A program made the translations under genes and the position numbers. 34,648 bases of DNA from an uncultured Bacilli bacterium (lineage in GTDB: Bacteria; Bacillota_I; Bacilli_A; RF39; UBA660). The notes beneath the pieces were generated by a model. That model saw only the letters and a program-made list of their open reading frames with translations, was not told the origin of the DNA and made no database searches. The stretch spans positions 1-34,648 of the forward strand of contig CALVXN010000006.1 in NCBI GenBank assembly GCA_944371315.1. The letters are read 5' to 3'. Below are positions 1-34,648 of this stretch, piece by piece. Every line of letters begins with the position of its first letter. Position 1 is the first letter of the stretch.

Positions 1-29
1 TTAATTAATTTATTTTAATTTCGATTTGT

Positions 30-50
30 GCCTTTCAAGGACTGAAAGGC
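30..50 (+). other. Stem-loop upstream of first gene
   Basis: Eight-base perfect stem (GCCTTTCA at 30-37 with TGAAAGGC at 43-50) closing a five-base loop AGGAC, followed by CGAAGAAAGG, which may include the ribosome binding site of the gene at 75. It could be part of a leader RNA whose beginning lies outside the window. It has no T-run and does not look like a terminator. I could not match it to a riboswitch class. Confidence 0.4.
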
Positions 51-74
51 CGAAGAAAGGAATGTGATTTATTT

Positions 75-389
75 ATGTATGATTATGATTTTTCAAACGA
101 AAAAGTAATAAATGAAGCTATGACTATTAACATAAAGTATAATAACAAGTATTACTTAACAAATATTTTATTAACACAAAAAAATATTTTATTTTTTATA
201 GATGAAAACAAAGATAATTTCTTAAAAGGTAGTGGAGTTCAAGTATTACCAGAATTTGTTTTATTAGTAAAATATTCAACAGACAAAATAAAATTTAAAG
301 AAAATGAAAATGAAACCATCATAAATAATGAATTAAATATATATAATTTTGACTTAAAAGAATTTTTGAAAGATATTAAAATTAATTAG
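75..389 (+). CDS. Hypothetical protein, 104 aa
   Basis: I do not recognise this protein. It is a soluble, charged, Lys/Asn/Asp/Glu-rich polypeptide with alternating hydrophobic stretches (about residues 26-45 and 56-68) that suggest a small beta-rich fold; no signal peptide, membrane segment or cysteine motif is visible. The ATG at 75 is the only in-frame start after the AAAGG at 56-60; the 14-base spacing is long, so translation signals are weak. It converges on the HD-domain gene, and the two stop regions overlap by 8 bases. Upstream is a short stem-loop (30-50). Its reality rests on the open frame and on codon use like that of its neighbours. Confidence 0.55.
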   Translation: MYDYDFSNEKVINEAMTINIKYNNKYYLTNILLTQKNILFFIDENKDNFLKGSGVQVLPEFVLLVKYSTDKIKFKENENETIINNELNIYNFDLKEFLKDIKIN

Positions 390-1119
390 TATCTTTTTTA
401 TTTTTTATAAAATTCATTAAAAACTCAAAATATTTAAAATAAACATTTTTATATTCCAGATTATTATAAAATTTTTCTATATATTTATTTTTAACTAAAA
501 TTTCAAAAGATTTTTTAAAGTTTAAATCAAACACAAAAGCAAATTTAGACAATATTTTATCAGACATATTTTTCCTATCATTATAATTTATTAATTCACA
601 ATTAAAAAATTTATTACTGATAACATCCGTTACCAAGCTACCATCTTCATCTATCACTATTTTCTTTTCACTAAGTAACCTCAGTAAATCCAATTTATCA
701 GCATCTCTTATTATTTTTGAAACTAAAATTTCAAAATCATTTTTACAATTTGTTATTTTTTCTTTATTATGATTAAATATAGCACTTTTTATTACAGAAT
801 CAAATTTTCTATCAATATTAAAAACATTTATAATTTTTTCATTATATAAAATATCAATGCCATATTTTGCGTGATCAAAATTTTTTAATTTAAAAGACTT
901 ATAAATTTCCCATTGTTTAAATCTTCCAATATCATGAACTAAGGCAATAAAAGAAATCAAATTAATATCATTTGAAGATAATCTTAAAGATATAGCTATT
1001 TCTTTAGCATTTTGCATAACACTTAAAGAATGATTGTATTTTCTTAAAATATTTTCATCATTAATGTCAAATTTATTAACATAATTTTTAAAAATTTCTT
1101 CATTACTCAGACAAATCAT
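382..1119 (-). CDS. HD-domain phosphohydrolase
   Basis: A 245-residue protein of the HD superfamily of metal-dependent phosphohydrolases. The metal-binding pattern is visible in order: an N-terminal His in KYNHSL, the HD pair in LVHDIGRF, a following His in FDHAKYG, another in IFNHNKE, and the late Asp in IIRDADKLDLL. The substrate cannot be inferred; relatives act on nucleotides or cyclic nucleotides. I place the start at the ATG at 1119 (MICLSNEE), because the longer frame from 1152 runs well into the upstream methyltransferase gene. With the chosen start the overlap is 17 bases, which suggests co-transcription with the methyltransferase. Confidence 0.75.
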   Translation of the reverse strand: MICLSNEEIFKNYVNKFDINDENILRKYNHSLSVMQNAKEIAISLRLSSNDINLISFIALVHDIGRFKQWEIYKSFKLKNFDHAKYGIDILYNEKIINVFNIDRKFDSVIKSAIFNHNKEKITNCKNDFEILVSKIIRDADKLDLLRLLSEKKIVIDEDGSLVTDVISNKFFNCELINYNDRKNMSDKILSKFAFVFDLNFKKSFEILVKNKYIEKFYNNLEYKNVYFKYFEFLMNFIKNKKDTN

Positions 1120-1987
1120 CTTCTCTATCTTGCCAACGAGCATATATGCCACAAGGTAAAACTAAATTGTTATTCGTTATAGGTAAGCCTATTTCTCCAC
1201 TATCCACAACTCCACCATACTTTTTCTTTATAGTTAGCATTAAAACATTATATAATACAGTGCTTGAAATTCCAGTAGTATAAGCATTTATCAAAAAAAA
1301 TAACGGATTATCACTTAATAATTCAGAACATTTACTTACTAAATCTTTTAAATTATTTTCTAACTTCCATACTTCGCCACTTGGACCTCTACCATAACTT
1401 GGGGGATCCATTACAATAGCATCATACCTATTACCTCTTCTTATTTCTCTTTCAACAAATTTTAAACAATCATCAACAATAAATCTAATATAATTATTTT
1501 CTAAATTACATAATTTCATATTTTCTTTTGCCCAATTAACAATTCCCTTAGATGAATCAACATGGACAACTAATGATGCGCCGGCTTTACTACATGCCAT
1601 AGTAGCTGCGCCAGTATAAGCGAATAAATTTAAAACTTTTATTGGCCTATTAGCAGTTTTAATTTTATTCATCATAAAATCCCAATTAATCGCCTGTTCA
1701 GGGAAAATACCGGTATGTTTAAAATTAGTAGGACTTACTTTAAATTTTAAATTTTTATAATTGATAATCCAAAAATCTGGAACTTTTTTTATAAAATTCC
1801 AACTGCCTCCTCCATTAGATGATCTATTATAAACTGCATCAACATTATTCCATAAATTATTTTTTTCAATTGGCCACATAGCAGAAGGCTCTGGCCTTCT
1901 TAATATAACACTACCCCATCTTTCCAGTTTTTCTCCATTGCCGGCATCAATACACTCATAATCTATCCAATCTTTACTTAAACGCAT
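1103..1987 (-). CDS. Class I SAM methyltransferase, RlmI/RlmK-like
   Basis: A 294-residue class I S-adenosylmethionine-dependent methyltransferase. Motif I is LNLFAYTGAATMA, followed by an acidic end of strand 2 (HVDSS) and the catalytic-type DPPSYGRG, the pattern of the RlmI/RlmK/YccW group that methylates 23S rRNA bases. A PUA domain typical of RlmI is not obvious; the N-terminal ~90 residues instead carry Trp-rich segments (ERWGSVILRRPEP, GGGSWNF), as in a subgroup often annotated simply as class I methyltransferase. The target base is therefore an inference. The start at 1987 (MRLSKDW) follows GAGGTG closely; an in-frame ATG at 1999 would place that SD inside the gene. Confidence 0.75.
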   Translation of the reverse strand: MRLSKDWIDYECIDAGNGEKLERWGSVILRRPEPSAMWPIEKNNLWNNVDAVYNRSSNGGGSWNFIKKVPDFWIINYKNLKFKVSPTNFKHTGIFPEQAINWDFMMNKIKTANRPIKVLNLFAYTGAATMACSKAGASLVVHVDSSKGIVNWAKENMKLCNLENNYIRFIVDDCLKFVEREIRRGNRYDAIVMDPPSYGRGPSGEVWKLENNLKDLVSKCSELLSDNPLFFLINAYTTGISSTVLYNVLMLTIKKKYGGVVDSGEIGLPITNNNLVLPCGIYARWQDREDDLSE

Positions 1988-2031
1988 AATACACCTCATA
2001 AAATAATTAAACTAACTAATAATAAGATAAC

Positions 2032-2055
2032 AAAAAACTTGCCAAAAAGGCAAGT
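2032..2055 (-). terminator. Terminator after rpsI
   Basis: On the minus strand ACTTGCC pairs with GGCAAGT around a TTTTT loop and is followed by six T. It lies just past the rpsI stop codon and ends the rplM-rpsI transcript. Confidence 0.85.
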
Positions 2056-2063
2056 AAAATAAA

Positions 2064-2483
2064 CTATCTTTTAGAAAATTGTGGAGCACGACGTGCTTTT
2101 TTAAGACCGTATTTCTTTCTTTCTTTAACTCTTGGATCTCTAGTTACAAAACCAGCATTTTTTAATATATGTCTATAACTATCTTCTCTAGTTTGATCAG
2201 TATTTGCATCAAATTTTAATAAAGCTCTTGCAATACCTAAACGAATTGCTCCAGTTTGACCTGAAAAACCACCACCTGTAACTTTAACATCAATATCAAA
2301 TCTATTTTCATTACCAGTAGCAACTAGTGGTTGTTTCAAATCCATAACTAAAGTAGCATAAGGCATATAATCATTAACATCTACTCCATTTATAGTAATA
2401 TTACCAGTTCCACCTACTAATCTAACTTGTGCAACAGATCTTTTTCTTCTTCCTGTAGCACTCCATTCTTGTTTTTTAGCCAT
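2064..2483 (-). CDS. rpsI: 30S ribosomal protein S9
   Basis: Ribosomal protein S9 (139 aa) of the small-subunit head, whose basic C-terminal tail reaches the P-site tRNA. The sequence shows [14 protein letters not shown] near the N-terminus, the [19 protein letters not shown] core and the hallmark tail [17 protein letters not shown]. It is slightly longer than the usual 130 residues, mostly at the N-terminus. It lies 8 bases downstream of rplM, the conserved L13-S9 pair, and is closed by the hairpin at 2037-2055. Confidence 0.98.
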
Positions 2484-2491
2484 AATTCCTC

Positions 2492-2923
2492 CTACTTAAC
2501 TTCTAAAGCTATTGGTTTTTGAGCAGCATGCTTGTGATCAGCGCCTCTATAAACAAATAATTTTTTGCCCATTTGACGTCCTAATCTATTATGTGGAAGC
2601 ATTCCTTTAATTGCTCTTTCTACCATTTCTTCAGGATAGTTATTAATCATTTCTTTTGCAGTTCTTTCACGTAGTCCACCAGGATAACCACTATGATTGT
2701 AATATTTCTTATCTTCTAATTTATTACCTGTTAATAAAACCTTATCAGCATTAACAACAATTACATAATCTCCACAATCAACATATGGAGTATAAGTTGC
2801 TTTATGTTTTCCGCGTAATACATGAGCAACTTGTGTAGCTAAACGACCTAAAGTTTTACCTTCAGCATCTACAACATACCATTTTCTTTCAATAGTTTCC
2901 TTTTTTTGCATAAATGTTTTCAT
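2492..2923 (-). CDS. rplM: 50S ribosomal protein L13
   Basis: Ribosomal protein L13 (143 aa), an early assembly protein of the large subunit. Diagnostic segments are [21 protein letters not shown], the [16 protein letters not shown] strand and [19 protein letters not shown]. The frame is open to 2977, but I choose the ATG at 2923 because AAAGGAT precedes it at normal spacing and the protein then has the usual length; the extra 18 residues lie in the leader. It is transcribed from the strong promoter at 3001-3029 and is followed by rpsI. Confidence 0.98.
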
Positions 2924-3000
2924 AATAATCCTTTCACTATGTTCATTATTTAATTTTCCCACGACTAAACAAATCACATAAATAAAATGTACCGATTAAA

Positions 3001-3029
3001 ATTATATGAAAAAAAAAGAAAAAAGTCAA
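3001..3029 (-). promoter_or_regulatory. Sigma-A promoter for rplM-rpsI
   Basis: TTGACT (3029-3024) and a perfect TATAAT (3006-3001), separated by 17 bases on the minus strand. The predicted start near 2993 gives a leader of about 70 nt before the rplM ATG, with GUGGGAA in its middle. An L13 autoregulatory leader is possible but I could not fold a convincing match. Confidence 0.85.
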
Positions 3030-3055
3030 ATATTTTTAAATATGAATTTAAATTT

Positions 3056-3195
3056 GAAGTGCAACACTTCATCATTGAAAAAGACATATGAATAATCTAT
3101 AATATCTTTTCGTCGAAAAAGAAAGGAAAATTCATATGCCTGACAAAAATATTACACTAAAAACAAAAGAAAATCAATACCATCATTTAACAAAA
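3056..3195 (+). mobile_element. IS30-like element, left-end remnant
   Basis: This stretch has the anatomy of an insertion-sequence left end: a terminal-type sequence with its own palindrome (TGAAGTG-CAA-CACTTCA near 3056-3072), a promoter (TTGAAA at 3075-3080, 17 bases, TATAAT at 3098-3103), a GAAAGGA ribosome binding site and the first codons of a transposase-like frame at 3136. No matching right end is visible in the window, so it is a solo relic, truncated near 3192. The assignment to IS30 rests on the YHHLT-type N-terminus and is tentative. Together with the rplM promoter it fills the 302-base gap between the rplM start and the DUF2207 gene. Confidence 0.45.
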
Positions 3196-3255
3196 AAGGG
3201 TTTTTTTAAATATTTTTTACATAATTTATTTTTTACTTTGACCAGAAATAAATAA
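3136..3255 (+). pseudogene. Transposase N-terminal fragment, IS30-like
   Basis: A 39-codon open frame with a good SD (GAAAGGA, 9 bases before the ATG). The first ~19 residues (KTKENQYHHLT) resemble the start of IS30-family transposases, where a K-H-L-T segment precedes the helix-turn-helix. After about 3192 the sequence becomes an AT-rich string (KKGFFKYFLHNL) unlike any transposase, and the frame stops inside the 3' end of the opposite-strand DUF2207 gene. It is best read as a truncated remnant; a small functional peptide is unlikely. Confidence 0.4.
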
Positions 3256-4041
3256 CAAGGGCAAAAATTTTAAAGTGCTAAGTAAACTAATTAATATAGT
3301 ATTATTGATAACAGAAATTTTCATAAATTTATTATAATCGGGATATATATTTTCAAATTGAACTTCTACTTTATCTGCTATTCCCATCAACTGTGCATAA
3401 ATTAAATAATCTTCCCATAAAGATACTTCTTGTCCTTTTCTATCATTAATTTTAGAAAAATCCAACAAAAAATTTTTTAGACCAGCCAGTTGATATGCTT
3501 TTTCCTTTAAACTTTTATCTAAATAATACTTATACTCCGTTCCAAATACAATTTTTTTATATAAACCTTTTTGCAAGAATGTATATTCCACATGTTTTAA
3601 CATATTTCCAAATAAATTAATTATTTCATCAGTCTTAAAAAAGTTAATAAATTCTTTTTCTTCTAAAATGTAATTACTTCCACTAGAAGCCAGTAATTTA
3701 AAATAAATTTTTCTTTCAAATCGATTATTAAATTTAACAGCTTTATTCATATCAATGCTTGCATTTACCCCATTATCTTTTAAAACAATTTTATCTTCTT
3801 TAATCCACTTAAGAATCATTGCTCCTACTAAATCACTTGGATTATTCACTAAACCATACAAATAACCAAGAAAATATGCTTCTTCAAGACTTAATAATGG
3901 AATATCCCTACAATATGATAAATCATCAGGCAACTTTAATTTATTATACCCATCAATCAATCTAAATTTATTTTTTTCTAATGTAAAAACTATTATAAAA
4001 ATTATTATAAAATTTATTGATAACCCAATTATTAAATACAT
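3226..4041 (-). CDS. DUF2207-family membrane protein, shortened
   Basis: A 271-residue protein related to the cytoplasmic part of DUF2207 membrane proteins. The hallmark is LKNFLLDFSKINDRKG followed by VSLWEDYLIYAQLMGIADKV. Family members usually have a large extracytoplasmic N-terminal domain and a Gly/Ser-rich tail; here the N-terminus is a single membrane segment (residues 1-20), and the C-terminus is a second short hydrophobic stretch (about 245-265) ending SGQSKK. It is thus a minimal version. The function of the family is unknown. It lies 21 bases after truA, likely in the same operon. The IS30-like remnant abuts its 3' end, so the last codons may be altered. Confidence 0.6.
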   Translation of the reverse strand: MYLIIGLSINFIIIFIIVFTLEKNKFRLIDGYNKLKLPDDLSYCRDIPLLSLEEAYFLGYLYGLVNNPSDLVGAMILKWIKEDKIVLKDNGVNASIDMNKAVKFNNRFERKIYFKLLASSGSNYILEEKEFINFFKTDEIINLFGNMLKHVEYTFLQKGLYKKIVFGTEYKYYLDKSLKEKAYQLAGLKNFLLDFSKINDRKGQEVSLWEDYLIYAQLMGIADKVEVQFENIYPDYNKFMKISVINNTILISLLSTLKFLPLLFISGQSKK

Positions 4042-4062
4042 ACATTAATTCATCCTTTTAAC

Positions 4063-4782
4063 TCAATACTTTATCTTTAATAAATACAAACCATCACTAG
4101 GAACAACACTTAAATTTTTAACAATAGAAGGATACTTAATCATACTCTCAATTTCCTTTATATTTGATTTTCCTCTACCTACATCAATTAATGCTCCAAC
4201 TAAATGTCTTACCATATAACGATAAAAAGCTAATCCTTTAAATTCCATAATTAATATGTTTTTCTTTACTTTTATTTTTACCTTAAAAATCGTTGAGATA
4301 TAATTATCTCTATATCCACTAACAAAATTATGAAAATCATGAGTTCCTTCAAATAATTTAGCAGCTTTTTTCATAGCAATTAAATCTAATTTATATTTAA
4401 TTTGATAATAATAACCTATCTTATTTTTATCAAAATTACCGCAATTAACCATATAAATATATTTTTTATATTTAACACTATATCTAGCATGAAAACTATC
4501 TTTTACTTTTTTAAATGAAATAATATTAATTTCATTAGATAAAATATCATTTATTTTATCAATATCGTTTTTAGTTACAATCTTATCAACATCAAAGTGA
4601 GCACATTGTCCATAAGCATGAACTCCAGCATCAGTTCTTCCAGCACCTTTAATAACAATATAGCACTTAAAATATTCACTTAAGACTTTTTCCAAAGTTC
4701 CCTGAACATTTTTATTATTCTTTTGTCTTTGAAAACCATGAAACTTTGTTCCATCATAACTAAACTTTATTAGGTATCTCAT
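4063..4782 (-). CDS. truA: tRNA pseudouridine(38-40) synthase TruA
   Basis: TruA (239 aa) isomerises uridine to pseudouridine at positions 38-40 of the tRNA anticodon arm. The N-terminal IKFSYDGTKFHGFQRQ and the catalytic motif GRTDAGVHA, with the nucleophile Asp51, are intact, as is the C-terminal FYRYMVRHLVGALIDVG. Its ATG overlaps the TGA of the preceding EcfA2-like gene (ATGA), which indicates translational coupling. In most Firmicutes truA follows ecfT; here ecfT is missing and truA follows the ATPase relic directly. Confidence 0.97.
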   Translation of the reverse strand: MRYLIKFSYDGTKFHGFQRQKNNKNVQGTLEKVLSEYFKCYIVIKGAGRTDAGVHAYGQCAHFDVDKIVTKNDIDKINDILSNEINIISFKKVKDSFHARYSVKYKKYIYMVNCGNFDKNKIGYYYQIKYKLDLIAMKKAAKLFEGTHDFHNFVSGYRDNYISTIFKVKIKVKKNILIMEFKGLAFYRYMVRHLVGALIDVGRGKSNIKEIESMIKYPSIVKNLSVVPSDGLYLLKIKY

Positions 4783-5336
4783 GATTTTATCCTATAAATT
4801 GCCTTCAAAAGTTCATCTAATTCATAATAATGATCCAACCTAATTCCTTCAGATTCACATTGATTAATAAATTTTACAATTGGAGGCATCTCAATATAAT
4901 TTTCTAAAACTCTATCAAAAGCATCTTTAGTTTCATATTTAATTTGCTGATTAGTTATAACATAGTAATGATCTACTAATCCTATAAATAATTCAGCATT
5001 ACAATCAATTAAAATTATCTTTCTGCCATAACCCCTAATTTTTTTAAATAACGCTTTAAAATATTCTAAATCTTTTTTTAACATTCCTTTAGAAAAATTA
5101 ACTAATATAATAACTTTATTTTGCAATTTACTGGCTAATATGACTTTATTCATTTCTCTACTAGATAGTTCTTCAAAATTTTTATCTAAAACATCTGGAT
5201 TTAATTTAACCATTTTAAGGGATTCATTTACTTTTTTTACAATTATTTCTTTAACCTTTTTTCCATTAAAATTTTCTAATTTAAATTCTAAACTGATAAC
5301 ACCTATAATATTTCCATCTAATTTTTCTAATTCCAT
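4779..5336 (-). CDS. Degenerate EcfA2-like ABC ATPase relic, no P-loop
   Basis: A 185-residue protein that I align with the C-terminal two thirds of EcfA2, the energy-coupling-factor transporter ATPase. Reading along EcfA2, the signature LSGGQ becomes LSSRE (57-61), Walker B plus D-loop ILDEPTAGLD becomes ILVNFSKGML (77-86), and the H-loop THD becomes DCN (111-113). The EcfA-specific C-terminal segment is still recognisable (MPPIVKFIN... then LDELLKAI). The N-terminus starts about at the Q-loop, so Walker A is absent. It cannot hydrolyse ATP as ABC proteins do. The start has a good SD (AGGTGAAT). It overlaps its partner upstream by 10 bases and truA downstream by 4. Function unknown; see the findings. 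Confidence 0.7.
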   Translation of the reverse strand: MELEKLDGNIIGVISLEFKLENFNGKKVKEIIVKKVNESLKMVKLNPDVLDKNFEELSSREMNKVILASKLQNKVIILVNFSKGMLKKDLEYFKALFKKIRGYGRKIILIDCNAELFIGLVDHYYVITNQQIKYETKDAFDRVLENYIEMPPIVKFINQCESEGIRLDHYYELDELLKAIYRIKS

Positions 5337-5803
5337 AATTCACCTATTAATAAAGACATATCAAAATATATTTTATTTAATATATCATAATAATTTAATT
5401 GTAAAGATAAATCTACAACAAATGGTAAACCAAAACCAAGCCTTTTTAATATTTTTTCTTCTTTCAAAACATCTTCCTTTAACCCATTTAATACAATTTC
5501 ATTATTATCAAAAACAACTATCTTATCACTTAATATAGATTTTTCAATATCACTAGTTATATATATAAAATTCATTTGTTGTTTTTTAAAAAGATCAATA
5601 ATAATTGATATTTCTTTAGAATTCAATTTATAAAATGAATCATTTAAAACAACCATTTTTGAAGTATTAAATTCAACTTTTTGTTTTAAATCATTAAAGG
5701 AAAGGCTATCATCAATTATAGGATATTCCAAAAATTTTTTTAAAAGTTCTTGATTTATATTATTACTTAAAATACAATAATTAAAATTACTTTCTATGTT
5801 CAT
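5327..5803 (-). CDS. Degenerate EcfA1-like ABC ATPase relic, no P-loop
   Basis: A 158-residue protein matching the C-terminal half of EcfA1. LSFND (34-38) stands for LSGGQ, VVLNDSFYKLN (51-61) for the Walker B/D-loop VVFDEATSMLD, and YITSD (81-85) for the H-loop YITHD, so the switch His is Ser. The stretch after it (IVVFDNNEIVLNGLKEDVL) follows the EcfA1 pattern of a strand, a glycine turn and 'DGTPEEVF', and RLGFGLPFVVDLSLQL matches the EcfA1 'LGLDVPFVTELAYRL' region. Walker A and most of the helical domain are absent. Its ATG overlaps the whiA stop (ATGA), so no lost 5' half can lie upstream. Confidence 0.7.
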   Translation of the reverse strand: MNIESNFNYCILSNNINQELLKKFLEYPIIDDSLSFNDLKQKVEFNTSKMVVLNDSFYKLNSKEISIIIDLFKKQQMNFIYITSDIEKSILSDKIVVFDNNEIVLNGLKEDVLKEEKILKRLGFGLPFVVDLSLQLNYYDILNKIYFDMSLLIGELWN

Positions 5804-6720
5804 TTAATATCCTCACTTTCTTTATGCTTTTTTACTAATTTAGAAATTTTAATAAAATGATGATTGACTCCTGATTTTCCAATTTTATAATCCATTTCAC
5901 TAGAAATAATATCTGCTAATTCCTGATATGAAAGTTCTGGATATTTTAATCTAACGTTAGCAACAATTTGAGTATTATCATCCAATAAATCAAAAAGATT
6001 TTTATTTTTTAAATATTTAATATTTTCTAATTGTTTTTGACCGGTTTTAAAAGTTTTCTCTTGATTAGCTATTTCACAATTATTTAGACGATTTACCATA
6101 TTTTTATGATCTCTATAAATTCTTATATCTTCAAAATAAAATAACGAATTTGTTGCTTTAAACATTTTAATTAAATCACTAATATTTTCTCCTGCCTTAA
6201 TATACACAATGTTCTTATATCCACGTTTTATCATTTTTACACTAAAATTAAATTTTTCAAGTAAATGCATTAATTGTTTAGCAAGTTTTTCTTTAGCAAA
6301 AATAAATTCTAAATGATATCCACTCGTTCCTGGATTAGAAACATTCCCAACAGCTAAAAAAGCTCCTTGAATAAAAGCAATTTTTTCTTCATCACTAACC
6401 AAAAAGCTCAAATCAAGTTTATTTCCTAAAGCCATAGATTTTTTAATAAAATCTATTTTTTCTTTAATACTAAGTATATAAATTTGTTTAACTTTAAATC
6501 TTTTTTGAACTCTTATTGTAATACTAGGATTTACAAAAAAAATTTCTTTTAATTCCTTATATATTCTTCTAGCAATGCTTGCATTTTCTAAAGTAATTAA
6601 AATCTCATCATTTTTAAATTTTCCAACACAGTTTAAAAAGGCAATCAATTCCCATCTAGCCTCAACCATATTAAAATCTAATTTAGATATTTCTTCTTTT
6701 AAAGAAGTAGTAAAAGTCAT
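5800..6720 (-). CDS. whiA: WhiA sporulation/division regulator
   Basis: WhiA (306 aa) is a conserved Gram-positive DNA-binding protein with an N-terminal homing-endonuclease-like (LAGLIDADG-type) fold and a C-terminal helix-turn-helix. Seen here are FTTSLKEEISKL at the start, the RRAFL-type segment in modified form (IAFIQGAFLAVGNVSNPGTSGYHLEF, about 113-140) and the C-terminal NVRLKYPELSYQELADII plus SGVNHHFIKI. In Streptomyces it controls sporulation septation and in Bacillus it affects division and chromosome segregation. It overlaps yvcK upstream and the EcfA1-like gene downstream by 4 bases each, so yvcK-whiA synteny is kept while the next gene is changed. Confidence 0.95.
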   Translation of the reverse strand: MTFTTSLKEEISKLDFNMVEARWELIAFLNCVGKFKNDEILITLENASIARRIYKELKEIFFVNPSITIRVQKRFKVKQIYILSIKEKIDFIKKSMALGNKLDLSFLVSDEEKIAFIQGAFLAVGNVSNPGTSGYHLEFIFAKEKLAKQLMHLLEKFNFSVKMIKRGYKNIVYIKAGENISDLIKMFKATNSLFYFEDIRIYRDHKNMVNRLNNCEIANQEKTFKTGQKQLENIKYLKNKNLFDLLDDNTQIVANVRLKYPELSYQELADIISSEMDYKIGKSGVNHHFIKISKLVKKHKESEDIK

Positions 6721-7670
6721 TTTCTACCATCCATTAAATATGAAAATATAAGATAGCCAGTTTTTAAAGAATTATGTCTATAATATCCATTTTCAATGGT
6801 ATATAATTTATCAGCAATAACATAAACACTAGAATCAGATAATTCATCCATATTTAACAAAACAGGATCTTTTTGTTCTTCATCTGCATATTTTGAAGCA
6901 AGTTTGCTACTAATAATAGCATTATTGGCTACAACCACATCAATTGAGCCTTTACCCAAATATTTTTCCAAAAAGTCGATATGATTTTTTACTGTAAAAT
7001 CATCAGTTTCTCCTGGTTGAGTAAATAAATTACAAATATACATTTTATCTGCCTTAGCATTATTAATGACATTTACTAAATCTTTATCAATTAAATGTGG
7101 AGTAATACTTGTTAATAAACTCCCTGATGAAAAAATAATCAAATCAGCATTATTTATTGCATTAATTACCTTTTTATTAACATTGATTTTTTTATCATAA
7201 GTAACATAATCAATTTTTTTAGCACATTTAGTTACTTGCTCTTCTCCAATTACTCTTTTTCCATCAGTAGTTATACCAACTAAGTTAACAGAATCTTCCG
7301 TTAAAGGTAAAACAGTTCCTTTTAAATCTAAAATATCTCCTAAAACTGGTATAGCACTATCTAAACTACCCTTTAAATCTAACAAAGCGGTAAGTAGTAA
7401 ATTCTTCACAGAATGATTTCCCAAAGATTTTGATTTAGTAAAACGATAATCCATTAAATCTTTTACATCTTTATCTATGTTAGCCATACTTAACATAACT
7501 TTTGTTATATCACCAACTGCGGGAATATTTAATTCTTTTCTAAGCCTACCAGTACTAGAACCATTATCAGCAACACTAACAACTGCAGTAATTTCAACAG
7601 GGAATAATTTTATACCTTTTAATAATTGTGAAAGACCACTTCCTCCACCAAAAATTACGATTTTCTTCAT
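6717..7670 (-). CDS. yvcK: YvcK/CofD-like factor
   Basis: YvcK (GlmR) family, 317 aa from the chosen start. It begins with the Rossmann glycine loop KIVIFGGGSGLSQLLKGIK and continues with VSVADNGSSTGRLRKEL and PAVGDITKVM, the family signature. In B. subtilis the protein binds UDP-GlcNAc and supports cell-wall precursor synthesis during gluconeogenic growth. An ATG at 7676 and a GTG at 7679 are in frame upstream; I prefer 7670 because the glycine loop then starts as in homologues. No clear SD is visible before any of these, which is unusual in this window; coupling to yitT, whose stop is about 50 bases away, may help. Confidence 0.93.
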   Translation of the reverse strand: MKKIVIFGGGSGLSQLLKGIKLFPVEITAVVSVADNGSSTGRLRKELNIPAVGDITKVMLSMANIDKDVKDLMDYRFTKSKSLGNHSVKNLLLTALLDLKGSLDSAIPVLGDILDLKGTVLPLTEDSVNLVGITTDGKRVIGEEQVTKCAKKIDYVTYDKKINVNKKVINAINNADLIIFSSGSLLTSITPHLIDKDLVNVINNAKADKMYICNLFTQPGETDDFTVKNHIDFLEKYLGKGSIDVVVANNAIISSKLASKYADEEQKDPVLLNMDELSDSSVYVIADKLYTIENGYYRHNSLKTGYLIFSYLMDGRK

Positions 7671-7717
7671 ATTCATCACAAATAAAGTCTAACATAAAAA
7701 AAATAAAAGGTAAAGGA

Positions 7718-8596
7718 TTAGATAAAAGGCAAATTACTTCTTTTAACACCACCATTAACTTCATAACATTTATTAATAATAATAAAAGCATTTGGATCAA
7801 TTTCCAATATTTTTTGCTTAAATTCATAATAGTCTCGATTGGAAATTGCACACATTAACATATAACCACTTTTTTTAGAATATCCACCTTTACTAGGTAT
7901 AATTGTAAATCCAGTTTCAAAATCTTCTAAAATTAATTTTTTTATCTTTCTTACCTTTTTAGTATAAATATAAAACAATTTACTATCAGACATACCAAAC
8001 ATTAATTTATCTATGAAATAAGTTGAAAAAATTAATATTATAAAAGAATAAACACCTTTAGCAAAGCCAAAAACCATCATCCCAATTACAATAATTATTG
8101 CATTTGCAAATATCATGGCTTTAGATTCACTAATTCTAAAATACTTATTAAGTATTTGCATAATAATATCACTGCCACCAGTAGAATAACCACCTTTATA
8201 TATAAGGCCACTACTAACTCCATATAAAACAATTGACAACAGTAAGATTAAATAAAAATCATCACCAATAATTCGAGTTTTTAAAAAAGTTGCAACAGGT
8301 GTTGATAATGTAATCATTAAAGGATATAAAATTGAACCCGCGATATTTTTTTTAGTAGCTCCCCACCCCATAAAAATTAAACTAACGATTAATAAAATTC
8401 CATTAGTAATATAAATAAAAATTGAAGGAGACCAACCAAATAGTCGTTGAACAACAATAGCAATACCACTAAATCCAGAAACCACTAAATCATTAGGAAT
8501 TAAAAATAATGTAAAACAAAGCGCATATAAAAAAATTCCTATAACAAAAGAAAACCCTTCAATAATTATTCCTTTTTCAGCTTTACTTAATTGCAT
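7718..8596 (-). CDS. YitT family membrane protein (DUF161/DUF2179)
   Basis: A 292-residue YitT-family protein: an N-terminal block of about five to six membrane helices (about residues 10-200) and a C-terminal cytoplasmic DUF2179 domain. Family marks are LFLIPNDLVVSGFSGIAIV, SGLIYKGGYSTGGSDI and the DUF2179 part GFTIIPSKGGYSKKSGYMLMCAI. Function is not firmly known. The ATG at 8596 follows AGGTGAT at good spacing, so I prefer it to the ATG at 8614, which has no SD. It is the first gene after the promoter at 8619-8647 and probably heads the operon yitT-yvcK-whiA-ecfA1/2 relics-truA. Confidence 0.88.
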   Translation of the reverse strand: MQLSKAEKGIIIEGFSFVIGIFLYALCFTLFLIPNDLVVSGFSGIAIVVQRLFGWSPSIFIYITNGILLIVSLIFMGWGATKKNIAGSILYPLMITLSTPVATFLKTRIIGDDFYLILLLSIVLYGVSSGLIYKGGYSTGGSDIIMQILNKYFRISESKAMIFANAIIIVIGMMVFGFAKGVYSFIILIFSTYFIDKLMFGMSDSKLFYIYTKKVRKIKKLILEDFETGFTIIPSKGGYSKKSGYMLMCAISNRDYYEFKQKILEIDPNAFIIINKCYEVNGGVKRSNLPFI

Positions 8597-8618
8597 GACG
8601 TTATCACCTATCATAAAT

Positions 8619-8647
8619 ATTATAAAGCAATATTAAAATTTTAGCAA
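8619..8647 (-). promoter_or_regulatory. Sigma-A promoter for yitT operon
   Basis: TTGCTA (8647-8642), 17 bases, TATAAT (8624-8619) on the minus strand. The transcript would start only a few bases before the AGGTGAT ribosome binding site of yitT. Confidence 0.75.
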
Positions 8648-8693
8648 TTAATATAAGATAAATGCATATATTTGTTTTAGAGGTGAATTAAAA

Positions 8694-9050
8694 ATGAATG
8701 GTAACTATTATCAAAATCCTACTTTTCCAAACAATAATTATCAAACTCCACCAGGAAACATATCAGTAAATGAAGTTAAAGTCCCTTTAGTTCAAGAACA
8801 AAGCTATATTGAAAATATTTTAAGATTAAACAAAGGTAAAAAAGTTAAAGCCTATGTTTCCTATCCGGATAGTAGTGCATGGCAAAATAAAATTTATGAA
8901 GGAGTTATTGAAGAAGCAGGAAAAGATCATTTAATTATAAGAGATCCATTAAATAATAATTGGTATTTAATAAGAATTATATATTTAAATTATGTTGAAT
9001 TTATGGAACCAATTACATACTCTCACTCATATTCTGATAAAACATATTAA
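8694..9050 (+). CDS. gerQ: GerQ-like spore coat protein
   Basis: A 118-residue protein whose C-terminal ~85 residues match GerQ, a Bacillus coat protein needed for normal localisation of the cortex hydrolase CwlJ and cross-linked by transglutaminase. The matching stretch begins QSYIENILRLNKGKK and continues through YEGVIEEAGKDHLIIRDP to the Tyr-rich end (IIYLNYVEFMEPITY). The N-terminal ~30 residues are Asn/Gln/Tyr/Pro-rich, as in coat proteins, but shorter than in B. subtilis. It is a single-gene plus-strand unit between minus-strand genes, with SD AGAGGTGA and its own terminator. GCATATATTT upstream (about 8663-8672) resembles a mother-cell sigma -10, but the -35 is unclear. Confidence 0.8.
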   Translation: MNGNYYQNPTFPNNNYQTPPGNISVNEVKVPLVQEQSYIENILRLNKGKKVKAYVSYPDSSAWQNKIYEGVIEEAGKDHLIIRDPLNNNWYLIRIIYLNYVEFMEPITYSHSYSDKTY

Positions 9051-9080
9051 AAGAGCAAAAAATAGCTCTTTTATTTTTTT
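9049..9080. terminator. Bidirectional terminator, gerQ / MBL gene
   Basis: AAAAGAGC (9049-9056) pairs with GCTCTTTT (9065-9072); a T-rich run follows on the plus strand, and on the minus strand the hairpin ends in TTTTAAT. It separates the convergent gerQ and MBL genes. Confidence 0.85.
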
Positions 9081-9580
9081 TAAAAATATTTTTTAAAATT
9101 CAATTTTTCTTTGCCTAAAGTAGTAGATAATCCATGACCAGGATAAACAATAATATCATCTGGATAATTGCTTATTTTTTTTAAACTATTCAACATGTCA
9201 TTTAAATTTCCAGTAGGTAAATCAGTTCTCCCAATTGACCCATTAAAAATAAAATCACCGACAAACATTACATTATCATCTTTAAAGTAATAACTTACTG
9301 AATCAAAAGTATGTCCAGGATTTTTTACTATTATATAATCAAAACCATTAATATACATTGATTCTTTTACATTAAAATGTTTTTCAATTTCATCAAGTGC
9401 ACCTATATGATCAAAATGATGATGCGTTATTAATATCCCTACAACATTTAAATTTTCACAAGCTGATATTATTTTATTTGCATCCGCTCCTGGATCAATA
9501 ATAATAGTTTTATCATTACAAGTAACAATATAACAATTTTCTTCCAAAGAACCCACCACTACTCGCTTTATATTTATCAC
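9080..9580 (-). CDS. MBL-fold hydrolase, glyoxalase II-like
   Basis: A 166-residue metallo-beta-lactamase-fold hydrolase of the short glyoxalase II/YqgX type. The metal ligands are visible: THHHFDH (52-58), NPGHTFDS, FVGDFIF and YPGHG. Such proteins hydrolyse thioesters such as S-lactoyl-thiols, though the exact substrate in bacteria without glutathione is uncertain. The frame is open to 9622, but I take the GTG at 9580 (VINIKRVVVG), preceded by GGTGAT; homologues start here and the upstream residues are not conserved-looking. It has a terminator on each side, so it is probably monocistronic. Confidence 0.87.
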   Translation of the reverse strand: MINIKRVVVGSLEENCYIVTCNDKTIIIDPGADANKIISACENLNVVGILITHHHFDHIGALDEIEKHFNVKESMYINGFDYIIVKNPGHTFDSVSYYFKDDNVMFVGDFIFNGSIGRTDLPTGNLNDMLNSLKKISNYPDDIIVYPGHGLSTTLGKEKLNFKKYF

Positions 9581-9624
9581 AATATCACCACTTAAAAAAT
9601 ACCACACATAAAAGTTTATCACAA

Positions 9625-9648
9625 GAAAAAATCGATAATTAATATCGA
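9625..9648 (-). terminator. Terminator of ftsEX-M23 operon
   Basis: Minus-strand TCGATA pairs with TATCGA around a five-base loop, followed by a run of seven T, directly after the stop codon of the M23 gene. Confidence 0.85.
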
Positions 9649-9649
9649 C

Positions 9650-10894
9650 TTATCCAAACCATTGAGTTCGAGAATAAAACCAAACTCCTTTATTAGGATA
9701 TCCAGGAGGCTCAATGCTATGGGCATCATTGGAAGATACACTTAAATTAACACCTTCACTTAATTGAAAATGTAAATGTGCCCCTGTTGTGCAAGTTCCT
9801 TTTTTATCCCAATTCCAAGTTTTTGGACCACCACCAACCGTAGCTACTATAGTATTTGGTCCAACTTTATCACCAACAGAAACGTTAATATCTAATACAT
9901 GAACATACATTGCTGTATAAGTTTTGCCCAAAATATTATATTCAATATAGATAATATTTCCTCCACACGATTTAACACCAGTAGATTCCCATGTTTTTTT
10001 AGCATTTCTAATAGCACGAACTACACCATTTCCAATTGAATAAATAGGAGTTCCTTCACTATTTCCCGCTAAATCGATACCATCATGGAAACTTCCACCA
10101 TTGAAACTACGCCATCCATATGCACTACTAACGTAGGCTTTAACTAAAGGTTTTAACCATGTTGAATTAGTTCCAATATTACCTTCACAAACAGACAAAA
10201 TATCATTATCTTTACATCCTATATCTTCATAATATTCAATTTGATCTTCTGCATAACCGATTTGATCATCTATACTTTCTGTAGCATCATAAATACCATC
10301 CAAATTGCCTTCAAGTTCCTTGATTTTAGCTTGATGCTCAGTAATTTTTTGAGATAATTCTTCTTGTTTTTCAATTAATTCAACCTGTAATTGTTCATTT
10401 TGTTTAATCAAATCTTCAAGTTCTATTAATTTTTCTTGATTATAAGACGATAATTGTTCAATAGCATCGGCTCGCATAATTAACTCAGTCATAGAACTAG
10501 AATCAGTAATAAATTCTAAATAAACATTATCACCACTTAATATTTGATAATATGACATAAGATCTTTAGTTTGTTTATCTAATTCATCAATTCTACTATC
10601 AAGTTCTACAATTTGAGCTTTAGCATTATCGACTTCATTTTTAGCATTTGCAATATCTTTATTGGCTTGAATAATTGCATTTTGTTTAGCTGTAATTTCA
10701 TCTTCAGTCATTTCGATTTTATTTTCATTTTCTGCTTTTTCTCTTTTTAAAGCAGCAAGCTCATTTTTTAAATCTTTTAAAGTTTTTCCACTTGATGCAC
10801 TAGCATTCATTGGCTCAATAATATACATACTAATTATCATTATTATTAGTATATATCTAATAAAATTTTCAATTAATTTTTTTATACTCATCAT
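9650..10894 (-). CDS. Coiled-coil M23 peptidoglycan hydrolase, FtsEX-linked
   Basis: A 414-residue exported hydrolase. Order: N-terminal membrane/signal segment (about 8-30), a long coiled coil (about 37-225, rich in Glu/Lys/Gln, with a break near 120-145), then a LytM/M23 domain. Zinc ligands are His270 and Asp274 (FHDGID) and the HLH pair His373/His375; His332 (MYVHV) is the expected catalytic His. The arrangement equals EnvC of Gram-negatives and the coiled-coil partners (PcsB, CwlO) of FtsEX in Gram-positives, where FtsX engages the coiled coil and ATP hydrolysis by FtsE relieves autoinhibition. Unlike EnvC it keeps apparent active-site ligands, so it is probably itself an endopeptidase. 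Its ATG overlaps the ftsX stop. Confidence 0.9.
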   Translation of the reverse strand: MMSIKKLIENFIRYILIIMIISMYIIEPMNASASSGKTLKDLKNELAALKREKAENENKIEMTEDEITAKQNAIIQANKDIANAKNEVDNAKAQIVELDSRIDELDKQTKDLMSYYQILSGDNVYLEFITDSSSMTELIMRADAIEQLSSYNQEKLIELEDLIKQNEQLQVELIEKQEELSQKITEHQAKIKELEGNLDGIYDATESIDDQIGYAEDQIEYYEDIGCKDNDILSVCEGNIGTNSTWLKPLVKAYVSSAYGWRSFNGGSFHDGIDLAGNSEGTPIYSIGNGVVRAIRNAKKTWESTGVKSCGGNIIYIEYNILGKTYTAMYVHVLDINVSVGDKVGPNTIVATVGGGPKTWNWDKKGTCTTGAHLHFQLSEGVNLSVSSNDAHSIEPPGYPNKGVWFYSRTQWFG

Positions 10895-11784
10895 ATCTTT
10901 AAATACTTCCTTACTGCAAGTAAACTACCAATCATACCAACAATTGCTCCTAATATTAGCAATATACCCGAAACATAAAATACAAAATTATATGGTTTTA
11001 ATAATACAATCATATTAGAAAAAACATGACCATTTAACAAAGAATATAAAACAACATAACCATAAATAGTAACACAAATTGGAATAATTGATCCAATTAC
11101 TCCAATTATAAATCCTTCAATTATAAATGGAATTTTAATAGTCAAATTACTTGCACCAACTAATCGCATAATTTCAATAGCACTTCTCCTACTAAATATA
11201 GTTAATTTAATTGTATTACTTATCAAAAATGCAGTTACTAAAATGAGAGCAATAACAACAACGGCAACAACCTTTTTTACAACATCAAAAGCGGTTATCA
11301 CCTCATCAACCATGCCTTCCCCATATTTAACTACATCAACCCCATTAATACTTTTTATATATAGAGCAGTATCACTTAATTTATCAACATTAACAACTTT
11401 AACAATAAAGGAATCTGAAAGAGGATTTTCGTCTAAATAATTTAAAACTGTGCTAAAGGTATCATCATATTCACTCATTTCATCTTTCCATTCAGTTTTA
11501 CTTTTAAACACAACTTCTTCTACATTTTTTTGTGATTCAATATCAGCTTTTATATTTTCAATGTTTTCTTCAGTAATATCCTTATTTAAATAAACAACAA
11601 TACTAAGTTCATCTTCAATAGATTTTGTAGCATTATTAATATTTACAGCACAAATGATAGCAACTGAAACTAATAATAAAGTTATAGTTGTACACATTAT
11701 AGATGCAAAACTTAAGCTAAAATTACGGATTACGCTTTTAGCAGCATCCCTAATACTTCTACCAAAAATTCTAAATGCCTTCAT
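10891..11784 (-). CDS. ftsX: Cell division protein FtsX
   Basis: FtsX (297 aa), the membrane subunit of the FtsEX ABC system. One membrane helix lies near the N-terminus (about 25-47), followed by the extracellular loop (about 50-155, with ELSIVVYLNKDITEENI and PLSDSFIVKV) and three C-terminal helices; IEIMRLVGASNLTIKIPFIIEG is the family signature. I choose the ATG at 11784 (MKAFRIFGRSIRDA) rather than 11835, because homologues begin here and AAAGGAAG precedes it. This gives a 14-base overlap with ftsE. The extracellular loop is expected to bind the coiled coil of the hydrolase encoded next. Confidence 0.95.
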   Translation of the reverse strand: MKAFRIFGRSIRDAAKSVIRNFSLSFASIMCTTITLLLVSVAIICAVNINNATKSIEDELSIVVYLNKDITEENIENIKADIESQKNVEEVVFKSKTEWKDEMSEYDDTFSTVLNYLDENPLSDSFIVKVVNVDKLSDTALYIKSINGVDVVKYGEGMVDEVITAFDVVKKVVAVVVIALILVTAFLISNTIKLTIFSRRSAIEIMRLVGASNLTIKIPFIIEGFIIGVIGSIIPICVTIYGYVVLYSLLNGHVFSNMIVLLKPYNFVFYVSGILLILGAIVGMIGSLLAVRKYLKI

Positions 11785-12472
11785 TAGTTTTATAACTTCC
11801 TTTCGCATAATCTCCAGCAAGAATACCATGTTCAATTAATAAAACTCTTTTTTTCATCCTATTTACTATATCTTTATCATGTGTTGCCATTATAATAGTA
11901 GTCCCCAAATCCTTATTAATACTATCAATAACAGTCATTATTTCTTTACTAGTTTTAGGATCTAAATTTCCTGTTGGTTCATCACAAATTAACAATTTTG
12001 GCTCATTTACAATAGCTCTTGCAATACAAACTCTTTGTTGTTCGCCCCCAGAAAGTTCTCCTGGAAAAGATCGAACTTTATCCTTTAATCCTACTCTTTC
12101 AAGAGCACTCATAACTTTTGGTCTAATATCTTTAGATTTCATTCCAACACATTCTAAAGCAAAAGCAACATTTTCATATACAGTTAATTTAGGTAACAAT
12201 TTAAAATCTTGAAAAACAATACCAATTTTACGTCTTAATTTAAATACCTTACGATTTCTTAATTTTCCAACATTAAGCCCACCAACCATAACAGTTCCTT
12301 TAGTTGGTCTTTCTTCTCTATATAACATTTTTATAAAAGTAGATTTACCACTAGCAGTAAGACCAATAACAAATACAAATTCCCCTTTGCTAATTGAAAC
12401 AGAAACGTCAGCTAAAGCAGTAACACCATTTTTATAAACTTTATTAACATTTTTTAATTCAATAAACTTCAT
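11771..12472 (-). CDS. ftsE: Cell division ATP-binding protein FtsE
   Basis: FtsE (233 aa), an ABC ATPase. All motifs are intact: Walker A GLTASGKST (37-45), Q-loop VFQDF (86-90), signature LSGGE (140-144), Walker B LLICDEP (160-166) and switch His198 in ATHD. This is a useful contrast to the ECF relics at 4779-5803. The start has a strong SD (GGAGG, 5 bases before the ATG). First gene of the ftsE-ftsX-hydrolase operon; the divergent gene is a MurJ-like flippase 142 bases away. Confidence 0.96.
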   Translation of the reverse strand: MKFIELKNVNKVYKNGVTALADVSVSISKGEFVFVIGLTASGKSTFIKMLYREERPTKGTVMVGGLNVGKLRNRKVFKLRRKIGIVFQDFKLLPKLTVYENVAFALECVGMKSKDIRPKVMSALERVGLKDKVRSFPGELSGGEQQRVCIARAIVNEPKLLICDEPTGNLDPKTSKEIMTVIDSINKDLGTTIIMATHDKDIVNRMKKRVLLIEHGILAGDYAKGSYKTNEGI

Positions 12473-12502
12473 CTAGTCCTCCATAATAATAATATCACAA
12501 TT

Positions 12503-12532
12503 TAACATTTTTATAAATACCAAAAAATGTTA
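12503..12532. repeat. 10-bp inverted repeat in ftsE/murJ intergenic region
   Basis: TAACATTTTT (12503-12512) and AAAAATGTTA (12523-12532), 10 bases apart, lie between the divergent ftsE and flippase genes. Could be an operator or a hairpin in the ftsE leader; no T-run suggests termination. Confidence 0.45.
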
Positions 12533-12562
12533 GTTAACACATGTAAAAACAAGTATGAAAAG

Positions 12563-12591
12563 TTGTAAAAAGTTCAAACTTTTACTATAAT
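12563..12591 (+). promoter_or_regulatory. Sigma-A promoter for murJ-like gene with spacer palindrome
   Basis: TTGTAA (12563-12568), 17 bases, TATAAT (12586-12591). The spacer contains a palindrome, AAAAGTT-CA-AACTTTT, which could be an operator. Confidence 0.7.
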
Positions 12592-12614
12592 ATTAAAAGT
12601 GGAGATGAAATAAC

Positions 12615-14237
12615 TTGAAAAAAAACGAATTTATTGAAGGTGCGTTAATAGCAACAATAGCAATAATAATATCTAAAATTTTAGGTGTCCTATATGTAAT
12701 ACCTTTTTATAAAATTATTGGTGAAAATGGTGGATCTTTATATGGATATGCTTATAATATTTATAATTTCTTTTTAATAATTTCATCAGCTGGCATTCCA
12801 CTTGCGATAAGTAAAATTACAAGTGAATACAACACCTTAAATAAAAACAAAGAAAAAACATATATGTTTAAATATGCAAAAAAAATAATATTTATTTTTT
12901 CTATTATATGCTTTTTAATTTGCTTTTTGGGATCAACTATGATTGCAAATTCAATAGTTGGAAATTTAGAAGGTGGAAATACTGTAAGTGATGTATCTTT
13001 TGTTATAAAATGCGTTTCATTTGCAATACTTATAGTCCCAATACTATCTATATCAAGAGGCTACTTACAAGGTCACAGATATATTACTGCTCCATCAATA
13101 GGACAAGTAATAGAACAATTAGTTAGAGTTATAGTAATAGTTTTGGGAAGTTTTTTAGCACTAAAAATATTTAATTTAACAGTTGTTCAAGCCGTTGGAA
13201 TAGCAGTGTTTGGAGCATGTGCCGGAGCATTAGTATCCTACTTATATTTAATTATAAAAATGCACAAAGTTAAAGATAAAATATTTGTTCCAGAAGCTAA
13301 AATTGACAAAAACGAAAAGAAAATAATATTTAAAAAATTAATAGGATATTGTATTCCATTTATAGTAATAAATGCAGCAAATAGCATTTATAACACAATA
13401 GATATGATACTTGTAATAAATGGATTAAATAACTTAGGATTTAACGCAAATGATGTTGAAACAATAAGTAGTATATTTACAACATGGGGAAGTAAACTAG
13501 TTAGTGTAGTAACTGCAATAGCAACAGGATTAGTAATTAGCTTAATACCTTCAATAGTTGAGGCCTTTACTAAAAAAGACATGAAAGAAGTAAATTCACA
13601 ATTTAATAAAACAATTCAAGTATTACTATACGCAATTGCACCTTTATCAATTTTTTTAAGTATTTTTTCAAATGAAGTATGGACAATTTTTTATGGAAAA
13701 AGTTTTTATGGGCCATTAATATTTAAATATATTATTTTATTAGCAATAATGGATAGCGCTTACATAATGATATGTAGCGCCCTACAAGGATTAAGCAAAA
13801 CAAAATTAATATATACATCAGTAGCAACTGGCCTAATTACTAAAACAATTTTAGATTTACCACTTATGTATTTGTTTAACAATTTAGGGATATATCCATT
13901 TTATGGAGCTATTTTAGCATCAGCAACAGGTTATACTTTATCATTAGGAATTCCATTAATTACATTATGTAAAAAATATAAATTTAATTATAAACAAACA
14001 ATTAAATCAATACCAAGACTAGCTATATCAATTGCCATATTAGTTTTAATAGCAATTATAGTTAAAAATATTGTATTTAAATCAATAACTAATAAAATTT
14101 ACATGTTAATTGCTCTAGCAATTATAGGTCTAGTTCTAGGAGCTATATACTACTTAATGAATTATAAATTATTAAACGAACTTCTCGGTGATAAAATAAT
14201 AAACAAATTTAAAAAAAATAAGAAAATAAACGACTAA
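12615..14237 (+). CDS. MurJ/SpoVB-type lipid flippase
   Basis: A 540-residue polytopic membrane protein of the MVF/MATE-like polysaccharide flippase group, with about 14 hydrophobic helices along its length. The N-terminal segment (FIEGALIATIAIIISKILGV) and GGSLYGYAYNIYNFFLIISSAGIPLAISK match the YtgP/SpoVB group; B. subtilis YtgP is a MurJ-type lipid II flippase, SpoVB acts in spore cortex synthesis. Which of the two cannot be decided from sequence. The start is TTG, chosen because GGAG lies 10 bases upstream. The 3' end overlaps the convergent FemA/X-like gene by 4 bases inside a shared hairpin. Context (ligases for peptidoglycan side chains, FtsEX) supports a cell-wall role. Confidence 0.88.
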   Translation: MKKNEFIEGALIATIAIIISKILGVLYVIPFYKIIGENGGSLYGYAYNIYNFFLIISSAGIPLAISKITSEYNTLNKNKEKTYMFKYAKKIIFIFSIICFLICFLGSTMIANSIVGNLEGGNTVSDVSFVIKCVSFAILIVPILSISRGYLQGHRYITAPSIGQVIEQLVRVIVIVLGSFLALKIFNLTVVQAVGIAVFGACAGALVSYLYLIIKMHKVKDKIFVPEAKIDKNEKKIIFKKLIGYCIPFIVINAANSIYNTIDMILVINGLNNLGFNANDVETISSIFTTWGSKLVSVVTAIATGLVISLIPSIVEAFTKKDMKEVNSQFNKTIQVLLYAIAPLSIFLSIFSNEVWTIFYGKSFYGPLIFKYIILLAIMDSAYIMICSALQGLSKTKLIYTSVATGLITKTILDLPLMYLFNNLGIYPFYGAILASATGYTLSLGIPLITLCKKYKFNYKQTIKSIPRLAISIAILVLIAIIVKNIVFKSITNKIYMLIALAIIGLVLGAIYYLMNYKLLNELLGDKIINKFKKNKKIND

Positions 14238-14250
14238 TTTCTTATTTTTT
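14213..14250. terminator. Bidirectional terminator overlapping two stop codons
   Basis: A 13-base stem (14213-14225 with 14238-14250) around a 12-base loop. A and T runs make it work on both strands. Both convergent stop codons (of the flippase and the ligase) lie inside the loop/stem, so coding and termination signals share the same bases. Confidence 0.7.
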
Positions 14251-15493
14251 TTATAATTTTGTAAAATTTTAAACTCAACTTATAAATATAATAATAAAAA
14301 GGATTAATAATAAAATCAAATTCACCAATTAACTCGACAATTTCAGGATTAAAACCCTTTTTTATCTCATATATATGGTAATAAGGGTTATTTTTATCAA
14401 CATTACCAGATATTCCATAAAAATTAACATATTCTTTTTTTAATTTCAATGAATCAATTATATGTGCATTATAAAAAGCATACTTAGGATTAAAATCTTT
14501 ATATAATGGATCTATTCCACTCATAAAAGTAATTCCTTCATTACCAATAAACACCGACATTAAAGTTCCAATATTAATAATTTTTTGCTCTTCTTTCAAC
14601 TTCTTAGCATAATTTAATTCATTATTTAACTTATTTAATTTATTATTTAATTCATCTTCTCTTTTTTTAACTTTATTTCCAACATTAATTTTTTTAATTT
14701 GTTCATAAAAATTAAATAACTCTAAATTAACAGAATCAATTTCTTTTTTTATTAAGTTAAAATAAATATCAGTATCAATATAGACAATATATAGTTTAAT
14801 ATACTCATTCATTAAATCATACATTTTCTTATAATAATAACTAGGTCTTATAATAAAATTATTCTTAGAACCAGACTTTTTCAATAAATTAGTAAATAAT
14901 TCAATTTCATCACTATTTATATTTTTAATACAAACTCCATTATTTAAAGTTTTGTTAATATTTTTACGAGTATTTTTGGTAAATGAATTTAAAGTTTTAT
15001 CATAATCTTCGCTTAATTTAAACCTACATAAAAATCTTGGTTGCAATGTTTCAAAGTTTTCTGTCCAACCTATGTGTTTATATTTTAAATTTATAAAATT
15101 ATTATATATTTTATCTCCTACAGTCTTAACTAAATTTCCTTCTTTATCTCTAATGTTATAAATTACATTAGGATCTATTTTAAATAAAAATCCATTATGT
15201 TTTTTTACAAATTCTATAATATTATTATGAAATTCCTTTAATAAATTATAATTACTTACGTCAAACAAATAGCCTCTAGGAGAATAAAATAAACTTTTTT
15301 TAAAAGGCATTTGTTTTTCTAATAACATAGTAACACCAACTAAATTATTTTTATCATATAATCCTAATAAATAATAATTCCAATTAGTAATTTTTTTTAA
15401 TTCTCCCCACTCTGGTAATTGATAAATAGATATATAAGGACTTTTCATTGCAAATCTTTTATATTCTTCTTTACTAATAATTTTTAACTTCAT
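14234..15493 (-). CDS. FemA/FemX-like peptidoglycan bridge aminoacyltransferase
   Basis: A 419-residue member of the FemABX family, which adds amino acids from aminoacyl-tRNA to the lysine of lipid II. Seen: an N-terminal GNAT-like domain (QLPEWGELKK, FYSPRGYLFD), the central QPRFLCRFKL and KNTRKNINKTL, a two-helix coiled-coil arm (about 245-303, Lys/Glu/Asn-rich) and a second GNAT-like domain with VNFYGISGN and GFNPEIVELIGEFDF. The coiled-coil arm is present in FemA and MurM and contacts tRNA. Amino acid specificity cannot be read. It starts 4 bases inside the preceding paralogue (ATGA-type overlap), so the pair is co-translated. Confidence 0.88.
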   Translation of the reverse strand: MKLKIISKEEYKRFAMKSPYISIYQLPEWGELKKITNWNYYLLGLYDKNNLVGVTMLLEKQMPFKKSLFYSPRGYLFDVSNYNLLKEFHNNIIEFVKKHNGFLFKIDPNVIYNIRDKEGNLVKTVGDKIYNNFINLKYKHIGWTENFETLQPRFLCRFKLSEDYDKTLNSFTKNTRKNINKTLNNGVCIKNINSDEIELFTNLLKKSGSKNNFIIRPSYYYKKMYDLMNEYIKLYIVYIDTDIYFNLIKKEIDSVNLELFNFYEQIKKINVGNKVKKREDELNNKLNKLNNELNYAKKLKEEQKIINIGTLMSVFIGNEGITFMSGIDPLYKDFNPKYAFYNAHIIDSLKLKKEYVNFYGISGNVDKNNPYYHIYEIKKGFNPEIVELIGEFDFIINPFYYYIYKLSLKFYKIIKKIRN

Positions 15494-16716
15494 AATAACC
15501 TTCTTAACTTTCTATAGATTTTTAACATTATAGGAAGTAAATTATATAAAAATTTATTATTTATTAAATCAAATTCTCCAATAAATTCAATGTATTTATC
15601 CCCAAATTTCCTTTTAAAATCATGTAACTTTGCTAAATTTTTATAAGACGTATTAGGGTCACCAGGAGTTCCAAACAAATCGAAAAAATCATACTTTTGA
15701 TTATAAGCATCTTTTATTGCTTCATAATAACATCTCATAACTGCACATGTTTTATTCGATAATTCATTACCAGCTTGAAAAAAACTCCAAACTCTGTTAT
15801 TAGTTGAAATGCACACAATTGTACATATTATTTTTTTTTCATCATCGAATTTACTAAAAAAATTAAATTCATTTTCAAGTCTTTTTATTTTATCATTATA
15901 ATCACTAATTTTCTTTTTACTAACGTTAGTAATATTTTCTTTATACTCTTTTAATGTATTAAAAATTTTACTTTTTTGCTTTCCTAAATCAATGGAAACA
16001 TTAAAAAACTTTATATAATTTTTAAACACATTAATTAACGTTTGATAATAAAATTCATTATGAGGATCAAAATTATCCTTTTCACTGGTCCCCAATATTA
16101 ATTCATAAAACTCTGAAATATTAATCTCATTATTAATTTCTAAATCATATTGAAAACTCCTTTTTACAGATTGCAAAAATGATTTTGACATTTTTGACTC
16201 TATGTCTTCCCATTTTCTATTTAAATCAATCCTAAAAGTATATCGAGGTTGATTACCTTCATATAGTTTATAAAAGCCAGTATGCTTATAACCTAAATCT
16301 AACATATAATTATATAATTCATAATTATTATTGCCATTTTCAATGGGATTAGCATTTTCATCAATATCATGATATGGAATATCTGGATCAAATTTTATAT
16401 ATATAATTTTATTTTTCTTCATATAGTTTTTAATAGAATCTGTAAAAAAACTAATTAGTTCTTTATCAGTATAATCTAATATAAATCCTCTTGGAGAATA
16501 CCCATAACTAAAGCCAAATGGAGTTTTTTTTAACAAAATTAAGGCAGTTGCAATTAATTTATCATCATCATTTACTACACCTAAATATATTGGAATTTGC
16601 TTTTTAATTTTTTTACAAAAACATCCCCATTCATAAGTTTGTAAAAAATGACTTTTTTTATGATTAACTGTAAAATTTTGATATTCTTCTTTTTCAACAT
16701 TTTCTAAAAATCTCAT
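15490..16716 (-). CDS. FemA/FemX-like peptidoglycan bridge aminoacyltransferase
   Basis: A 408-residue paralogue of the next gene, same FemABX architecture: QTYEWGCFCKK and YSPRGFILDYT in the first GNAT-like domain, QPRYTFRIDLNRKWEDIESKM, a coiled-coil arm (about 245-295) and the C-terminal DFFDLFGTPGDPN plus FKRKFGDKYIEFIGEFD, close to the FemA/B consensus. First gene after the promoter at 16735-16763. I choose the ATG at 16716, behind AAGGTGGT, over the GTG at 16725. Two tandem paralogues would fit sequential addition of two residues to an interpeptide bridge. Confidence 0.88.
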   Translation of the reverse strand: MRFLENVEKEEYQNFTVNHKKSHFLQTYEWGCFCKKIKKQIPIYLGVVNDDDKLIATALILLKKTPFGFSYGYSPRGFILDYTDKELISFFTDSIKNYMKKNKIIYIKFDPDIPYHDIDENANPIENGNNNYELYNYMLDLGYKHTGFYKLYEGNQPRYTFRIDLNRKWEDIESKMSKSFLQSVKRSFQYDLEINNEINISEFYELILGTSEKDNFDPHNEFYYQTLINVFKNYIKFFNVSIDLGKQKSKIFNTLKEYKENITNVSKKKISDYNDKIKRLENEFNFFSKFDDEKKIICTIVCISTNNRVWSFFQAGNELSNKTCAVMRCYYEAIKDAYNQKYDFFDLFGTPGDPNTSYKNLAKLHDFKRKFGDKYIEFIGEFDLINNKFLYNLLPIMLKIYRKLRRLL

Positions 16717-16734
16717 AGATACCACCTTAGTAAG

Positions 16735-16763
16735 ATAATAACATAATTAACTTTTTTTAACAA
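16735..16763 (-). promoter_or_regulatory. Promoter for the FemA/X-like gene pair
   Basis: Minus strand TTGTTA (16763-16758), 17 bases, TATTAT (16740-16735), then the SD AAGGTGG. The divergent LemA gene has TATAAT at 16806-16811. Confidence 0.6.
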
Positions 16764-16783
16764 GTTATGACAATGCAAACCAT

Positions 16784-16811
16784 TTTCAATTAATAAAATT
16801 TTTGATATAAT
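16784..16811 (+). promoter_or_regulatory. Promoter for lemA-like gene
   Basis: TATAAT at 16806-16811 with a weak upstream TTTTCA about 17 bases before it. GGTGA at 16818-16822 serves as ribosome binding site. Confidence 0.5.
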
Positions 16812-16828
16812 AAAAATGGTGAAAATAA

Positions 16829-17368
16829 ATGAACACTACAAACATAATATTATTAACTATAATTATTATAGGTATAATTGGCATACTTTATGTAATAACA
16901 TATAACAATATAATAAATTATAAAATAAAGATTGAAAAAGCAGAAGGAATAATTGATGAAAACTTAAGAAAAAAATATGATATAATTGCTAAACTAAATA
17001 TAGCAATTAAAAAAGTTGTCACAAAAAAAGATTATCTTAAAGACTATATAGAACTTAAAGATAAAAGAATAAGCAATTATGAATTAGATCGTAAATTAAC
17101 AGAAGCAATGAATATAATATTAGAAGTTAAAAGCGACCATGAAGAATTAGAAAATAAAGATTTTAATAATGACTTAAAAGAAATAGAACAAATAAATGAA
17201 ATACTAACATCATGCAAAAACTATTATAATAAAAACACCTCTGAATTAAATAAAATAATACGTAAATTTCCCTCTAATATTGTAGCCAAAATTCATAGAT
17301 ATAAAATAAAGCCATTTTTTGATGGCAAAAATATGCAAGATGCAGTTATTGATGACTTTAAACTATAA
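16829..17368 (+). CDS. LemA family protein
   Basis: A 179-residue LemA-family protein: one N-terminal membrane helix (about 5-25), then a long helical domain facing the outside or cytoplasm. Recognisable marks are the 'YN...' start of the first helix, the Asp-Leu/Asp-Ile 'DIIAKLNIAIKKV' corresponding to the family's 'DLIPNLVETVK', and the C-terminal KNYYNKNTSELNKIIRKFPSNIVAKIHRYKIKPFF, which is the strongest match. Function of the family is unknown. The gene is alone on the plus strand and converges on ung, with the stop regions overlapping by 6 bases. Confidence 0.82.
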   Translation: MNTTNIILLTIIIIGIIGILYVITYNNIINYKIKIEKAEGIIDENLRKKYDIIAKLNIAIKKVVTKKDYLKDYIELKDKRISNYELDRKLTEAMNIILEVKSDHEELENKDFNNDLKEIEQINEILTSCKNYYNKNTSELNKIIRKFPSNIVAKIHRYKIKPFFDGKNMQDAVIDDFKL

Positions 17369-18022
17369 TGCCCAATCTATAGGCTTTAAATTATTTTTTA
17401 CTAAAAATTCATTAGTCTTAGAAAAAGGCTTACTTCCAAAAAAACCAGTATAAGCAGAAAATGGTGAAGGATGTGGACTCATAATAATATAATGTTTAGA
17501 ATTAGTTATTAACTTAGCCTTTTCTTTAGCAAAATTACCCCAAAGAATGAACACAACAGGTTCATTTTTTTTATTTAAAACTTTTATTATATAATCTGTA
17601 AAAGGTTCCCATCCTAAATTTCTATGACTTGCAGCCTTATCTTTTTCAACAGTTAAAACAGCATTTAATAATAAAACACCTTGTTTTGCCCACTTTGTTA
17701 AATCGCCATCACTATGTGGCTTAATTCTTAAATCATTTTCTAACTCTTTATATATATTTTGCAATGATGGAGGTAATTTTACACCTTTTTGAACAGAAAA
17801 AGACAAACCATGAGCTTGATGTTCACCATGATATGGATCTTGTCCTACTATAACAACTTTAGTATCTTTAAAACTAGTTAGCTTTAAAGCATTAAATAAA
17901 TATTCCTTCGGAGGATATATAATTTTTTTATCATATTCATCTGTAATTATTTTATAAAACTTTTTAAAACCTTCACTATTCCAAATTATTTTTAAAACAT
18001 CATCCCAATCATTTCCTATCAT
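17363..18022 (-). CDS. ung: Uracil-DNA glycosylase, family 1
   Basis: UNG (219 aa) removes uracil from DNA as the first step of base excision repair. The water-activating motif VVIVGQDPYHG (Asp62) and the DNA-intercalation motif HPSPFSAYTGFFG (His184) are complete, as is GVLLLNAVLTV. Last gene of the long minus-strand operon starting at rplI; it begins 3 bases after the MYG1 gene. Confidence 0.97.
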   Translation of the reverse strand: MIGNDWDDVLKIIWNSEGFKKFYKIITDEYDKKIIYPPKEYLFNALKLTSFKDTKVVIVGQDPYHGEHQAHGLSFSVQKGVKLPPSLQNIYKELENDLRIKPHSDGDLTKWAKQGVLLLNAVLTVEKDKAASHRNLGWEPFTDYIIKVLNKKNEPVVFILWGNFAKEKAKLITNSKHYIIMSPHPSPFSAYTGFFGSKPFSKTNEFLVKNNLKPIDWAL

Positions 18023-18025
18023 TTT

Positions 18026-18832
18026 TTATTCCTCCTTCAAAGACAACTCACATGCATTAATTATATCATTTAAATCATTAGAGCCAATTAAAAATCTTGT
18101 CTGATGACAAAAAGTCAAATTAGTTGGTAACTCTTTTAACCATTTTTTAGGAAATGGTTTTTTTAATTTTGTAGTATCAGAATTAATTGTAACAGCTTGA
18201 GCTAAATATCCTCCCCTTTTAGAAGGATAAATAACATATGTTACCTCCGTATTGGGTAAGGAATCCTTAAAATGTAAATATCTATTTAAAACTAAAATCT
18301 TTTTATTTTTAGATTTTTTATACATATCAATAACCATTTTTTCATCATTTAAATTTCTAATTTCATTATTAATCATATTAGATAATAAAATAGATGCAAA
18401 ATCAACAGCTTTTATAAATTCCAAATCACCATTGCCCACTCCCGTAAAATCATTAAAAGAGGAAATAGCATAACTTAAAGTATCTGCATTACCAGTATTA
18501 TCACTATAATCAATATTTTGCACTAAATGCTTATCTATTTTTTCGTAAACATAATCACCATAAATTAAAGGGGCAAATTTTTTCCACAATTTACCAAAAG
18601 AAGCATATGGAACGCCATTATCTCTAACCTCATTATTTACCATATGATGATCAAATTCACCTAAGCCAATATCAAATTTTAATCCATCATATTTACTACT
18701 GTCACTTGTTCTTATTATTTTAATATTAGGATTTATCAACTTTAAAAAAGCCGCAGAAAAAACATCATCTGCGTGAAATAATCCATTGTGAGTAATACCC
18801 AAATTACATTTTTTAAGTTCCTGTAAATTCAT
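18026..18832 (-). CDS. MYG1 family protein (predicted DHH-type exonuclease)
   Basis: A 268-residue protein of the MYG1/GAMP12 family, known in eukaryotes as a 3'-5' RNA exonuclease shared between nucleus and mitochondria. Metal-binding-type motifs are THNGLFHADDVFSAAFLK (His15, His20, Asp22, Asp23), DIGLGEFDHHM and the family-specific GVPYASFGKLWKKF. It is somewhat shorter than eukaryotic MYG1 but of usual length for bacterial members. It sits between rlmH and ung in a DNA replication/RNA modification operon. The bacterial role is not established. Confidence 0.9.
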   Translation of the reverse strand: MNLQELKKCNLGITHNGLFHADDVFSAAFLKLINPNIKIIRTSDSSKYDGLKFDIGLGEFDHHMVNNEVRDNGVPYASFGKLWKKFAPLIYGDYVYEKIDKHLVQNIDYSDNTGNADTLSYAISSFNDFTGVGNGDLEFIKAVDFASILLSNMINNEIRNLNDEKMVIDMYKKSKNKKILVLNRYLHFKDSLPNTEVTYVIYPSKRGGYLAQAVTINSDTTKLKKPFPKKWLKELPTNLTFCHQTRFLIGSNDLNDIINACELSLKEE

Positions 18833-18840
18833 ATAAACAC

Positions 18841-19278
18841 CTACTTATGATACGATTCATTATTTATAATTTTAAAACATCTATAAATTTGTTCTAATAG
18901 TATGCCCCTAAATAATCCATGAGGGAAAGTCAAATCAGAAAAGCTTAAAACATAATCACATTGATTAATAATATCATCATTTAACCCTAACGAAGGCCCA
19001 ATAATAAATGTTATATTACTATTATATATTAATGTCTTTTCTATTAAAGAAGCAAATTCAAAACTAGCTAGTTTTTTCCCTTTTAAATCTAACGCAATGT
19101 TAAAATCCTTTTTGTCTATAACATTTAAAATGCTTTCAATTTCTTCTTTGTGAATAGGATTATCTTTTAATTCAACAATTTCAATTTTTGTATATTTTTT
19201 TAATCTTGTTAAATAATCATTTATTAAATCATTTAAATACTTTTCTTTTATTTTACCTATACATAATATTTTTATCAA
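18841..19278 (-). CDS. rlmH: 23S rRNA pseudouridine-1915 N3-methyltransferase RlmH
   Basis: RlmH (145 aa) is a small SPOUT methyltransferase acting on pseudouridine 1915 in helix 69 of the assembled ribosome. The C-terminal knot region FPHGLFRGILLEQIYRCFKIINNESYHK is near-consensus. The SAM loop reads FIIGPSLGL (91-99), where homologues usually have IGGSLGL; Pro95 replaces Gly. It is somewhat shorter than the usual 155-160 residues. It overlaps walJ by 4 bases; walJ-rlmH neighbourhood is conserved in Bacillus. Confidence 0.95.
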   Translation of the reverse strand: MIKILCIGKIKEKYLNDLINDYLTRLKKYTKIEIVELKDNPIHKEEIESILNVIDKKDFNIALDLKGKKLASFEFASLIEKTLIYNSNITFIIGPSLGLNDDIINQCDYVLSFSDLTFPHGLFRGILLEQIYRCFKIINNESYHK

Positions 19279-20039
19279 AATTCTACCACTTCCGTTTTTT
19301 CATTTTGCCTAGCACAAATAATATTATGAAAATCAATATTATACTCTAAAAAAGTATTACTTATAGTATCTAATGCAATCTCCTCTAAATTATTAGTTTC
19401 ACTTAAATGAATCAGTATTATTTTTTTTGTTTTATCGCCTATTAATTTAGATAAATAAAACGAAGCAGCGTTATTTGATAAATGACCATTATCACTTAAA
19501 ACTCGTGTCTTTAACCACTTTGGATAAGGGCCATGCTGTAATAGTTCAATATCATGATTACTTTCAAATAAATAAACATCAAGATTTTTCAAATACTTAA
19601 AATTTTTAGTATTAACATATCCTGTATCCGTTACATAACCTATTTTAGAATTATTACTTTCAATTACAAAATTTCTAGCATCAACTGCATCATGACTAGA
19701 TTTAAAAGATATAATTTTAATATCATCAATAAAAATTTCATCTTCACATATTAAAATATGTGAATAATCATTTATATCTTCAATTTCAAACAATTGTTTT
19801 TGAGAAATAATAATTGTTGCATTAGTATTTATAATTAACTTTTTTAAAGCAGAAATATGATCAGTGTGATTATGACTAATAATTATATAATCTATATCAC
19901 ATACATTAACTCCAATATCAGCCAAAGTATCTTTTATATATTTATAATTTCTTCCAGCATCTAACAAAAATTTTTTGTTATTAACTTCTAAATAGGTAAC
20001 ATTTCCTTTAGAACCACTAGATAAAACACAAACTTTCAT
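19275..20039 (-). CDS. walJ: WalJ/YycJ MBL-fold hydrolase
   Basis: A 254-residue metallo-beta-lactamase-fold protein of the WalJ (YycJ) group. The metal motif SHNHTDH lies at 55-61, with further ligands in SSHDAVD, VTDTGY and GHLSN. WalJ is linked to coordination of cell division with replication in streptococci; YycJ of Bacillus is a nuclease-like MBL protein in the walRK operon. Here walRK, walH and walI are not present upstream; instead an M23/LysM protein and dnaB precede it. The start codon overlaps the stop of the M23 gene. Confidence 0.9.
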   Translation of the reverse strand: MKVCVLSSGSKGNVTYLEVNNKKFLLDAGRNYKYIKDTLADIGVNVCDIDYIIISHNHTDHISALKKLIINTNATIIISQKQLFEIEDINDYSHILICEDEIFIDDIKIISFKSSHDAVDARNFVIESNNSKIGYVTDTGYVNTKNFKYLKNLDVYLFESNHDIELLQHGPYPKWLKTRVLSDNGHLSNNAASFYLSKLIGDKTKKIILIHLSETNNLEEIALDTISNTFLEYNIDFHNIICARQNEKTEVVEF

Positions 20040-21526
20040 CAGTATATACTCAATGGGTTTACAAAACGATAACTACCATGATATGGCCAACCATAAGATA
20101 CAGACAAATGTAAATGAACTCCAGTTGCAAAACCTGTATCCCCCATTGTTCCAATAACATCTCCTTTATTAACTTTTTGGCCAACTTTAGCAAGTAATGA
20201 ATCCATATGAGCATATAAACTATAAACATTATTATCATGTTGTATAACGGCATATGTTCCATCACTTCGTGAATGAGTTCCTTCTACGGCAGCTTCAACA
20301 ACAGTTCCATCTCCAATTGAATAAATAGGAGATCCTCTACCTGGACCAGATATGTCTATTCCATCATGCATTTTCCCCCATCTATACGCATAATTACTAG
20401 TGATTTTATAAGGATATGCTGTAGGCCATCCCCAGTTCCCATATATGTATACACCAGAATATGAAGGGCCAACAACTGTAATTTGTTCAACAGCATCTCT
20501 AATAGTTTCTGTATAAGAAAAATCAACTTGAGAACTTTCTTCCCCATTTATAACCTCATAATTTTCATGAGTTAATACAATCCCAGATACTCCAGGTTGA
20601 ATAATTTCTTTATATCCGTATCCTTTAGTTTTATCAACTATTGTTTTATTAGGTAAATTAATTGTAGATTCTTCAATTTGGGAAACATTATATATAAAAG
20701 TAACTATCGGATCAATTAATGTAACATTTACTTCATCACCAATTTGTAACATACTATTTTCACTACGATATTCAGGATTAGCTATTAAAAATTCTTGTGG
20801 ATTTAATTTATATTCTTCACTAATACTACTAATGCTATCTCCTAATTGAACAGTATAGGTGTCCATTTTAGCATCAGGCCCAAACAATAAATCCTGTGAC
20901 AATGAGTCAACATCAGTATAAATTTTATCACTTACACTTACATAACTTTCTTTAATAGTTATAGTCTCTAAAAAATACATATCAGTTACAACTTGCCCAA
21001 TATCAGTTAAGTTAGCAACATCATCATTTATAAAATCATTATAATCATCAATTGAAACAAAAGCTAATATATACTTTTTTATTGCTTCATCAAAAATTGA
21101 TTTATCTAAAACATTTATTGTAAAATCATCAGGAATTTCTTCATATTCATGATATTCATTATCGCTATACTTAATTGTTATAGTATAACCTTTAATAGTA
21201 AAATCATCCCTTTGTTCAATTAAACTGTATATTTCCTTAGCAGAAGAATAATCTTTACTATATGTGTTTACTTTTACAATATCAAAAACACTAGGAGGAT
21301 AAACATAATCCACGCCATATTCATTTTTTATTTCTTGTTGTTCGGAATTTATTAAGTCATATAATTCCTGTTCATCTTTTATTATACCAATAACCTCTCC
21401 ATTTAAATAAATTTGGTAAGCTAATGATGCAGTAATATTATTTGTATTATTTAATTGATTAATAAAATATAATATACCAACAATACATGACAAAATTATA
21501 GTTACAATTATATCTTTTTGTTTCAT
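20039..21526 (-). CDS. LysM-G5-M23 cell-wall metallopeptidase
   Basis: A 495-residue anchored or secreted wall hydrolase. Order: N-terminal membrane segment (about 7-24), a long region of unknown fold (30-220), a LysM domain (about 223-266, TYTVQLGDSISSISEEY), a G5-like domain (about 270-352, ending EQITVVG) and a C-terminal M23 peptidase. Zinc ligands: His387 and Asp391 (MHDGID), and His473 in HLH (471-473); His440 (LYAHM) is the likely catalytic residue. All are present, so it should be active, probably as a peptidoglycan endopeptidase. It overlaps dnaB by 4 bases (ATGA). Confidence 0.9.
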   Translation of the reverse strand: MKQKDIIVTIILSCIVGILYFINQLNNTNNITASLAYQIYLNGEVIGIIKDEQELYDLINSEQQEIKNEYGVDYVYPPSVFDIVKVNTYSKDYSSAKEIYSLIEQRDDFTIKGYTITIKYSDNEYHEYEEIPDDFTINVLDKSIFDEAIKKYILAFVSIDDYNDFINDDVANLTDIGQVVTDMYFLETITIKESYVSVSDKIYTDVDSLSQDLLFGPDAKMDTYTVQLGDSISSISEEYKLNPQEFLIANPEYRSENSMLQIGDEVNVTLIDPIVTFIYNVSQIEESTINLPNKTIVDKTKGYGYKEIIQPGVSGIVLTHENYEVINGEESSQVDFSYTETIRDAVEQITVVGPSYSGVYIYGNWGWPTAYPYKITSNYAYRWGKMHDGIDISGPGRGSPIYSIGDGTVVEAAVEGTHSRSDGTYAVIQHDNNVYSLYAHMDSLLAKVGQKVNKGDVIGTMGDTGFATGVHLHLSVSYGWPYHGSYRFVNPLSIY

Positions 21527-22863
21527 TCTTCTACTCCATTAACTTTAAGCTGACTTTTAAAACTCAGCATATTTAATTCAAATAATAAATTAACAGTTCC
21601 TAAACCACCTTTACGATGTTTAGCAATAATTAACTCTGCAGGAACTATTTTTTGATTAAAATCCTTTGCTTTTTCATAATAATCTTTACGATTTATAAAT
21701 AAAACCATATCAGCATCTTGTTCCAAAGAACCAGATTCTCTCAAATCTGCTAACATTGGCTGGTTACTTTCTCTTTTTTCAGCACTTCTTGATAATTGTG
21801 ATAAAGCAATAACAGGAACGTTCAATTCTAAAGCCATAGTTTTCAACGCACGAGATATTTCAGATACTTCAACTTGTCTAGATTCAATTCGCTTATTACC
21901 GCTACTAACCAATTGTAAATAATCTATTACAACTAAACCTAAACCTGATTCACTATTAGCAAGTCTTCTACATTTTGCTCTAATTTCTTGACATGTTACA
22001 CCTGCATTGTCTTCGATATAAATATTCGTATCTGATAGTTGACTCATTGCTTCATTATATCTTTTCCAATCTTTTTCCTGCATATTTCCAGTTTGTAACT
22101 TATAAGAATCAATTTGCCCAATTGATGCAATCATACGATTTATTAACATATCTGCGGACATTTCTAAATTAAATATTGCTACAGCTTTTTTTGTTCTAGT
22201 TGCAGCATAAGAAGCCATATTTAATGCTAATGCTGTTTTTCCCATTCCTGGACGAGCAGCAAGTATTATCATTTCCCCACCTTGTAAACCAGTAGTTATT
22301 TTATCAAAATCAGGAAAACCCGTTTCTAAACCAGTTATAGTTCTTTTATTTTTAGCAAGTTCTTCTAATTTAGCCTGAGCTCTTCTTAAAATTTCTTGAA
22401 TTGGCACAAAATCTCCAACAGACCTTGCTTTTACAACATTTAATATATTTTTTTCAGCATTATCTAGTAAACTAGTAATATCTTCCTCTTCATAACTATT
22501 TGTAATTATATCAGTGGCAGTATCAATTAAATTTCTTCTTACAGCATAGTCTTTTACAATCTTAATATAAAAATCTAAATTTGCACTAGTAACCACTGAA
22601 TCAATTACTTCAGTAATATAATCCAACCCAACAGTATTTAACTTCTTTTCTTTGTCTAACTCATTCTTAATAGTAGTTATATCAATAGGAATCTTAGAAT
22701 CATGTAAGTTTTTTATGGCATTAAAGATAAACTTATTTCTTTCATCAAAAAACATATCAGGTGTAATTTCTTCAACAATTTTATTTACATCATAGCCATT
22801 TAAAAAAGCTACACCTAATACACTCATTTCCGCTTCAAGATTTTGAGGCATCCTTCTTGCCAT
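21523..22863 (-). CDS. dnaB: Replicative DNA helicase DnaB/DnaC
   Basis: The hexameric replicative helicase (446 aa; called DnaC in B. subtilis). N-terminal DnaB domain (about 1-110, MPQNLEAEMSVLG), linker helix, then the RecA-like domain with Walker A ARPGMGKT (203-210), Walker B LVVIDYLQL and the C-terminal DADMVLFINR plus AKHRKGGLG. No intein. Ribosome binding site AGGAGG at 7 bases. The rplI-dnaB order is typical of origin-proximal Firmicutes DNA. Confidence 0.98.
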   Translation of the reverse strand: MARRMPQNLEAEMSVLGVAFLNGYDVNKIVEEITPDMFFDERNKFIFNAIKNLHDSKIPIDITTIKNELDKEKKLNTVGLDYITEVIDSVVTSANLDFYIKIVKDYAVRRNLIDTATDIITNSYEEEDITSLLDNAEKNILNVVKARSVGDFVPIQEILRRAQAKLEELAKNKRTITGLETGFPDFDKITTGLQGGEMIILAARPGMGKTALALNMASYAATRTKKAVAIFNLEMSADMLINRMIASIGQIDSYKLQTGNMQEKDWKRYNEAMSQLSDTNIYIEDNAGVTCQEIRAKCRRLANSESGLGLVVIDYLQLVSSGNKRIESRQVEVSEISRALKTMALELNVPVIALSQLSRSAEKRESNQPMLADLRESGSLEQDADMVLFINRKDYYEKAKDFNQKIVPAELIIAKHRKGGLGTVNLLFELNMLSFKSQLKVNGVEE

Positions 22864-22871
22864 AATTCCTC

Positions 22872-23312
22872 CTATTTTAATAAATTAATTTTTATATTAA
22901 ATTTTACTTTTTTATGTAACTCTACAGCAACATTAGTAATTCCTAATGAACTAATAGCATCAGTTACTTTAATATTTTTTTTATCTATTTTATAACCCAT
23001 TTCTTTTAATTTATCACTTATTTGCTTACTAGAAACTGTTCCAAAAACTTTATCGTCTTTTCCAGTCTTAACTTTAAATTCAATTATTTTATCATTTAAC
23101 TTATTTTTAATTTGATTATATTCATCAACTAATTTTTGTTCTTCTTTTTCTCTAAAATCAATTTCCTTATCTAAAATTTCTTTGCTCTTTTTTGTATATA
23201 AAACAGCTAGCCCATTCTTTATCAAAAAATTATTAGCATAGCCATCACTTACGTCTAGAATACTATCCTTTTTTCCTTTTCCTTTAACATCTTTAAGTAA
23301 AATAACTTTCAT
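22872..23312 (-). CDS. rplI: 50S ribosomal protein L9
   Basis: Ribosomal protein L9 (146 aa), two globular domains joined by a long helix, at the base of the L1 stalk. [31 protein letters not shown] is the N-domain signature and the C-domain holds [15 protein letters not shown]. The frame is open to 23333, but the ATG at 23312 has AAGGAGG at 8 bases and gives the normal start. It has its own promoter (23338-23366) and heads the rplI-dnaB-M23-walJ-rlmH-MYG1-ung operon. Confidence 0.98.
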
Positions 23313-23337
23313 TATAAAAGCCTCCTTAAGCAAAAAT

Positions 23338-23366
23338 ATTATAACATTTTTCCTTTAATTAGTAAA
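23338..23366 (-). promoter_or_regulatory. Promoter for rplI-dnaB operon
   Basis: Minus strand TTTACT (23366-23361), 17 bases, TATAAT (23343-23338). It lies just after the terminator of the rpsF-ssb-rpsR unit, which therefore is a separate transcript. Confidence 0.7.
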
Positions 23367-23395
23367 ATAAAAAAATATAGAAGTCAATCTATATT
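23367..23395 (-). terminator. Terminator of rpsF-ssb-rpsR
   Basis: Minus strand AATATAGA (23395-23388) pairs with TCTATATT (23381-23374), then a T-rich tail. It overlaps the rpsR stop codon. Confidence 0.75.
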
Positions 23396-23609
23396 ATTTT
23401 ACATATGGTATTAAAGCCATAAATCTAGCATATTTAACTTGTTGAGCAATATGTCTTTGATGTTTTGCACATGCTCCAGTCATACGACGAGGTAAAATTT
23501 TTCCTTTATCATTAATATATTTATTAATAATCATTACGTCTTTATAATCAACACTTTTACCAGCACACATTTGACATATTTTTTTCTTTTTACGATAAAA
23601 TTCTGCCAT
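23394..23609 (-). CDS. rpsR: 30S ribosomal protein S18
   Basis: Ribosomal protein S18 (71 aa), which binds 16S rRNA as a heterodimer with S6. The core LPRRMTGACAKHQRHIAQQVKYARFMALIPY is close to consensus, and the N-terminal part has CQMC with a further Cys in the core (possible zinc-type C+ form). Third gene of rpsF-ssb-rpsR; the S6:S18 complex probably represses the operon through the leader at 24398-24460. Confidence 0.97.
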   Translation of the reverse strand: MAEFYRKKKKICQMCAGKSVDYKDVMIINKYINDKGKILPRRMTGACAKHQRHIAQQVKYARFMALIPYVK

Positions 23610-23624
23610 TATTATCCTCCTTTA

Positions 23625-24104
23625 TTAAAATGGTAAATCATCACTACTTAAAGTAAATTCGTCACCAAAATCTTTATAAGGATCTTCACTAATATCAGTA
23701 GTTTCTACATTATTTGAATTAATTAAATTGTCACTTCCATTTGGACTATATGCAATACTATTATCCACAGAATTACTATCACTACCTTGACGGCCACCTA
23801 AAAATTCCATTTGGTCAACTACAACATCAGTTGTATATCTTTTAGTCCCATCTTGTGCATCATAACTTCCATTTCTTATTCTACCACCAGCACTTATTAA
23901 AGTTCCTTTTTTACAATATCTATTAATAGTAGAAGCCAATCTACCAAAAGCAACACAATTAATAAATTCAGTTTCTCTTTCACCATTTCTATTAGCAAAA
24001 TCACTACTACAAGCTAATGAAAATCTAGCAATTTCCATATTACTTTGTGACATTCTTGATTCGGGATCTCTTGTAAACCTTCCAATCAAAATTACTTTGT
24101 TCAT
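23625..24104 (-). CDS. ssb: Single-stranded DNA-binding protein
   Basis: SSB (159 aa): an OB-fold (about 1-105; NKVILIGRFTRDPESR, FINCVAFGRLA, KGTLISAGGRIRNGSY), a low-complexity Asn/Ser/Asp linker, and the acidic C-terminal tip SSDDLPF that recruits repair and replication partners. It starts 2 bases after rpsF and precedes rpsR, the conserved Firmicutes arrangement. Confidence 0.97.
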   Translation of the reverse strand: MNKVILIGRFTRDPESRMSQSNMEIARFSLACSSDFANRNGERETEFINCVAFGRLASTINRYCKKGTLISAGGRIRNGSYDAQDGTKRYTTDVVVDQMEFLGGRQGSDSNSVDNSIAYSPNGSDNLINSNNVETTDISEDPYKDFGDEFTLSSDDLPF

Positions 24105-24106
24105 AA

Positions 24107-24397
24107 TTATTCTCCTTCAACTTTAATGATTAAATGTCTTAAAACATTTTCGTTTATAGAAACTTTACGATCAAATTCATGAATAGATTCTTTATCGGCT
24201 TCAACAGTCATTACATAGTAATACCCACTAACTTCTTTTTTAATAGGATAAGCTAATTTTTTTCTACCCATTTCTTTGAATTCAATAACCTTTGATGTTT
24301 TTGTTTTTAATAGCTTTTGAAGATCTTCACTAATTTTTTTAATTTTATCTTCTTCCATAGTAGCTTTCACTATAAACATAATTTCATACTTAGTCAT
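24107..24397 (-). CDS. rpsF: 30S ribosomal protein S6
   Basis: Ribosomal protein S6 (96 aa), partner of S18 on the platform of the small subunit. The start MTKYEIMFIVKATMEEDKI, the middle FKEMGRKKLAYPIKKEVSGYYYVM and the end ENVLRHLIIKVE are typical. The first gene of the unit; the AAGGAGG ribosome binding site is 9 bases upstream and lies in one arm of a leader helix, consistent with autoregulation. Confidence 0.97.
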   Translation of the reverse strand: MTKYEIMFIVKATMEEDKIKKISEDLQKLLKTKTSKVIEFKEMGRKKLAYPIKKEVSGYYYVMTVEADKESIHEFDRKVSINENVLRHLIIKVEGE

Positions 24398-24460
24398 TCT
24401 TACACCTCCTTATGGTCATTCCGGCTTCCAAAGAAGCAAGGAGTAATTTCTTTTACTCGC
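24398..24460 (-). promoter_or_regulatory. S6:S18-binding rpsF leader
   Basis: The untranslated leader contains CTCCTT (24443-24438), which pairs with AAGGAG (24411-24406) of the ribosome binding site, enclosing the stem GCTTC-TTTG-GAAGC and the one-sided bulge CCGGAATGACC. This matches the known S6:S18 leader type, in which the bulged CCG mimics the S6:S18 site of 16S rRNA. A second hairpin, GAGTAA/TTACTC (24458-24441), shares its CTC with the SD-sequestering arm. Confidence 0.8.
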
Positions 24461-24464
24461 AAGT

Positions 24465-24493
24465 ATTATAGCAAATATGCAAAAGTATATCAA
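24465..24493 (-). promoter_or_regulatory. Strong sigma-A promoter for rpsF-ssb-rpsR
   Basis: TTGATA (24493-24488), 17 bases, TATAAT (24470-24465) on the minus strand. Confidence 0.9.
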
Positions 24494-24511
24494 GAGAAAG
24501 AGGCTTAATAT

Positions 24512-25621
24512 TTAATTTTTATTTAAACGTTTCTTTCTAAAAATTGGGGTTATAACAGAATCATCTAATGCAAACATAATATATGCCCAACAAATAGAAA
24601 ATAACAAGTTAAAAATTAAACTAGCACCATAACTCATTTCGGGGAAAATATACGCAAGCATGAAAACAAACACAATAAAATATGCATAATAATAATATGA
24701 TAATTTTCCTAAAAATAAACATAAAGGACTTTTGTTGTATAAAACAGAAATATAATCTTTATCAATTAATAATATAGCCAAAAATAATAAAATAAATAAA
24801 GAATTAGTTACTTCACTCCAATTTATTCCGTTATAAATATTCCATAATATAAATACACCTAAAATAACATGTAGAAAACTCAAAAGAAGCTTTATATTTT
24901 CACTAAATTTTTTCTTTTTAAAATATTCAACAATATAATACAAATACATTCCAATAATCATTGTTGCTATAACTCGCGCAAGTCCATTTAAAATGCCAAA
25001 AGAATTTAATAAATTAGAATCTAATTTTCCTGCAAAACCAATGCTAGTATAAGTTAAAATAAGAAATACCGGAGCAAATATACCAGCAAAAAAATCTTCA
25101 CTTTTACTAACAACATAATATAAAATTAAAGTAGAAATTATAATTGCAGACACAACCCATAAAGGTGCATTCCAAATATAAGAAACACCAGCTACAGGAT
25201 TAAAAGTTAAAGTCTTAACTTCTAAAGCATTTACTATTCCAATTTGAGAAAGGCCTAAAAATTCCCAAATAGAATTAATAAAAACACTGAAAATATTTAA
25301 TAAACTAGTTTTATTAATAAAATTTCTTACTATAAAAGCACACAAAACTCCACCAAATAAAGTAGGATATAACTTAGAAAATCTATTTAAAGTATATTTC
25401 CAAGATTTTTTAAAAGCCATTTCTTTGGACTGATTTTCTTTAAAATTTTTCATTAAATAAAAGCCAGCTAGAAAAAGAAAATAAGAAATAACACTCCCAC
25501 CCGTAAATATTAATTTTTGACCAGTAGAAGCCCAAACATAATTATTTAAATAACCAAACCCTATTGCTATAACAAATATAAAACTCCAAAATCCGATAGT
25601 TGTTGTTATTTTATTTTTCAT
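24512..25621 (-). CDS. Acyltransferase-3-like membrane protein
   Basis: A 369-residue protein with about ten membrane helices that resembles the acyltransferase 3 (OafA/WecH) family, membrane enzymes that acylate surface sugars or lipids. Matching parts are SYFLFLAGFYLMKNFKEN (the 'FFxLSGFxL' helix) and LNRFSKLYPTLFGG (the R-x-x-R-x-x-P motif region). However, the R-x10-H motif of the first helix is absent; the first helix reads FWSFIFVIAIGFGYLNNYV, and the only His in the protein is distant. So activity is doubtful. It has its own promoter (25651-25679) and SD GGAGGATAT, and is probably a single-gene unit. Confidence 0.6.
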   Translation of the reverse strand: MKNKITTTIGFWSFIFVIAIGFGYLNNYVWASTGQKLIFTGGSVISYFLFLAGFYLMKNFKENQSKEMAFKKSWKYTLNRFSKLYPTLFGGVLCAFIVRNFINKTSLLNIFSVFINSIWEFLGLSQIGIVNALEVKTLTFNPVAGVSYIWNAPLWVVSAIIISTLILYYVVSKSEDFFAGIFAPVFLILTYTSIGFAGKLDSNLLNSFGILNGLARVIATMIIGMYLYYIVEYFKKKKFSENIKLLLSFLHVILGVFILWNIYNGINWSEVTNSLFILLFLAILLIDKDYISVLYNKSPLCLFLGKLSYYYYAYFIVFVFMLAYIFPEMSYGASLIFNLLFSICWAYIMFALDDSVITPIFRKKRLNKN

Positions 25622-25650
25622 ATATCCTCCATATTATCACTACTATATAA

Positions 25651-25679
25651 ATAGTAAACTAAGTTTTAATGTTTGTCAA
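25651..25679 (-). promoter_or_regulatory. Promoter for acyltransferase-like gene
   Basis: TTGACA (25679-25674), 17 bases, TACTAT (25656-25651) on the minus strand, directly after the RDD-gene terminator. Confidence 0.8.
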
Positions 25680-25683
25680 TTAA

Positions 25684-25713
25684 CTAAAAAAAGATGATAC
25701 AATTACCATCTTT
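25684..25713 (-). terminator. Terminator of parA...RDD operon
   Basis: Minus strand AAAGATG (25713-25707) pairs with CATCTTT (25696-25690), loop of 10, followed by a run of T. It lies just after the RDD gene. Confidence 0.8.
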
Positions 25714-25719
25714 AAAAAA

Positions 25720-26385
25720 CTAATTTTTCTTTTTATTTTTTTCTACATTTTTTGGATTATCTATTATAGTAATATCGTTTTTATCATCAACACTAATAAC
25801 CCTTGTATTTGTAATTAAATCATGTAACCCACGGTTATCTTTTCTTAAAACTAACATTAATACAATTAAAGACATAACTAATAATTCTAAATAAGAAACC
25901 ACTAATGATAAATAATAATAATTACTTTTGCTAAAAACAAATACACCAACAATTAATAAAACAGAAAATATAATATTATTTAAAATAACAGATCTAGTTA
26001 TAAAATTTAATATTGTTAACTTCTTATTATTAGCACTCGCAACTTTTATTTTCATTATTTTCTTTCCTAAAGTTTGTCCATTTAAAAAGTATTGTAAAAC
26101 TCCAAAATAACCTAAAAATAAAATTGAAGATATTGATGCGCTTATAACTCTATATTTATTTAAATCATAAGTTAATTCAACAATTTTAGTTTTATATTCA
26201 CTAGATTCAACATTCAATTTATCTTCGTTAACATCAGTTATCAGCTCATTATATTCATCATAAGTTTTTCTATAATTATCTAAATAGGGATTAATAAATT
26301 TTATATTTACAATTAAAGATACAAGGATTGTGATAAATAAAAAATCCATTAAATATGCCATAACTCTTTTTAAAGTTAAATCCAT
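25720..26385 (-). CDS. RDD family membrane protein
   Basis: A 221-residue membrane protein with an RDD domain: R-x-x-A-Y-L-M-D near the N-terminus (KRVMAYLMDFLF), then QTLGKKIMKIKV and a Asp in LHDLITNTRVI. Four or so hydrophobic segments (8-28, 90-110, 130-155, 160-182) and a Lys/Asn-rich tail. RDD proteins are of unclear function, some act in ion tolerance or membrane remodelling. Between helices 1 and 2 is an extracytoplasmic stretch of about 60 residues. Last gene of the operon starting at parA. Confidence 0.82.
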   Translation of the reverse strand: MDLTLKRVMAYLMDFLFITILVSLIVNIKFINPYLDNYRKTYDEYNELITDVNEDKLNVESSEYKTKIVELTYDLNKYRVISASISSILFLGYFGVLQYFLNGQTLGKKIMKIKVASANNKKLTILNFITRSVILNNIIFSVLLIVGVFVFSKSNYYYLSLVVSYLELLVMSLIVLMLVLRKDNRGLHDLITNTRVISVDDKNDITIIDNPKNVEKNKKKN

Positions 26386-26394
26386 AACAACCTC

Positions 26395-27039
26395 TTAATT
26401 ATCGCTACGTCCAAAAATTGACAATAAATGAATAAATAAATTAATAAAATCTAAATATAAATCTAAAGCTCCATATATTGCTAAATTTTCTACTGGTAAT
26501 CCGCTATTTTCTAAATTTTTAATTTTTTGAACATCATAAGCGGTTATACCAATAAAAATTAAAACACAAACAATAGATACTATCAAATAAATCATAGAAT
26601 TATTTAAAAATATATTAACAAGTGAAACTATAATAGCAGCAATTAATGCAAATAATAAATAACTCCCCATTTTAGTTAAATCTAATTTAGTAGTATACCC
26701 TATTAAAGCCATTATAGCAAAAGTTATCGCTGCAGCAAGGAATATATAAATTATAGAACTTACAGCATAATAAATAAATATTGATGCAAAAGTTAAACCA
26801 CTAACAAAAGAATATAATAAAAATGAAACTTTTGCAGTAGTTGGTTTCATTTTCATTACCCTCGAAGATAATACAAAAACTAAAACTAACTCTACAATAA
26901 CAAATATTATATAACCAGGACCATTGTAAATATTATTTAACATAACCTCACTAGTTGATACAAAATAACCTGTTGCAAATGTTACTAATAAACCAAAACA
27001 CATCCATAAAAATGTTTTACTAATTAAATTATCTTTCAT
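26395..27039 (-). CDS. Bax inhibitor-1 family protein
   Basis: A 214-residue BI-1/YbhL/YetJ-type membrane protein with seven helices. The pH-sensing aspartates and signature are visible near the C-terminus: GITAYDVQKIKNL and YGALDLYLDFINLFIHLLSIFG. Bacterial YetJ forms a pH-dependent calcium leak. It lies between ychF and the RDD gene with spacings of about 10 bases, so co-transcribed. Confidence 0.93.
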   Translation of the reverse strand: MKDNLISKTFLWMCFGLLVTFATGYFVSTSEVMLNNIYNGPGYIIFVIVELVLVFVLSSRVMKMKPTTAKVSFLLYSFVSGLTFASIFIYYAVSSIIYIFLAAAITFAIMALIGYTTKLDLTKMGSYLLFALIAAIIVSLVNIFLNNSMIYLIVSIVCVLIFIGITAYDVQKIKNLENSGLPVENLAIYGALDLYLDFINLFIHLLSIFGRSDN

Positions 27040-27048
27040 AAGCCTCCT

Positions 27049-28149
27049 TTAAACATTAAATCGGAAATAACATATATCTCCATCATTTATTATATATTCT
27101 TTTCCTTCAATTCGCAACTTTCCAGCTTCTTTAACTTTTTTTTCATCTTTATAATAATTTAAATCATCAAAACTCATAACTTCAGCTTTAATAAAACCCC
27201 TTTGAAAATCACTATGAATAATGCCAGCACATTCCGGAGCTTTCATCCCTTTTTTAAATGTCCATGCTCTAACTTCATCCTTACCAGCAGTAAAGAAAGT
27301 GGCTAGACCTAATAAATCATATGTAGCAAAAATTAATTTATCCAATCCACTATTATTAACACCTACAGATTTTAAAAATTCTTCTCGTTCCTCATTTTCA
27401 AGACCTGCTAAATCAGCTTCTAATTTAGCACACATGACTACAACACCAGCACCCTCAGCACTTGCATATGATTTAACTTGTAAAGTATAGTCATTATCAC
27501 CAACAATAACTGATTCTTCATCGACATTTGCAACATAAATAATTGGTTTTAAAGTTAATAAACTAAAATTTTTTAAAATTTTTAATGCATCTTTATCAAA
27601 GTTTATTCTTCTAAGAGGTATATTGGATTCTAAATTAACTTTACATTTTTTTAATACTTCAACCTCCAATAGTGATTCTTTATCCTTCGTTGTTTCAGCT
27701 TTTTTTTCTATTTTTCCAAGCCTATTATTAACAACATCTAAATCAGCCAATACTAATTCAATGTTAATAATTTCAATGTCACTTACAGGATTTGTTTTAC
27801 CGGTAACATGTGTTATGTTAGCATCATCAAAGCATCTAACAACCTCTACTATTGCATCAACTTCCCTTATATGTGACAAAAATTTGTTTCCTAAACCTTC
27901 ACCTTGCGAAGCACCTTTAACTAATCCAGCAATATCAGTAAACTCAAATGTTGTAGGAACAACACTTAATGGATTATACAATTCTTTTAAAAAATCGATT
28001 CTTTTATCAGGAACAAAAACTATTCCGACATTAGGTTCAATAGTTGCAAATGGATAATTTGCTGCCAATATATTTTGTTTAGTTATTGCATTAAATAAAG
28101 TTGATTTTCCTACATTAGGAAGTCCGACAATTCCAGCTTTTAAACTCAT
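27049..28149 (-). CDS. ychF: YchF/OLA1 family GTPase-like ATPase
   Basis: YchF (366 aa), an Obg-related P-loop protein that binds ATP rather than GTP and associates with ribosomes. P-loop GLPNVGKS (9-16), switch and G3 DIAGLVKGAS, the altered G4 NVDE, a helical coil in the middle and a C-terminal TGS domain (FTAGKDEVRAWTFKKGMKAPECAGIIHSDF region). Order abgT-ychF is unlike Bacillus, where ychF (yyaF) follows DUF951 directly. Confidence 0.97.
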   Translation of the reverse strand: MSLKAGIVGLPNVGKSTLFNAITKQNILAANYPFATIEPNVGIVFVPDKRIDFLKELYNPLSVVPTTFEFTDIAGLVKGASQGEGLGNKFLSHIREVDAIVEVVRCFDDANITHVTGKTNPVSDIEIINIELVLADLDVVNNRLGKIEKKAETTKDKESLLEVEVLKKCKVNLESNIPLRRINFDKDALKILKNFSLLTLKPIIYVANVDEESVIVGDNDYTLQVKSYASAEGAGVVVMCAKLEADLAGLENEEREEFLKSVGVNNSGLDKLIFATYDLLGLATFFTAGKDEVRAWTFKKGMKAPECAGIIHSDFQRGFIKAEVMSFDDLNYYKDEKKVKEAGKLRIEGKEYIINDGDICYFRFNV

Positions 28150-28164
28150 AAATATTCCCCCATT

Positions 28165-29706
28165 CTACGGTGCTACCGAAGCACCAACACCTAAAGGCAA
28201 ACCAATAACATACCAAACTATTATAAATGATAAAAAGAATAAAAAACTAATTACTACATAAGGTATTTGAAATTTAATAGCTTCACAAATAGTCAATGAT
28301 TTTTTTGATTGATTATAATTAGCTAAAAAAGCTACATAAATAATAAAATAAGCAAATACAGGAGTTAACCCAATAGTTAATGAATTACCTAATCTAAATA
28401 CCAATTGACTAAACTCAGGACTAATTCCTACACTCATTAATGAAGGAACTGCTGAAGAAAATATTTGCCAACTATTTAAGGCGTTTGGTAAAAACAAAGA
28501 CGAAATCGCAACAACAACAAATAATAATAAAATTAAAGGCAAAGCACTAAAATTTGAATGTGTTACTAAATTTGTAAACGCAGCTGTTATAACATTACCT
28601 ATGTTTGAATACTTAAATATATTAATAAAAATAGATGCAGCAAAAATCATTACAATTATTTTACCAATACCATTTAAGGAATAACCTAAAGCTTCAATAA
28701 ATTCTTTATTATTCGTGATAGTTTTAGCACCAATTCCATAACATAATCCCCATATAACAAATAATACAGCAACTATAAATATAAAACCATTGCTAAAAAA
28801 TGAATTATAACTAAATAATTTATCAATATAATAAGTTTGACTATAATCAAGCAAGTTACCAGAAAAAGGAAGACCCGGTATAATATTGTAAATAAATATT
28901 AATAAATATACAAAACCAAAAGTAAATGCCCATATAAGTCCTCGCATTTTCCTTTTAGTTAAAACCAACTCATCTTCTAACTCATCTTCAGGAAATTCAT
29001 ATTTTGGAACTTTTTTTGCAATATAGTTTTCACTTATATTAGTCAATAACAAACTCAATCCAATTATCAACAAAAACATTACAAAAATATATGCCCATGG
29101 CGAAATACTATAAGCATTATCAATAATATGAGCATTTGATAAAGTCATTGTTAACAAACTAGAATCAACACTTGTTAAAAATAAACTAATACCATTACCA
29201 CATGTTAAAGAAGCAAACGCTGTAATAATACCAATCATTGGATTACGTTTTCCATATAAAAATAACAACGCACCTAAAGGTATAAAAATAACATATGATA
29301 AATCTCCAATAATGCTACTCAAAATACAAATTAAAACTAGAGCAAAAGTAACAGTAGTCTTTTTAGCTTTTTTTGTTAATAATATAATAATTGTCTTTAA
29401 AAAGCCACTTTTAACCATTATACCAATACCTAATAATATTATAATCAAATTTGATAAAACAGCAAAATTAGCAAAATTAGAAACAGTTGATGTAAAAATG
29501 TATTTTAAACCGCTCAAACTAAATAAAGAAGTTACAGATTCAGTAGTTACCTGATAATCACCAGTAATAGAAGAAACTTTACTATATGTAGCTTGAACAT
29601 TAAAAAAACTCAAAATTCCACTTAGTACAATAATAATTAAACATAAAATTAAAAGAAACATCACTGGATGTAAACCAATTTTTTCTTTATTTTTAATTTT
29701 TTTCAC
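28165..29706 (-). CDS. AbgT family transporter
   Basis: A 513-residue AbgT-type transporter, a family linked to uptake of p-aminobenzoyl-glutamate or to efflux of sulfonamides. About 12 helices plus two re-entrant hairpins. Family marks: IIGDLSYVIFIPLGALLFLYGKRNPMIGI, LTCGNGISLFLTSVDSSLLTMT, LPNALNSWQIFSSAVPSLMSVG and FRLGNSLTIGLTPVFAYFII. The start is a GTG preceded by AAAAGGTGAT and overlaps the DUF951 stop by 14 bases. Its place inside the parB-DUF951-ychF cluster is unusual. Confidence 0.9.
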   Translation of the reverse strand: MKKIKNKEKIGLHPVMFLLILCLIIIVLSGILSFFNVQATYSKVSSITGDYQVTTESVTSLFSLSGLKYIFTSTVSNFANFAVLSNLIIILLGIGIMVKSGFLKTIIILLTKKAKKTTVTFALVLICILSSIIGDLSYVIFIPLGALLFLYGKRNPMIGIITAFASLTCGNGISLFLTSVDSSLLTMTLSNAHIIDNAYSISPWAYIFVMFLLIIGLSLLLTNISENYIAKKVPKYEFPEDELEDELVLTKRKMRGLIWAFTFGFVYLLIFIYNIIPGLPFSGNLLDYSQTYYIDKLFSYNSFFSNGFIFIVAVLFVIWGLCYGIGAKTITNNKEFIEALGYSLNGIGKIIVMIFAASIFINIFKYSNIGNVITAAFTNLVTHSNFSALPLILLLFVVVAISSLFLPNALNSWQIFSSAVPSLMSVGISPEFSQLVFRLGNSLTIGLTPVFAYFIIYVAFLANYNQSKKSLTICEAIKFQIPYVVISFLFFLSFIIVWYVIGLPLGVGASVAP

Positions 29707-29890
29707 AATTAATCACCTTTTTAAGTTTTTTCATGAATTCCAATCTATCCATCATTATTTCTCTACCGCAATTATCACACTTGATTTTTACATCAGCCCC
29801 ATTTCTAACAATAGTCCACATATTACTTTGACAAGCATGTGGTTTTTTCATTATTACTTTATCATTTAAAGTAAATTCAACAATTTTCAT
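29693..29890 (-). CDS. DUF951 small zinc-ribbon-like protein
   Basis: A 65-residue DUF951 (YyzM-like) protein. The conserved KKPHACQSN-W, GADVKIKC-NCGREIMMDR and F-KKLKK segments are all present; Cys20 with the CDNC pair could form a partial metal site. Function unknown, but it is a standard neighbour of parB and ychF in Firmicutes. Stop of parB and start of this gene share one base. Confidence 0.9.
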   Translation of the reverse strand: MKIVEFTLNDKVIMKKPHACQSNMWTIVRNGADVKIKCDNCGREIMMDRLEFMKKLKKVINCEKN

Positions 29891-30771
29891 TATTCATCCT
29901 CAATTTTAACATTCATTTTATTCAATAAATCTTCTAATTCATCAATACCATCAAAAAACAATTCAATCTTATTTTTATGAACCCTAACTTTAGTATTTAA
30001 AGAATCCATAATAATATTTTCATACATACGATATTTAGTATCAAAATTACTTTTATTATAACTTTTTATTTTTACATTTTTTTCTTCTTGACTAAGTTTT
30101 TCTAAATCATGAACACTTAAATTATCAGTTATAACTTTTTTAGCTAAATCTATAACTTTATTTTCATCGTCCATTTTACTCAAAACCCTAGCATGAGACA
30201 TAGTTAAATTTCTTTTCTCAACTAGTTTCTTTACTTCATCAGGCAATTTCAATAAACCTAATATATTAGTAACATAAGTCCTACTTTTACCAAACTTATT
30301 AGCAAATTCATCTTGAGTATATCCACGTAATTTAATTATATTACTAATTGATGTAGCCTCATCAATTGGATTTAAATTTTCCCTTTGAATATTTTCTACT
30401 AAAGCTATTTCCATCATTTCTTGATCATCAAAATCTTTTATTATTGCAGGAATCTTTTTTAAACCTGCAATCTTTGCAGCTTTTGTTCTTCTTTCACCAG
30501 CAACAAGTTCATAGCCTTTAACACTCTTTTTTACAATTATAGGTTGAACTATACCATATTCAGAAATAGATTTAGCAAGTTCATTTAATGATTCAATATC
30601 AAAAGTTTTACGTGGCTGATAAGGATTACTTCTTATTTCATCAATATCAATTTCTGTAACATCATTTGAACTTTCTTCAACTATGTCTTTTTCAAAATTA
30701 TCAAAATCTATTACAGTATTAGAAAAAAGTTGTTCTAAACCCTTACCCAATGCTTTCTTTTTAGTTTCCAT
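29890..30771 (-). CDS. parB: ParB/Spo0J chromosome partition protein
   Basis: ParB (293 aa), the CTP-dependent DNA clamp that loads at parS and recruits SMC and ParA. Seen: a short N-terminal KALGKGLEQLF ParA-interaction segment (6-16), box I NPYQPRKTF (49-57), the CTP-binding GERRTKAA (92-99; consensus GERRxRA), NIQRENLNPIDEA, the helix-turn-helix (about 140-175) and a C-terminal dimerisation domain. Overlaps parA by 11 bases. No parS-like palindrome was seen in the window. Confidence 0.96.
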   Translation of the reverse strand: METKKKALGKGLEQLFSNTVIDFDNFEKDIVEESSNDVTEIDIDEIRSNPYQPRKTFDIESLNELAKSISEYGIVQPIIVKKSVKGYELVAGERRTKAAKIAGLKKIPAIIKDFDDQEMMEIALVENIQRENLNPIDEATSISNIIKLRGYTQDEFANKFGKSRTYVTNILGLLKLPDEVKKLVEKRNLTMSHARVLSKMDDENKVIDLAKKVITDNLSVHDLEKLSQEEKNVKIKSYNKSNFDTKYRMYENIIMDSLNTKVRVHKNKIELFFDGIDELEDLLNKMNVKIEDE

Positions 30772-31546
30772 CTCTACTAACCACTTCCTTTGCTAAATTA
30801 TGATATGCTTCAGTAGCCCTACTTGTAGGGTCATATTCATTAATAGGTTTTCCGTGACTTGGAGCTTCAACTAATCTAACCAATCTAGGTATTATAGTAT
30901 TAAAAACTTTATCTTTAAAATATTTTCTAATTTCTTCAATTACTTCTAAACCAATGTTAGTTCTACCATCTAACATAGTTAATAACACACCTTCAATTCT
31001 TAAATTCGGATTCATGCTTGATTGAACCATAATAATAGAATTTAAAAGTTGAGTTATACCTTCTAATGCAAAAAACTCACATTGAACAGGAATAATAACT
31101 GAATCGCTGGCAACTAAAGCATTCATTGTTCCTAAACCTAATGACGGTTGACAATCTATTATAATATAATCATAATTATCCTTTATTTCTTCTAATTTTA
31201 ATTTTAACTGCATATTTTGTTGAAATTCTTTATCTTCAAGCATCTTTTTAACAAATTCAACATCAACACCAGCCAAGTTTATTGTTGCAGGAATAATACT
31301 TAAATTATGAAACTTCGTTTTTTTAATAGCTTTTTTTACATCACACTTTCCAGTAATTAATTCATATATATCATTTTTAAAATCATTAGAATTCAAACCT
31401 AAACCAGTAGTAGCATTACTTTGAGGGTCCATATCTATTATTAAAACTTTTTTGCCTAATTTTCCCAAAGCAGCAGATAAATTTATACTTGTAGTAGTTT
31501 TACCTACACCACCTTTTTGATTTACTAATGATATTATTTTAGTCAT
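30761..31546 (-). CDS. parA: ParA/Soj chromosome partition ATPase
   Basis: ParA-type Walker ATPase (261 aa). Deviant Walker A NQKGGVGKTTTSINL (9-23), Walker A' DMDPQSNATTGLG, Walker B YIIIDCQPSLGLGT and the C-terminal EAPSHGKPINEYDP. The frame is open to a GTG at 31555, but ATG 31546 has AAGAGG at 8-base spacing and gives the usual start. In B. subtilis Soj also controls DnaA. First gene of the parA-parB-DUF951-abgT-ychF-BI1-RDD operon; TATAAT-like sequences occur upstream but no clear -35. Confidence 0.96.
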   Translation of the reverse strand: MTKIISLVNQKGGVGKTTTSINLSAALGKLGKKVLIIDMDPQSNATTGLGLNSNDFKNDIYELITGKCDVKKAIKKTKFHNLSIIPATINLAGVDVEFVKKMLEDKEFQQNMQLKLKLEEIKDNYDYIIIDCQPSLGLGTMNALVASDSVIIPVQCEFFALEGITQLLNSIIMVQSSMNPNLRIEGVLLTMLDGRTNIGLEVIEEIRKYFKDKVFNTIIPRLVRLVEAPSHGKPINEYDPTSRATEAYHNLAKEVVSRDGN

Positions 31547-31631
31547 AACCAGCACCTCTTTATAACTTTCGACTATTATATTTTATCATACATTTAATAA
31601 TATTTGAAATGTTTTTAAATTTTTTTTGTAG

Positions 31632-31660
31632 AAAAAAAATCTTCATAAATTAGAAGATTT
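31632..31660 (-). terminator. Terminator of lipoprotein gene
   Basis: Minus strand AAATCTTC (31660-31653) pairs with GAAGATTT (31644-31637), followed by a run of T. Confidence 0.85.
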
Positions 31661-31699
31661 CATTTTACATTAATTATCATAGTTAATTAATATTTTTTA

Positions 31700-32221
31700 T
31701 TACTCACAAGTTGCTCCCATAGAAGTATAAATAGATTTAATACCTTCAACCGTTAATTTTCCATCTTTCATATATGATTTTAAAACTGGCTGATCTGTAA
31801 CAAATTGTTCTAAATCCATTTTTTTATAATCTATAAATACATCAGAAATAATTTCATTATCACTTCTAGTAATTTTATAAGTATATCCGCCATATGCATC
31901 ATTTGATGCGCTATATGTTGAATTTAAAGTATCCTCAAGAGTATCTAAAATACTTGATACATCAGAATCAACAACTTCTTTAGTATTTACGCTATCAACA
32001 AATTCACCAGTATAATTTATAGTATATGTCGATGTAAGTTCATAATTATTAACTACATCTTTAGAATATAAACTACAAGTAATACTGCCGCTTTTGTCAT
32101 TTATACTTTCTTGTTCTTTAATTTCATCATCATTATTTTTATCATCATTAATGTCCTTATTTTCAAAAAAACATCCAGTTAACATCAACATTCCAAATAA
32201 TAAAACAAATAACTTCTTCAC
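31700..32221 (-). CDS. Lipoprotein, DUF1307/YehR-like
   Basis: A 173-residue predicted lipoprotein with a signal peptide (KKLFVLLFGMLML) and lipobox LTGC, then an Asp/Asn/Lys/Glu-rich spacer and a small alpha/beta domain. The end (GYTYKITRSDNEIISDVFIDYKK and the last helix) resembles DUF1307 lipoproteins; the match is modest. Two further Cys (in TCSLYSK and near the C-terminus) could form a disulfide. The start is a GTG at 32221; a second GTG at 32230 is also in frame. The gene lies just 37 bases from the inverted repeat of the IS1182-like element, which probably cut its promoter. Confidence 0.7.
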   Translation of the reverse strand: MKKLFVLLFGMLMLTGCFFENKDINDDKNNDDEIKEQESINDKSGSITCSLYSKDVVNNYELTSTYTINYTGEFVDSVNTKEVVDSDVSSILDTLEDTLNSTYSASNDAYGGYTYKITRSDNEIISDVFIDYKKMDLEQFVTDQPVLKSYMKDGKLTVEGIKSIYTSMGATCE

Positions 32222-32243
32222 AACCTTCACATCCTACAAGAAA

Positions 32244-32273
32244 ATTATACAATAAAATAAAAGGGGATGTTAG
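32244..32273 (-). promoter_or_regulatory. Possible hybrid promoter across the IS end
   Basis: Minus strand TATAAT (32249-32244) lies in the host flank; the sequence 18 bases upstream, CTAACA (32273-32268), lies inside the IS inverted repeat and matches 4 of 6 bases of TTGACA. The insertion seems to have replaced the original -35. Confidence 0.4.
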
Positions 32274-32308
32274 AAAATAGATAATCTATTTTCTATACAT
32301 CTTCTTTT
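32258..32308. repeat. Left terminal inverted repeat of IS
   Basis: 51 bp, exact inverted copy of 33983-34033. It contains GGGGATG and an inner palindrome of 23 bases (AGAAAATAGAT, one centre base, ATCTATTTTCT; 32272-32294). Confidence 0.92.
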
Positions 32309-33896
32309 CTTTTGGCTTTACACCAAGAATAACTTCTTTTTGTAAACCAAATGGCCTATCCCAATAACTTTTCTTGATTAACTTTGGATTATCTAAGAGT
32401 TTAAATAATTTTCGTATATTAACGCCTAAACATTCTAACATAAATTCACACTCAACGCTATCCATGCCACGCCTTCTAAACCTTGTATAATTCATATTTT
32501 GTTTAATTTGTCCATACGTTCCTTCAACTTGTATACTTCTATTTATTCTAATTTCAATTCCATCTGGACTTAATAAGTTTTTTCTTGCCTCATCTTTATA
32601 AGTTTCATATTTAACACTTAATTCAGTCTTTCTAAAATCTTGGCTTTTGTCTTTCAAGTATTCCTTGCATTTATAAGAATATTTACAATTATCGCATCCT
32701 TCAAAAATATAAAATTTTGAATCTTTATATCTCGGATGAGTTTTAGTGAAAATATACTTTCCCACAATTCCATTTAGACATTTAAAATTACCATTACCAA
32801 AGAAAAATAATTGTGGTCTCTTTCCTGATGTTTCACCGTTCCAAGCCACAAATTTTAAATAATTTCCAATATTGTTCGTGTGTAAAAATTCATAATTTTT
32901 ATATATTCCATAACCAGAATCTCCACATAAATTAGTTGGATAATTACCATAGCCTTTTTTATATCTTTCTAACATTGGAATTAAAGTATTTTGATCATCT
33001 CGTTTTTGAAATACTCCATACATTGTTATCAATCCACTTGATACTATAACTTGAGTATTATATGCTGCATGAAAATCATGACTAAGTTTGGAATAGTAAT
33101 CTTCTTTTAAAACCATTGCTGTTGCATCTTTATCTGTTTTGTAGTAAGAATTTCTTTCTTCTCCACATATCCTTTCTTTTTCTTCATATTCAATTAACTT
33201 ATTTAAATATTCATATCCAGTTTTTATAATCCTTTGAGATACTGTTAGTCTTTTACCTTTACCTTGTGGAATATCATAATAATCTATATTATTTATATTA
33301 GCATAGTTTATAATTAACTCGTTAAACTCCTTTGCAGTAATATAATCAGTGTTTTCATACGAATAATTCATAATATTTATTAAATCTTTAATTTTAGAAT
33401 CTAATTTTTTGTGATATGATTTAGGGTTCCATACAAATTTATATTTGTTAGCATTTGCTTCTAATTTTGTTCCATCAATGTATTGATTATCAATATCTAT
33501 ATGATATTCTTTTATTATAGTGGAAGTAATTGTTGAAAATATTTCTAAAGAATAAGGTTTAATATATGTATTTATAAAATCACAAAAAGTAGCATAACTT
33601 GGTTCTTCTTGTTCTATTAAATATATAACCCTTAAATCTGTGTAACATAATTTTTCTAATTCTCTAACTGAACTCTTAAATTCAGAAAAACAATAAAGAA
33701 TAGTTGCCATCATATTATATGGATTATAGCTAGTTCTTCCTTTACATTTATTTTTGTTCTTATTTACACTTTCTATTATTTTGCAGATTTCAGATTTTTG
33801 TAATATTTCCATAAATTTATCTATTTTTTCAAATTCCTTATAGCATTGTATTGAAGGAAATTGAAAAAATGGCTTTTTTATAGTAAAATTATTCAT
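32286..33896 (-). CDS. IS1182-family DDE transposase
   Basis: A 536-residue transposase. Catalytic residues are Asp141 (YIDGTKLEANANKY), Asp326 (LCGDSGYG) and Glu458 (RSIQVEGTYGQIK), with the IS1182 hallmark E-A-N-A-N-K-Y after the first Asp and the C-terminal NMNYTRFRRRG. An N-terminal DUF772-like segment (GRTSYNPYNMMATILYCF) and a cysteine cluster (CDNCKYSYKC, 401-410) are present. I choose the ATG at 33896 (MNNFTIKK); the longer frame starts with GTG at 33932 inside an inverted-repeat arm. No frameshift or stop: probably functional. The 3' end lies within the inverted repeat. Confidence 0.92.
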   Translation of the reverse strand: MNNFTIKKPFFQFPSIQCYKEFEKIDKFMEILQKSEICKIIESVNKNKNKCKGRTSYNPYNMMATILYCFSEFKSSVRELEKLCYTDLRVIYLIEQEEPSYATFCDFINTYIKPYSLEIFSTITSTIIKEYHIDIDNQYIDGTKLEANANKYKFVWNPKSYHKKLDSKIKDLINIMNYSYENTDYITAKEFNELIINYANINNIDYYDIPQGKGKRLTVSQRIIKTGYEYLNKLIEYEEKERICGEERNSYYKTDKDATAMVLKEDYYSKLSHDFHAAYNTQVIVSSGLITMYGVFQKRDDQNTLIPMLERYKKGYGNYPTNLCGDSGYGIYKNYEFLHTNNIGNYLKFVAWNGETSGKRPQLFFFGNGNFKCLNGIVGKYIFTKTHPRYKDSKFYIFEGCDNCKYSYKCKEYLKDKSQDFRKTELSVKYETYKDEARKNLLSPDGIEIRINRSIQVEGTYGQIKQNMNYTRFRRRGMDSVECEFMLECLGVNIRKLFKLLDNPKLIKKSYWDRPFGLQKEVILGVKPKEKKMYRK

Positions 33897-33933
33897 GTGA
33901 TACCAACTTTCTAGACAAAAGTATTGTATCACA
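33896..33933 (-). repeat. Inverted repeat overlapping transposase start
   Basis: TGTGATAC (minus 33933-33926) and GTATCACA (33903-33896), 22 bases apart; the second arm reaches the A of the ATG. The first arm overlaps a candidate -10 (TACAAT, 33929-33924), so only read-through RNA would contain both arms. Confidence 0.6.
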
Positions 33934-33972
33934 AAAACCCATAAACTTACGAGTTTATGGGACTTTTTATTT
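33934..33972. terminator. Bidirectional terminator inside the IS
   Basis: CCCATAAACT and AGTTTATGGG (33938-33961) around a TACG loop, with T-runs on both strands (GGGTTTTTG on minus, GGGACTTTTT on plus). It shields the transposase gene from outside transcription and stops plus-strand transcription. Confidence 0.85.
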
Positions 33973-33982
33973 ATTAAATTAA

Positions 33983-34033
33983 AAAAGAAGATGTATAGAA
34001 AATAGATTATCTATTTTCTAACATCCCCTTTTA
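33983..34033. repeat. Right terminal inverted repeat of IS
   Basis: Exact inverted copy of 32258-32308; same inner palindrome. It ends about 5 bases from the stop codon of the 61-aa gene. Confidence 0.92.
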
Positions 34034-34037
34034 AAAT

Positions 34038-34223
34038 TTAATTGTCAATTGTTTTCCATTCAGTAGTTCCACATTTTGTACATATTTTAGGAGCCAATAT
34101 TTTCTTACCCTTAGGTAATTTCATATCAGTATCTATTTTACTACATAAAATACCACTTTCTTCATCAATATATGCTATTCCAAATTTAGCATCTTTACAG
34201 CAATCACAATTAGCGTTTTTCAT
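34038..34223 (-). CDS. Small cysteine-rich protein, possible zinc ribbon
   Basis: A 61-residue protein I do not recognise. Cys residues are arranged as C-x-C-C near the N-terminus (NCDCCKD), a single Cys in the middle and C-x-x-C near the C-terminus (KICTKCGTTEWK), which would fit a zinc ribbon. I choose the ATG at 34223 (MKNANCD), since GGAGG precedes it at 8 bases; the ATG at 34238 would place the SD in the gene. Preceded by the 71-aa gene with a 53-base gap. Confidence 0.65.
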   Translation of the reverse strand: MKNANCDCCKDAKFGIAYIDEESGILCSKIDTDMKLPKGKKILAPKICTKCGTTEWKTIDN

Positions 34224-34276
34224 AAAATAATCCTCCATAATTATTATGAGATAATTTTACAAAAATATGTATCAAA

Positions 34277-34492
34277 TTACCTTATTACATTATTAGGTAA
34301 TCCAACTTCTTGTTGTTCAGAAAACTCTCTATTTAATGCTAAACCTAATAATTCTTCGACCTTTAAAGCAGCACTTTTTCTAACTTCATCCGAATACATT
34401 GGACTATTTACTACATTAGTCAAGCTATTAACAAGCAACATTGTCTCTAAACTATCAAGCTTTGCTTTAAGTTCTATTATAGCTTCATTCAT
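34277..34492 (-). CDS. Small hypothetical protein, 71 aa
   Basis: I do not recognise this protein. It is acidic and mostly helical: a first helix (about 1-30, AIIELKAKLDSLETMLLVNSL) and a second (about 36-60). There is no membrane segment, signal or cysteine. The ribosome binding site is strong (GGAGG, 8 bases before the ATG). It lies between a terminator (34531-34558) and the Cys-rich gene, so the two may share a transcript. Confidence 0.6.
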   Translation of the reverse strand: MNEAIIELKAKLDSLETMLLVNSLTNVVNSPMYSDEVRKSAALKVEELLGLALNREFSEQQEVGLPNNVIR

Positions 34493-34530
34493 TATTTATA
34501 CCTCCATATAATAAATTATATAACAAAATA

Positions 34531-34558
34531 AAAAGATTAACAATAATTGTCAATCTTT
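34531..34558 (-). terminator. Terminator before the 71-aa gene
   Basis: Minus-strand AAAGATTGACAAT pairs with ATTGTTAATCTTT (one G-U pair), followed by TTATTTT. It would end transcription of the frame entering from the right edge. Confidence 0.7.
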
Positions 34559-34648
34559 AAACTAATTCTAACTTGTGCATTTAAAATAGATGTGTGACAT
34601 TTATTCCAATTTGCCATTAAAATTTCATGAACCAATAATGTGGTAATA
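34537..34648 (-). CDS. Partial reading frame at window edge (C-terminal end)
   Basis: A frame open from the right edge to a TAA at 34539-34537 gives at least 36 residues (…LLVHEILMANWNKC, then HTSILNAQVRISLKIDNYC). Its stop lies inside a terminator hairpin, which fits the end of a gene. The other two minus frames stop within 30 bases. I do not recognise it; the true gene lies mostly outside the window. Confidence 0.35.
   Translation of the reverse strand, partial: ITTLLVHEILMANWNKCHTSILNAQVRISLKIDNYC

What the first reader, a model, noticed from the sequence alone, without database searches (positions are those of the whole stretch)
33896..33972. Fold-back and terminator guard at the transposase start of the IS1182-like element
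Outside-in order on the minus strand is: bidirectional terminator, an arm TGTGATAC overlapping a -10-like TACAAT, then a second arm GTATCACA that reaches the ATG. mRNA from the internal promoter would lack the first arm, but read-through RNA would fold and hide the start. This is the logic known for IS10 and IS50, here apparently in an IS1182-type element.
Basis: partly seen in the sequence, partly recalled or inferred. Interest (0 to 1): 0.5.

Follow-up and report, generated by a model that had tools for sequence, protein, structure and literature searches.

The report
RNA fold-back guarding a transposase start
A bacterial jumping gene carries terminator-like hairpins and a start-hiding RNA hairpin that should keep neighbouring genes' transcripts from switching on its transposase; in relatives the two sides of that hairpin change in step, as a working base-paired structure would.

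Summary
On the minus strand a bidirectional terminator-like hairpin (33938-33961) is followed by arm TGTGATAC (33926-33933), overlapping an extended -10 (TACAAT 33923-33928), and arm GTATCACA (33896-33903), which ends on the A of the transposase ATG. In 28 of 28 distinct near-clade elements (window included) 8 or more bases pair; 2 of 251 control ORF starts reach 8. In more distant relatives arm letters differ but mostly stay complementary: swapping arms among 24 distinct elements never reached native pairing in 20,000 permutations. In one clade the third base of the -10 and its partner near the ATG occur as CG, AU, GC and UA, paired in 14 of 14. A short-leader group and six plasmid IS1182-type copies show no excess pairing. 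Further: the terminal inverted repeats are themselves covarying hairpins with inward T-tracts (25 of 26 left ends), and the inner hairpin's outward T-tract is better kept than its inward one, so an antisense RNA is a live but weaker rival. The logic resembles IS10/IS50 (recalled); none of my literature listings showed it for IS1182-like elements.

The parts
32258..34033 (-). IS1182-like insertion sequence, 51-bp perfect terminal inverted repeats (32258-32308 and 33983-34033)
   Evidence: 100% complementary arms; only full copy found in the 58-contig assembly
32286..33896 (-). transposase gene, ATG start at 33896, stop codon inside the right inverted repeat
   Evidence: Pfam DDE_Tnp_1_6 8.2e-24; NCBIfam IS1182 211.9 bits, below cut-off 270
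33990..34025 (-). hairpin formed by the left terminal inverted repeat, followed inward by a T-tract
   Evidence: -15.6 kcal/mol; halves covary across 26 distinct left ends
33981..33989 (-). T-tract (TTCTTTTTT) after the left-end hairpin
   Evidence: 25 of 26 left ends have 7 or more T in 10
32266..32308 (+). mirror hairpin plus T-tract in the right terminal inverted repeat, also facing inward
33938..33961 (.). inner bidirectional terminator-like hairpin
   Evidence: a hairpin of other sequence in each of 28 distinct near-clade elements, 3 of them weaker than -5 kcal/mol; halves covary, 0 of 20,000 permutations
33926..33933 (-). arm 1, TGTGATAC
33923..33928 (-). -10 element TACAAT, with extended TGTG at 33933-33930
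   Evidence: sequence; TACAAT in 28 of 28 near-clade elements
33916..33916 (-). predicted native transcription start (conserved G, seventh base after the -10)
   Evidence: inference from alignments
33906..33922 (-). inner stem ACTTTT/GAAAGT with loop GTCTA
33907..33912 (-). weak Shine-Dalgarno-like AGAAAG (AAGGAG or GAAAGAAG in many relatives)
   Evidence: sequence
33896..33903 (-). arm 2, GTATCACA, ending on the A of the ATG

Best explanation
It is a read-through guard on the transposase gene. Shown by sequence: a hairpin can form between the -10 region and the bases next to the ATG, and its pairing is kept by compensating changes in relatives. Inferred: the native transcript starts at about 33916, after arm 1 and after the inner arm, so it cannot form the hairpin and is translated at a low basal rate. 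RNA that enters from outside (here from the co-directional small reading frame whose stop codon lies 4 bases before the element) first meets the terminal-repeat hairpin plus T-tract, then the inner hairpin; what escapes both carries arm 1, folds onto arm 2, and hides the ribosome site and AUG. Because arm 1 is built on the -10 hexamer, arm 2 must follow each change of the promoter, which is the covariation seen.
For: Near clade: the core GTGATAC/GTATCAC is present in 28 of 28 elements; of the eight pairs predicted on 26 of them, seven are kept in 26 of 26 and the outermost in 25 of 26. f7 clade, 14 rows: 84.3% of cells paired against 78.6 +/- 1.2 shuffled (0 of 500), 7 cells with both sides changed (0 of 500), -10 third base paired in 14 of 14 with all four Watson-Crick types; slid registers 24-59%. 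f21 clade, 9 rows: 85.2% paired (1 of 500), 6 double-changed cells (1 of 500), the same -10 base 9 of 9 paired in three types. Arm swap among 24 distinct elements: longest run 6.75 native, 4.66 +/- 0.28 permuted, 0 of 20,000; duplex energy among 27: -9.8 against -6.8 +/- 0.5, 0 of 20,000. Predicted openness of -15..+3 is lower in read-through than in native RNA in 47 of 54, including 28 of 28 in the near clade. The arm cores occur only at the transposase start, not at the other end.
Against: No transcript data; start site inferred. In the near clade the arm cores do not vary, so they give no covariation there. Two measures are not beyond shuffles: pairs with any double change (26 of 500 and 87 of 500) and number of pair types (299 and 342 of 500), and shuffles do not correct for relatedness. 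Openness is not lower in read-through RNA in 7 of 54: L052, L054, L116, L118, L128 (f21) and L057, L094 (f7); L116 goes from 0.25 to 0.83; and the measure is not specific, since 21 of 21 short-leader and 4 of 5 plasmid-type elements also score lower. Of 24 distinct arm-2 types only 17 reach a run of 6, and 21% of swapped pairs do; L055 has no clear fold-back (run 4). Arm 1 conservation alone is explained by the promoter.
Confidence: 0.8

Rival explanations
1. Antisense RNA control (IS10 RNA-OUT-like): a short RNA starts in the first codons of the transposase on the + strand, runs outward through both arms and ends at the inner hairpin; it pairs with the mRNA start. The arms would then be the stem of that RNA. 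It could also coexist with the fold-back.
For: + strand promoter-like TTGAAA-17-TAAAAT at 33861-33889 points at the hairpin. The inner hairpin's outward T-tract is better kept than the inward one in the near clade: 5.93 against 4.54 T per 8, Wilcoxon p 0.0002, n = 28, relatedness not corrected. Codons 1-10 have 0.85 identical codons among identical residues; later ten-codon blocks 0.57-0.82 (25 sequences).
Against: The same scan found 23 promoter-like sites against 16.5 +/- 4.0 expected, so one match means little. The -35 is not kept in relatives (codons 11-12 vary); codons 21-30 are nearly as high (0.82). The mirror of arm 2 on the antisense strand is not a -10: the last T is missing in 28 of 28 (TACATC, TACAAC, TACCAA and two others). 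The weak Rfam BTnc005 match over 33879-33967 is 26.4 bits against a gathering score of 174.8.
Confidence: 0.2
2. DNA operator: the inverted repeat is bound by a protein (the transposase or a host regulator) and covers the -10.
For: Arms are an inverted repeat overlapping the promoter.
Against: Spacing between arm cores is 21, 22 or 24 in the near clade and shorter elsewhere, with a 6-base loop in L054; arm letters change between clades while complementarity is kept. A bound protein would be expected to need fixed letters and geometry.
Confidence: 0.06
3. Chance: an A+T-rich promoter and an A+T-rich leader happen to pair.
For: Short complements are common: 26 of 251 control starts reach 6.
Against: 28 of 28 against 2 of 251 at 8 or more (relatedness not corrected); 0 of 20,000 permutations across distinct arms; double changes.
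Confidence: 0.01

Closest known systems
IS10 and IS50 read-through fold-back (recalled; I saw no paper on it)
   Same: An arm upstream of the native start pairs with the ribosome-binding region so that only read-through RNA is silenced.
   Different: Different transposase family; here arm 1 overlaps the -10 element, arm 2 abuts the ATG, and hairpins with T-tracts stand outside. Dam-type control was not looked for.
IS10 RNA-OUT antisense RNA (PMC5006887, passages seen)
   Same: A possible outward promoter and a terminator near the element's outer end, covering the transposase start.
   Different: No transcript shown here and the promoter is not conserved; fold-back is the better supported use of the arms.
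ISPpu9 of Pseudomonas putida (PMC8450116, start of abstract and passages seen)
   Same: Transposase mRNA structure hides the ribosome site; the element sits in palindromic repeats.
   Different: There the 5'-UTR structure is in the normal mRNA and an antisense RNA is thought to open it; here the normal mRNA should lack it.
IS1272 / TnSha1 of staphylococci, IS1182 family (PMC4923244, passages seen)
   Same: Same broad transposase family; insertions lie in terminator hairpins, so read-through would be a built-in problem.
   Different: The passages seen do not describe fold-back; the six plasmid IS1182-type copies fetched here (L085-L090) show no run of 6. I did not establish which of them, if any, is IS1272.

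Membership tests
IS1182 insertion-sequence family | DDE transposase of the IS1182 type | tested here: inconclusive
   NF033551 matched over residues 49-500 of 536, E 1.8e-62, 211.9 bits, below cut-off 270; relatives L013 and L015 also below
IS1182 insertion-sequence family | terminal inverted repeats | tested here: met
   51 bp, 100%
IS1182 insertion-sequence family | insertion into palindromes or terminators (reported for some members) | not tested
   reported for IS1272; the target of this copy was not reconstructed
IS10/IS50-type read-through fold-back | arm near the transposase start pairs with an arm upstream of the native start, with compensating changes | tested here: met
IS10/IS50-type read-through fold-back | native mRNA begins after the first arm | not testable with these tools
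   inferred from the -10 and a conserved G; no transcript data
IS10/IS50-type read-through fold-back | read-through RNA is poorly translated | not testable with these tools
   predicted openness only, lower in 47 of 54, and also lower in groups without arms
IS10 RNA-OUT-type antisense control | conserved antisense promoter in the transposase 5' end | tested here: inconclusive
   -10-like TAAAAT lies on conserved coding letters, -35 not kept

The most novel reading that the evidence does not exclude
A family of terminator-targeting insertion sequences has made its ends into terminators: each terminal inverted repeat is an intrinsic terminator facing inward, giving back to the host gene the termination that insertion destroys and shielding the transposase; behind it stand a two-way terminator that ends an antisense RNA, and a fold-back whose arm overlaps the promoter's own -10, so promoter and translational lock evolve as one unit.
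Probability: 0.3. Interest if true: 0.65.

Novelty: new variant of a known kind. Interest (0 to 1): 0.55.

Why it matters
Fold-back silencing of read-through transposase RNA is known, as I recall, from two enteric elements. For elements that land right behind genes it suggests how they avoid being switched on by their neighbours, and it gives a sequence signature for finding the same guard in other IS families.

Tried and rejected
DNA operator (spacing and letters vary), chance (permutations, control starts) and a mirrored antisense promoter in arm 2 (no final T in 28 of 28) were set aside. RNAalifold on the near clade gave no covariation, because the arm cores do not vary there. The viral-contig scan confirmed no relative. 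Rfam on 32200-34100 gave five matches, all below gathering scores. ARAGORN found no tRNA gene in nine f21 loci around the T-arm-like hairpin; it found one tmRNA gene outside the element in L054. One passage of PMC4265352 said nothing on read-through. Literature; none of the titles or abstract beginnings listed speaks of fold-back in IS1182 elements. Two returned nothing, and two lists were capped (12 of 25, 10 of 448); only open-licence papers are held.

Rows dropped: loci with the N-terminus missing; duplicates (L006 and L009 like the window; L018-L021 and L026 like earlier loci; L032/L033; L091 like L053; L114, L125, L133 like L057, L059, L122); L048-L051 repeat known places. L013 has only 52 bases upstream, so it is and in the 'others' but not in 46 or 60. 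L095 had no recognised -10 and is absent from the leader set and. L085 is counted both among the short-leader and the plasmid elements. Of 29 near-clade loci considered for the left tip, 3 (L011, L014, L032) had no tip that my pattern recognised and are not in the 26. Start choices for L061, L070 (GTG) and L090 are uncertain. A first T-count of the inner hairpin used stems extended by A-U pairs; with G/C-closed stems replaces it; both show more outward than inward T.

Full report
What is there. The window's end holds a complete IS1182-like element, 32258-34033, with 51-bp perfect terminal repeats and one transposase gene on the minus strand, matched by Pfam DDE_Tnp_1_6 and over residues 49-500 by NCBIfam IS1182, though under the cut-off. 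It is the only full copy found in this 1.09-Mb, 58-contig assembly; one 70%-identical fragment lies on contig 34. The element starts 4 bases behind the stop codon (34040-34038) of a 61-aa co-directional reading frame, with another co-directional ORF (31700-32230) on its far side, so read-through into the transposase is to be expected.

Observation. The region folds with two hairpins at -26.8 kcal/mol, with 0 of 200 shuffles as low. The 8-bp outer stem continues into a 6-bp inner stem. With 40 coding bases, 22 leader bases (close to the predicted native mRNA, which would start two bases later at G33916) fold at -4.1 kcal/mol, and 72 upstream bases fold at -27.4; the lengths differ, so this illustrates and does not test.

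Relatives. One genome-contig scan gave 12 loci; protein or profile searches gave matches in 36 of 385 genomes of the order, 67 of 395 of the class, 50 of 392 of the phylum (largely the same genomes), 22 of 196 of family f7 and 14 of 55 of family f21. I collected 87 start regions, the window's included, 84 of them distinct over the last 60 bases. 'f1', 'f7' and 'f21' are labels: near clade f1 = the window and usable loci up to L047 except L013; f7 = 13 loci of that family plus L013 where stated.

Architectures. Near clade: TGTGATACAAT, a variable stretch with a Shine-Dalgarno-like motif, GTATCAC, ATG; cores invariant in 28 distinct elements with 46-97% transposase identity to the window. f7: arms such as GTACAATA/TATTGTAC, AGAATAC/GTATTCT, AAAATATC/GATATTTT, CAATATC/GATATTG. 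f21: arms centred on the -10, such as GTAAAAT/ATTTTAC, TAGAAT/ATTCTA, GGTAAA/TTTACC; a subgroup (L059, L119, L122, less clearly L124) instead pairs CACC-type bases upstream of the -10 with the Shine-Dalgarno. Finally 22 elements have the -10-like hexamer within about 10 bases of the start, 17 of 21 at exactly 6, as if leaderless, behind a hairpin (20 of 20 examined).

Tests. Longest Watson-Crick run between -50..-18 and the last nine leader bases plus A: 28 of 28 near-clade elements reach 8; of the 28 other elements of the set 18 reach 6 and 8 reach 8; of 251 control ORF starts 26 reach 6 and 2 reach 8. Swapping arm 2 among 24 distinct elements: native mean 6.75, permuted 4.66 +/- 0.28, 0 of 20,000; the 16 distinct short-leader elements give 4.00 against 3.83 (5222 of 20,000; two reach 6, one of them 8) and six plasmid IS1182-type copies 3.83 against 3.84 (none reaches 6). 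By duplex energy, 27 distinct arms: -9.8 against -6.8, 0 of 20,000; the short-leader group shows a slight trend there (259 of 5000). Base-pair counts: f7, 14 rows, 84.3% paired, third base of the -10 paired in 14 of 14 as CG 10, AU 2, GC 1, UA 1; f21, 9 rows, 85.2% paired, the same hexamer position paired in 9 of 9 as AU 4, GC 3, UA 2. The third base of the -10 is a loosely specified one (recalled), so the promoter can drift there and arm 2 follows.

Results against. Near-clade arm cores do not vary. The counts of pairs with a double change and of pair types do not exceed shuffles clearly (26 and 299 of 500; 87 and 342 of 500). Predicted openness around the start is not lower in read-through RNA in 7 of 54, five of them f21, and it is lower also in 21 of 21 short-leader and 4 of 5 plasmid elements, so that measure is weak support. 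L055 lacks a clear fold-back. The plasmid copies (Finegoldia, Kurthia, two staphylococci, Lactiplantibacillus, Paenibacillus) lack it, so it marks a subgroup rather than the IS1182 family.

The outer guards. In 26 distinct near-clade left ends the terminal repeat forms a hairpin of 10-16 pairs; 25 of 26 have 7 or more T in the next 10 bases, and halves of different elements pair far worse (-6.4 +/- 0.6) than native halves (-11.4), 0 of 20,000. In the 20 elements whose right end was found (by its first 10 bases) that end also folds, -6.7 to -16.0 kcal/mol; its T-tracts were not counted. I read these as inward terminators at both ends; that they terminate is inference. The inner hairpin has a different sequence in each of 28 elements; native halves pair at -10.9 against -4.5 +/- 0.7 permuted, 0 of 20,000, and 0 of 84 base-shuffled regions reach the real mean of -9.2, though 3 of 28 are weaker than -5. 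Its outward T-tract (5.93 of 8) is better kept than its inward one (4.54 of 8), p 0.0002. This is the main observation that pure read-through protection does not explain, and it keeps an outward or antisense transcript possible.

Comparison. The working logic matches what I recall for IS10 and IS50. IS10's antisense RNA (69 nt, its first 35 complementary to the transposase mRNA start) is described in PMC5006887 (passages). ISPpu9 uses a leader structure in the normal mRNA (PMC8450116, start of abstract and passages). IS1272 of the IS1182 family inserts into terminator hairpins (PMC4923244, passages), which would make read-through a standing problem for such elements. My listings showed no description of fold-back control in IS1182-like elements.

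Verdict. Observation confirmed, interpretation supported at the level of sequence and evolution; mechanism otherwise inferred. New variant of a known kind.

Noticed in passing
window 33983-34033 and 32258-32308: The terminal inverted repeats are near-perfect palindromes followed inward by T-tracts, so each end looks like an intrinsic terminator; left ends of near relatives do the same with other letters.
   Followed up: yes
L116:1437-1459 (same 23 bases in L052, L118, L123, L128; core GGGAATCGAACCC also in L117, L126; not in L054, L083): The inner hairpin of this clade reads outward as GCTCCGGGTTCGATTCCCCGAGC, with a 7-base TTCGATT loop like a tRNA T-arm (likeness recalled), followed by T's. 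ARAGORN finds no tRNA gene there.
   Followed up: partly
L060-L079, L085, L120 (about -15 to the start codon): Related elements have the -10-like hexamer mostly 6 bases before the start, right behind a hairpin, so the transposase mRNA may be leaderless.
   Followed up: partly
window 33861-33970, + strand: Promoter-like TTGAAA-17-TAAAAT inside the transposase start points at the inner hairpin; a 70-nt antisense RNA is possible. Rfam BTnc005 matches 33879-33967 far below its gathering score.
   Followed up: partly
window 34038-34223, minus strand: The element begins 4 bases behind the stop codon of a 61-aa co-directional reading frame with six cysteines, two of them as CxxC.
   Followed up: no
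G000 contig 34:2786-2964: A fragment about 70% identical to part of the transposase gene, with stops in frame, is the only other clear trace of this element type found in the assembly.
   Followed up: no
window 14234-16725: Two adjacent genes (419 and 411 aa) look alike, perhaps Fem-type peptidoglycan-bridge enzymes; likeness by eye, name recalled, not tested.
   Followed up: no
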